This document shows, piece by piece, positions 1-64,000 of a DNA stretch of 64,000 bases (position 1 is its first letter; each line of letters opens with the position of its first letter). The notes beneath the pieces are model-generated. The model ran no database searches, was not told the DNA's origin, and was given only the letters and a program-made list of their open reading frames with translations. The position numbers were made by a program, and so were the translations under genes. Source of the stretch: Purpureocillium takamizusanense (Eukaryota > Ascomycota > Sordariomycetes > Hypocreales > Ophiocordycipitaceae); the NCBI RefSeq assembly GCF_022605165.1, contig NC_063069.1, positions 558,001 to 622,000 on the forward strand, in the 5' to 3' direction.

Positions 1-779
1 GAGCCCCCATGCGACAGACCAAGGTGGGTTATCAAGATGTGCGGGTACGTTCCGTTGGCCGATGGGGCCATTCTCTTGTAATAATCGTGATGGATTGCTT
101 TGCGCAGCATGTTCTGCATGTGGGTTGAGTTAGAAATGTCTCTTGAGCCTTGGTAACACTACTTACCAGGCAATGCAGCTGGTGGAAGAGCTCTACGGTG
201 GCCATGTAGCCACCTCCGAGATTCCCGTACTCTACTATCGAGTTGAACCAGTCGCTTTCAGACATCTTTTTGGAACGCTTGATGTCGTCCTCAGTCACGG
301 CGATCAACGAGGCAGTTCCATCCACGAATGCTATTAACGGTCATTGTCTTGCTCTACATGTACGGTTGTACGGTGAAGAACCGGGTGGCTCACGATGTCG
401 AGTGAACCTGTCCCACGCGCGGTCGAGCTCCGGGCTCGGTGAACCTCTATATCGGCCGGTGAACTCAAAGGATCCATTGAATCGTGTTGGATACTTTAAA
501 CGTTGGTAAATCAGTCGCTTGATCCGGTCAGCCTCTGGTGCATTGAGGGATTGGCAAGCAACACCTACACCACTTTGATTCCAACCTCGTGTCAGGCTTG
601 ATATTGGCTGCTAACCCTAAAGAGAAGCCCAAGCCAACCCAGAAGATGCCCGATAAGATATTCTTGAGACGTTTGTAGCGACGTATACCGTACTTGGCCT
701 GTCTGTCAGCATTGGAGTCGTCCTCTTGGCCGGGTGTCTGCCCGAGAGGCAGGTAGGTCGGCCCAGACGTTGGGTACAT
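1..779 (-). CDS. UstYa/DUF3328 family oxidase-like protein, 3' end cut by the window edge
   Basis: UstYa-family (DUF3328) proteins are small membrane-anchored enzymes that carry out oxidative cyclisation or related steps, often in ribosomally made cyclic peptide pathways. The ATG at 779 gives a cytosolic N-terminus (MYPTSGPTYLPLGQ) and one membrane segment near SGIFWVGLGFSLGLAANI. A later exon ending at 394 encodes RGSPSPELDRAW, the family's PSPELDxxW signature. An intron at 331-393 leads to the exon 167-330, which carries the first HxxHC motif as LFHQLHCL. A 53-nt intron (114-166, CTAAC branch) leads to NMLRKAIHHDYY. The last exon seems to stop near base 20 after ...THL, with GT following, so the second HxxHC motif (HLDHC) would be split by an intron and finished outside the window. 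The splice between the membrane segment and the PSPELD exon (about 540-640) is unresolved. Family assignment is firm; substrate unknown. Confidence 0.85.
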
Positions 780-3700
780 CGCGATGGATGGAAAGAAATG
801 GGGTTTGTGCAACTGAGGAGTAGGAAACCACAGATCGTACGAGAACCATTACCCTTATATTGCGAGGGCTACCGGTGCTTCTGGTTGGCTGGCCAGTGTA
901 CGAAACATTGGTGGCATCTCACGTGCAATAAAGCAACTGATACGTGTGAACCATCCATCAATAGCTGGGGCATCTTCTCACGGCGAAGACAAGCCCGCTG
1001 ATCGCGCCATAAGAATGCAATCGACCCATCGCGGACCCGTAGTGGAAGCGCCTCGCCTCGCGGGCCGGCCAAGGGGCCCAAAAGACGCGTTCTGGACAAG
1101 GGCGTTGCGGCATTTGCGAGCTACCTATGACTCTGCGCTGCAGGGTGAGCCTTGCTGCTCCAGTCCGGCTCTCGAGCGTCCGCAGTTGCGGAAGTGCCCC
1201 TCCGACGTGTCAACGGTCAACTAGAGACAAGCCGTCTATCTTGGAGGGAGCTGAACGGACCTGCCTGGAAGGTGCTTTTCGGGGCGGGATGTCCTTATGC
1301 GCTGAAAGGCGTAAGCCAACCACCACCGTCCATCTCGAATGATCTTTCTATGCTTGTTCATCAATGGCCTTTCCTTAACCTGAGTCTTCCAGTTCCGTGA
1401 AGCAAATGAGCCCGGGGATAGTCTCGGGAGTTAAATGCTCGCATGACCTTTCTGATAGCGTCGAGCTTTCTTCAGCTGGCCCTATGGGGTAAAAGACAAC
1501 ACTTTTCGACTTATCGAATTGATCTTGTCTAGCCTTTATGAGGACTGCGTCCGATGCCATGTGGCTATTATTCATAAAGCTAAATTGAGGTCATGCCCGT
1601 TAGCAGCGCAATCTTGTCCCATTCGTGCATTCCCCCGGCATACTGTTCTTCTTTACACAACTCATGACAGAGGTGTGTAAGTACGCCGCATCTTCACTAT
1701 TGCGTTCACGGGCATGGTTCCCGGGACTGGCTGGAAAACAAAAACAATCTCCTAAAATCCAGGATGACGGCCACCATCACTCTCATCAACGCTTTGCTGC
1801 TCATTACGGCCCGTGCGACCGCGCCGCCGGTAGATGACATGCGCGAAGTAATGCAGCGCACCGAATGCATGAGACTAAGACAGACACCATCATATGGATG
1901 TCGTTCGGCCCATGGTGAGGTAAGATATTGACGCAATACGTAATCATGAACATGGGGAGAGACGCTTCAAATGGGGAGTGACTCGGCAGCTTGATCCCGG
2001 GATTATACCACGAGTGATGACCGCCAACAGTGTATCGTCTACGTCGTACCTCATGGCAGAGCGACTGTTGTGTATGCCTGTCAAGGCCCGCCCATTTGCT
2101 AGGCGTGGAGCCGCACAGAACATCAAAGGTGTTCGAGGTTCTCGTCGACCGTGAGATACTGCCAGGTACATCACGATACATGGAGTCGCAACGGTGTCAT
2201 GCCATCTGCAGATGACAGGCCCGTGTTGGCACCATCAAACCGCAGTAGAAAAATGCCGTAAGCCGAGAGCCAGCGAGAGGCATCTGAGGACCACACCCGC
2301 CGCTGCCGCCAGTCCCTCGCGCAGCTAGTGCTTGGTCGGATGTCAGAATGCGGCCTTTTTTCTCTTCAACGTCGAGTCAGTGTTTGGCGGTCGAAGTGTC
2401 GGTCGACCCCGCAGACCGCCAACCACATTGGCTTCCTGTCTGGAGCGCCTGCCACGTCCACGCGTGCCTCGGCACAGGGCAAGAATTATGACGCCATCGT
2501 GGAGGAATGATGAAAAGGACGCGAGTCCTTTGAATCGCTGCGAAGACCCGGCAAGTGCCTGCTTCAGCAAGCCGTGTCCGGCCACTGCCTGTCGCACCGT
2601 GGTTGACGCAGGAGCCAGCATGTTGTTTCGTAATAAGACTTCAATGGCTTCTGCTGTTTTTCTTCAACACATCTTGGGCGCGCAGAGGCTCGTTACTAAG
2701 ATCGACGGCGCTGCACTTATTCACGACCCCTTCAACACGCCAGAGGATAACGTGTGACACCGCAGCCACAGCCGGGCACGAGTAATAAGAGCCGCACGCG
2801 CACGCGCCGTTGCCAAGCCGCATCGTCATACCGCAGAACGGAGCCAGGGCCATTGATGTTGCCCAGCCCAGCCCTGGCTGAACTGGGGTTACGGTGCTGT
2901 GTCTACTAAGGCAGCTCCAAGCGAGCCGCCCCTAGCGCAGTGGGCAACAACACTCGCAGGCTTTATTTAACGGCATGATTGACGACGATTGACATGGTGG
3001 CTCAACGCCGCGTGCCATCCCGCCGTCAGTTGAGCGAAGATCGCAGCAAGCCTCACACTCAAAGTTGGAGGCGGCTAGGCACCCCCCTATTCGTAGACTT
3101 GCCAAGATCCAGGCGCCAGCAGTCTGGCCCGTAATTTTTGCCGATCTGCCTGAGACATGGCCGCCTTGTCAGCAGGTGTATACGAAGAACTGAGTCGTCG
3201 CCCGCCCACCGAGCGTCATCCAGCACGTCCGGGTATACTACATACGTGCCGTCCGCCTGACTGCGGTCAGATGCCCACGTATCAAGCCCCAACCGAGATC
3301 GCCTCCGCCGAGTGATCAGAAGCCGCCCAGCCACCAACAAGTGGTACCTACTTAGTGCCGCTGCCAGCTGCGCAGGATGTAGGTCGATCGCGTTGCTCCA
3401 CCGCCTTCTTGTTCATTGCAGCGACACGTGGTGAGCGGTGCGAGTCAACCGACATGCCTCGCGCAATCGTCTGCATGCACTGTACAGTAAGTACTGTCTA
3501 TGAATCTGACATGAATTTTACTGTACTATTCGTTGCATGTGTGTCGGTGCAGATTGACGTGAGAAAGTGATTGCCCAACAGTCAAGCGCGGCGGCTGTCT
3601 CTTGACTGGCCCCAGTGACCACCCCATCGTGCAGTTGCCTCGTCCTATGTAGGGTCAATCTTGTCATCCAAGTATACTGCTGTACTGCACCGTACAAAGT

Positions 3701-4015
3701 ACACGCGCTCATGAAGGTCCCTCCCTTTGTGCTCATATTTGCTCATGGCCTAAAAAAAGCCCAGCTGTGGTCGATTTAGTCGAGGGTGTTTCTCTGGAAC
3801 TCTTATTCCTATGTGTATACTTCAATGTTGTGTGCATGTAAACCGCCTGTCAGCACGCCTGTCCCGAACGGACTAGAGGACATATATCACAGATACGACG
3901 AGCAGATTGTGTAGTTGCTCAGTCCAAGCTAGCCTTGCTTGGCCTCATTGATTTCTACCTACCACAGCAAGCGACTTAGACGCACCCCTGGCAAGTCCCG
4001 ACCGCAGCTGGAGCC
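780..4015. other. Gene-free interval of about 3.2 kb
   Basis: No open frame here shows family motifs, believable splice structure or a sustained coding bias. The longest frame (2332-2757, +) is Arg/Pro/Ala-rich with no recognisable domain. Tracts such as TACTGTAC recur around 3480-3700. No short precursor peptide with repeated processing sites was found beside the UstYa gene. The last few hundred bases should hold the promoter of the transporter starting at 4016. Confidence 0.5.
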
Positions 4016-6543
4016 ATGGCCTCATCGGGGGCGTCATTGTCATCAGAGAGTGCAGAGAACGTCAAAGACAGACCATCGCGACATGGACTTCGCCGACTCT
4101 TTGCCCGTCGGCCGACGGCAGAACCTCGCAACGAGAAGCAGTCGTCGCACCCTCGCTGGAGCTTTGGCATTCTGAACGACCCTGAGACTGTTGAAGTACC
4201 CGGTGCGTCTGGCTGCATTGAACCCATGACAAGCCGACAAGCTGTTAACATTGGATTCACAGGTTCGGTATTGCTCCTGGCCGCCAATCGCAACGAGCCT
4301 CTGGGCCTGAGAAACGTTCACGCACGAACATCTCACTCCTCCATCCCAGCCGGGTTTCCCGTCGACGTATCCTCGACTCCTGGACGGACTTCAGTAAGCC
4401 ACCGTACCGCCGATCCACCCGCCCAATCTAGCGACCCAAGTGAGGGAAAGAAGAAGACGCAGGACGGCACCATCATTCTCGAGCCACAGCCAGAGGACTC
4501 GGCCAACGATCCGCTCAATTGGCCGGGATGGCAGCGCGACACGGCCCTCATCTCGCTCGGCTTCTATTGCATGATCGGCGGCGGCATCGGCCCCCTCATC
4601 GCGGCTGGTTTCACTGACATTGCCCACGAGTACGGCGTGACCGTCGAGAACGTTTCGCTCGTCGTCGGCTTGTACATGATGGGCCTCGGCGTCGGCGCAG
4701 TTATAGCATCGCCGACGGCCATTCTGTTCGGCAAGCGACCGGTTTACCTCGCCAGCGCCATCGTCTTCATCGGCACTTGCATCTGGGCTGGACACTCCCC
4801 TAGTTTTCCATCCCTCCTGGCCGCGCGGGTGTTCCAGGGCATGGCCATGAACCCGGTCGAGTGCCTTCCTTCGGCAACGATAGCCGAGATTTTCTTCCTG
4901 CACGAGCGGGCGTATCGCATTGGTATATATACGTTGCTGCTGCTTGGCGGCAAGAATTTGGTCCCGCTTGTAAGCGCTGCGATCATACAGCGATACGGGT
5001 GGCGCTGGGTGTTCTTGTGAGTATCTTTTACCCGCCATATGCAGCACAGTGCAGGGCGTTCCCGTCTGCAGGAGCTGATTATCCCGACAGCATTGTAGCA
5101 ATGGTCGCAGGTCTCGGGCTCAGTCTTTTGTTCTTGTTTGTTCCCGAAACATTTTGGGATCGCACGCCCACCAGGCGGCCGTCCAAGCGGCCCAGCTTCC
5201 TCCGCCGCGTGTCCTCCCGCCGCAGCTTGCCCCAGCCACCGGATATTCCTGACTCCTCGAGCCTTGCTGCCAAAACACCAGTGCGACCTGAGAGTCACGC
5301 AGCGGCTCGAGGGGCACATCTTCACGTCGAGTTTGCTGCTGCAGGTTCCACCGCTGCCACGCCCGGAAAGATCGACAACAGGGCATCCCGCGATGGTGAC
5401 ACCGCCGATGACTGCGTAAACTCACCAAGCGACCAGCCCAGAGCGCCGCCTCGCATCCAAGTCCCTGGCGAGGAAAGGCAATTCGTAAAATATGACAAGA
5501 ACGGTCATCCTGCGTTACCCGCGGAGGACGAAGCAGCGGCAGTGACCGACCAAGCACATCAACACGGCAGTGCCGACGACGGTGGTGTGCCGTCGCCGAG
5601 ACCTATCCTTACTCAGACCCCAACCAGCTACCTTGCGCAGTCCGCATACACCCACAGCATCGCCGGCAGCGAGAACAATGCCGACTATTACATGCGCGGT
5701 CCCAACCTGGATAACGAGCGGATCCCGGCCTCGGCGCTTCGCGCTCCGCCCAAGGTTCAGGCGTACACACACATGCTCCGGCAGCAGCCCGCCCAGACTT
5801 TCGCACAGCATCTACGCCCATACCACGGCCGCCTCAACAACGACAAGTGGCTCAAGGTCATGGTGCGTCCCTTCGTGCTCTTCTCCTACCCCGCCGTGCT
5901 GTGGTCAGCCGCCGTGTACTCGTGCTCGGTCGGCTGGCTCATGGTCATCTCGGAAACCATGGCCATCATCTACCGCGACCCCGCGTCGTACAACTTCGAC
6001 TCGCTGCAGACGGGCCTCGTGTATATATCGCCCTTCATCGGCGGGGTGTTGGGCACCGGCGTGGCCGGCAAGATCAGCGACATTGTCGTCCGCGCCATGT
6101 CCAGGCGCAACGGCGGCATGTACGAGCCCGAGTTCCGACTGGTCATGGCCATCCCAATCATGGTGTCCACCTGCATCGGCCTCATGGGCTTCGGCTGGTC
6201 GGCACAGGACAAGGACCACTGGATGGTTCCCACCGCGTTCCTCGGCGTCCTCTCCTTCGGATGCTCCCTGGGGTCGACGACGGCCATCACCTTTTGCGTC
6301 GACAGCTTCCGGCAGTATGCCGGCGAGGCGCTTGTGACACTCAACTTCTCCAAGAACATCCTGCACGGCCTCGTTTTCAGCCTGTTTGTGTCGCATTGGA
6401 TGGCGCACGACGGCCCGAGGAAGGTCTTTCTATGGCTTGGCGTTATCCAGCTGCTGCTGCAGCTGACGACCATCCCCCTATTCATATACGGGAAGCGAGC
6501 GCGCATGTGGACCGTGAGGAAGAATTTCATGGAGAGATTTTAG
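4016..6543 (+). CDS. MFS transporter, DHA1/HOL1-like, with long central loop
   Basis: A plasma-membrane drug:H+ antiporter-type major facilitator; relatives include yeast Hol1, which moves cations and polyamines, but the substrate here is unknown. The ATG at 4016 has a good context (GCCATGG). A conserved soluble N-terminal block (WSFGILND...NEPLGLRN) and the motif DPLNWPGWQRD precede six membrane segments. A hydrophilic loop of roughly 220 residues, rich in Pro, Ser and Arg, then leads to six more, ending WTVRKNFMERF. Two introns are inferred. The first is 4203-4262, a 60-nt in-frame intron that restores EVPG-SVLLL. The second is 5017-5090, joining ...GWRWVF to FIVAMVAG in phase. The spliced product is about 797 residues. 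If the first intron were retained the frame stays open, so 817 residues is the alternative. It ends convergent to the CLC gene. Confidence 0.88.
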
Positions 6544-7094
6544 ATTGTTTTTTTTTTCTTGCTAGAGCCGGAGCCACTGTTGTAGGTGTGCTTCCCGCGA
6601 TGACGTGCTGCAGGCTGGATGCAGTCTGCGCAACACAAGGCTACGCGTAGTCTTGCATAACTTCTCCATATGAGGTATAGAGAATGAATTCAACCCGCAG
6701 CTATATACAGAGCTTGACGAGACCCCTTGAAATACTTGTTTATGAGACGAGCAGCGAGACACATTTTGTGCCTTGCTTGCACCACCACATACACACACAG
6801 AAGGTGCATATACTGTACTTGGAGGCATTTCGACGTCGAGGCTTGCTTGTCCGTTGTTACACCCATCCAGCGGTCTTATAGCGTTGCACTGCTACCTTGG
6901 CGCGCGCGGTCCGACCCGTGGATTGATCAATCAGCAAACAATACAGCCCACTACCAAGCACCGGGCTTTCACTATACTGTACTACAGACCCACTCAGTGG
7001 CGTTGCCCACTAAACGCTCTTTATGTACGAACACGCCCGCAGTTGTGGGCGAATGCATTCTATTTCTATTGCGATACGTGACTTGCTTCCGTAC
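6544..7094. other. Convergent 3' intergenic region
   Basis: About 550 bases lie between the stop of the MFS gene (+) and the stop of the CLC gene (-). A T-rich run follows the MFS stop at 6547. No gene is visible; it should contain the two 3' UTRs and polyadenylation regions. Confidence 0.6.
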
Positions 7095-9362
7095 TCATTC
7101 GTCTAAAAGTCTTAGGAGCCGCTTCTTGAGAGCCACGCCCACCACCTTTGCCGTTTCCTCCTCCACCACAATCAGGTACCGGACGCCCAGCTTGTCAAAC
7201 ATCTCCACGGCGTACTCCAGCGGCGCCGTGGCGGGGACGGACACGGGGCTCCTGTTAATGAGCTCGGCGAGCATGCCGCCCAAGAGATCCAGCTCGACCT
7301 CTTGGCCCGATTCGTCAACCGCCCGCAAGATCGTCTCCAGGTCCGCCTCGGGCAGGTATCCGTGGCAGATGCCGCGCTCGTTGACCAGGACCAGACCGGC
7401 ATCCATAAGGCCGCGGGCGCGGAGGCTAGCCAGCTTGGCCCGTAGAACCGACGGTGCGACACGGTAGTTAGGGCCGGTAAAGACCGTCACGGCATCCATA
7501 GTCTCTGAAGGAGGAATGAGGGCCGCGACCGTGGCGGTGCCGTCCGTGTCCCTCATCATCCTGATCTTGCTCAAGGCGCGCTCCGCTTCGAGGAATGGGT
7601 GGCCCTGCAGGTGTTGTGACAGGTCATAGACACCGTCCGCGCAGATGCAGTCGGCAACCCACTTGGCGGTGAGGATGGCAATCATGAACGGAGGAATGAA
7701 GTTGACCTCCCCCGTCAGCTCGAACATGATGACGGCGAGACTGACCGTCATCCTGCTGACCCCGGCCAAGAACGCGGCAGACCCAACCATGGCGAAAATG
7801 CCCGGCGAGATGCCCGGCACGGCCTGGCCAACCATGCGTCCAAAAAGCGCTCCGGCGTCCAGCGAGGGGATGATGATCCCTGACGGCACCTTGCAGCCAA
7901 ACGTGATTGTGGTCAGGACAAGCTTGACCAGCGTGCCTGAAATGAGCCACGCATAATACGTGCCCCTCTCCTCAAGGGCCTCCTGCTCGCAGATCCAGTC
8001 CTCCTCAACGTTATTGCAGTCGACCAGAAGCCGCTCCATGGTGATGTCTCCCGTGTCGCGAATCAGGCGATTCGGGAACTGAAGCAGTGCCGTGGCCAAA
8101 ACGACCAGAAACACCTCAAAGACGGGGCTGTTCTTGATGATGGAAATCTTGCGAAACGACTTCGACCACATAAAGTTGGCGTGACAAAAGATGCCGCCAA
8201 ACACGCCGCCACAGACGCCGAGAAAGATGAAGACAACGTAGTGGAAAAAGTCGTAATCGACGCCGTAGTTGGTCTCAAAGAGGACGAGCTTGCCGGTGCC
8301 CGTAGGATTGAGCTCCTTCAGCGCAGCGGCGGCAACTAGGGAGCAGAGGAAAGACCGCCAGAGGACGCGGCGCGGGAAATAGGTGCTGATTTCCTCGTAG
8401 CTGAAGAGCACGCCGCCAATGGGCGCGCCAAAGGCAACGGACAAGCCCGCGGAGCAGGCGACGCTGAGTGCCTCGCGCATTTTGCGTTCGTTTGTGGCGT
8501 ACTTGGGGACGCACTTGGCCACGAGGTATCCCACGCAGGTCGAAATATGCACGAACGGGCCTTCCTTGCCCAGACACATGCCCGTGGCCACGGCAAAGGT
8601 GGCACCGACGGCCTTGACGACAAGGACCTTGAGGTCGAGGAAGTGCGGGATGACGAAGCCGGACAGGATGGTCTTGATCTCGGGGATGCCGCTGCCAGCA
8701 GCCATGTACATGACCTTGCCCTTGGGTGATTCTACAACATCCTCGGCCTCGTCTCCGTCGGCCGCGATGCCCACCGCTGGAAGATTCATCTTTGTCGTCA
8801 TGGTCAATCCGGCGGCGATGACGCCAAAGAGCAGCGCCGACGCCACGTACACGGCATATGCGGAGCCGAAACCGCTCGCCCAGGGCAACCACCGATTGCA
8901 CTGTCCGTCGTCAATGGCACAGCACGCGCGGCGGTTCAGCCATATGCTTTCGGCGCAGCGGCCCTCCTTCCAGTCGGCAACCGTCTCGACGCTGACGTCG
9001 ACGGCAAAGGCGACACAGGCCGTCAGGATGCCCACGGCAAAGGCAGCGACCCAGCCCTGCGTGAGATCCCACCACGCGGCGACGCGGCCTCTAATCCCGC
9101 CTCGGAAGCGCGACTCGACCTCGCTGCGCCGCACGCTGTCCTTGACCAGGTCGTGCAGCCAGTCGATCGCGGTGTAGTCGTTGTAGGGCAACCCATCGCC
9201 GGCATACGCGGCCGCCGTCGTCTCGTCCTTGGAGGCGCGGGAGAGCAGCGCGGGCCGACTCGGTCGTCGAGGAGAGGGATGCTGGTGGCGTGGGACGGCC
9301 ACGAGCAGCGGCGTGGCCTCCGTGGGCGTGCCAGCCTCGACCGATGAGTTGTCGGTGGCCAT
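7095..9362 (-). CDS. CLC-family chloride channel / Cl-/H+ exchanger with two CBS domains
   Basis: An intracellular CLC protein of the Gef1/ClC-3 type, which balances charge and chloride in acidic compartments. From the ATG at 9362 (GGCCATGG) it is an intronless 755-residue protein, close to the size of yeast Gef1. Hallmarks are GSGIPEIK near 223-230, GKEGPFVH with the gating Glu near 267, GVLFSYEE with the inner proton Glu near 323, and VPSGIIIPSLDAGALFGR. The C-terminal part has two CBS-like halves ending KRLLRLLDE. Both glutamates of coupled exchangers are present, so it is more likely an antiporter than a passive channel (family knowledge). The frame is open upstream to a stop just before 9404 but without another ATG. 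A TTAG acceptor-like site there leaves open a small upstream exon. Confidence 0.92.
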   Translation of the reverse strand: MATDNSSVEAGTPTEATPLLVAVPRHQHPSPRRPSRPALLSRASKDETTAAAYAGDGLPYNDYTAIDWLHDLVKDSVRRSEVESRFRGGIRGRVAAWWDLTQGWVAAFAVGILTACVAFAVDVSVETVADWKEGRCAESIWLNRRACCAIDDGQCNRWLPWASGFGSAYAVYVASALLFGVIAAGLTMTTKMNLPAVGIAADGDEAEDVVESPKGKVMYMAAGSGIPEIKTILSGFVIPHFLDLKVLVVKAVGATFAVATGMCLGKEGPFVHISTCVGYLVAKCVPKYATNERKMREALSVACSAGLSVAFGAPIGGVLFSYEEISTYFPRRVLWRSFLCSLVAAAALKELNPTGTGKLVLFETNYGVDYDFFHYVVFIFLGVCGGVFGGIFCHANFMWSKSFRKISIIKNSPVFEVFLVVLATALLQFPNRLIRDTGDITMERLLVDCNNVEEDWICEQEALEERGTYYAWLISGTLVKLVLTTITFGCKVPSGIIIPSLDAGALFGRMVGQAVPGISPGIFAMVGSAAFLAGVSRMTVSLAVIMFELTGEVNFIPPFMIAILTAKWVADCICADGVYDLSQHLQGHPFLEAERALSKIRMMRDTDGTATVAALIPPSETMDAVTVFTGPNYRVAPSVLRAKLASLRARGLMDAGLVLVNERGICHGYLPEADLETILRAVDESGQEVELDLLGGMLAELINRSPVSVPATAPLEYAVEMFDKLGVRYLIVVEEETAKVVGVALKKRLLRLLDE

Positions 9363-9745
9363 GGCCGGCGTGGGGGATGGTGTCTGGAGGCCGCTCTCGT
9401 TCACTTGCTAAGTTGGGGTACGAAAGTAATGAAATGCCTCTCTTCCGCCGCCGTGAAGGGGGGGAAGCAGCAGATGATGAAAGGCAGGGACCAACGGGCT
9501 GGTTGACGTCTGCTTCATGCGGCAACCGCCCTCCCGCAAGCGCTCAGTGCGGTGTGCCGTAGCCGTAGCCGCCGTTGCCTCGTGGAAATATGGAAATGCG
9601 CGCATGCACGCACCGCAACTGGCATTCTTCCTTGAGTCGTGACACCCCGTTCGTTTGCACCTTCGTCTGATGGCCTGTGCTGACTGACGTCAACTGATCG
9701 CCCCCCGCGGGGTCAGATGATGGTTGCGCCTGAGACAGCATGGAC

Positions 9746-9757
9746 GGGGGGGGGGGG
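9746..9757 (+). repeat. Poly-G run (12 G)
   Basis: A homopolymer of about twelve G lies in the intergenic region upstream of the CLC gene. Its length may be unreliable for technical reasons. Confidence 0.8.
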
Positions 9758-10539
9758 ACCCAACAACACCGACATTGTGAGCAGCCCCGGTCACGACCTA
9801 CGAATGCCCTCTTCTCTTGGTACGGTACCTTGCAGTACCAAGTAATACTGTACGGTGTCTTACGTTGCAATCGCATGGTGTTGTGGCCGTCAAGTCGACG
9901 TGTCCGGCGAGTTACATACGGTTGAGCCGAACTCTGTTTCCAATCGCGGCTTGGCTTCAGTCCGCCGCGCATTTGGGGGCAAGTAACTCGTGTTCTGTCA
10001 GGGTCTCGAACGCAGCTCACTCTGTCGGCCAGGCAAGTTCCCTCAAGCCGCTCGCCGTGCTCTATTGCGCCTCGAGGAAGTGTGCGAAGCACGAGCTGAA
10101 AGTTGACGCAGTCCATCCTCCCACATGCATTGAGCTTTTATGCTAATTCCAGCCGGCTTTTCGGCAACGGCTCCGTCGCCTGCACGCCGGTGCACCGTGA
10201 CACTGCTGCACTCGGGATACACAGACCGTGCCGACCTTCCAGTGCGGGTATTCTTCAGCGTTACTGTGATTTGGTGGTGGCTCGTGTGCGGAGATCTAGC
10301 CGACGGGGTGCACCAGACATCGTCTCGGGGGCAGCCGCAACCTTAATGCCATGGTCAAGCCCCCGGCTGAACCCGCCTCAAAGCCAAGCCAGCTAAAGTC
10401 AGTGGCACCTCCAAGAGAAGTAACGATGACGTCGCCCAGACCGCGGCAGGTGGCTATTCCCGGCTCCCCTCAAATGCTCTGTTGACCGAGCCGGCAATGA
10501 CATCTGCAGCCTGAGCCTCCGCCAGAGCGTTCTAGTGTT

Positions 10540-10554
10540 GGGGGGGGGGGGGGG
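10540..10554 (+). repeat. Poly-G run (15 G)
   Basis: A homopolymer of about fifteen G, the second such run in this gene-free stretch. Confidence 0.8.
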
Positions 10555-12059
10555 CGCTGGCGAACTTTGCAGGAGACAGCACTGGTCGGTCCAGGTTGTC
10601 CATTGCCTGCTGCCGCGTGACATGTCACTAAAGCTGCAAGTGGTGCTCGCCTCGAACCACTTCTAAGGCGCCGTCGGGTGCCAGGGTCCAAAGCTGCCCT
10701 CGATGCTTCTGAAACAACCACGGTCGTACCGCCTATCACAAAGCATCGATGACTTGCGGCTGAGGAGCATTTGTTCTTCCCTTTCAAACGTCCGCGCCCT
10801 TGGTCTCAAAAGACGGTGACAAGGAAGATTGCCTGATCAAGCAAGTGGGTGCCCCTTGAACGCGTCACTGATTGGCTCAGGAGCGACCCAGCAGAGGAAG
10901 GAGCGCGGTTGCACGAAGCTGTCAACGGCCGTCATTCGTCTGCCCATGCTTGCACATTGACGTCGTTTGTGCATTTGCCTGTGCCGCGAGTGTACAGTGC
11001 CTGCCAGGCAAGCATCAATAATGCTGCTGTTAGAGCGGGATGTCTCCTCCACCAATGTTCATTCGACGACCGGCCCCGGATCCCAACTGCAAAACGTCCA
11101 ACTGTCCGGCCGCCTGAGTTATGAGCAACCATCACCTTATAGTCGACATCGACCCCATGGCAAAGGACCGACTTGTCACTAGCGCCTTAGTGAAGATTTT
11201 TGCGAGATCCGAAGCTGCAGTATGTTTAGAGGCACAGCCTGTATGTGGGATCCTCACCACCCTCGAGTCTAGGGGTCATAGGCCTCCGATAGCAAAGGTC
11301 ATACGACCCCTACTGCAGACCTCCCAGGCGTCACACAGCCTCGTGGAATGAACCAAATGCGTATATATACTTCGTACACGGCCCAGGTCCCATCCGTAGA
11401 CAGAAAACCAAGACTCCTATTGACCCGGGTCCAGCCCCTTTCCAACAAAGATGATTCACCGCGCGGAGGGCAGAAACGCACACATTCTCTTGGGTACATG
11501 AACCGTCGCCTGCTCTGCCTGAGTTACCGGGTAAGCTATTTACAACGCGGACACCCAGTCTCCCCGTCGCATTATGCCTGCATGGCCCGGATGCCAGACT
11601 AGCCAAGCCTACAACCTACTCCAAAGCACAGACTTTGTAAGCAGCATCGCATTCCCAGGTAAGTAAGTGAACATGATCGCACCCCTCACCACATCAAACT
11701 AAATTTTAGACAAAAAGATGGCTTCACAGTAAGTAAAATGACGCTTACATTGCTTCTGAGCCGTAGCATGAGCATTATGCCTGTGTGCCTTGCGTTCATT
11801 GACCACCTGTGGCCCCAAAATTAGCCACGGACACCTTCTTATTTCGTCCATCTCTCCGCCTCGCGCAAAGAAGTGTGCCTGAGATGCCATTCCATTTCGC
11901 GGTGCACGCCTTGCGAGCAATCCATCATAAAATGTCCGCTGTGTCAGTCGGGCCGTTGTTGCGCCGGTCGGATACAGGCCGTAAGCGGCAACCGTTCGAG
12001 ATTTCGACGTTTCTTACTGGGAGCTATAAATAAGGCCATTGGCAACACCCCTGGCGCTA

Positions 12060-12066
12060 GGCTAAA
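12060..12066 (+). promoter_or_regulatory. Candidate XlnR/Xyr1 site (GGCTAAA) upstream of GH12
   Basis: The heptamer GGCTAAA matches the known Aspergillus XlnR consensus for (hemi)cellulase promoters and sits about 334 bases before the GH12 ATG. A single 7-mer can occur by chance; the call rests on its position before a gene of the expected regulon. Confidence 0.4.
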
Positions 12067-12310
12067 CGTTTCCCAAATAGAGATAGCCCTCTGTCTCCTA
12101 AATGGAACGAAATCGTCAGCGGAGCAATTAAGGTGTTCCTGCGGGTTGGCTTCGCAGCTCCAACATGAACGGAACGTCTTCGCTTTCAGCTAGATCAGGG
12201 GCGGGTGCGAAACAACTCCTACAGGATGCCAAGGCTGCGGCTGATGATGAACCGCGGCCAAAGGGCATGCTTGAGAGCTCACAGCATGAGAGTTGAACAA
12301 GGATCGTAGG

Positions 12311-12317
12311 ATAAAAA
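12311..12317 (+). promoter_or_regulatory. TATA-like element of the GH12 gene
   Basis: ATAAAAA lies about 85 bases upstream of the GH12 start codon, a usual position for a fungal TATA element. A second TATA-like site (CTATAAATA) lies near 12024 and would imply a long leader. Confidence 0.4.
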
Positions 12318-12399
12318 GGGCTCGTTGTAAACCTCGAAATTTGCCAGGTTTCCCACTGACCAGGCACATTTTACAGTGAAAGACCGCGGCACTATCAAA

Positions 12400-13224
12400 A
12401 TGAAGTCTACACTTGCATTATTTGCTCTTCCCGCATTCACATATGCCCAGCAGTTATGTGGACAGTTCGAGTCTCATTCAGCGTTCGGGTTCTACGTCAA
12501 TAACAACGAGTGGGGTGCCGCGGCCGGCAAAGGGGATCAATGCACATACGTCGATAACATCAAAAAGGACGGAGTAGCGTGGCACACCGACTGGACCTGG
12601 TCTGGGGGAGACTACAATGTCAAGAGTTACCCATACTCGGGCAGAGAGCTCCCCACCAAGCCTCTAGTCGGCAACATCACAAGACTACCGACCCGAGCGC
12701 AATGGCAGTACAACGGTAGCAACGTCCGGGCCAATGTTGCCTACGATCTCTTCACAGCAGCCGATCCCAACCACAGTGGGAGCAGTGGCGACTACGAACT
12801 CATGGTGTGGTGAGTGGCATCTTGTTCTGGGTGGAAATATGTAAGGGCAAAAGCTCACCGGCTATAGGGTGGGAAACTTGGGCAACGTCCATCCGATCGG
12901 CGAATCAAGAGGCAAAGTCACCATTGACGGCCGGAGCTGGGAGCTTTTTGTCGGAAATAATGGCGACATGAAAGTTTTCAGCTTCGTTGCCCCCGTCCAG
13001 GTCACAGACTTCGACTCCGATATCTTACCGTTCTTCGACCACATGACAAAAAAGTATAAATTTCCAGCAAAGGAGCAGCATCTTATCAGTATGTTCACTT
13101 TCTTGTCACTACAGCCCTATGAACATGATCTAATAAGCCCATAGCTTTCCAATTCGGAACTGAGCCCTTCACTGGCACCAAGGCAAAGTTCGATGTCTGG
13201 TACTGGAATGGGGAAGTCCACTGA
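12400..13224 (+). CDS. Secreted GH12 endoglucanase / xyloglucanase
   Basis: A glycoside hydrolase family 12 enzyme that cleaves beta-1,4-glucan or xyloglucan outside the cell. Three exons (12400-12809, 12868-13088, 13145-13224) join in phase into 236 residues, the normal family size. A signal peptide (about 1-16, ending TYAQ) is followed by the family blocks CGQF, NNNEWGAAAGKGDQC, WHTDWTWSGG, VKSYP, YELMVWVGNLG, PIG and FSFVAP. The two catalytic glutamates are visible: E133 in YELMVW (nucleophile, split near the first intron) and E217 in FGTEPFTG (acid/base). The introns have GTGAGT/TATAG and GTATGT/CATAG borders. Both catalytic motifs are intact, so the enzyme should be active. Whether it prefers cellulose or xyloglucan cannot be told from sequence. 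Confidence 0.93.
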
Positions 13225-14051
13225 AGAACAGGACCATAGCTGAAGTGAGATACAAGCGCTATCAACTCCGTCTCAGGTTGTCTACTCAGAACTCCTGAGA
13301 TATCTGTCGGCAGCAGCAGTTGGTTACAGCATGGCCCAGCCTGGGACCCCGGCCCGGGATCATCCCCGCTTCGGAGCTGCAGGTCAGGCTCCAAGGCCAA
13401 GCTCCGAAAACTGAACCAGAAGGGGATAATTGGAGTACAGGTGGTGAGACGCGACCTCCATGGTTGAATAAAAGACGGGGCACAACGTTTATTGAGCTGG
13501 GTAACACTGAAATACGGACTCAAGCTTGCCAGTGTACCAGCTCATCAACGCGAATCATCGACGCCGGAAGCGATTGATGGCTCCAATATCTGTCCGATGC
13601 AGCGACATGCAAACAAACCCTTGGCGCTCACTTCACTGTTGGACGTGTTCCTTGCTTGAGGTGGCCTCGCTTCATACAGTGTCCCACCAATGCCGGGTTT
13701 CCCCTGGCTAAGGCACCAATTGGCCAACAATATTAGAGATCGGCAGCTTTCCAAGAGGCGCTAGGAACAGGAGAGCCGAGGTGAGCTTTTGGCGTGCTTA
13801 TGCCCGGCAATGTGGAGCAGGAACGCCGAATTATATGTAGTCCACATGAGTCCGCTCATCCGAACACAATAAGCGATGTTGGAGGTAAGACATCTCGCCA
13901 GCTACAAGCTGCCAAGACGCGGGACACTTGAGCCCCAAAGTTAAGGGGCTGTGCCGGTGCTTAGCAACGGGCATCGACTATTTTATAAAGTAATCGTAAG
14001 AGAATGTCGCAGTTGTCGCGCCGTGCTCGGATTGACTGAACAGTTCGATAT

Positions 14052-14065
14052 GGGGGGGGGGGGGG
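14052..14065 (+). repeat. Poly-G run (14 G)
   Basis: A homopolymer of about fourteen G in intergenic DNA, similar to the two runs upstream of the CLC gene. Confidence 0.8.
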
Positions 14066-14412
14066 ATGTGGAGGGGGTCACGCGACACGCGAGCCAAGAC
14101 ACCGGTTGCAATAACACCACAGCGACGAGCCCCAGCTTCAGTCAGCATGATTCCATTCAGAACCAGCACCGAACATGGTTGGTATTAGTACTATGTCGAT
14201 GTAGTGGGACGATCACCAAGGGGTCGCAATAAGAGTAGAGTGGCGCGAGCTTGCCAACATGAGAATTCTTGCATAACTCGACTTGGCCGTGCGCCCAGTT
14301 CGTCGCGGTTTATTTGCTACTTGATTCGGTATAGGAACGAGATAAAGTTCAATTTGGGGTCCACCACTACAAACGCATCAAGTGTCCCCAGCAGGCGAGG
14401 GCATGATGGTAG

Positions 14413-14431
14413 ATCCCTGCTGAGCAGGGAT
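14413..14431 (+). repeat. Short inverted repeat, 8-bp stem with 3-nt loop
   Basis: ATCCCTGC, loop TGA, GCAGGGAT: a perfect 8-bp stem. There is no T tract and no adjacent gene end, so no function is proposed. Confidence 0.6.
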
Positions 14432-14829
14432 GGCAATGCTTACCGTTATGCTCGAACGCGTAATGCATGCCGTATCCGTTTGGAATATGAAGTTTGAAAT
14501 GAATGAAGCTGCAAAATCCTCCCTGCCAGTCAATAGCCTTTCTACCATGCTGTAGGCCTATGACACAGTATGAAGGCCCTACAGGCAGTTCACCTAATTA
14601 GATTTTTCCAGTTACCGACGGCCTTCTTTCAATACTTGGTCTGAACGACACGATGTCATTCTTTCCAAACTCTATCAATTTGCTGTATTTTCTTAGATTT
14701 CTCCACTCGTTTCGCCAGCAGGCTTCCATTGAACCCCAAGGGCCTTGAATTCACCAGAAGGGCTTCAGCTCCGTTTAGCCATTGAACTTTGGCGTGTTGA
14801 GCAGTTACGGTTGACGGCCATCAATCGTG

Positions 14830-16416
14830 ATGTACACGGCACTGTCCACCTACCGTCGATATGTTCTTTTGGTGTTTTGCATGCTGGCCATGCTAGTGAT
14901 ACTGGAGAGTTATAGGCTATACATGAACGAGGTGAATTCGTCCAATCCCATCCAGCACAAGCCGAGCAGCATCAAGCTTTTACGGAAACATTACCTGACC
15001 AAGAACATCGTCTAGTGGCCGCTGAGCAAGTCCGTGCTAAGGCAAAGACCGGCAGTGCTTGGAGGACCCAAGAGATCTCAGCTGCACTACGTGATCCCGG
15101 CCACCTCGCCAAACGATCTCTTCTGCGCCGTTGTCGCATCGGCTCTCGCCAACAGATACCCCGTACCTTTTGTCATAGGCTGGAAGGGGGAGGGCGAGTT
15201 CGACGCAAAAGCCGCGCACATTGCCAAGATACGGACGATCAAACGATACCTCGACACGTTACCTAACGGCGGCGAAGATGACGATCTAATCATGGTCGGA
15301 GACGGCCTCGACGTTATAGCTCAGCTTCCCGTCGAGATTATGATCGAACGTTATTTCCAACTTGTTTCGGACGCCGATGCTCGCCTCGCGGACCGTTTCG
15401 GTATCAGTGTCGAAGAAGCTCACAGCCGTGGGTTACGGCAAACACTTGTCTGGGGTGCTGATAAGATGTGTTGGCCACCGTTGTATGAAGAGGCTCAGTG
15501 CTCGGCTATCCCTGCATCGAACCTCGCACACAACGCACTTGGTCCCAAAACGGGCAACGGGGATTTTGTCTACGCAGACCCCAAATTTCTCAATTCGGGC
15601 TCTGTTATCGGCCCCTTGGGTGACTTGCGCAACTTCATTAATGCTGGTATAGCTGAAATGGAAGCGACATTTGATCCCGAATTCGAATATCACAACTCGG
15701 ACCAGGTGTACCTCGCCAGACTCTTCGGACGCCAAGAACTTTCTCGAGACCAACGAGTCATTCGCGCGCATAACTCAGACGTCCTAGGATCCCATTCGAA
15801 CACAGATTTCGAATCCTCGAATGCAACGGAGCACCACGTCACCATCGATTACGAATCGGCTCTTTTCCAAACCGGATGCTACTTTGATAGATGGATGCAT
15901 GACCTCGATTTCAACAACTCAGATAATACCGCAACTGTTTCGGAAGATGTGTTTGACCAGGGCGAAACATTCAAGCCATATCTAGTTCAGATGCCCGCCA
16001 ACGTCTACCAGTCCCTGCTCCGAATTTACAACTCGATCGCTGGGCATCAATCTCTGTCCGCACAAGAGTGGATTGGAAGTCTGAAGTTGGCTACCAATGT
16101 CGTTTCTAAGAATATCTTCGGGTCCTACCACGCAACATGCAACAAAAGGAGACTCCTTGACCGGTTCAGATCCTTTTGGTTTCACCCGTTCATACAACCA
16201 TTGATGACGGCGGCCTTTCGGGACACCCACACCGGCCAGCTCATCACAGAAAAGCTGATTAACGGCCGTGAGTGGGTGTACAAGACATCGTATCCGGCGG
16301 ATGCAAGCAGTACGGACCAGCTGGGTGGGGTGTTTACCGACTTCGAGGCTGAGAGCTTTATATCCTACACAACCCTCTGCTCGCAACATTTGAACATTTT
16401 CAACCAGACACATTAG
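14830..16416 (+). CDS. Type II membrane glycosyltransferase, PLOD1-3-like GT domain
   Basis: A predicted Golgi/ER type II glycosyltransferase resembling the sugar-transfer domain of procollagen lysyl hydroxylase/galactosyltransferases. The ATG at 14830 starts a short cytosolic tail and an anchor (YVLLVFCMLAMLVILESY). The lumenal domain begins LHYVIPATSPNDLFC, with PVPFVIGWKGEG, then DDDLIMVGDGLDVIAQLP, where the acidic cluster DGLDV takes the place of the usual metal-binding DGYDV. WGADKMCWPP and NSGSVIGPLGDL are also typical of the family. The 84-nt interval 14932-15015 is read as an in-frame intron (GTGAAT donor, CCTGAC branch, TAG acceptor). Retaining it places a TAG stop exactly at the acceptor, giving only a 62-residue peptide. 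The spliced product is about 500 residues. The sugar and acceptor are unknown. Confidence 0.82.
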
Positions 16417-16824
16417 CCCACTATGGTCGATTAGTAGCACTTACGATAATTTGTTGAGTTCGGCGCTTTTAGAGGAAAGAGGGATGAACCTAGCGACTGC
16501 CATCAAGATAGGGGCGTACATATAGCTTACTTTGTACCGAGAAACATCATCTCAATACAGCAGTGATGACAAAAAGGCTATACTCCCTTGAGTGCTCAAC
16601 TAGTGACTAGGATTTCTTTTGCGACATACTTTAATCAGTTTACCAATTTATCCCCCATTTGATGTTATGTTCCCTGGCGAGCAACGTCACTTGACAGTTG
16701 TAGGGGCGTAAAGCCGACTAATTCCCTATGGAAAGGACCGTATTATTGAATCATGTCGCTAATGGCTGCTATATAATGCTATGTATGAAAGACATTCCTT
16801 AACCCGAGATTTCCTTGGCATATC
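16417..16824. other. Convergent 3' intergenic region
   Basis: About 400 AT-richer bases separate the glycosyltransferase stop (+) from the Rieske stop (-). No gene is seen. Confidence 0.6.
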
Positions 16825-18113
16825 TCAAACCGTAATCTCCTTGGGGATTCTGCAGCAGTCCACCGCTGAGCAGAAGTTGACATCCTCGCTGGCCTGGGTT
16901 GCCGCCGGCAGCGTCTGTCGAGCTGGCCATATCTCACAGCCCGCCTCCACCTCTCGCTTGTGATGAGACGTAACTAGATCCCGGACCGACTTCTGGAAGA
17001 AGAGCGGCCCCTTCTCCATCTTGGGGTGCAGCTCTCCATTGACAAAAACGCCAGCATTCAGGTTCTTCTGTGCATTTGCGCACAGGTACTTGTCCTCGGA
17101 CATGATTCGCTTGTACATGGCGTCGATGACGCCAAAGTCCTCATCGCTGGAGTTCTTGTTCCTGTAGACTTCATACCTCATTGCCGATGTTGTCGGCCCG
17201 CTCGGGACGAACCTCTGGATGAAGAAGAAGTGCGGCCTGCTACTTGTCAGTGACACCTCGATGGAGAAAAGGAAGTGGAGAAGACGTACGAGATGTTCAA
17301 CGATGAGTTAGGGAAGTAATAGGTCGCGGCTACTCTGAAACCCTTCGCGATTTGCTCTTCTGTGGGACTGCCAAAGTGTTGAATGTGTCCTCCATTGGTC
17401 TCCACCCAGTAAGAGCTGAGATCCGCGATGGTCGGGATGTCGGGGTGTGTTGTCTTGCAGTGGTAGCACTCGTTGTAGTTGTCCGCCAGAATCTTCCAGT
17501 TGTACTCGCCTTCCATCTCCCAGGTGTGGTCGAACTGATACTCATCAAAGTTGTAGTACTGAAACCTGGTCTGCTTGTCGATGCCGGCGAAGTCATCCTC
17601 CCATGAAATCTCGGGCTTTGCGCCGCCATCGAGATTCACCCAAATGAACCCCTTGTCATCGACATGAACGTGTACCGGCAAGAGGTTGTTCTTAGACTTG
17701 TCAAAGCCTGGCATGTCTTGATAGCCTGGTGCCTTGGCGAGCTTGCCGTTGAGACCGTACGACCATCCGTGGTACTTGCAGGAGAACATGAAGTTGTTGC
17801 CCTTGTCTTCAGTGACAATGGGAAAGGCGCGATGTCTGCAGACGTTGTGAAAGGCGTTGATGTTGCCATCACGATCTTGGCAGATGATGAAGTCGAAGCC
17901 AGCAACATCATACCGTATCCAGTCTCCGCGTTCCGGGATCCGGTGCTTGTGTGTTGTGAGAAGCCACTTCTTGGAAAAGATGGCCCTCCTCTCCAGCTCA
18001 TACATCTCCTGGGATGTATACCATGAGGCCGGTAGCGCCCTGACTGGGGCACTGTCGTCGTCGGCAGTCGTGGCCCGGCCCAGGCCTAGATAGCTCTTGA
18101 GCAACTGCGCCAT
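16825..18113 (-). CDS. Rieske non-heme iron oxygenase, glycine betaine/choline monooxygenase type
   Basis: The alpha subunit of a Rieske oxygenase; relatives oxidise choline or remove a methyl group from glycine betaine, proline betaine or carnitine. Two exons (17290-18113 and 16825-17236) join as ...LNIS-PHFFFIQRF into 411 residues. The [2Fe-2S] ligands are C92-x-H94 and C112-x2-H115 (CRH and CKYH). The iron site is DNYNECYHCKTTH with D211 as the likely bridging residue and H218/H223 as ligands. No targeting signal is obvious: the C-terminus is EITV, so it is probably cytosolic. The neighbours are a sarcosine-type oxidase, a dimethylglycine oxidase-like enzyme and a regulator, so glycine betaine demethylation is the best guess. 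Choline monooxygenase or stachydrine demethylase are alternatives. No ferredoxin-reductase partner is in the window. Confidence 0.88.
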
Positions 18114-18240
18114 AGCAAATGGATGCACAACAAAGTCAGGGGCGGCACAATTTAATCGGTACAGAAATGATTCGCGTTGCTTTCTATGGGCTACTCTTCT
18201 TTTACCCGGAGAGACCGTCCTTCCTTTTTATCTTTTCGCC

Positions 18241-18275
18241 ACGAGCTCGTCAAGACGGATCTAGAGCCCGGGCTC
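18241..18275. promoter_or_regulatory. Pair of perfect palindromes in the Rieske promoter
   Basis: ACGAGCTCGT (18241-18250) and GAGCCCGGGCTC (18264-18275) are each perfectly self-complementary and lie 13 bases apart, about 130-160 bases upstream of the Rieske ATG. The second contains the CCG/CGG triplets that zinc-cluster regulators often bind, so these are candidate operators. Confidence 0.4.
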
Positions 18276-19869
18276 CCTCCAGTTTGATAACATTGTGTCG
18301 CACGGTTGTAAGTTGGTTGCAGAGGTATCGTCAGCTGGCCAGGCACACGGCGACCAAAAGCCGGTCACATGATCGGCATTCCGCCATGCTCCGTTGTTGA
18401 CAGCCCGCACAAACACGGCGAGTCTGTGGACGGATGGAATGCCTCTGGAACACACATCCGAAGCAGTTCACCAAGCGCGGGCCAACCTTTCCCCCCCACG
18501 GCGGCGCGTGGCACCAAGGCCGGCGCGCATATCGGACCTGAACGCCCGGCCACGATGGTTTCCCTTACGCAACTGACCCCGTACATGGCGACCGTCCCGT
18601 CGGCAACTGCTGCCCGAGCTGCCCAAGATGGCTTCAAAATGGCCACCTGTCACGGCGCTTTGGCCGTAATTGCACGGGAGTGAGTCCCGTCATACAGTGG
18701 CGAGACGCATCGTGCATGTAGCAAGTCGGTCATCGGAGGATGCACTGCCAACGTAAGAGCCAACGCAACAGTCGGCGAGACGCCCTCGCCGTGGGCAGCG
18801 ACGTCGGGCAGTCTTGATACGACATCTTCCATGGCGCGGCTGTCACGATGGCACTCAAAGGTGTTGGGGACTGTCCACGTGGTCTCTTAAGCCGTGTGAA
18901 ACACCCGCCACTTAGCTATTTTATAGTTCACGATATGTGTGTCTAAGGGGGTCTACGGCCGACGATACAGCTTTCATTATGCTCGACTCCGGTTCACGTT
19001 GCCGGGCGATGGTGGTGCAATGGTGTGACCTCCCCATCCTCGTCTTCGATCTCGCACTCGCGCATTCAGCCTCAAGCTTGTGTAACCTTGGGCGCCAGAA
19101 AGCTTATTTTGGAATGGTCTCGATCTTTATCGGCTGTGTTTTCAGGCCCATCCCAAGCGCTTGGGAGGGCCGACGTCGGACGCAGACCCTTTCCCCGCAT
19201 CGCCCTTCTTCCTGTGCAGCCAACGCGGAGCGCCCGTGTCGAATACTGGGAGGCGCGCGCAGACGTTCGTAGTCAGGGCCCTGGAATGACCCCATTTGCA
19301 GGAACTTTGTGCGAGGGCATCAGGGGACGAGATAATAAATTGGAAGACACTGTGGTGCCCAGTGACGAGCGCGAGTCAACGTAAAGGCGCTTACATATCC
19401 TTCTTGGCTTGACGGTCTCTGCAAACATCGTCCCAGCCACCATCATCGATGTTATTTGTACGTACGTAAAACACCAGCACGGAATCACGGCTTCGCCACC
19501 TGGTGCGTGCTTCGTCGCAAGACGCTGCACGGAGTGGGGGTGCGGTCAACGCAGGGTTGGGGAAGCGCCACCCGTCCCCAGATATTGCGGGGGAAGAAGC
19601 AGGGACCCCTTTGGCTTCATGTTGGGGTGTGCCAGCCGTCCAGCGCCCGCTGGGTTGACCGGCAGTTGGAGAAACCGAGCCGTGGCAGCGTCGTCGACAA
19701 GGATGCTATGCCATTTGAGGGAATGCGATGGCACGCGTTGCAGTAGCGTGCAGTGTTCTGTGCGCGTGTGCTTGTCTGTATCGGCGGATGAACGCCCGGG
19801 GAAGCTGTCTTGCACAGCCGTCAGTGCAGCGTCCGGTTCTGTACCTCGATAGCATCGAGCACAGGGTAA

Positions 19870-19919
19870 AGAGATAACCGTGGGACGTTCCACGTATGAG
19901 GAGATGCATGGTTATCTCT
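19870..19919. promoter_or_regulatory. Inverted pair of GATA sites flanking a near-palindrome
   Basis: AGAGATAACC (19870-19879) and its exact reverse complement GGTTATCTCT (19910-19919) face each other across 30 bases. Each holds a WGATAR-type element, the site of AreA/Nit2-class nitrogen regulators. Between them is GTGGGACGTTCCAC (19880-19893), nearly palindromic around ACGT. The block lies about 360-410 bases upstream of the oxidase ATG. Confidence 0.5.
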
Positions 19920-20280
19920 CTCCCGGTGTGGCTTCACGTGACCGGTTGGCCGGAGACTTTGGCCGATGCCGGGGCAGGCCGACGGAGCACATAAGTTGCG
20001 GCGCCGATGCAGGTTCACGGTGTGCTCGACGAATGAGGCTGTTACGATTGAAGCACTCGGCCACGTTCCCGAGGCTAAGGTCTGAGTGACAAGTTCCATC
20101 ACGAAGCTGGTCTGAGCAGTGCGACATCCAAGGCCGTTCTGTACCCCGTACCTGTAGGTTGGGTTGCACTCTTACATGTACTTGGGCTCGGAGCTCTCTG
20201 ACTATGTACACTTGCTAACACCCCTCTTTCAGTGATAGCAGGGGCGCCATTTGCTCTTGTTGCATTACGCATTTCGCACC

Positions 20281-21717
20281 ATGTCCTCAGAAACGTCGTC
20301 GTTTCTCATCATTGGTGCAGGCGTCTTTGGAGTGTCCACGGCTTACCATTTAATCAAAAAGTATCCCAGTGCCTCGGTCACACTCGTGGACCGGGACGCA
20401 TTCGACGCGGAAAGCCGTGTCGCCGCATCGTGGGACTGGAACAAGTGTATTCGTGCAGACTATGAGGACATCGTGTACTGCCAGCTAGCGCTGGAGGCAC
20501 AAGATGTTTTCACGTCCGATCCGCTCTGGATGCCCTACTTTCATGAGACGGGGATATACTGGATTTGCCGCGGCGACTACGCCAAAGATGTCATCAACAA
20601 CTTCAAAAAGCTTGGAAGAAAGGTCGACATTTCCGCATTCCCTATTTCTGAGGCCCGAAAGATGTACGACGGTCTCTTCGACGATGCAGATTACTCAGGC
20701 GCTACAGAGGTTCTCATCAACAAAACCAGTGGCTGGGCAGCTGCAGGAGACTGCTTACGCGCCGTAACGCGCAAGGCGATCGAGCTTGGCGTTCAGTATG
20801 TCACAGCCGAGGCCTCGGGCCTTCAGTTGGACAAGGACGGCCGCTGTTGCGGCATCAAGACAACGACAGGAACGGCATTGAACGCCTCACACGTCCTTCT
20901 CTGCACTGGCGCGTATACGCCCAAGCTCCTGGAGTTCAGTGCTGCAAGTAGCGGACTCGCCGATCTCCGTGCCGGATCAAGAATTGTTGCGGGTGGCATC
21001 ACGACGGGAATGTGGAAAGTTGACGACAAATCCTACGAGAAGTTCGCATCCATGCCCGTGGGTTTTCAGGGCTACACTGCGGACGTAGGTATGTTACCCC
21101 CCTTACGCTGCACGATAAGCGCCGGTCAGTCAACTAACGGCTGAGCAAGGCGGCTTTATCGGAAGCCTGCCACCCACCAAAGATAGAGAGATGAAATGGT
21201 GGGGCCAGAAGATCTTCAAGAACACCCGAGAGGTCCTGCCGGGCAGATTTATTTCAGCGCCGCCTAATGAGCGAGACTACGCGCAGTGGAAGGTGTCCGG
21301 ACCGCTCAAGGAAGACATTCGATACGCCAGCCATGTCTTCTACGGCAAGAAAACCGCAAACTGGACGCAAGAGAAACATCGCATCTGCTGGTGAGTTGAT
21401 GGGCCATCAGGACGACTGGGTCAGATAACGTGCTGAGCTTATTTGTTATCAGGGATGCGTTCACCTCCAACGGCGACTTTATCATCTCACCGCACCCTGC
21501 CGCCAAGGGACTCTACGTCGCCACGTGTGGCTCCTTTCACGGCTACAAATTCTTCCCCGTGCTCGGCAAGTATATCATACAGATGTTGGAGGGAACGCTG
21601 GCCCCTGAGCTCGCGGGCAGGTGGGCGTGGGACCGAGAGCGACCAGATCCTTCCCTGAATCCCGAATATCCGCGGGTAGAGATGAAAGACTTGTTAGACG
21701 TATCTGCGAAACTCTAG
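20281..21717 (+). CDS. Peroxisomal FAD-dependent N-methyl amino acid (sarcosine-type) oxidase
   Basis: A monomeric sarcosine oxidase/fructosyl-amino-acid oxidase-family flavoenzyme, which oxidises a secondary amine and releases H2O2; sarcosine would give glycine and formaldehyde. Three exons (20281-21088, 21150-21390, 21453-21717) join in phase into 437 residues. The FAD dinucleotide-binding fold is FLIIGAGVFGVSTAYHL near the N-terminus. The motif HRICWDAF contains C349, which corresponds to the cysteine that holds FAD covalently in this family. FIISPHP and SFHGYKFFPVLGKY are conserved C-terminal blocks. The protein ends in AKL, a canonical PTS1 peroxisomal signal. It is divergent from the Rieske gene and precedes the regulator. 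Related enzymes act on L-pipecolate, saccharopine or fructosyl amines, so sarcosine is inferred from context. Confidence 0.9.
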
Positions 21718-22811
21718 ATGCGAGTAGATGAAGGCTTTGATAAGAACTTCCTCGGTAGGCTAATTCCATAATATGGCACGAGTTGGAAGTTGCATGAATG
21801 TGGCTGTGCCTTTGGGTCATATTATGTGTATCTGTGCATCGATCAGTGCGAAGAGCTGAGGGAGGCGTCGAGGGACCACAGATCACTGCCAGGTGTGCAT
21901 GGACCATGTGCAGGGCCTGTGGCGTCCAAGAGATCCACGCGTCGATGCGCAATGCGGAGTCGGAGTGTTCACTGATTAGGGGGCACCTGGGACCCAACCA
22001 CTCATGAGTGGAAGAGCTCGATCGTCCCGCGCGGAGACATGGACCGAACATCGCCAGGGCACCAACAAGAAGACAGCATTTGCCAGCTAATCAAGGATCA
22101 AGGATTGCAAACAAAGAAAATGCCCTACAGTACCATCTCGGCTATCACAAAAGCCGTCTGATCACAGGTCGCTGGGGGCCCCCACGGATGGGAGGTCTAG
22201 TCCGGCAGTGCATCGTGATGATCCGTGCATCACGGGACGGAGGGCGACAGCTGTTCTCTACTACTGCGGCCTGCCGCCGCCCGCTAGGCACCCCCTGCAA
22301 CTTATCGCCGCGGGTCTGGGGCAACACTCGGAGCACGACCCCTGAGCCCTCGACCGCTGGCCTAGCGAGACACTGACAGTGACACACGCGCGCAGACGCA
22401 CACACACACACACACACATATATCCGACACGTTATCGGCCGGTCCACGTGCCACGATTGCTGGCAAAAGTCACAGCAAAAGGATGCCGTGCAGGCAGCCT
22501 ACAAGTAGGTTGGTTGCAAGCCTCAGCGCACCGCCGTGGCGCCTCGCCGGGCCCATTCTGGCTATCTGGGGTGGCTAGCCTAGATTTGGCATCGATTTGG
22601 CAACCCCGCGTGGGCACGGCACCTTTGGGGCACCTTAGGACCAGGCCAGGAGCAGTTGGGCTCTTCTTCTTCAAGGGGCGATAACCCGGCTCCAGAGTGG
22701 TGTGCTGCAGGTGTCATCGTGGCGTCGCCCAGTGAGAGGGGGAGAGATGTAATAGACTTTTGGTATTTATTGCATCCGCACCCCATCTGAGCTTGCTCTC
22801 GTCAACGTCAC
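21718..22811. other. Intergenic region with a CA microsatellite; promoter of the regulator
   Basis: No gene is evident in these 1.1 kb. It contains (CA)10 at 22399-22418 and an E-box-like TCCACGTG near 22444. The right end should be the promoter of the Zn2Cys6 gene. Confidence 0.5.
22399..22418 (+). repeat. (CA)10 microsatellite
   Basis: About ten uninterrupted CA units followed by TATATA, upstream of the regulator gene. Confidence 0.85.
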
Positions 22812-25296
22812 ATGGCCCAGATTCCGTCAAGCACCATCATGGCGCCGCCGCCGCCAGAGGACGGGGCCAGCTCTCGCGGGAGACGGCGGTCTCACCACGC
22901 CTGCCTCAATTGCAGGTTCGTCATTTGATCGGTCGATGATGATGTTGGTCGTCGTCACCGCCAGCGCGCCACTGACGGAGACGCAGGCGAAAGAAGACGC
23001 GCTGTCCCGGCGAAAAGCCAGCCTGTTCCAGCTGTCTTCGGCTGAGGCAGTCTTGCTCGTATCCCGCTGCCACGCGAACATCGCACGGCGACCGATCGGT
23101 AGGCACACTCGGAGCACCGCATCGCCATCTCACAAAGGACGTGTGTCGCTGACGGTCAGCAGGACGAGAGGCTCGCGCACTTGGAGGAGAAGCTGGATAT
23201 CCTTCTCAGCGGCAGCTTGTACATACGACTCCGAGCCGTGCTCCTTCCCGCGGGCATTCTGACCGGGTTCTCAGGGCGAGCAGCCATGCCACACGACAAG
23301 AACACGCACTCGAAGAGGCCGCCGACACGTCGGAAAAGTCACACTCGGCCACGCCGCCTGGCCCTGAGCTCAACAGGCCCCAGAGCCATGGCCGTCTCCC
23401 CTCTGTGATGCCTGAGTCGGACGAGTCAAGTCTGCGGCCCAGCCCGTCGGACATTGCCGTTGGCGTTGGTCTTTACTTCAAGTACTGCCACAGGCAACCG
23501 ATATGGTGCTTCTCGCGTGAAGATGTCAGCGACTACAGCACCCTCCCCGGAGAGCTTGCCTGCAGTATTATGGTACTGACGTCCCGGTTCTCAGAAAAAC
23601 GGGACCAGCTGCAGCGTTACGGCGACAGCGCGAAGCATCTCGTCATGCTTCGCCTTGCAAGTGGCACGGTGGACCTGACCACCATTGAGAGCATGTGCCT
23701 GCTCTCCTACTCGTCTTTTATAGGTAGGGAGCAGTGCATGTCAGAGCCTGAGACTGCATGAACGCTGATGCTAATCATGATGCAGATGGAAACTTTCACC
23801 TCGGCCAGTTTCATCTCGGCCTCGCGTTCCAGCTTTGCCGGACAGCCATGCTGGACTTGGAGTCGGTGTATACCGTGGACGACCCAAACACAGAAAGGAA
23901 GAAGAGGCTCTTCTGGAGCCTTCAGCTTCTGGAACAGTTTTATGGCCGTCAGAATGGGCTCTTGAGCATCCCCACGGACAGATGGCGACCGTACCACACG
24001 CAATCGCAGAGCAGTGATCGAGGGGAGCTGGACCATAAGGCGCCACCGTTACCACGAGACGAGCTTGGGTGCGCAGACCCCGACGAGTCCGGGATCTGGA
24101 ACACGAGCGTGCATCTGGCATGGGTCTGGAGCCAGGTGCGCAAGTACGTTTCCAACTGCGCCCACAACATTCTCAAGGAGCCGTGGCGCCACGACTCCAT
24201 GTACGCCAAGGTGCTCTCCGATTTCATGGAAATTGAGAATAGGATCCCCATATGCCACCGCTACGACTCTGCCAAATTCTACAAGCGCAAGGTGGAAGAA
24301 CTAAAGGTTAACCGGGACTACTGGGCGCCATGGCTGAAGGAGCAGTTTACATACCACGCCATCCCCACGGTCTTGAACCACCCGTTCCTGTACATTGTCG
24401 GCGCACAGCACAACCCCAACTTGGCCATTCCAAATACGTTTTGGAGGCGATCTTCCGAGCTGGCCCTCCTTCATGCCACATGGATTGCTCGCATGATCGA
24501 CATGGCCGTCGACAAACAGGTGCCGCTCGCGGACCCCTTCTTTGGCCATGCGGCCGCCATCGCAGCCACAGTGCATCTGTACTACTGCTGTGCAGCCGCT
24601 CCCAGGCTCAAGTACAAGTCCAACACGGATTTCGTGAAGTGCAAGAGATTCCTGAAGCGATTCGTGCACACTTCTGCTGCCTGCAAGGCCCTGGTATGAT
24701 ACCCGCGAAGTTTGGAGGGCCATTTCATGTTCCTCGTGTCGATTTTGGTGCTGACCCAAGGCGCGTAGGATCGCAACCTCGATAAGATGACCCGAATGGC
24801 GGCGGGTCCTGAGAGCATGGACATGGAGGACTGGATGCCCTCGAAGATTTATCTCAGCGTGCCCCTGATGTGGGAGATATTGCAGTTCAGCTTCACGGAT
24901 GACTCGCACGAAGCATCGACTGCGGGTTTGCTGGATGCTTCGCTCACACCCCCCGTCGCGGCCGACGATGCGAGCGAAGGCTCAACCCTGGAGATTATAG
25001 TCGCAACTTCGCCCGAGATCAGCATCAATACGGCCGATGGCGGACAGGAGGCGCCGACGATGTCCTTCAAGGCCTCTTCGCATTCGCATTCCGCGCGCGA
25101 TTCGCCTTGGAGCACGTACCGTGACGAGGACAGCCTGGCTTTCCACTTCACCCCGTGGCTGTATGCCGATTCTTCTCAGTTCATTAGCATGGGCGACATG
25201 GGGTACTATGACACGCAACCCGCCATGGGCGAGTCGCGGAGCATGGCGTGGTGGGAGGGGGACAACTTCAGCAACATCATGTTCAATCACTTTTAG
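22812..25296 (+). CDS. Zn2Cys6 transcription factor of the catabolic cluster
   Basis: A nuclear zinc-cluster activator with a fungal-specific regulatory domain. Six exons are inferred: 22812-22915, 22987-23098, 23160-23218, 23275-23723, 23786-24693 and 24769-25296. All phases agree and give 719 residues. The DNA-binding cluster has C31-x2-C34-x6-C41-x6-C48-x2-C51-x6-C58 (CLNCRRKKTRC, then CPGEKPACSSC). The first intron (GTTCGT donor) splits the cluster after CLNC. A short heptad-like linker follows (ERLAHLEEKLDILLSG). The middle-homology domain contains FHLGLAFQLCRTAMLDLE and ERKKRLFWSLQLLE. The C-terminal tail is Ser/Asp/Ala-rich and acidic, suggesting an activation region. It sits between the sarcosine-type and dimethylglycine-type oxidases, so it is the likely pathway-specific regulator (inference). 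Confidence 0.88.
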
Positions 25297-29019
<3,723 letters not shown>

Positions 29020-29760
29020 TCTAGGCACAGCATATACAACTATTTTATGTCTTTTTCCATTCAAACAGGAACTCTGCCCAGTGTTCATGTTATAGTCATA
29101 TCTGATACTCATATGCTGGCGCTGGCTGCTGGCGTGTCAACTGCCTCTCGTTGCTTCACACTCGTGCTGCTCAAAGGGGTTGGCGATATATGCAGCCAGT
29201 AGTCCACTAACAATAGTCTCTTTTGCCGGTATGACCTGGAAAACTGTCAGTGATCAAATGGTATAAAGTAAGAGTTGCTTCGGCAGACATGTCCAGGTCC
29301 TTTGTAAAGCCGCCCCAAGATTTAGGTTCAATCTTGCTCCCTCAAGCTAGCGCGGTTAACTCCAAATCAAGCGCCCCGGATTTGACGCTGATGCGCAAAT
29401 CACAGAGCCTGAAATCCGACACTACAGCCAAAAGAAGCAAATGGATTGCAACCGCGGCGACCCACCGCTGTGAGATGGCCAAAGGGCGTAATTCGAGCCG
29501 CGCTCAGCTATCCACAGGTGCAGTTGCCCGTCAAATATTGGGTGGTTTTAGCCGCGTTCCGTGTCTTTTACGTACTTGTAGCCTGTAAGCCGAGGCCGGC
29601 CAACACTTGAAGGCATACACGGCTCCGAGTTCGGGAATGGCGCTCCAAGAGGTCCAGCTCGACCGTATTAGCATTGGGGAATCCGCTTCTTGATCATGAC
29701 CATTCCTGCACCATCGCACCGTCTACCGTCACCCGATTTACCAATTTTGAAGTGACCAAC
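29020..29760. other. Intergenic region
   Basis: About 740 bases between two same-strand genes. No credible gene; it should hold the terminator of the oxidase and the promoter of the transporter. Confidence 0.55.
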
Positions 29761-30749
29761 ATGGCCATGGAAGTCAACAAAGAGCACGGAGGGGAGCCGA
29801 CAACAACATCATTGGCACCACAAGATGTGGGCTTCGCCGCCATGAGCTCACGCCTGGCCGATCCTGTACCTACCCTTCAGTAGACGGTACGGTCCGAATC
29901 GTCCATGTTTGCTAATCGACTCAGGCTCCTCTCGCCATGGGCGGCTTTGCCACGACCCTTCTCACGGTGTCACTGGCCATGATGAACTTCCGCGGCGTTA
30001 CCGTTCAGACAATGTTTGTCGGTAATCTGTGTTTCGTGGCTTGCGTTGGGCTGCTCATCAGCGCTCAATGGTTCATGATCAAGGGCGACACGTTTTCGTA
30101 TACCGTTTTAACAGCGTTTGGTACGCATGTGCTCCTTTCAATCACCTGAGAAATTGAGGGCCGCCCTGGGTCTAGGTTTGAAATCGGGCAAGTCTCACTG
30201 ACTCCTGGTCTTACAGGGCTCTTCTACGGCGGCTATGGCGCTGTCATGATACCCTGGTTTGGCGTTGTCGATGCGTACGGCGGCTTCACACCCGAGTTCT
30301 ACAACGCGTTCGGCTTCTTCATTCTCAGTAAGAGCAAGACTACATCCGCCATCTTCTTGTAAAACTTCTGACCATTCACACCTAGTTTGGGGGGTACTCA
30401 ATATCTTTTTTCTCATCGCCTCCATCAGACTGTACGTTCCCACACCAAGGGCATTCTTGGCTGTACTCACACGATGCTAATGACGCCAACTAGGAGCATT
30501 GTCTATGTTCTTGTGTTCACAGCAATCGAATTCTGCCTCGTTCTCGACGGCGTGTCCCAATTTGTCAAGGCAGATGGCCACGACGAGACGTATGCGGCGA
30601 TGCAGAAGGCAGCCGGGGCATTCGGCTTCATTGCCGGCTTGCTGGGGTATTACTGCACCGCGCACTATTTGTGCGAAGATGCGCTGGGTTTCTCCGTGCC
30701 CATGGGCGACACGTCCCGTTTCTTTGTCAAGCGCCGGAAAACCAGCTAG
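29761..30749 (+). CDS. GPR1/FUN34/YaaH-family transporter
   Basis: A six-segment membrane protein of the acetate uptake (Ady2/Ato, AcpA) family, which moves acetate and has been linked to ammonium release in yeast. Five exons (29761-29865, 29925-30120, 30217-30327, 30386-30431, 30494-30749) join in phase into 237 residues. The family signature after the soluble N-terminus reads DPAPLAMGGFATT, a variant of NPAPLGL. Membrane segments include TLLTVSLAMMNF, MFVGNLCFVACVGLLISAQW, LFYGGYGAVMIPWF and FGFIAGLLGYYCTAHYL. The Asn of the signature is Asp here, and the usual Gly-Leu is Ala-Met, so acetate specificity is not assured. It is the last gene on the same strand as the demethylation genes. It might handle a carboxylate substrate, acetate or ammonium linked to the pathway (inference). 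Confidence 0.88.
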
Positions 30750-32194
30750 CGGACATGTACCGGAAAATGAAGAAGGGAGTTCACAAAGAAAGAGAAACTG
30801 GCTTCAGGTGTGCAGAGCAGGGGCGGCTGGACGACCCATGGCCGTCTACTCAGCTGCCGAAAGGAAACAATATTTCCAGCCATGCTGCTTGGTCTGCCAA
30901 GGCGCCTGTGAACAGGCCTATTTGATGCATGGACACTCGTCGAACTGATTAATCGTACGGAGTCTACGCTGGCGGCGAGTGAAATTGCTTGGTCCTTTGT
31001 ACAATGCCATCGCATGCCTGTCCTATTCGGGCCTATCCTATCAATATCAATTCCGTTGCGGAAGAATGCTGCGGAATTGGAGTCGTCACCCAACACAATC
31101 GCCACATCATCCAGTCGTGCGGCCTCCGCCTACTGCGCCCCTTCTCGGACTGGCTGGCGTCTGATGCGACCAACAGGTAACACCTCGTTGATATTGAGGT
31201 AGATTCGGGGCTGTAACGAAACTGAGAAGGTTCCATATCGTGCCTAGGGTAACAGGCAAGTGAACCACTCCATGCCGAGAGCGTACACGATGAGCAGCAC
31301 CCGATTCCGTAGAGGTACCTGCGCCGATGAAGTTCAACGTTTATAATCGTCCGGGAAGGCGAAGGCCTGCGCTGTACCTTGGTTCCTTCAGAGCCTCAGC
31401 CGCCCGAACATGAACCCACGTTATCGGGCTGCCTTCTCCCGGACGGTCGAGTCATTCTGTCCCCCACAGATCAGTGCTCAATCAAAGCGCAAGCTTGAAG
31501 CGGATACCACTATGGCGTATTCGAGAAATCGTGCGCGGAACGGACCGCACCGGTCTCATTCCAAAGACGAGCGTCCTTTCAAGGAAGTCGTCCACAAAGC
31601 CTACCTACCGCCACTGAGGCCAGCTGACTACACTCTGGTATAGTGTGAGATGCCTTTCGCTCAATCGCGTCTTCTCACCTCCACTCATGATCCGGCCGCA
31701 CTAGGAAGCTGCAACAATGATATTGACCCGCGTATCCTGATCCCTAACTCCGCGTAGTATTCACGAGGAGACCACTCGAACGCAAACGCAGAGCCCGTTG
31801 GAGCGGCTCCTCTCCACCGGCTCAGCTTCGTCGATTTGGAGGACTGCAGGTGACCCGGAAAGCCACGTCATAAAGCACAGACGTCTTTTTTTTCTCTTCT
31901 ACTACTGAAGAGGCGTTGGTCGCAGACCGTTTCATTTCAAACGTAGGGGATGATTCATCCACGTGCAGCCAACGTTTGAGGGGTTGGCTGTAACTAGGCA
32001 GAACTGGAGGCGACCGAGAGTTATTTCGTGCCGCTGCGCCGCGCCGCCGGAAGATTTAATCTTGCATTTCGAAGATCACCACCACGCACCATCCTCCGCC
32101 TTAATCTACAGAGATACCTCTTCCCATAGGGCACACCATCACATCCGCGAAGCACGCCGATGCCCGCCTTACCGATGGGTGTTACCGTGTCATC
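30750..32194. other. Gene-free interval, possibly with an unresolved 5' exon of the next gene
   Basis: No gene is recognised in about 1.4 kb. The next gene lacks a visible signal peptide from its first ATG, so an upstream exon may lie near 32000-32190, where the frame is open and a CTACAG acceptor-like site occurs near 32110. I could not identify it. Confidence 0.4.
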
Positions 32195-33622
32195 ATGTTC
32201 AACGTGCACAGGCGAGATACGCTTCCGGACACAGTAACGGTATCGACCGAGCAACAAAGTACGACAACGACGGAGCAACGGATTACAAGAACAACCACGC
32301 GACAAGGTACAACTACGGCCAAGCAACAGAGTGCAACCACAACCACGCAACAAAGCACCACAACAACCAAACAGCAAAGTGCAACAACAATAACAACAAC
32401 AACAACAACCGAGGAACAAAGTACGACACCGACCGAGACTCCACACCTGACCGTCAACGTAGGGCCATTGACGACGACTTTCAAGCCTAATTCGAGTTGT
32501 GCTAGTCTGAGGTTTGCCGTGTCTGGCAATAAGGTCCAGCCAGGCACTCTTCAAGAACTCTGGCAGTGGAATTACGGATATGAGTGCTCATTCACGCAAC
32601 AGCAGGCAGCTCCTAGCTGCCTTCCTTCTCTCTATGGCCCAGCGTGGAATGCAATGTACGTGCAAGGAAGCAACGACATATATCCCGTGTTCTCCCCGGG
32701 ATCGATATGCCCCTCGGGATACGGGTCAAGCTGCTTCATGGTTCGGGGCGTGCCGACATCAACCACGACCGTCTATCATGGCCAAACTGCACCAGTGTCA
32801 CAATGGCACGATATACACGACGGCGAGATTGCGATAGGCTGCTGCCCGAGGTAGGTCAAGGTCCGACCTCCGATGCACACCGGTTTAGGTCCTGAGACGT
32901 AGGCTACATGTAGTAGCATAGACTGATGGTACGAGTCTTGTAGCGGATACACGTGCCGAGGATCATACAGTTGCATGTCTCAGCCGACGGCTGGCGAGAT
33001 GTTTACAGCAAACATGGCAGGCTGTTCCCTTTCGGCTACCCGATCCCTTACCACCATGGTCGTGGCTTCTGATGCGATTCACCTGATCAGGGCCCCTCAG
33101 GTGGTCCTTGTACAGTCCAATGATCAAAGCCCAAACACCAGCGCGCCATCGAGCTCTCCCGATGACGGCTCTGCATCTCGTGGAGGCATGTCGACGGGCG
33201 CCAAAGCAGCGATTGGGACAGTCATTCCACTCGTATTCCTCGCGATGGCTCTGGGGGCCTACTTTCTAATCCGCAGACGCCGCCGGCATCTCAACGACAA
33301 GAACGGTACGCAGCCGGATCAAAACGAAGAAGCAGCTGCGGCGGGACAGGCTGAGCTGGACGGTGCTGGCGCCGCTTCAGCCTCCCCACTATCGGGCAAG
33401 GCCGAGTTGGATACATCGGGTCAGAGAATATCAGAGCTCGTGGGCAGCCCGGGGACGGTGCCGGGTGTTCTCGAAGGCATACAAGAACTTCCCGGAGACT
33501 ACGGAAGAAGTCCGTCTGAGCTAGGCGAGCATGGATCGAGAGCCCCGGCACCAAGTCCGAGGCCTACAGAGGCAGACGAAACCGTAGTGCCTGCAGCCGG
33601 CCAAGCCTGCAGCGATCACTAA
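32195..33622 (+). CDS. Thr/Gln-rich cell-surface protein with one transmembrane segment
   Basis: A predicted plasma-membrane sensor or wall-anchored protein of the fungal mucin-like type; no enzyme domain is seen. Two exons (32195-32850, 32971-33622) join in phase as ...IGCCP-SCMSQ. The order is a Thr/Gln-rich low-complexity tract (TTTTEQ, TTTAKQQ units), a Cys-containing ectodomain (SSCASLRF, YECSFTQQQ, SICPSGYGSSCF, IGCCP), a Ser/Pro/Asp linker, one membrane helix (AAIGTVIPLVFLAMALGAYFL), a basic stop-transfer RRRRR, and an acidic Glu/Ala/Pro-rich cytosolic tail. From the first ATG there are about 435 residues and no signal peptide, so the true start is probably in an upstream exon. The architecture is common in filamentous fungi but its role is unknown. 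Confidence 0.7.
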
Positions 33623-34920
33623 AGATCCCGTTCAACTCACAGCTCGACCTCAAGACGATCTACATAGTCTGCTCAAGCCTGGAAAGGGGACTCGTGGTTG
33701 CTGGGGGTGGTTGGGCGACCGAAGTGTCACGGCATGGATCAAGCATGTTTCTATGGAGTTGAGTGCAGCCAAGCATCCAGGGGGGCTACAACGTGGTGTT
33801 GACCCGGGCTTGTGGGCGGTGTCGTACCCGTGCATTAGACTCAGATCAATGCCGGAAGCAACCGAAGCACAGAGGTTTCCGGTATGTTATACATTGATTC
33901 TTAATACACCATGATGCATGAGGGATGGGGCGAGCCTGGACAGCAAATCGATCAACTTGAGACCTTCAACGCAAATGCGACGTAGCATCTGCGAAATCAA
34001 GCGCTTCCCTTGTGACCTCATGCGGGGGTGCCTGAATTAATGCATAATCAATATTGCGCATGAACAGTTAGTATATAGAACGGCATGGGGGTCCGCCACT
34101 TTTGCCTGCCCGATGGTTTGATAGTGGGCCCCTCTCGTATTGTTCAGTGTTTTGCTACTTCGAGGATGCGATAAAAGTTACTCAATATTTCACTCAGCCC
34201 GTGCGTCTAGGCTGAGGCGGCTAGCAATCGAGCTGACCTCTGTGGCTGCCGTAACGAGTTCCAAAAACACAGCTCAGCTACACAGCCTGCAGGATGGCTT
34301 AAGAGCTATTCAAAGCTGCCCGGTCCACGCGGGTGCAACAAAGTATAGGAGTACATAGGCAGGAACGTGACAACGATGGCCAGGCGAGAGCCGCAAGAGA
34401 TTTTTTAGCATAACCTACATGTGGTCAATTCATGACGCAGAAACAGGACGCATTACGCGCCTGCTACCCGCGGAAACTGTCTATTCACACCCCTCGGCCA
34501 TGTTCCGACAGGCTGACAGGGCCGTCCCAACTTGAATCGCCCCGTCTCCTGCCGAGGTAAAGACTCTTCAGCGCGCCAACGACACTTTTTCTGCGCTGAG
34601 TAACTCTGACTGAGTCCTGTGCCTCACCATCGCGGCGCAGAGAGATCAATTGAGCCGCGAGCTCCCTGCGCAAGTTTCGCGTTTGGTTTGGTTGGCTATG
34701 TTCGCTTGGTGTCTGACTGCGGCGAGTTGATCTGATCGACCGCGCAATCCCACAGCCCTGAAGTGTGGGATACGAGTTTTGCCCGTCGTGTGACGACCAT
34801 CTTCATTGGTCTAAGCACCCGGCGAGTTGCGCCCGTCAGTCCAGGGGTGCGGGGATGAAATCGGTCAGCCGACGTCACTGCCTCAACATGGGCGCAGATC
34901 CCGATCGAAAGGCACGGGCG
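33623..34920. other. Convergent intergenic region of about 1.3 kb
   Basis: Nothing recognisable as a gene. Short frames here lack domains and splice support. Confidence 0.5.
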
Positions 34921-35454
34921 TCAGCTCAGATCCTTCTCCATCTCAATGAAGCACAAGTCCACCGGCAAGTGCAGATCGCTGAACTTTTCGCGGGGAAACG
35001 GCGACGTCCCACCCGTCTTGCGGTAGCCGCGACGCTGGTACCAGGCGAGGAGGTGCTCCCGCGTCGAGAGCGCGTCCAGATCCACGGTGGTCGCGGCCCA
35101 GGCTCGCTGACAGTAGGCCTCGGCGTACTCGAGGACCTGGCGCCCAAGGCCGTTGCTCTGATGTGCCGCGTCGACCGAAAGCATCGACAGCCGAGCGTGT
35201 CCGTTGCTGCGCTTGGCCACATGGACCGATGCCACCAGGTTGCCGGCAACCGTGGCCATGAGAATGGCGCTGTCGGCGCGCGTTATTGTAGCCGTGACTT
35301 CCTCGATCCCGATGTGGAAGCGAGCACCCAACTCCATGTCGGCTGTCCATCCCTGTCGGTTGTCGGGTGCGCGAAACGCGGCTTGGACCAGTTCCCGGAC
35401 CTGCGTCGCATCGTCCACGGTTGCGAGGCGAAACTGTGGGGTTGGGCTCGCCAT
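34921..35454 (-). CDS. GNAT-family N-acetyltransferase
   Basis: An intronless 177-residue protein with the GCN5-related acetyltransferase fold, transferring acetyl from acetyl-CoA to an amine. FRLATVDDATQVRELVQAAF is the usual first strand-helix. LSMLSVDAAHQSNGLGRQV is the strand-4/motif A region with the Q-x-x-G-x-G acetyl-CoA loop. LLAWYQRRGYRKTG is motif B (the YxxxGY type). The ATG at 35454 (AAAAATGG) fits the fold; the frame is open a little further upstream but without ATG. Size and simplicity suggest a small-molecule or antibiotic-type acetyltransferase, but no substrate can be named. Its neighbours are unrelated. Confidence 0.88.
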   Translation of the reverse strand: MASPTPQFRLATVDDATQVRELVQAAFRAPDNRQGWTADMELGARFHIGIEEVTATITRADSAILMATVAGNLVASVHVAKRSNGHARLSMLSVDAAHQSNGLGRQVLEYAEAYCQRAWAATTVDLDALSTREHLLAWYQRRGYRKTGGTSPFPREKFSDLHLPVDLCFIEMEKDLS

Positions 35455-37545
35455 TTTTTTTGACTCAAAGACAATGGGATTGGCGAAACTGAAGGGGAGC
35501 CAGGGAATGCTGGATGGTAATTGAGCCTGCAATGTTCAATGCTGTTTATGCATGCGAAAGCATAACGAGCCACCTGTTGAAACAGTCGCCAATGCGCTGG
35601 CCGCGGGTGAAAAACTTAATAAATGAAGCCCACGCAGCGTCAGATTTTGAAGGGCGTCGCCTACATGCTTACAAGGCCCGCCTTATTGCGAAGAAGGGCG
35701 TTGACTACATACCCGCAGGACTAGACTACGGAGTTGAAGGGCCAAGTCCAGGCCGCTTTTTAATCACAGTTGACATGAGGGAGAGCTAGGAAGGGAAGGT
35801 GTTTTTTTTTTTTCATTTTGGTGCCTGTCCTTTGCCCAAATCAGGAACGCAGGATAGATCGACCAACCGGTTGATTTGCGAAGGCGGGCGAGCATATCCA
35901 TGTAACCTGCGTGGGGATGAAACGGGGGCCACCGAATCGTCTGTACCAAGATTACTGCAACAGCATGTACAGTGCCTTGTAACGCGAAAGTGGTTGAAAA
36001 GTCATGGGTCTTCGCCAGCCAACACATCCAGGCTCGATTATTAGGATAGTGTTGTCGTGAGACGATGATGTGCTGGCTGCGCGAGGCGACATGTGCTCGG
36101 CATGACGCGCGGTTTTCGATGAGCCGCTCACCCACAAACACGACTTTAAAGACCCCGGTAACGAGTGCAAGCGGCTTTAAACGGTCGGTTTTGTGGCACG
36201 TACGAGTTCCCCTACGGAACGTGTTATGCGCCAAGGAGCCATGTTCATCATGCTTCGTCTACAGATGGGTCTATATAGGCACCCTGCTTTAACGGAAGAA
36301 CGGAGAGACGGTTTTGTTCCATATTAATAAGCCGTATTTGATTACCGTTTAAATATACTACACTTTATTATGGACGGTACAGATTCCAGGCAGCGAAAGG
36401 CCCTGTGAGGAGGAGCTGTGAGATGGGTTGCGTAACGCTGAAATATAGAACGTAACAAGCAGGCCGGGACCGTTGGCACACCATGACCATATAACACTAC
36501 GTACCACCACCCAACCAACACGGTCCTGTCTCGGGGCAGAGGCACGCAGCAATTTCGTTTGGCCAGCGGGTTCAGCCCCAGCCGCTAGAGAAGCCCAGGC
36601 GGGTGATGGGGCCCAGGGGGGAAAGAAAAAACTTGACCACACAGCCGGTGGCGGGCGCCACGAGTCCCTCCGGCGGCCTTTTTCCCCATTCCGCTATCCC
36701 GCCATCCCGCCAGACGCACCGTCGTGTGCCCCACGCGAGGCGAAACAGCTCCAGGGCCAATGCTTCGGTGGGGAAAACGGCGAGAGCGTGGCGAGGGCAA
36801 GCAAGCAAGGCAAGGCGATCCGATCCGCCTGATACCTCTGCAACATTGGGTACATGATGCGTGGTTGCTTGCAGGAATGAGAGGGAACTTGGTTGGATCC
36901 GCGTCGCCGCTGTTCATGCCGCCGCACGAAGTTACAGTGTTGTATGTGCCTGCTTTCAGGGGCCTCGGGTCAGAAAACGACTGGACGCGGCACGGCACGG
37001 CACGGCACGAGAGAATGTACTGTACATGCTAGCCGGCGCGGAAACGAAGCAATTCATAGGTACCAGCAGCTTCAACAACCGGCACATCGCACCAAGCCTG
37101 TCACAATCATCAAGGAAACGCTCACAATCCACAGGCCCTCGAAACCGCGCGGTTGCATGTCATGCAGCAACCACAGGAACGGGCGATGGGCGACGGGGGT
37201 GGCGCCGGAGGGGATGCTTCAAACCCGCAGCCGAGAGCCGTGGCCAACTACAGGTACTTCGTAAGCCGTACTAGTACGCACCGAGTAGTACTTCGTACAG
37301 CAAGTACCTTTCTCTACCTAGTGTAACGGCGCCGTGTTCCGCCCCTCGCCCGGGTGGAGGGCGGGGGCCGCAAAAAGTCCTTTTTTCTCATCGGCATAGA
37401 TTTGATTGGGGCAGGCGCGCTAGCAGCGCAGCGTAGGGCAGCATGGCAGGCAGGCAGGGCAAGGCGCAGTCACTCCGTCTGTCATTCAGAGGGCCGTCTC
37501 TCTCTCTGCCTTTGCCCCTGGACTGGACCAGAGAGCGCCTGTTGG

Positions 37546-37562
37546 CCCCCCCCCCCCCCCCC
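37546..37562 (+). repeat. Poly-C run (17 C)
   Basis: A homopolymer of about seventeen C upstream of the sulfatase-fold gene, the longest homopolymer in the window. Confidence 0.8.
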
Positions 37563-37856
37563 TCCCCTGTGGCGCCGTACTTTCGTAGCAGCCACGCCGG
37601 CTGGGGACACGATCGACACTGGGCGGGCAGGCGAGAAGTGAGATGACATCGGACTCGGACTCAGCCCAGCGCGGTATGACAGCGCCACTAGCGCACCGAA
37701 AAGGGTGGTTACGCTGCGTGTGCATGCCAAGTCGACAGGCACACGGGGCGTCCCGTCTGGTTTGGTCAGGTCTTTCAGCGCCGCCCGTCGGTTGGCCGGC
37801 AGTCCAGTCCAATCCACCCATCGGGCTCGCTTCTTCCTCGCAAAGGCACACCCGAG

Positions 37857-37876
37857 CGAGCGAGCGAGCGAGCCTC
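37857..37876 (+). repeat. (GAGC)5 tetranucleotide repeat
   Basis: Five tandem GAGC units in the gene-free region upstream of the sulfatase-fold gene. Confidence 0.75.
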
Positions 37877-38343
37877 GTACATACAAGAAGAGTACGAACG
37901 CAGTGGAGCAGATTGAATCCCTTGCTCGTCCCTCGATTGATTGATTGGCTTTTCTTCCCTTTTCAATGCTGCGTGGGTTGTGTGGGCAGACACGCATGAT
38001 CTTGCTTCATGTTGACTGACCGCACGAATCAACACCCCCCTCCCCTCCTTGGAGAAAAAAGCACCCTTTTGTCTCGCGTCGCTTTGCCGTGCTCGCGTGC
38101 TCACCTGCCCCCTTTATTTCGTTCCGTGGCTTTGCTTGCCGGCTGCTCGCTTGCCCTGAGCGTGACCTGATCCTTTCTCGTTTCGAGTTCAGACCCTCTC
38201 TCTTTCTCTTTCTCTCTCTCCTCCCCCTCCCCCCTCTTTGCCTCATCCCCCCCCCCCTTTTCCTCGCTCGGTTCGTTGCCGTATCCCGTCGTCGTCGTCG
38301 CGCGCCATCACGACCAGCAGCGAGCCCGCCGCCCAATACTGCC

Positions 38344-38349
38344 ATGTGA
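38344..38349 (+). promoter_or_regulatory. Minimal start-stop upstream ORF (ATG TGA)
   Basis: An ATG immediately followed by TGA lies 62 bases before the main ATG at 38412, in a fair context (TGCCATGT). Start-stop uORFs can stall ribosomes and damp translation. This holds only if the transcript begins upstream of it, which is likely given the long CT-rich leader. Confidence 0.5.
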
Positions 38350-38411
38350 AGCACCATTTCGCACCGTCCTTACCTCCCCCCTCCTTGTCGTCGTCGCGCG
38401 CGCCGATCGGT

Positions 38412-41045
38412 ATGGAACAACGACCCTCGGGCCGCGGGCGTGGCCTCGCCCTGCACGTCGCCTCTCGCCTTCGCGGCCTCCGACGCCTGGCACTGGCCAC
38501 GGGCTCGCGCTTCACCAACTGCCGCTTCGTCTTCGCCTTGTCGATGCTCGCCGTCCTCGGCGCCAAACTGATACACATCTACACCCACCTGTCGGCCTTG
38601 GCAACCGTCTATCTGGTGCGATGGGGATACTCCTTCTTCGCGCAGGACATGGTCCTGCTCATCATCTTGCGCCTGCTTCTCGACAGCTGGCTCTTCTCCC
38701 CCCGCAGCTCGGGCTCTCTGCGATGGATTGCCTCGTGCCTCGCGTCCTTCTTCGTCGGAATCGTCATCTTCCTCAACGTCATCAACATCTGCTTCTTCGT
38801 CGTCAGCGGCTCCGAAATACATTGGCGCAACGTCGGGCTCGCTGGGGATGCTGCCGGGCGTGCGCTTCTCCTTTCCGGCCTCGTCTCGGCCCTCCTCGTC
38901 ACGGGCGCCCTGATCCTGCTTTCGTGGCTCCTGCAGGACATTCTGTATGCCGTCGTGGGATTGCTGGTGGACATTGTTAGTTGGCCCATCGCCCCTCGCG
39001 CTCGCGCCCGGCTCTGCAGAACCAACTTCCAAACCTCGACCGCCGAGTACACCGAGATACCCCAAGGCGACCTCGAATCCGCCGCGAAGATCGAGGAGCA
39101 GGAAACTCCCCAACACTCCCCACGATATGCCTTCATCGACGGCGTCAAAAGCTGGCCCTGGGCCCGCATATTACACCACGCGTCGTATGCCCTGGCCGCC
39201 ATCGCCCTGCTCTCGCAGGTCATCCTGTGGGCACTTCGACCTGGTGACAATTCTTTGTTGTTCATGTCGTGGACTCCGGCACTGCTCCCGTTTGTCGATT
39301 TCAAAACATCAACCGCGAATTTAGACAACGTCGTCGTACAAAACGCCACGAGCATCTACCACGGCTGGAAGGATCGGACCGCTCTTCGTGATCCGATTCC
39401 CTTCTCCTGGCTACCGGAAGACTCGATCGCAGGCTTCGAGGATTGGTACGATGGCAAAAAACATTATTCAGCAGAGGCCGACCCCCTTCGAATCTCGAAC
39501 CTCGACGAAAAACTTCTCCCCGAGTTGAACAACCTGAAGGACGTGCCCATCCGGCACATCATGGCCATTGTGCTAGAAAGCACCCGGAAAGACGTCTTTC
39601 CTATCAAGAACTGGGGCATCAATGCGGCACGCCTCCGAGATTCCTGGGACGAGAAGGAATTCCCTCCCAAGGCGCTAGAACGCCTCAAGACGCTTACACC
39701 GACGGCCAAGTACCTCACGGGCGATTACGACGATCAATTTGAGCGCCCCGAGTCGGAGAGAAATGGGACAGGGCGAGGCGGCATCAATTTCAACGATGCG
39801 TACACGACATCGACCTACACTCTGAAGAGCTTGGCGGGCTCACTATGCGGTGTCATGCCCATGACGGCCGACTTCAATCTCGAATACCAGCACCACATCT
39901 ACCAGCCATGTTTCCCACACATCGCAGCGGCGCTTAACACGCTCGAGCACACCGACAACGGGGGGCACGAATTCGGCGGGTACAATTGGACATCAACCTT
40001 TATGCAATCCGTTACCTTGACCTACGACAACTTCGGCCACCTGATGAAGAAGATTGGGTTTCCCGAAGAGGGCCTCATCGACAAGGAATATCTGCAGAGC
40101 GGCGCGGCCAAGTTCGGACGCGTTACCCTGCCAGATGTGAATTACTTTGGTTTTGAGGAGACGCCGCTCGAGGATTACATACGGGATCAATTCGAAACGG
40201 CCAAGAAGAACAACGGCCGCGCGTTCATCACCCACGTTACGAGCACGAGCCACCATCCGTACGCGATGCCGGAGTCGGAGGAGTATGTGCCCCTCGGCAA
40301 GGGTTTGGACGATTTGTCACACTATATTAATGCCATTGGCTACGACGATCGGTGGCTGGGCAAGATACTCGGTTTCTTGGACGATCTTGGGGTCGCAAAT
40401 GAGACCTTGGTCATCTTTGTCGGCGACCACGGCTTATCGATTCCAGAGAATGACATTCTGGCCTCATATTACAATCCCAACAAAGCAAACAACCACGTCC
40501 CGCTCGTCTTCTCGCATCCGAAATTACCCCCCATTACGATCAACGACGCCGTCTCCACACAGTCAATATTGCCGACCGTGCTGGACCTGCTCATCGAGAC
40601 GGGCTCCCTATCCGGCTCCGCAACGCAGGCGGCCAAGGACCTGCTGCACAACTACGAGGCTCAGTCCCTCCTTCGGCCCACGCGCCAGTCGCACCACGCG
40701 CAGCCGACGTCGGGCCTGCACTCGTCGGAGGAGGAGCTGGAGAACTGGCAGCTCACCAACATCAACCCCGGTCGCGCCATGCTGGGGGTTCGCGATGCGC
40801 GACACAAGCACTGGCGCATGGTGGTGCCGACGGTGGACAATGTCGAGTGGCGCTTCACCGACACGAAGCGAGACGACCGCGAGGCCCACCCCATCGTGGG
40901 ATTCAACTTTGACATCTTCAAGAAGCAGGTTGGGGAGCAGCACGGAGACGAGGCCGCGACATGGGTGGAAGAAGGCGCTTACGTGGTGCGATGGTTTGTC
41001 GAGGAAAATAGCAGGCGTTGGCGGTATGGGCCTTACAAGGAGTAA
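38412..41045 (+). CDS. Polytopic membrane protein with LtaS-like sulfatase-fold domain
   Basis: An 877-residue intronless protein with several N-terminal membrane segments followed by an extracytosolic alkaline-phosphatase/sulfatase-superfamily domain, the layout of bacterial lipoteichoic acid synthase and phosphoethanolamine transferases. The start is the ATG at 38412 (MEQRPSGRG); the frame is open further upstream but without ATG. Membrane segments include FVFALSMLAVLGAKLIHIY, MVLLIILRLLLDSWLF and FFVGIVIFLNVINICFFVV. Metal and nucleophile motifs are visible: LESTRKDVFP (E389 and S390/T391), HVTSTSHHPYAMP, and FVGDHGLS (D672/H673). The closest biochemical roles are phosphodiester or glycerophosphate transfer to a lipid or glycan, but fungal members are uncharacterised as far as I know. 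It converges on the DUF676 gene. Confidence 0.85.
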   Translation: MEQRPSGRGRGLALHVASRLRGLRRLALATGSRFTNCRFVFALSMLAVLGAKLIHIYTHLSALATVYLVRWGYSFFAQDMVLLIILRLLLDSWLFSPRSSGSLRWIASCLASFFVGIVIFLNVINICFFVVSGSEIHWRNVGLAGDAAGRALLLSGLVSALLVTGALILLSWLLQDILYAVVGLLVDIVSWPIAPRARARLCRTNFQTSTAEYTEIPQGDLESAAKIEEQETPQHSPRYAFIDGVKSWPWARILHHASYALAAIALLSQVILWALRPGDNSLLFMSWTPALLPFVDFKTSTANLDNVVVQNATSIYHGWKDRTALRDPIPFSWLPEDSIAGFEDWYDGKKHYSAEADPLRISNLDEKLLPELNNLKDVPIRHIMAIVLESTRKDVFPIKNWGINAARLRDSWDEKEFPPKALERLKTLTPTAKYLTGDYDDQFERPESERNGTGRGGINFNDAYTTSTYTLKSLAGSLCGVMPMTADFNLEYQHHIYQPCFPHIAAALNTLEHTDNGGHEFGGYNWTSTFMQSVTLTYDNFGHLMKKIGFPEEGLIDKEYLQSGAAKFGRVTLPDVNYFGFEETPLEDYIRDQFETAKKNNGRAFITHVTSTSHHPYAMPESEEYVPLGKGLDDLSHYINAIGYDDRWLGKILGFLDDLGVANETLVIFVGDHGLSIPENDILASYYNPNKANNHVPLVFSHPKLPPITINDAVSTQSILPTVLDLLIETGSLSGSATQAAKDLLHNYEAQSLLRPTRQSHHAQPTSGLHSSEEELENWQLTNINPGRAMLGVRDARHKHWRMVVPTVDNVEWRFTDTKRDDREAHPIVGFNFDIFKKQVGEQHGDEAATWVEEGAYVVRWFVEENSRRWRYGPYKE

Positions 41046-41483
41046 AGTTGAACGGAACGGGTGATCATTTAGAAAGCAATAAAGCGGCCAGGCCTATAGA
41101 AGCCGGCAATTGAACATTTTGGGCATTTGAACGCTCTATGCGAAAACATTACTGTGCGCTGATCGCCCGTCTCCAGGAGGCAAACTTTCTCCGAAAATAC
41201 GCTTGGCCAGGTAAAGAAAGGGGCAACATCGCTTCAGCATGGTATCAAAATGAAGACAGTTCAAAATGCGACGCAACTGAAGCCACAAGACAGCCAGCAC
41301 ATCCTCAATTCATCATACTCACTTAGTGGGCAGCAGCGTACAGTCTGACCCCATGACGCGGGGGCGCACATGCACCTTTGTTGTCGATGAGCCTCGAAGA
41401 AGCAAGCGCGGATGCTGCATTGCATTGCATTCAGCGTTTGACTTGACGGATTCGTGAACTATCGCAAGTTACATTACATCCTA
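41046..41483. other. Convergent 3' intergenic region
   Basis: About 440 bases between two convergent genes; no gene seen. Confidence 0.6.
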
Positions 41484-43647
41484 CTATATCGTGGCCTTTC
41501 CGTCGATGTCTCCCGTCGTGTTGGCACCCGTGTCTTCTGCGCCTTTTGCCGTATCTGTAACCATCTCCTGATCATGGGTGGCATCACCGTCCTTCTCCGC
41601 GCCTCCTGTTGTGTCCGTTACTGGTTCCCCAGGGTCACTTCTCACGCCCGTGTCCTTCATATCGTCCTCGGCGTCGTCTTTTGCACCTACGACGTTCTCG
41701 CACGCATCCCCTTCTTCCGCACCCGCGGCCCTATCCTTGGCCACGCCAGCTGTGTTCTTTTTACTGAAAAGATCCCAGCCCGGCACGGGGATCCGATCCA
41801 GTGACGACACCGCGGATGGCATCTGCGGCATCGACGGCATGGACACGTTCGGCATCTGGGGCATTTGAGGCATCTTGGAAGGCCACCAGGCTTTGGCCCC
41901 TTGGCCCGTCTGCTGCGCAATCTGAAAGAGGTACTGGCGGTACGTCCGTTTCCTCTCGTTGGCGTCGGTGCTCTCGTCCTCGCTTGGCACGACTAGATCG
42001 CCCTCTTCGCCGCCGCCGCCGCCCGGGAGAGGGACCATGGACGCAGCTGCGGCGATGTCGATGGGAGATTCGTCTGGCAGGTCGTCGTCGTCGTCGTCGG
42101 CGGCGGTGCTCGCCTTTTGAACTTCTTCCTCATCGTGCAGGACATTTTCCTGCTCTTTGAGGGCTTCTTCGGCCACGTGGTCCTGTTTGACTTCCTCGGG
42201 GGGTATCTCGCGGAACTTGGGGTCGTCAAACAATGGCTCGTCGCTGAGGAACCACTTCTTCACGCACTCCACTGCCTCGGTAGTCATTCTCTCGTAGGCC
42301 GCATTCTTTTCGGGCTTGAACATGGTCATGTGGGCCATGATTTCGTCTTCAGCGTCTCGCATCACATAGCGCGTGAAGAGCGGGTTGGCGACGTGATCCT
42401 CGGGCGGGACGGCGCAGAAGGTCCGCTCCGGGACAAAGTATCCGCCACGCCAGTAGCCGTTCTCTCCCAGCGAGATGTAAAAGTCTTGTATCCCGACGCC
42501 CTTCAAAGACCCCATGCGGTCGAGGCGGCGAGACAGCTCGTTTTGTTTCATCAGAGAGCCAACAAAGGTAAAGTGATCCGAGAGCCAAGCGAAGGAGTGG
42601 CCGACGTTTCCTCGGTTCACGTACGCGAGTCCCTGGCCCAGCGTCTCCATGCTCTGCCGATACCCATCGGCAACAGTATCTCTGTTGATGTTCTTCACCT
42701 TTTTCACGCCCTCCATGATGGCCTCGCGATGCATGTACGCGGCGACGCCCCCGGCGGCGATGGCGCCGACGGTCCCGGTCCGCACTGCCACGAGTTGCCA
42801 CGCCTTCCACGCCGGACTACTCGACCGCGATGTCGCGGATATCGCGGCAGATCGAGTCGCGCGCTGTGTCGCGAGGCTCCTTATGCCGGCTGGCGCTGCG
42901 GCGCCGAGCGCGGTCATGACGTTGAAGACGTTGCTGACTTTCTGGTAGTTGGAGAATGCGCCGTACACGAACATGGACCTCGCGAGGCCGTTGTAGGGGG
43001 TGTCGAACGTGAGGATCCCTTGGATGAGAGGGAACGGCGGCTGGTCCGCCGTATCGGACTCGAGCCTTTCGTTGAGGGAGAGGAAGAGGGCATCGGCGGC
43101 CACGAAGCCACTGTTGATGATGTCTTGGTTGGCACAGATCACATCAATCGCTGGCAGTGCAGACGTACCCCATAGAGTGCGCGACGAGTATGACACCCAC
43201 CTCCCTGTCGTCAGGAGGCCACGGCTTCTCCAGATGCGCCTTGCGGGTTTCCATGACACGTTCCTTCAGCCTGCCGGTCGTCAGCATTCAAGCGCATCGA
43301 CTCAGTACTACGTTTCCAGATTACAGTTCGTACCATTCTAGGAAGGCCTGGCTGGCCTGCGCAAGCTCGCCTTTGGTCTCGTAGGTAGGGTACACGACGC
43401 TTTCGACGCGCTCGTTGGGCAGTTCGCGTGCAACTTGAAGCTTCAAGTCCTAGAACTTCGTTAACCACCAATCGTCGCCGCACGAACCTTTGCCGCGTGT
43501 CTTGACTTACATGGGGGAAATCGCGGAATGTGTCGTCATTACCCTGCACACACGCGGATCCCTTGTCAGACGACATTCATCTCGATGGCCGTTACTATAC
43601 ATTACCTTGAACCCATGGATGAAACAGAGGAGGAGGATGCGAGGCAT
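41484..43647 (-). CDS. DUF676-type alpha/beta hydrolase (putative lipase) with acidic tail
   Basis: A fungal putative serine esterase/lipase. Five exons (43606-43647, 43511-43543, 43334-43449, 43169-43270, 41484-43110) keep phase throughout and give 639 residues. The first exon encodes MPRILLLCFIHGFK with the oxyanion HGF. The nucleophile elbow is VAHSMGGF, rebuilt across the last intron. ILTFDTPYNGLA follows, as in the family. A weakly hydrophobic stretch (GTVGAIAAGGVAAYM) lies in the middle. The C-terminal 250 residues are acidic and low-complexity, with MPQMPQMPN-like repeats. The catalytic Ser is visible but the His is not assigned. The fourth intron (43111-43168) removes 58 nt. The lipid substrate is unknown. 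Confidence 0.85.
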
Positions 43648-44249
43648 ATTGCCGACTGCGATGGCGGCGGTTGTCGCAACACCGAGAACGTCGGAGTATT
43701 GCAAGCCTCCAGTTGAGCTTCCTGTATTAACGCGGGGTCATGAAGAAGCCAGCAAGTCACGCACTAAAGTGAGTATAAAGTACGATGAAGGAGAAAAGCC
43801 TCATTAAACTACTAAGTTCGATAATAAAGCTACTATATTATCGCAGATGATAACTACGCATCTTCGACCGATCGCAAAAAGTTGGATATTCCAAGATTCA
43901 GACGCACCCCAGGCCGCCGAGCACTAGCTGGTGGCGAGAGGCCGCCACCAGCCAATGATGGCTGACCGGGACGTCATTAAAAACGTCACTCTTTGTTTAG
44001 CGTTAGAGAAAGCCACGACGACGCGCCAAGGACAGGTTCCCTTGATCTTCCGGCACTTTAATCAGGTCAAGCATCCCACGTGTAGCAAGCAGTACGCGAA
44101 GTTTGTCAGTCAGGTTTGAAGTGGTGAAACCACAGCGGCTAGACCCTCCCACTTCCCTACCCTCTTAGTAGCCACGCGTAGCATCACTCAACAATGGCGG
44201 AGCATTCCAGGCTATCAGAAAAAGAACCACTTGATCTCTTCACATCAAA
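43648..44249. other. Intergenic region
   Basis: About 600 bases between two minus-strand genes; no gene seen. It includes the DUF676 promoter and the AnmK 3' region. Confidence 0.55.
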
Positions 44250-45771
44250 TTACATGATGATGCGGCCCAGGCTTCGATTTGAGCCAAAGTCCTCATCAGT
44301 GACCACGTTCCTCATGACCTGATGGTAATTTGCCCCCGGAGTTACGACTCCCAAAATCGCAGGCGTCGTCGTCTCTGCGCACCCAGCAATCGGCACTCTC
44401 CTCCCACAGACGGCCAGAAAGCCCAACAGCCCAAACAGAACGGCTTCCTTCGCGCTCGGATCGAGCTTCATCGGGGCATCATCAAGCTTCATAACCCTAG
44501 CCCCCGAAAACTCGGCCTGCAAGTGCCTGAGGATGTTCGGATTGTACGCTCCACCTCCGCAGATGTAGATTTCGTCAATACGCTGGCCTTCACCCAAGAG
44601 CGGCACGACAAGGCGCTTGTAGGCCCGGGCAATCGACTCTGCCGTAATTCGGGTGATGGTCGCAACTATCGCCGTAGGGGCCATCCCCAGCGCTTGCATC
44701 TCTGCGACGAGCTTCCGCGCCACGTCGTCGGAGAACAGCTCGCGGCCAGTTGTCTTGGGCAGTGGGGCTTGGAAGTAAGGCTCCGAGTTCAAGAAGCGGT
44801 CCACGAGGGCGGAGTCGATGCTGCCCTCGCCGTCTAAGCCAAGGGCTCCGTTGTGATCGTAGTGCAGCTGGCCGTTGCTGATGATTCGCATGGCGGCATC
44901 AATTAGCACGTTGCCTGGGCCCGTGTCGAAGGCCAGATAAGTCGACTCGGGCATGGCGGTCTTCAGTTTCGTTGCTGGAAGAACCGAGGCGTTACCTGAC
45001 GTTGACGGGGTCAGCGTAGTCCGCGGTCGGGGTAGCACATTGTATGGCAAAGCAGGAACACAGCAAATTTCAGCAAAGGTAGGCCTACCAATCCCTCCAA
45101 TGTTTTGACTGATCCTCGTCTTCTCAGGGTGTGAAAGGAGGCCTGCCTCGAAGAACCCAGCGAGCGGGGCGCCTTGTCGCCCAGCAGCAAGCTCGGCGAC
45201 GCGGAAGCCACTCACTACAGTCCTGCAGCAGTGTTTAATCGCAGCGTCAGCGCGGTCTTCCATATCCTGAGCGACGCTTCTTCCTCACTTCTGAGTATCG
45301 TGTGCAATTACTGCAGGCTCGGCCATCTGCAGAGTTGATCGATGTTTTCCCTCGGGCTGGTGCCAGAGTGTTTGGCCGTGGCTGGCGATGATGTCGACCT
45401 CATCCAAATCGACACCGGAGTCACGAACGGCACGAGAAAACTCCCTTCCCAGAGCAAAGTTGAGATCGCAAATTTCGGCCAACGTGGTGCCCGCATCTGC
45501 TTGGTTCGGTCGGCATAGTCGGAGGATCTGTGCCCGAAGGTCCGGATTCACTGGCACCTCGGTGTACGACAGCAATTCGATAGCGACATCGCCAGATGAG
45601 GGCTGTGACGATATTTTACAGAGAGCCACATCGATTCCTGAGAATATGTTAATGCCTGTGAAGTGACCTTGGCAAGGGGCAATGGCATATCATTGCACCA
45701 TCAAGATGCAGGCGTTACTTGCCATCAATGCTCGTCCCACAGTTCAAGCCCAGCACCTTCAACGTGACCAT
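44250..45771 (-). CDS. anmK: Anhydro-N-acetylmuramic acid kinase (AnmK-like)
   Basis: AnmK phosphorylates and opens 1,6-anhydro-N-acetylmuramic acid, a peptidoglycan breakdown product, to MurNAc-6-phosphate. Four exons are inferred: 45723-45771, 45289-45637, 45089-45222 and 44250-44995, giving 425 residues. The N-terminus MVTLKVLGLNCGTSIDGID matches the bacterial GTSxDGxD phosphate loop. IIASHGQTLWHQP, FRVAELAAGRQGAPL, SQNIGGI and FDTGPGN (D201) are further signature blocks, followed by PKTTGRELF. The first intron appears to be GC-AG (GCAAGT donor), the only choice that keeps frame. A third, 93-nt intron is in-frame and splits IGGI-GNASVLP. Fungi have no peptidoglycan, so the gene is probably of bacterial origin and used to salvage bacterial wall sugars (inference). 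It is divergent from an MFS transporter. Confidence 0.9.
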
Positions 45772-46805
45772 CTTGACGGTAGTAGACACGCGATATGCCC
45801 TTCAGCTCCGACAGCGCAGACTCGAAGTACCTCGTGGTGAACGTTGAAGGTCTTGTTGTTTGTCACTCTGGAGCCGTCATCTGAGACCCGTCAGGCGTCG
45901 CTTCATGTTCATGTTGAAGCATCCGGGTTCCGGGAATCGGAGCGGATTGCCGATCAGCAAACGATCCGCTCTTCCGGGAACTAAGTCACGTTGCGCAGAT
46001 TGTGGATCAGAAGGCGTAGAGGCTGGCACATTTTCCGTCGGTTTTTCCGCTTCAGCCTGTCGGTAACATGGAACTCGCCTCAGTGCTGCTCCTTTCGTCC
46101 GTCCCCATATGCTGCTACAAGCTTCCTGGACAAATACATCAGGGCGAAATGTTTTTACGTCTCTAAATGTGGGATTTAGGATCAGTCTGAAACGAACTTA
46201 GGCACATGTTCCATATGCTGAGCCGACAAGATGTAGCTCTCCTCTCCTAGCACACCTCTACACTCAGGTTCATACCTACCATCATACCACTCAGCGGGGT
46301 TCGCATATAAAAGAACAAATCACTCTCCGCGATGCCAAATTTTCGAGGAGAGCAGCTCTCGGACGACATCTTGGCACTAGGTAGAACCGTCACAACCCCA
46401 CACTGGCAGCTCTGAGGCTGCGATGTCGTCCAGGGGGTGCATGCGCTCCCCGCAAACACCGCCCGGTTCTCGCTGTCTCGCAGTTCGCCGACCCGGTTGA
46501 TAATAAGCCGGCTCAGGTTGCAAAAGGCGTTTAGGCTTAACCGACATGCGTTCGGCATGATCGGTAGTAAGCTGCACCCCGGTTTTCCTCCCCCGCTCTC
46601 GCCGTTCCCCGGAGCTTGGAACGCGGGGTGTCTAGTACGAGCTAGCCCCCTGTCACAGCGTCTTGACGATCGCTGTTGAGAATTGTTTGCATTGTTTCTG
46701 GGATCGCATTTTGGCTCATAACTTACCAACTAAGTTTCCTGCGACGTCGCGAGAGTCGTGAAAGTTTTTACTGTAGCCTTTTCTCAGCAAAGTTGTTCAG
46801 TGACG
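45772..46805. promoter_or_regulatory. Divergent promoter region of AnmK and the MFS transporter
   Basis: About 1 kb without a credible gene separates the two start codons, suggesting shared control. The antisense frame 46247-46729 has no recognisable domain. Confidence 0.45.
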
Positions 46806-48997
46806 ATGGGGGCCAAGCTGCATCAACTGCGCATCGCCATTTGGGGCGAGGCGCCTGATAGTCCAGAAGAAAAAAAGGTACCAGCCTCAATATCCTTCAT
46901 CCATCGCCGGCATGCAAGACTTGCGCAGGCCATTGTCACTAAGCTAACTCGCCTCAGCTGCTGAGGAAGATAGACTTCTTCATTCTTGTTCGTTGCCGAC
47001 GCTAGAGAGGCCCGAGATCGAGTCGATCGTTAATCAAAAAGACAGACTTACTGTTGCGTCGCCTTTTTCTTCAACTACTTGGGTCAGTGTTTTCATCTGC
47101 GAAGCATTCCCCGTCTGGACGACAAGTGCTGAACGAGACAGATCGAGCTGTGCTTGCCAACGCCTACGTATCTGGCATGAGAGAAGATGTCAATCTGACC
47201 GGAAACGAATACAACCTGCTGGTGACTTGTCTATCTGGTATGTCATGTTCTTCAAAGAAGCTTCAATCGGGTTTCAAGATGCATATGTTGACTTGAGTGC
47301 AGTGGGCTGTAAGGCGACCCGTCCCCCCGATTAAACCGACCCAAAGCTCAACTGCGTAGATATTGTCGGTCAAGTTCCTCACGGCCTCATCATACAAAAG
47401 GTTGCGCCCCGGATATGGTTCCCTCTCATGACGCTTGTCTGGGCTGGGCTCACCATGGTGTGCGCGGCTTGCAACAACTTCTCCCAGCTAGCAGCGGTCC
47501 GGTTTCTACAAGGTGTGGCCGAGGCATCGACTTATAGCGGGACTCAGTACATCATTGGCAGTTGGTACAAAGGCCCAGAAGTTGGCAAACGCATCGGTCT
47601 TTTTCAGGCTTCTGGAATGGCGGGAACCATGTTTGCCGGTTAGTAGTACTCGAACTTTTTTTTTAAAGACGAAGGTGCCTTTCTTGCTGACGGCCTGGCT
47701 TCATCACAGGTCTCTTGATGACGGCCATTTGGAAAACAATGAACGGTTTGGCCGGCTTGCCAGGTTGGCGATGGGTTCGTAGACAATCCTGCGCCCGCCC
47801 GCCCAGGCAACACGCTAACTATGTGTCAAGTCTTTCATCATTGACGGCATCATCACGATCCCGGTGGCCATATTTGGCTTCGCTTTCTTCCCTGACCTGC
47901 CCGAGTCAACGAAAGCATTCTATCTCAAGCCGCATGAGCGGGAGCTTGCACTGAGTCGTCTGCCTCCAAAGAATCCAGAAGGACACAACATCGGGCTCCC
48001 TCTGTTGAAGAAGGTCCTTCTCACCCCGAACTTGTAAGGGGGCCACCATGCTGATTACGTTTTCCGACTCGCATTCCTTGCTGACTTTGTGAAGTTGGAT
48101 CTTCAACATCTTCTGGATGATCGGCGGCGCGTTAGAGGCATTCTCCACGCAGACGTGCATGGTCTTGTGGATGCGCGCGTCAGGGGAGTTCACGGTGCCG
48201 CAAAACAACACCTACCCGCTGGGCATCACGGCTATAGGTCAGGCACACCTACACGCTTCTACAGGCCCTTCATCGGGGTGATTCTTGGTTGCTAACTACG
48301 ATACAGGCATTGTCATGACACTGGTTACCTCTGTTGCTATTGATGGTACCGGAGTGCACGCCCCGTACGGCTTCTTTGCGTGCGGCGCGCAAATCGTCAG
48401 CTGCATCATCCTACTTTGTTGGTCGCAGGTGACCACCGGGGCCAAGATGGCCGCATACTGTACGGACAACGCACCGCTTGATTTGTGTAGACAGCCGATG
48501 TGGCGTCCGGTGCTAACCTCTACGCAGATCTTGCCGGAGTGGCGTACATGATCCAACCCGTCGTATTCACCTGGGCAAGCAAGATACTGTCCAGAGACGG
48601 CGACGATGCAGCACGTGCCATTACTCTCTACGCCATGAATGGTACGTACTCATACACCCTCGCCATCAATGGTAACACACTAGGTATACTAACGCGCCGC
48701 GGTCAGGTGCTTCATCCGTCTTGTACGCGTTCTGGGGCGTCGCCTTGTACCCGGCGACGGACGCAGGAACGGTGAGTCCAGCAATTTCCGCTAACCTTTA
48801 CATTGAAGCTGTAATGATCTGACCAATCTTGCTTGTAGGGTTTTTGGAAGGGTACCATTACCATGGTTGTCGTGTCCGTCAGCCTGGCACTGTGGATCTG
48901 CGTCGTTTGGTGGCAGGACAAGAGAAGCGCAAGGGATCCTGTAGTCTCTCAGTACCTTGAGGAGAAGACGGCAGAAACCCAAATCGAACAGGCCTAG
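46806..48997 (+). CDS. MFS transporter, anion:cation symporter (Dal5/Liz1-like) family
   Basis: A 12-segment plasma-membrane importer of the ACS family, whose members take up allantoate, nicotinate, pantothenate and other organic anions. Twelve exons fit with consistent phase: 46806-46877, 46958-46987, 47046-47082, 47142-47237, 47360-47638, 47710-47774, 47831-48033, 48095-48237, 48307-48459, 48528-48641, 48707-48771 and 48839-48997. The product is 471 residues. Conserved blocks are KIDFFILTYCCVAFFFNYLD, NLLVTCLS, RFLQGVAEASTYSG, IIGSWYK, PGWRW and FFPDLPES. Several donors are GTTCGT or GTTAGT rather than GTRAGT. Being divergent from AnmK, it is a candidate importer of anhydro-muramic acid or another muropeptide-derived acid, which is untested. 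Pantothenate or another vitamin is the default alternative. Confidence 0.88.
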
Positions 48998-49641
48998 CAG
49001 GGACCCCCCGTATGACTGACCCCTTTCCCGGTGAGGGTGGTTGCGAGGGCTTGAGGGGGGAAAAAAAGGGGGGGTGGTAAGGCAGCAAGGGCAAGCTTCC
49101 CCCCTCCCCCCACAGTGGCGTTGACCATGGTTGCCAAGCGCGGGCGCTGCTATTCGCGCGGCTAAGCCCGCCGCGGGGTTGCGGGGAGACGGAGATGCAA
49201 TCGTGGGGTTGGCTCCAAACGTTGAGGAACGTCCAACTTGTGTTGGAGGTTGGCTGAATGAGTGCGTGGTCAACACGCTGAAGGGGGTCCCTGCCCAACC
49301 GCAGCCTGAAGCCAACGTCCATTTACCGTGGCAGAATAGTTTATGGCTCATTAATTCTTATCTGCATTGCCGGTCAAAAGCTAGCTGCGTTGCATGGAGC
49401 GGGTTGGTTGGCGGACGGCGCAACGGCCGCATCTTCAACGCCGCCGTTTACGTTGGTCTGTTCGCATGACACTACCGCTCCAATCACCAGACCTCCCAAT
49501 GCAAGCTTGACAGACCGTGTGCGCTCCAATGAACCGACACACACAGATTTCCCTTGTCAGCCGCCACTCCATTGCAGCTCGAAAAAAAGGGCCTCTCTAC
49601 CAATCGCCCTTGCGCGCGCGCATGTCCACCACTTGACCCCC
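48998..49641. other. Convergent 3' intergenic region
   Basis: About 640 bases between convergent transporter genes. No gene seen; a G-rich patch lies at 49056-49076. Confidence 0.55.
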
Positions 49642-51626
49642 TTACTCGTTGTCCTTGACGTCGATGATGGTCGACTTGAACTTGCGGGCAGGAACCTTGC
49701 GGTTGAAGAGGATGTCGGCCTCGCGGTACGAGCGGTGCTTGAGCTCAGGAAGGAAGAAGTAGGCCATGATCCAGCACACGACGGCGGTGCCTCCCCAGAC
49801 GTAGCCGCACTTGCCGGCGAGGTTCCATCCCGTGGGGTTGAGCAGCTGCGACGCCAGGTAGATCATGGGAATTTCCGCAACGTAGTAGGCGGCGCGTCCG
49901 ACACCGGTGCTCAGCGCGCGGAGACGGACCGTGGACGTCTCGGCGATGATGGTGTAGGAGATGGGCCCGAGCGCGCCGGCGTAGACGAAGGAGATGACGA
50001 TGCCCAGCACGGCCTGCGCGTAGTTGGTGCCGGAGGTCTGGGGAACGGAGGCGACGATGCCGAGGATGAAGAGCAGGGTGACGTTGACGGCGGTGCCGTA
50101 GAGGTAGATGGTTCGGCGACGGAACCACGCCGTGAGCGGCCACGACAGCGCGTTGGCGATGAACTGGAGGCACGAGTTGATCAGGTTGAGCTCAAAAGCA
50201 CGGTCAGACGAGATGCCGGCCTCTGTACAAACGAAAAAAGTTAGTCACCGGTACTTCATCATCATGGGGGGGGGCGCGACGCGGGGAATTCCTCACGCTC
50301 AAAGAAGAAAGTCGCCTGGTTGGCAATCAGGTTTCCGGCAAAGTTCTGCGACGCGTACATCAAGCAAGTGATGATGGTTCGCCTCAAGTCGGTGCCCTTG
50401 AGGAGATCCATGAGCGTGGGGTTGCCACCCTGCTGAGCCTCAATCTCCACGGTACGCTCCATCATGGCCAGCGTCTGCTGGGTGTGCTCGGGCGACTTGG
50501 AGCCGAGGCGCTCGATGGAACGCTGGGCCTCCTCCTTTCGTCCACGCCTAATCAACCACCATGGCGACTCGGGCGCGAACCAGATGAGGACCAACAGCGG
50601 GGTCTGGAGAGGCAGGTTAGCTTATCACCATTCATGCATCATGAGGTGAACCAAGATGAATCCGTGCGGGCGCCTTACGGGGAAAAGCCACTGGAGAGCA
50701 AGGGGCGCTCGCCAAGCCCACTCGTCGGTCCGCGAATTGTAGCCGAGAGTCGCGGCGGCGACAATGATTCCGCCGATGGACCAACTCATCTGCAGCGTGG
50801 CCGTGCAAGCACCTCGGAGGGCGAGCGGGACGATCTCACTGGCGTAGGCGGGGGAGTTGGCAATGAAGAAACCCCAGGGAATGCCCTCGAACAGCTGTCC
50901 GACGACGAGGACGGCGAGAGATTGGGCCTGAGACAGTCCTGTTAGAAGAGATAGGGCAGAGCAGGGTAGGGACATGCCAGGGGCGACTCACAAAAAAGGA
51001 GATGAAGATGGTGGCATTCATCAGGACCAGGGCCATGATGGTGGTCCAGCGGTAACCGAAGCGGTTGGTGACGGGTCCGGCCATGAAGACACCGAGGAAG
51101 GCACCGCATTGACCAGACTGGAAGAGAGCGCTCTGCCATTTCGTCTCGATGGTGTAGCCCTCGGCGACAAGAACGCCGTATCGCTTCTGGAAGGCAGCCT
51201 GCGCGACAAAGTTGCCGTTCAAGAACATGTCGAACGATTCCATGACCTAGCCATCATCACCATCATTAGCATCATCATCGTCGGCGGCGGCGATTTCAAT
51301 GCCATAAGCGCCACTAACGGCATGCGGCAGGTGCGGGTAGACGGCTGGCTGGTTTTTGGGGGCGGCGGAGGAGGAGGGGAAGAAACTCAGTTTCAGTTGC
51401 GGAAAAAACTCACAATGGTGAAGCACATGATGAATGCCCACAGGCAGGCCCAGGGATGCTCCTTGGCCGCCTCCCAGAGGCCCTGCTCGTGCTCGCGGTT
51501 CTCGCCATCGACGGCATCGTTCATGAGGTCCGCGTTGGCCAGGACCTTGGCGTTGAGCTCGACATGGCCGGCCTCGTTCTTGCTGTCGACGCGGTCGGCC
51601 TCGTGCATCTCGCCCTTGGACTCCAT
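49642..51626 (-). CDS. MFS sugar transporter, alpha-glucoside:H+ symporter type
   Basis: A proton-coupled sugar porter resembling fungal maltose/alpha-glucoside permeases. Five exons (51414-51626, 50992-51246, 50679-50927, 50297-50603, 49642-50222) join in phase into 534 residues. A long hydrophilic N-terminus precedes CFTIVMESFDMFLNGNFVAQ. Sugar-porter signatures follow: FGYRWTTIM, EGIPWGFFIANSPAYASE, VPLALRG, APESPWWLIRRGR in the central loop, FFEQAGISSDRAF and YTIIAETSTVRLR. The C-terminus is LPELKHRSYREADILFNRK, typical of this clade. The 167-nt first intron carries ATC/ATG-rich low-complexity DNA, and an AGG repeat lies in the leader. The substrate is probably maltose, trehalose, turanose or a similar disaccharide, but it is not decidable here. 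Confidence 0.9.
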
Positions 51627-51642
51627 GGCGTTTGACGGCAGC

Positions 51643-51669
51643 AGGAGGAGGAGGAGGAGGAGGAGGAGG
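51643..51669 (+). repeat. (AGG)9 trinucleotide repeat
   Basis: Nine AGG units begin 17 bases upstream of the sugar transporter ATG; they read as CCT in the transcript leader. Confidence 0.85.
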
Positions 51670-53280
51670 GATGTGTCTTGTCGCTTGCGATCGTCGTCGT
51701 CGTCGTCAAGTCGTTACACCAAGGCGAAGGGGGGGGGGAGGATAAGGAACACACACGGTTTAACAAAGTTCGGCGGGCTCGCACGCAGGTTATATTTCTG
51801 TCCATTGTCTCACTGCCCTCGGGCCGGCCGCGTTCGGCTCACCACTGCAGGAGGCGCATGTAGATCTTTCCATTGGCGCGCGTGGTCCCGTGGGTGAATA
51901 TGAATAAGTCGTGCATCCCTGCATGGTGTCGAGCGCCATGATAGGCGCGCATCTCTTCCATCTGGAAAAAAAGGTGCAATGCGACCACGTTCGAGACCAG
52001 GGGGATCAGATCAATCACGGCCAACATTGTTCGTAGTAGCCTTGGATCCCATCCCATCCGTCTTTATCCAACCACTTGTCAAGCAAGACTCGCTCCGTCC
52101 CCCCCAAGGCAGACGCGTCGGTGGTTTCCTCCCTCTCCTTTCGTTACACGTCCTCGGTTGCCCCTTGTCATTCGGTTGGACCGCCTCTCTGCAAGGACCG
52201 GGTGTTGGTTGCGTCTGTCGTGACACCAAACGGGACATGGCCGCTCGCGGCCTAGTTCAGCCCTCTCTGTCTGGTCCGGGGTCCGAGGGCCAATTGGGCA
52301 AGGCTGTCTGGAACAGGGGGTACAGTAACCAATTTGTTACTTAGCAATGGCACCGTACAGACAAACAAAGCGGGTTGCTACAGTATACTTTCGTATGGTT
52401 ACTACCAGGCTTCATTAGGGGCCAGGGTCGATTAGGGGTCGGACGGAACATGAAAGACGCCCCAAGTTCGCGCCCGCCCGCTACTGTACTGTACTAGCGA
52501 GCAAACGGAGGGACTCCCCCACGTTTGATCCAGGCCACAGATCTCACCTCAGGTGACATTAGGCATTGAGCTAATCGCTGACGGAGCTCGTGACGGCCAA
52601 CGGGGACCGCACCCTTGCACCCCGCAGCCGGTATACACACAGCTCGGCCCGAATGCGTTGCAACTAATACGACACTGGGGGGGTGTGTCACCGCCTCGCT
52701 GGCGCCCGCATACCAGCCGTCACATGCTGTGCGACTTGCTCATTTGCGCCTTGTTCTGGTCGAAGCAGTTTGTCTACATTGTATAGGCCTTGTTACGCGG
52801 ACCGCTGTCCAATGATCAAATAGCACTTCGTTTTGCAAGTACTATATATATACCGACTCAAAAGAGCCTCTTGGAACGCGAGGCTTGCAGGTTGGGGGCG
52901 GTCGGAGCCGCACAACGCCAAGTCAGCCAAGCCGGCCTTGAAGATCCGGGGCCGTCTGGGGGCGCCTGGCGGCAAAAAGTGGTACTTGGGGTACAGTAGT
53001 GGTTCGAAACAGTAAGAAGAAGCAACTCTTTGCCGCTGCGGGGACGAGCTGTGAGCTCAGCTTACCCTGGCAACCTGGTGGCACGTGTTGTTTTGGAATC
53101 GCCTCGCAGAACTAAACGGGATGAATGGTTGGAATTGACATCAACTACGGAAGCCTCCCTCCGCACAGTCTACCTACACATGGAATTTTCCCTTCCAAAC
53201 CGCATATCCGACAGTCGATTCTTTTTTTTTAGGCCTTTCTGGGTCTTCATTCATGTGTTGAGAGCAGCAGCTGCACGAGC
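51670..53280. other. Gene-free interval of about 1.6 kb
   Basis: No credible gene. It should hold the promoter of the sugar transporter and the 3' region of the START protein gene. Confidence 0.5.
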
Positions 53281-53958
53281 TCATCGTTCGGCCGCACGCG
53301 CCAGGTCGGCCAGACCCTCCTGTCTCTTGTACCTGGCATCCTGGATAACACCTGCCTGGCAGTCAGTGTTGTTCACATTTTTTTTTAAAAAAAAAATCTT
53401 CCACAGAAAATGACGCCGCCGGACCGATCATCGGCGAAGAAAAAGGGGCCAAGGCACCACTTACCGGCGTCTGCGTCGCCGGAAAAGTTTGCGGTCCACT
53501 GCACAAAGGTGCCGTTTGCAGACTTGCCCGAGGTCACGGGCCAGCAGCGGACCGTGCTCAGGATGGAGCTATAGGACACCTCGGGAGACGAGGTGATGGC
53601 GCTATAAGTAATGTAGTGGTCGATGGTCTGCGTGGGGATTCCCATGTCAGTGCCATGATTGCTCCCAATGCACGTCTATTACCACTGATGGCATGATCGT
53701 GCCGTGCCCGCAGCCCTTGCCTGCAGAACGTACGCTGTGCGCCTCTTGCTTGATCTCGACCACGGCGCCGTCCTTGAAAGTCCACTTGACGACGTCGGTC
53801 TCGTCGCTGACATCCTTGACCTCCTCGGAGCTCTTGAGGGCAGACCACCAGTCGGCAAACTTGTGCAGCTTGATGAGGTGCCAGACGGCCGAGAGCGGGG
53901 CGTTGACGACGGCGCTCTCGACGACGGACGTCGACGTGGGGATGGGGGGGGCAGGCAT
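53281..53958 (-). CDS. SRPBCC/START-superfamily ligand-binding protein (polyketide cyclase-like)
   Basis: A small helix-grip-fold protein of the Bet v1/polyketide-cyclase/AHA1-like group, which bind hydrophobic ligands in a cavity. Three exons (53734-53958, 53465-53627, 53281-53351) join in phase into 152 residues. The opening SVVESAVVNAPLSAVWHLIK with FADWWSALKS is the standard first strand and helix pair of the fold. VVKWTFKDGAVVEIKQEAHS and TIDHYITYSAITSSPEVSYS form the sheet. VQWTANFSGD and the C-terminal helix complete it. No signal peptide, so probably cytosolic. It is divergent from the NlpC/P60 gene across 1.8 kb. No enzymatic role can be assigned. Confidence 0.85.
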
Positions 53959-55786
53959 GGTTGCTGTGAGACGCGTCCCGGCGAGGCGAGGCGAGGTACG
54001 ATTGATGTTGGTGAGAAAGCGCGACTTCGGTGGTCGACGAGTGCGATTGTAGACGTGATGCCCGAATGATGGATGTATCGCGACAAGTTTACTCTGCGAC
54101 GACTCTGCAAAAAAATATTGCCTGGGGCCAAGACCAGCTAAAAACTCGAGTTCCCCGCAGTCAGCCTCTGGGCAGCATGGAGACTGGTGACGTCGACAAA
54201 CGCTCACAGGCGTCTGGTTGCGCTGGAGATGGAGGCTAAACTGGACCCGGAAGAATGTCTGGCTGGCTGGCAGGCAGGCTGGCTGGCTCCACGTCCGCCA
54301 CAGCTTCCACTCTGGTCAGCTCGCAGCCACAGCACGCGCCACACTTCAGCTCCTACCAATGCGGCTTTCAACGCACGGAATGAGACGACGAATGTGGCGG
54401 TGCAGGCCTCGGGGCAAGTCTCACAATTGCACCGAATATAGGCAATGCACAGTTGGCATGCCAGTGAAGGACCAATTCGTTTGGCGCACACGGTGGCCGC
54501 ATTTAGATTCAATGTCTTTGTTCTCGGTTCAAAGTCCGCGTTCAGCGAAATGCAAGCCGCGCAGACGTGCCAGTTACATGTACCCTATATGACAACAAGA
54601 CGTTCTTCTGCCCTCCTCTTACGCCGTTCCTGGGAAGCAAAGCACTCTGGCATTACAGTCGGCATGACTGCCGAGCAAGGTGTCAATCGTGGTGTAATCT
54701 GTGTTGCACCCCAGTTGGGGTCAAAGGGGACTGTGCCTCTGGTGATGCACCAACGTGCGCTGTCCACAGAGCGGGGCGATTGAGAGTTCTGAGGACTTTT
54801 GTCACAAAAGAAGACTTTTTCAAGGCATGACGCCGATCTATGGGACCTGTTGCTGTCCGCGGCTGGACCAGCGGCGACTCCGGCTTGTGAAGAGCTTCCA
54901 GACCGATCAAGCAGCGGGCTAAGCCCATCCGTCGGCGCACATCGACGGCGAAATGGTCAGCGCGACGGAGGCAAACAAAAGCCGCCTTACAGAGTCGCAT
55001 TGTCTTCACTATAGCTCCAGAATTGTCGCCCGATGGCTCCTCGTGCGCCAGCAAGTGGCGACGACTGATTTATTCTTAGCCTGCGTAGCGCCATCATCCC
55101 GACAAACCTCATCGCAGTGACCACCCAATTCGAACACCGGATCTCCAAAGTGGCATTCATTCTTGGCCCATGACGCCGTAATATAGCAACTCGTTCCGCC
55201 CGATGATGGGTCCCATCGCATCCACATTGGGAAAGGCCTGATCAGCTTTGAGAAGGACTTGCGATAGAGGCGCGCCGCGCCGGCAGAGTACTTCGTAGGT
55301 AATGACGATTTGCGTCAGAGATGGGCCAGGTTCGTCCGTCTTACACCAAAAGAAGGGCCAAATTTAGCCCCCCGCCTTGTGTATTTTTAGGGCCCGCACG
55401 CTGAAAGACCCCTGCTGGGCTTGGCGATCGACATGCAGGAACAAGCTTCAGCCCCACCGAGATCACCAACAACAGCACTTTGGCGATGCGCTCTGAAGTC
55501 TAAATGATGGTAAGCAGGACAGACGGCCTCGGGTCCCAGCTATGATGATGGCCATGCATGACCGACGGATTTGGGCCGGGCCCAGCTATGACATGACGGC
55601 CAGTCCCAACTCCAGGGGCCACGAAGAGACATAAAAGATGGCACAAGGTCGCCATCTTTCAGAAACAAATCCTCAAGCTCATTCATCGCCTCTCATCCTC
55701 GGGGACAGTCGACACTCCGCGGCACAAAAAGAAAAAGAACATCACACTTTTTTGCTTTTGACACGCTCAGTGAGCCTCCCGCGACC
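53959..55786. other. Divergent intergenic region of about 1.8 kb
   Basis: No credible gene. TGGC/AGGC tetranucleotide units lie near 54260-54292. A TATA-like ATAAAAG at about 55631-55637 sits roughly 150 bases before the NlpC/P60 ATG. Confidence 0.5.
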
Positions 55787-56536
55787 ATGCAACTAAAGGC
55801 ACTCGCCATCTCCCTGGCGGCGGTCGTCCCGCTCGTCAGCGCCTTCCCCATCACCGGCAACGACGTCAACTGCCGCGCCAGCCCGGGCACCGACAGCAAG
55901 GTCGTCAAGACGTACGCCAAGGGCACCGACGTCAAGGTCACCTGCCAGACCAACGGCGAGAGCATCTCCGGCTCCACCATCTGGGACAAGACGGGCGACA
56001 ACTGCTACGTCTCCGACTTCTATGTCAAGACGGGCTCCTCGGGCATGGTCGTTGGCGAGTGCAGCGGTGGCAGCAAGCCTCCCTCGGGCGGGTCGTCCTA
56101 CAACGGCAAGATCAGCCGCAAGGAGATCCTCGAGCGCGCCAACTACTGGGTCTCGCGCCACATCCCCTACTCCATGAGCAAGACCTACCCCGACCCCCAG
56201 GGCCGCCGCTACCGCACCGACTGCTCCGGCTTCGTCTCCATGGCCCTCCACGCCAACTCCCCCGGCTACTCCACCGTCAGCCTCCCCGAGATCGCCAAGC
56301 CCATCTCCTGGAGCGACATCAAGCCCGGTGACCTCGTCGGCACGCTCGGACCCGGCACCGGTGGCGCTGCTGGCCACGTTACCCTCTTCAAGTCCTTTAC
56401 CGACAATACCAAGAAGAGGTACAACACCCTCGAGTGCCGCGGCAGCGCTGGCTGCGTGGCGCATGTTCGCGACGTCGGCTGGAAGGACGGCAAGTTCACG
56501 TCCAAGCCGTACCGATACACTCGTGTCACGGACTAA
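55787..56536 (+). CDS. Secreted SH3b-NlpC/P60 peptidoglycan endopeptidase
   Basis: A bacterial-type cell-wall hydrolase that would cut stem peptides of peptidoglycan. The intronless 249-residue protein starts with a signal peptide (about 1-19, ending PLVSAF). A bacterial SH3-like domain follows (about 22-85: VNCRASPGTDSKVV...NCYVSDFYV), then a Gly/Ser linker, then the NlpC/P60 domain (about 108-249). Catalytic Cys146 is in TDCSGFVS and His197 in AAGHVTLF; GDLVGTL is the conserved strand before the His. Cys at 28, 53, 73 and 92 suggest disulfides in the secreted form. Fungi have no peptidoglycan, so the target should be bacteria, for competition or feeding (inference). Codon use is strongly GC3-biased, like an adapted, highly expressed gene. 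Confidence 0.93.
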   Translation: MQLKALAISLAAVVPLVSAFPITGNDVNCRASPGTDSKVVKTYAKGTDVKVTCQTNGESISGSTIWDKTGDNCYVSDFYVKTGSSGMVVGECSGGSKPPSGGSSYNGKISRKEILERANYWVSRHIPYSMSKTYPDPQGRRYRTDCSGFVSMALHANSPGYSTVSLPEIAKPISWSDIKPGDLVGTLGPGTGGAAGHVTLFKSFTDNTKKRYNTLECRGSAGCVAHVRDVGWKDGKFTSKPYRYTRVTD

Positions 56537-59111
56537 GCATTTTGGTCAATTGCATTTGCATGGGTGTCGTCATCGGCATGAGTTTATAGCAAAAGTCCAG
56601 AAGGATAGAGTCGGTGGTGAAAGGTACTAGAGCTACATACAGGTCTTCCATCACAAACTCCTCCAGGAATGTACATACGACTGTATATATCTTCTCTGTT
56701 TCGAATCAAGACTGCTCAAGAGCATATCAACCCGATTTCATACTTTCTATGCTGTAAGCCGCTTTCCGTAGACAAATTTCCCTTTACACGTCAATTACAG
56801 CCTGGAAAGACTCTATTATAGCTCTTTTGGTTCCTATTGACCAAATCTTCCTAGTGTGATAATAATGTCTTCGTTGCCCCAAGGGCCAGCCACCCCTAGC
56901 CTTAGATGCCTAGTTTTACCCAATATCGAGATGCGCTTGAAGCCTTTTTCATTGGCTATAGGGCTGAAGCTATTTACAAGCTGTCTTGACACATTTCAGC
57001 CTCTATTTTCATACTTGAGTGGTATGCAATTCCAATTTTCTTTATCCTCACGTGGCAGCCAAATGCTGCATGAATATCGATATAACTAGCTACTCAGGTC
57101 AGCTATATGTGTCTCTGAACGAACGTTGATACCTGAGCACTGAGTCGCGTTAGTACACGTAGCATCAAACAAAGAGGAAAAGATTGGTTGTGATTAGCTT
57201 AACGCCGGTGCTGGGAGAGCGCATCTTGGATAGTATCCCTCCACTTGCGTAACACACATTGACTTGAAGCAGAGCGTCACAGAAGAATAGGACGCAAGAA
57301 GGGGCTCCAGTCTGCTCCTTGTAATGAAAGACAGTGCTTCACTAGAGTTTTCTCACGTACTATAAAATGCCGCCTCTGTCGCTAGAGACGCTACGTTTTA
57401 CTTTCCGTCTCTCGCCCCGTCAACATTGTGTGTTAGGATAGCCAGCAGGTCCACACGTCGGTATATTACCTCTTCAGGAAGCTTCGAGAGAAAAGACGTG
57501 CTACAAGGAACGCCATTTCTATCAATGTATGTACTGCCGAGCGCAAGGGTTTTGCCGGGGGATACCTGAGAGACCATGTCGGTGGTTTCAGGATGCGATG
57601 GCACAATACAATGCTCGAAGCGGGCGACAGCGCGGACACTACTTACCGACCTGCCCGCGGCGACGTGTTGTGGATAAGGTCGTAGCGTGGATGGTTTGTG
57701 AAAGGTGTGGCATTCGGCGAGCCCGATCAAAACTCTAGTAGCGATTTGGTTCCAACTATTCGAGTATTCATTTCATTTTTTTTTCTTTTACAAAGAAGGC
57801 GTGCTTTTCCGCTTTATGTCAATGCGAGATGCCGTTTACTTGATGAAAAGCAAGACTGGCGTCGCTTCTTCTCGGCATTGTCACCAAGTGGCCAACAGTT
57901 GAGCCGCCCCAGCTTTGATATCAATACATCGGGATGTATGTATTCGCATCGTGTCACCCAAAAATCCGCGCAACATTATGCTTGACTGCTATTGAGGAGC
58001 GACCAGATGTGTATCAACTTTCCTTTAGCAGCAGCTTCTAGGTCAGCAACCGTGTCACACAGGTAGCGTTCAGTTTCGCCCTTTCGTCTGAGTTCTCAAG
58101 CTCTGTATTGTCATTTGATGGACACTGTCGCGCTCAATGTCAACTTTAAAGGTCGTGCAGGCCAGCTCCGACAAAGAGTACTGCGCAGACAGAGCACAAC
58201 TACAGCACATCCACACGGGAAACGTCGGCCCGTGAGTCGGCCTTGGTCGTCATACTTCTTGCCAGACACCACGCGCGTCGACTCATGGCAAGTCTCCGAA
58301 TACCTGTTAGCTTGCTACGCAGTTGAAATCGCGTCCCGGCCTCTAAATGCCGACTGTAGCACGTGGATTTGCGTCATCGAGCATGCAGCCTTCGGTCGCC
58401 GGCATTCGGCTTTGACGTTGGCGTTGTTCGGGATAAGCATGTGGAATCATAACAGCTGAATGCTACGGTCCTACGTCGGCATCCTGGTCACTACGTCATT
58501 GTCGTTGGGTAACGAAAAGCTGACGTGCGAAGTTAGCGCCAGAAGTCTCTCAGCCGCAGTTTGAAACAAAGCATCAATTGATGGCTGTGCTAGTATCCCA
58601 ATGGTTGTTGATGCCGGCATCGGATCTAGCTAGCCACCAGACTTCACCTGCATCTGCTCATGGCCCTGCTCAACACAATTCGACTTGTTTTATAGTTCAC
58701 GTCAGAGCATCAGTTGAGATTGGACAAGAACCGTTCACCTGACAGTCGGATTGCCCGCATGTATGCCGGTATCCCCTGAAGGAATGATATTGCCTACATA
58801 AACGGTCTGGTCACTAGTGACGTTCCGTCAATTTCACTGAGGCGCTGCGCGCAACACGACGCGTGGAGGTGAGATGTTCCGGTGCTACCATCTAAGCGCG
58901 TTGTTTCCATTGCCGGTTTCCGTGCCGTAAGACCCGGTTCCTGGATTGACTGACAATATAGCAGCAGCCTGCCTCTCTGGGGAAGACATATAAAAGCAAC
59001 GACACCCTGACGCGACAACCAAGTAAGGCAGACTGGACTCAACAGCCACCACCCGCCCACAGCCGCGAGCGAGCAATCTCACAACTTGACGCCTTTTGGT
59101 GCTCACGTACA
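56537..59111. other. Gene-free interval of about 2.6 kb
   Basis: The first 600 bases are AT-richer than the surroundings. No frame shows a domain. A TATA-like TATAAAAG at 58989-58996 lies about 120 bases before the next ATG. Confidence 0.5.
58989..58996 (+). promoter_or_regulatory. TATA element of the alpha/beta hydrolase gene
   Basis: TATAAAAG, within ACATATAAAAGC, is about 120 bases upstream of the start codon at 59112. Confidence 0.5.
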
Positions 59112-60128
59112 ATGTTCTGGAAGTCGTCTTTGTCACTTGGGCTCGCGCTCATCGCCGCGAGCCCCCTCTGCACTTCTGCCACGCCAACAGCAAGCCACCC
59201 GCCCTCCCTACCAACCCTCGCACCAGTCCGCCATGTAAACACTTCCGTGCTCTCCATCGAGTACTACGACTCCGCGCCGCACAACGCCAAGGCCCCCGTC
59301 GCGATCCTCATCCACGGCTTCCCCTACTCCATCGACACCTACATCGACGTCGTCCCCAAGCTCGTCGACCAGGGCTACCGCGTCATCGTCCCGTCGCTGC
59401 GCGGCTTCGGCACCACGGCCTTCCTGTCGCCGACGACGCCGCGCAGCGCCGAGCAGGCCGCCCTGGGCAAGGACGTCATCGACCTGATGGACGCCCTCAA
59501 GATCAAAAAGGCCATCTTCGCCGGATACGACTGGGGCACCGTCGTCGTCAACGTCGCGGCGGCGCTGTGGCCCGACCGATGCTCGGGCATGGTCGCCGCC
59601 AACTCGTACCTCATCCAGAACCGCGCGACGGCATGGGCCGTGACGCCGCCCGACGCGCTCGCCCTGAGGTGGTACTTTTACGTCTTCCTCACGCCGCAGG
59701 GGTACAGCTCGCTCGCAAGCGATACCAAGGGGTGGGCCAAGACGCTGTGGACCAAGAACAGCATCGGCTGGAACTTCACCGACGCTCAGCTCGACGCCGC
59801 CACCCTCGCGTTCCTCAACCCCGACTACGTCGCCATCGCGACCAACTTCTACCAGAACCGCCTGCTGTATGCCCCCGGCGACCCAAAGTACGCAGACCTG
59901 GCCGACCAGCTCGACAAGCAGCCCCTCATCACGGTCCCCTCTGTTACCCTCGACCCGATCGAGGCTGTGGTGTTTCCGCCGACAAACGGCAGCGCCACCG
60001 CCAAGTTCTTCAGCGGCCCCAGAGTTCACCACGAAATTCCAGACTGCGGCGAAGCCATCCCGCTGCAGAGGCCGCAGGTGTTTGCCGACGCTGTTCTGGA
60101 GGTTGCCAAGCTTGCGAGCCGCAAGTGA
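59112..60128 (+). CDS. Secreted epoxide-hydrolase-like alpha/beta hydrolase, catalytic His not conserved
   Basis: A 338-residue intronless protein of the epoxide hydrolase/haloalkane dehalogenase branch. A signal peptide (about 1-23, MFWKSSLSLGLALIAASPLC) suggests secretion. The oxyanion motif is IHGFP (68-71) and the nucleophile elbow is AGYDWGT with Asp140. The RGFG turn near 97-100 is also typical. In relatives the C-terminus carries a GGH or CGH motif with the catalytic histidine; here that position reads DCGEAIPLQRP with Glu314. H301/H302-like residues (RVHHEIP) lie a few residues earlier and could substitute, but this is uncertain. The protein may be a binding protein, a divergent enzyme or misaligned by me. 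Codon use is very GC3-rich, which creates long spurious frames on both strands over it. Confidence 0.85.
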   Translation: MFWKSSLSLGLALIAASPLCTSATPTASHPPSLPTLAPVRHVNTSVLSIEYYDSAPHNAKAPVAILIHGFPYSIDTYIDVVPKLVDQGYRVIVPSLRGFGTTAFLSPTTPRSAEQAALGKDVIDLMDALKIKKAIFAGYDWGTVVVNVAAALWPDRCSGMVAANSYLIQNRATAWAVTPPDALALRWYFYVFLTPQGYSSLASDTKGWAKTLWTKNSIGWNFTDAQLDAATLAFLNPDYVAIATNFYQNRLLYAPGDPKYADLADQLDKQPLITVPSVTLDPIEAVVFPPTNGSATAKFFSGPRVHHEIPDCGEAIPLQRPQVFADAVLEVAKLASRK

Positions 60129-60780
60129 AGCTGGCAGTGGCACAGGATACCCGGCCACTAGCACGAAAGGTGAGACGAGGGGGATGAATAGAATGACGAT
60201 TATGGGGAGCAGTTTAGAATTTATAGATGTGTTCCCCCAGGGGTGAACCGGCTCTCTTGCAATAATAACGTACAAGCACTTCTCAATCCGCCCACCCACT
60301 CTTCGGCAGTGCATCCTGTCTTGTGCTTGAATAACGAGCTTTAAGCGCCGGAATCCCCCGTCCTCTATCCCCCCTGCGCCTTGTTGCGACTGCTCTGGTT
60401 GTCGCGATAAAGACACAGCCCACTTTGTTGCATCTGATGTGTGCGCTGCACTGGGCCACATCAAGGATAGGCCAACATTGGCAATGTACTGACTACGTGA
60501 GGTGATGGAGTGAGAGTACACAGTTGCGCATCCGAAAAGCAAGAGAAATGCCCTTCTGTTTTTGGCCACTTGGTCATTCACCGCCCGCCATCTATCTATG
60601 TTGTACATTGCATTCCGCCTGTGTCTTTGTTCATCTGTGCGTATCCCGGACCTCTTCCTCGGCCTCACACTATTCTATCAAGCTCGTTCTAGGCAACCAG
60701 CGACGAAAGGGTATATACGAATTTTCCAAGCGCATGAATCGGCTTCGTGGCCCAACAAGCGCGCGAAACCTAGCAGTCGT
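60129..60780. other. Convergent 3' intergenic region
   Basis: About 650 bases between convergent genes; no gene seen. Confidence 0.55.
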
Positions 60781-62184
60781 CTACCAGTCCTTCTCCACCC
60801 TCCACTGGTCGTCGGCCTTTAACCTCGTCCCCGTGAGCAAGTCACAGTCTCGGTGCCCCCATTTCCGTCGGAAGACCTCCCTACCCGCTTCCGTCAAGAC
60901 ATCAATGGCCTCGGCGACGCCCCGCGCCGGATAGTAGAACGGCTCCCCCACGCCGCCCTGCTGGCCGAGCTGCCAGGTGTTGCGCCCGCGCGAGCCGTGC
61001 TTGTAGTGGAACATGCTGTTCGCAGTCTCCCGGAGGCGGATCCAGTAATCGGTCTCCTCGTTGGTCGGCACGGCGTTTTTGCCGGTGCGGCCGCCGATCT
61101 CAGCTACCTCACGCTTGCTCTTCTTGCCATCGTCCTTGGCCTCGTCTTTTCGGGGGGGCGGTGGTGGTGGGTTAGGATCGGTAAAGGTCGGGCTGATGGA
61201 CGGATCGCGGTAAAAGGCGCCAAAGTCGTCGAGGACGGCGCTCACATCGGTGACGATGCCGGCGAGGGCGTCACGCTGTGTCCAGCCCCCCATCAGCAAG
61301 CGCGAGTGCATGTCGCAGTCGTTCATGTAGTATGGGATGAAGGTGTCCCAGCCGCCAACAGCGTCGTACGCGGCGCGGTTCACCAGCGTGAGGTGGTCGT
61401 AGGCGAAGAATCGATCCGCCCACCGGTCCTTGTCGTCGCCGTGTCGCGTCGCGTTCAACTCGGCCAGGCAGAGCTCGTACACCGTCTTGTACCCCTTGTC
61501 CCCGGCCCGCGGCGTCACACCCTCGAGGCCATCCTCGTACGACAGCACCAGGACGTCCATGTGGCTCCAAAAGTACCACGGCCAGTTATTCTCCCTGGCG
61601 AGATAGGTAAAGTAGTTTTGCAGCTGGGCAAAGTTCATCAGGACCGGGGCCCGGACGACGTTGACGCCGAGGAGTCGAAGCTGCGTGTGGTTGAGAAAGA
61701 AGGGATTCTGCAGCGTGAGCATTCCCTCCGCGTTTGCGTGCTGGACACCCGTATTCTCCACAACATGAATGGAGGAGGGTGGCCATCCGGCAGTGATGTA
61801 GGAGACGACAGCCTGGAGCAGGATCGGCCAGGTGCGAGTGAAGCCTATGAATAGAGGCGGCTGATAGTCGAGGCCGTAATGTGTGTGCAGACCCGGCTTG
61901 GGGGTGTTCCACGGAGGGATCGCCGGGGCCGCTGTCGCCGTGGCGAGCGCGGGGAACGGATCCCTCACGGCGGGAGGCGTCCACGTCGGGGACGGAATAT
62001 ATTTTACCTCGGGAGGCTGGGGCTTGTCGCCGTCGGTGTTCTCTTTAGGTGCTGCACTGTCGACCTGGCCTCGCGTTGCGCTGAAGCGATAGCCATCCCG
62101 GAGTGTGAAAATCAGAGTGACGGCCATGAAGAAGGCGGCAACGAGCAAGGCGCGGGCGCCGCGTACGGAGAGGATGGCCGACAT
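60781..62184 (-). CDS. Type II membrane glycosyltransferase-like protein
   Basis: A 467-residue intronless protein with a short cytosolic tail, a signal anchor (ALLVAAFFMAVTLIFTL, about 12-28), a Pro/Thr-rich stem, and a lumenal nucleotide-sugar transferase-like domain. YFWSHMDVLVLSYED has the acidic DxD-like metal site seen in GT-A enzymes. AAYDAVGGWDTFIPYYMNDCD resembles the acceptor/loop region of family 2-like transferases, and YMNDCDMHSRL gives further acidic residues. A Pro-rich, Lys/Asp-rich insert (NPPPPPPRKDEAKDD) interrupts the C-terminal part. The conserved end includes DYWIRLRETANSMFHYKHG. Golgi location is inferred from the anchor; donor and acceptor are unknown. Confidence 0.78.
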   Translation of the reverse strand: MSAILSVRGARALLVAAFFMAVTLIFTLRDGYRFSATRGQVDSAAPKENTDGDKPQPPEVKYIPSPTWTPPAVRDPFPALATATAAPAIPPWNTPKPGLHTHYGLDYQPPLFIGFTRTWPILLQAVVSYITAGWPPSSIHVVENTGVQHANAEGMLTLQNPFFLNHTQLRLLGVNVVRAPVLMNFAQLQNYFTYLARENNWPWYFWSHMDVLVLSYEDGLEGVTPRAGDKGYKTVYELCLAELNATRHGDDKDRWADRFFAYDHLTLVNRAAYDAVGGWDTFIPYYMNDCDMHSRLLMGGWTQRDALAGIVTDVSAVLDDFGAFYRDPSISPTFTDPNPPPPPPRKDEAKDDGKKSKREVAEIGGRTGKNAVPTNEETDYWIRLRETANSMFHYKHGSRGRNTWQLGQQGGVGEPFYYPARGVAEAIDVLTEAGREVFRRKWGHRDCDLLTGTRLKADDQWRVEKDW

Positions 62185-63815
62185 GGCCGACGTGACTGCT
62201 CCGGCGAGCGTCAGTCTCTGCGCTGTACCCGAGTTCCTGTTGATTCTTACCGGAGTGCAGATGGCAGGTGTCAGAATGTCTGAGCCCTCTTACGGGGGCA
62301 GCTCTGGCCAGGCCTGGCACCTGGCGGCACTCCGTACTCGACCAGACCGGGTTGCTCAGGGTATAGTATTCTTGAGATCAGAGAGCAACAAGGAACACTT
62401 GAGGATTATCTTGGATCCCGGATGAAGTGTATCAACGCGAATAAGGTCATCCGGTGGCGATTTTCCTGACTATGGGCAGCATCGAGGTGCCTGGATGCAG
62501 GTTGCAAGACGACCCCGATGGATACATGACATGTAAGAGAACCTGATGCGTGGGGACAATTAAGAAGAGCTATGCAGTCTACGGCAACGAAACGGGTCCA
62601 GGACTACGTAGTAGCAGCAGAAGCATGCAAAAGCTCGTATCTCGATACATTGGCACCGGTGGAAGGATTTTTTTGCGACCGCCCGACCCAAGAAAGCAGC
62701 GACGTCTCCCCCCCTTCCACCCCCAGGGGATTGAATCCGCCACCCTTGGCGGTCTCGTCGATGCACGTCGATGGCACTACGTACTAAGTTACGACTCTCG
62801 CGGGACCGGTTTTACACTCCACATGGTCTACCCGAAGGACTCAACGGCCTACGAAAAAAGAGGTCGCGCTATGCCGGGGTGCAGCCAAGCCGCTTCGCTC
62901 AAAGCGGCGACGACGAGACCCGTTCCGCCCGCCCAGACCAGACCAGATAGTACCAAGAAAATTGGAGGGCAACGGGGGGGAGCGAGAGATGGGAGAAAGA
63001 AAAAAAAACTTGGAAAGGAGGACGTCATTTTGACCAAGCTGTGGATCTCGACACGCGATGTCTCTCTCTCTGTCTCTCTGTCTCTCCCCCTATGGCGTGC
63101 CGAGTCTGATGTGCGTGCGTGCTGGGCACCCGGTGGTTGCATGCGCCTCCATTTTGTAAGTAGTAAGTTAGTTCCCTGTTGCTTTGCTGACGGTTGCCCA
63201 AGGCCGCAGTGGCCAATGGCATCCGAGTATGGAAACAATTGTGCTTCTTTTGGGGACGCGGCACTGGCAGCCCGCGCGATACGGGAGATCGATTAATTGA
63301 TGGCCAGGGGCGACGCTCGCTTCGGCTGCGGGCAAGTCCAGTCTCGGCCAAGTGCCGTCCACCCCCCCAGAGAACTTGCACACGGTTCATAGCCCTACGT
63401 ACGTAGTTCATTCATCAGTCACTGTTCTCCACATAGCCATGTTGATTGCGGTGGAGAACGTCCACTGAACGGTACCGAACAAGGACTATTGATATACTAA
63501 CTTAGCTTCATCACATATACACACGTGCTCCCTGCAAAGCGACATACACGCCGCGCTTTGGGGACATTGTTGCTCTCATGTCCCTAAGCACAAGAAGTAA
63601 TGATATGTATCATGAAGCAGACTTCATTCTCGCCCTTTTCGTTTTACCTCGTTTGCTCGACGCCGCCACCAAGTCTCCGCGAGAGCCAGACATGCGCACC
63701 GCTGCGATTGAAGCGAGAGACACACCGCCGCTCACGCTTCCCTCCATCTAGATTCTCACCCCCGCCGCAAACTGCTGCAGCTCCGCAGCCCACGTCTACC
63801 GTCCGTCCCCCCGTC
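62185..63815. other. Gene-free interval of about 1.6 kb
   Basis: No credible gene. A CT/GT-rich low-complexity tract is at 63059-63090. The frame 62550-63296 (+) has no domain and runs through purine-rich simple sequence. The right end is the 3' region of the NlpC/P60 gene. Confidence 0.5.
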
Positions 63816-64000
63816 TCACCCTCGGTGGTGGTGGAGGAACCGCTCAGCGCCCCAGTAGTCGTCGTTGAAGCGCACGGGGGTGAGGCGCGTCGGCGTCCCC
63901 GCGGCGTACGCCTCCAGCATGTTCCCGTCGCCCGCAAACATGGCCACGTGGTAGATGGACTCGGCGTCGGTGAGGTTCGAGGCGTAGAAGATGAGGTCGC
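63816..64000 (-). CDS. NlpC/P60-family protein, C-terminal part only (cut by the window edge)
   Basis: The last 60 or so residues of a second NlpC/P60 peptidase lie at the right edge. They begin GDLIFYASNL, continue IYHVAMFAGDGNMLEAYAAG with the conserved catalytic His in YHVAMF, then TRLTPVRFNDDYWGAERFL, and end at the TGA 63816-63818. GDLIFY, HVAMFAGDG and the final YWGAERF are the order seen in bacterial RipA/p60-type endopeptidases. It differs clearly from the SH3b-NlpC/P60 protein at 55.8 kb (shorter His loop, different ending), so it is not a recent duplicate. The catalytic Cys, any signal peptide and the start are outside the window. Confidence 0.85.
   Translation of the reverse strand, partial: DLIFYASNLTDAESIYHVAMFAGDGNMLEAYAAGTPTRLTPVRFNDDYWGAERFLHHHRG

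Follow-up and report, generated by a model that had tools for sequence, protein, structure and literature searches.

Five intact genes of Purpureocillium takamizusanense, lying side by side at 16825-30749 of the window (the whole 64,000-nucleotide stretch that was analysed), probably form a pathway for scavenging nitrogen by the oxidation of glycine betaine, an osmolyte of plants and animals, to glycine. They encode a Rieske oxygenase, a sarcosine-oxidase-like flavoenzyme, a Zn2Cys6 regulator, an N,N-dimethylglycine oxidase (DMGO) and a GPR1/FUN34 transporter. The chemistry of the cluster is most likely a familiar one in a setting new to it, and its Rieske enzyme differs in type from what had been expected. 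The original prediction, a route from betaine through dimethylglycine and sarcosine to glycine, is still the best reading, given that the DMGO is clear, that the enzyme genes are linked elsewhere and that the genome has genes for converting choline to betaine; the parts of it that described the Rieske enzyme as GbcA-type and the pathway as complete had to be given up.

Gene content of the cluster

The window is part of contig 2 (5,812,699 bases) of the 35.6-Mb, 14-contig genome of this fungus, a member of the Ophiocordycipitaceae in the Hypocreales, and the interval runs from the stop of the Rieske gene (16825) to the stop of the transporter gene (30749). Introns were placed manually, guided by GT..AG sites and the open frame; the spliced models were all open, and a Pfam search confirmed the family assignment of each of the five proteins. 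The Rieske oxygenase gene lies on the minus strand (16825..18113, exons 18113-17290 and 17236-16825) and encodes a 411-residue protein with the PF00355 and PF00848 domains, which we propose to be a glycine betaine N-demethylase. Across a divergent promoter region (18114..20280), the flavoenzyme gene reads on the plus strand (20281..21717, exons 20281-21088, 21150-21390 and 21453-21717; 437 residues), and its model agrees in every letter with P. takamizusanense JDV02_001995. The plus strand also carries the six-exon Zn2Cys6 transcription factor gene (22839..25296, exons 22839-22915, 22987-23098, 23160-23218, 23275-23723, 23786-24693 and 24769-25296; 710 residues, PF00172 and PF04082), the DMGO gene, a single exon free of introns (26512..29019), and the GPR1/FUN34/YaaH membrane transporter gene (29761..30749, exons 29761-29865, 29925-30120, 30217-30327, 30386-about 30428 and 30494-30749), whose product has about 236 residues, the donor of exon 4 being uncertain. 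All five genes are present, contiguous, and in the order and within the limits that had been predicted. The additional claim that no other gene lies between them held for eight of the larger open reading frames in the gaps (103-155 residues), which gave no Pfam match at E 0.1, and leaves room for small or orphan genes.

An exon-by-exon search of the genome detected at least one Ring_hydroxyl_A gene, at least one FAO_M (DMGO-type) gene and at least three GPR1/FUN34 loci. Since one gene was found for each of the first two families, neither the Rieske oxygenase nor the DMGO is one member chosen from a large family.

Linkage of the enzyme genes in other fungi

Contigs and locus tags were compared among the best 120 matches of each of three homologue searches (Rieske, DMGO and flavoenzyme), a shared contig being judged by equal size and name (the names agree save for one pair that has no name). 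Two or more of the three enzyme genes occur together on at least 30 other contigs (pairs: 10 Rieske-DMGO, 15 Rieske-flavoenzyme and 11 flavoenzyme-DMGO), and all three are found together on three of the 30. Of the 13 contigs with comparable tags, 12 have the genes at a distance of one to four tags: they are neighbours in Claviceps citrina, C. sorghi, C. maximensis, Acrodontium, Endocarpon and a Chaetothyriales strain, two apart in Monosporascus GIB2, three apart in Monosporascus CRB-8-3, Monosporascus MG133 and Neoarthrinium, and four apart in Rhinocladiella. The order in Cosmosporella is Rieske, flavoenzyme, one gene, DMGO, the same succession as in the window; a prediction made before the flavoenzyme matches were seen, that the flavoenzyme tag would fall between the other two, held in this species, the only one with tags for all three. 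The thirteenth contig, from Metarhizium rileyi, has tags 79 apart.

The conserved co-location that had been proposed as a check was therefore seen for the three enzyme genes, though not universally. At least 10 named species (Conoideocrella, Aspergillus germanicus, A. undulatus, A. aurantiobrunneus, Nemania serpens, Arachnomyces, Ilyonectria robusta, Elsinoe australis, Exophiala viscosa and Vermiconidia) seem to hold two of the genes on separate contigs, which counts against the betaine reading and would fit a chance neighbourhood in which the genes share a place and not a pathway. The number of contigs with two or more of the genes and the short distances between their tags make such a coincidence highly improbable. 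The cluster is real and partly conserved across fungal species.

The dimethylglycine oxidase and the flavoenzyme

By sequence, the identity of the DMGO is clear. The 835-residue protein gave a full-length match of 1261 bits to Arthrobacter globiformis DMGO, and mitochondrial dimethylglycine dehydrogenases trailed far behind at 313 bits. The DAO, FAO_M, GCV_T and GCV_T_C domains are present over the full length and the folate-site Asp is kept; the aspartate that is replaced by alanine in structure 3gsi is present in the fungal protein. The dimethylglycine oxidase-like enzyme of the original prediction was thus borne out. In a FastTree phylogeny of 168 rows (32 labelled fungal, 50 labelled bacterial), all 32 labelled fungal rows fell into one 88-row clade (support 100), the other 56 rows of which are unlabelled, with six named fungi among them. 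All 50 labelled bacterial rows were placed outside that clade, the nearest being of the Friedmanniella and Microlunatus type, and every bacterial locus in the tree belongs to Actinomycetota. The tree is best explained by an old transfer of the gene from an actinobacterium to fungi.

Both the DMGO (SKL) and the flavoenzyme (AKL) end in PTS1-type tripeptides, which were scored against a list of peroxisomal tripeptides and are a sequence signal from which import is predicted. Tripeptides of this list end 113 of the best 120 flavoenzyme homologues. Among the best 120 DMGO homologues, 19 end in a listed tripeptide, 22 in the less certain HKL or HRL, and 65 in LRG, which is the C-terminus of the bacterial and of many fungal copies. 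All members of a 33-row fungal sub-clade (support 99) that includes the window's gene end in SKL, SRL, HKL or HRL. Given the LRG ends in bacteria and the peroxisomal-type ends throughout this one sub-clade, the signal was probably gained within fungi, and the DMGO gives an indication of how an enzyme from bacteria came to be fitted to a eukaryotic organelle.

The assignment of the flavoenzyme as a sarcosine-type oxidase survived in part. The protein keeps the Arg and Lys of monomeric sarcosine oxidase, but it scored 56.5 bits against the monomeric sarcosine oxidase family TIGR01377, below the cut-off of 479.65, and its closest solved structures are fructosyl peptide and fructosyl amine oxidases (117 bits, with the match in two separated stretches), the match to monomeric sarcosine oxidase being much weaker; this proximity to fructosyl oxidases counts against the betaine reading. 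In the top alignment, oxidase 5t1e has Gly opposite Arg58 of the flavoenzyme. Arg58, Cys349 and Lys382 have aligned counterparts in the monomeric sarcosine oxidases of two actinobacterial loci (L053 and L065), and all 20 fungal homologues sampled retain them. We take Arg58 and Lys382 to be substrate residues and Cys349 to be the flavin-linking cysteine, sarcosine-binding roles assumed from monomeric sarcosine oxidase.

Class of the Rieske oxygenase and the proposed first demethylation

Aligned to CntA, the Rieske enzyme has the features given for group V (quaternary ammonium) enzymes in the available text of PMC7948474 and PMC10952381: the CxH/CxxH motif of the cluster (C92/H94 and C112/H115), the 2-His-1-Asp iron ligands (H218, H223 and D323), the bridging Glu (E215) and the Cys-X-X-Cys pair (C216/C219). 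Its closest solved relatives are CntA (PDB 6y8j) by sequence and CntA and Stc2 (3vca) by fold; identity to these enzymes is about 25% or less, and a shared substrate is putative. According to the available text of PMC7948474, an aromatic residue at CntA position 203 marks group Va (carnitine/choline) and Asn marks the demethylases of group Vb (GbcA/Stc2). The reaction expected of a group Va enzyme is C-N bond cleavage or hydroxylation, with carnitine, choline or benzalkonium as the substrate. Tyr213 aligns with this position, so that the group Va residue is present and the group Vb Asn absent, and the residue is aromatic in all 119 readable sequences of the best 120 fungal homologues (113 Tyr, 6 Phe). 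A GbcA-type (group Vb) identity was rejected on two grounds: the protein scored 141 bits against NCBIfam NF058607 (cut-off 670), and it has Tyr where GbcA and Stc2 are reported to have Asn. The NF058607 cut-off alone is weak evidence, as an Arthrobacter Asn-type protein adjoining a DMGO also scored just 391. With respect to the CntA pocket, F258 has no aligned partner in the fungal enzyme and F319 is replaced by Met. The group Va residue and the absence of these pocket residues both tell against the betaine reading.

The uniformly aromatic residue would suit a choline monooxygenase, which would convert choline to betaine aldehyde or trimethylamine; the cluster would then handle choline, and dimethylglycine would arise from some other enzyme. 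Many of the best 120 fungal homologues carry this name in their sources, and in the available text of PMC5816127 and PMC6157903 the yeast enzyme CMO1 is needed for choline use and is thought to make trimethylamine, a proposal (PMC5816127) that also speaks against the betaine reading. Compared by description with the fungal choline monooxygenase-like proteins, CMO1 among them, the Rieske enzyme of the cluster differs in standing beside a DMGO and a sarcosine-type oxidase. The available text of PMC6157903 moreover presents the fungal CMO-like proteins as uncharacterised and without the choline-binding residues of the true plant enzyme, CMO2. A function in choline oxidation is rendered unlikely by the rest of the genome, which already has a choline oxidase (413 bits to 2jbv, C-terminus ARL) and a betaine aldehyde dehydrogenase (536 bits to 2wme, C-terminus AKL) on contig 3, separated by about 3.5 kb; a search of the genome for a betaine-homocysteine methyltransferase found none, and the step from betaine to dimethylglycine would be left empty. 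The single Rieske enzyme is therefore the one candidate that the analysis found for that step.

A choline oxidase and betaine aldehyde dehydrogenase pair of the same kind was reportedly described in Aspergillus by Lambou et al. in 2013, and A. fumigatus is said to convert choline to betaine; that pair serves betaine synthesis, whereas the steps proposed here lie below betaine. When A. nidulans is on choline, the DMGO AN8654 and the betaine aldehyde dehydrogenase AN1430 are up and betaine accumulates, according to the available text of PMC4830055. What appears to be a table in the available part of PMC5545021, of categories up in Colletotrichum infecting wild-type tomato, includes DMGO, sarcosine oxidase and two Rieske proteins within a long mixed list of oxidoreductases. 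No enzyme for the first demethylation of betaine in fungi emerged from the literature searched.

Actinobacterial loci offered a comparison. Motifs were read in the DNA fetched for 49 loci with a DMGO protein from a genome scan, some of which end at contig ends. A group V Rieske motif was present in 27 (14 Asn-type, 13 Phe-type); none was seen within the fetched DNA of the other 22, which counts against the betaine reading. The Asn-type loci, all of them from Arthrobacter or Pseudarthrobacter, have a GbcB-like reductase gene (14 of 14), a PurU gene (14 of 14) and a BCCT transporter gene (13 of 14). In the Phe-type loci, a monomeric sarcosine oxidase gene adjoins the Rieske gene in 11 of 13, seven have a choline-oxidase-like gene and five a betaine-binding protein gene; a GbcB-like gene was seen in the fetched DNA of none of the 13, some of which end at contig ends. 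The contig 3 choline oxidase and the choline-oxidase-like proteins of the seven loci share 53-56% identity, and the combination there of such a gene with DMGO and an aromatic-type Rieske gene argues further against a choline monooxygenase. In the Actinoplanes locus L053, a choline-oxidase-like gene, a betaine ABC transporter, DMGO, sarcosine oxidase and a Phe-type Rieske gene stand in a row; choline oxidation is apparently already covered, which makes the Rieske gene the obvious choice for the single step still unassigned. L053 resembles the fungal cluster in its three adjoining catalytic classes, in the aromatic residue at CntA position 203 and in having no GbcB-like gene in the fetched DNA; it differs in the branch of its sarcosine oxidase and in the absence of a peroxisomal signal. 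Fungal and Phe-type Rieske proteins are about 26% identical, and the likeness is treated as analogy rather than as demonstrated orthology. By this analogy, demethylation by the fungal Rieske enzyme stays likely despite the aromatic residue.

The route might instead serve another methylated amine, such as stachydrine, carnitine or dimethylated amino acids, in which case the substrates of the DMGO and the flavoenzyme would be related N-methyl compounds. Neither the fungal Rieske family nor that of the flavoenzyme has been characterised in the literature searched, and in the fold model stachydrine demethylase scored nearly as high as CntA. Such a role is nonetheless quite improbable in view of the full-length DMGO, which is very close to an enzyme of known substrate, and of the recurrence of this functional trio in actinobacterial loci, the betaine-binding protein gene being present in 5 of the 13.

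Proposed pathway and its relation to bacterial betaine catabolism

The betaine pathway that we infer would begin with betaine taken from outside or made from choline by the separate choline oxidase and betaine aldehyde dehydrogenase. The Rieske oxygenase, probably cytosolic, would convert betaine to dimethylglycine and formaldehyde. Dimethylglycine would enter the peroxisome, where, beside catalase, the DMGO would produce sarcosine and H2O2, the methyl group passing to folate or being released as formaldehyde. The sarcosine-oxidase-like enzyme, in the same compartment, would then yield glycine, formaldehyde and H2O2.

The bacterial GbcAB, DMGO and sarcosine oxidase route likewise consists of three successive demethylations, and its DMGO is a true homologue of the fungal one; in Arthrobacter-type loci the Asn-type Rieske gene, the GbcB-like reductase gene and DMGO occur together. 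In contrast, the fungal Rieske enzyme does not show the GbcA signature, no reductase gene adjoins its gene, the sarcosine enzyme comes from another branch, two enzymes bear peroxisomal signals and a Zn2Cys6 regulator is added. Compared with CntA and Stc2, the fungal Rieske enzyme retains the iron, cluster, bridging Glu and Cys-pair residues.

A broader proposal, which we advance tentatively and consider somewhat more apt to fail than to hold, is that fungi and actinobacteria have a second kind of betaine demethylase, with an aromatic residue in place of the Asn of GbcA, so that the published rule by which this residue tells demethylases from C-N cleaving enzymes fails. The fungal enzyme would be fed by an unlinked MOSC-fused reductase and would act upstream of two peroxisomal oxidases, one of them encoded by a gene of bacterial origin whose peroxisomal signal was acquired once the gene was in fungi. 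The rule by which quaternary-ammonium Rieske enzymes are sorted would thereby be called into question, and, if the betaine reading is true, a large family of fungal proteins, labelled choline monooxygenase in many databases, would be given a function. The cluster supplies a candidate enzyme and regulator, and the analysis a candidate reductase, for the first fungal betaine demethylation.

Electron supply, regulation and transport

The five cluster genes include no dedicated reductase beside the Rieske oxygenase, which counts against the betaine reading and makes "complete" too strong a word for the pathway. A genome search found two Fer2 genes, one on contig 4, which we read as a mitochondrial-type ferredoxin, and one on contig 2, about 0.85 Mb from the cluster, in which MOSC, YiiM 3-alpha, NAD-binding and Fer2 parts are joined. 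The best PDB matches of the latter were 6laa (130 bits), which the matched range suggests is a fusion of a P450 with a reductase of this kind, and phthalate dioxygenase reductase (118 bits); against GbcB it reached 45.7 of 500 bits. The finding of one Rieske oxygenase and one Fer2 reductase of the phthalate dioxygenase type in the genome suggests that the two are partners, with electrons most likely passing from NAD(P)H through the MOSC-fused protein, although other donors are possible given 11 FAD_binding_6 matches in the genome, a number that also weighs against the betaine reading.

The intergenic DNA of the cluster contains 19 HGATAR sites, which we take to be the GATA-factor binding motif, where 8.2 were expected by first-order resampling. 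Their density is 3.6 per kb, compared with 1.2 per kb outside, a figure that includes coding DNA. The divergent promoter between the Rieske and flavoenzyme genes has 8 sites against 2.7 expected, a number reached by none of 230 overlapping 2167-base windows outside the cluster. The gap between the DMGO and transporter genes has no GATA site, which tells against the betaine reading. The enrichment fits nitrogen control by a GATA factor, under which the Zn2Cys6 protein would act as the pathway regulator.

The transporter scored 132 bits against PF01184 (cut-off 25). Members of the GPR1/FUN34 family are known to carry acetate and ammonium, and the gene is therefore not evidence for betaine uptake; the probable cargo of its product is ammonium or a small acid, not betaine.

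A candidate reductase and choline-oxidizing genes

Our search of the P. takamizusanense genome detected a single gene encoding a phthalate-dioxygenase-reductase-like Fer2 protein, a MOSC-YiiM-NAD-Fer2 fusion reductase on contig 2 (open reading frame 2122-3603 of the stretch C2:1440500-1448500, L086). We regard this fusion protein as a candidate partner of the cluster's Rieske enzyme.

Choline oxidase and betaine aldehyde dehydrogenase genes are neighbours on contig 3 (C3:2204000-2213990, L085), and both products end in peroxisomal signals, ARL in the oxidase and AKL in the dehydrogenase. Among the best 120 fungal homologues of the cluster's Rieske protein (P0001-P0120), hydrophobic or aromatic C-terminal tails are frequent (LVW, LAW, IAF, VAW, and LAF); these tails do not constitute a canonical peroxisomal signal.

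The actinobacterial locus L053 (4598-14604) combines a Phe-type Rieske gene and a choline-oxidase-like gene with those for dimethylglycine oxidase and monomeric sarcosine oxidase, and similar gene sets occur in the actinobacterial loci L041, L050-L052, L054, and L063. No GbcB-like reductase was found in the fetched DNA of these seven loci, which represent an unassigned type of putative betaine locus.

Other open reading frames in the window

The frame adjoining the cluster (15016-16416, plus strand) matched PLOD glycosyltransferase below threshold (26.2 versus 27 bits) and was taken to lie outside the cluster. The frame at 44253-45284 on the minus strand contains an anhydro-N-acetylmuramic acid kinase (AnmK) domain (147 bits); the AnmK family is associated with cell-wall recycling in bacteria, and this frame resides in a fungal genome. 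A sulfatase-domain frame of 959 residues occupies 38166-41045 on the plus strand.
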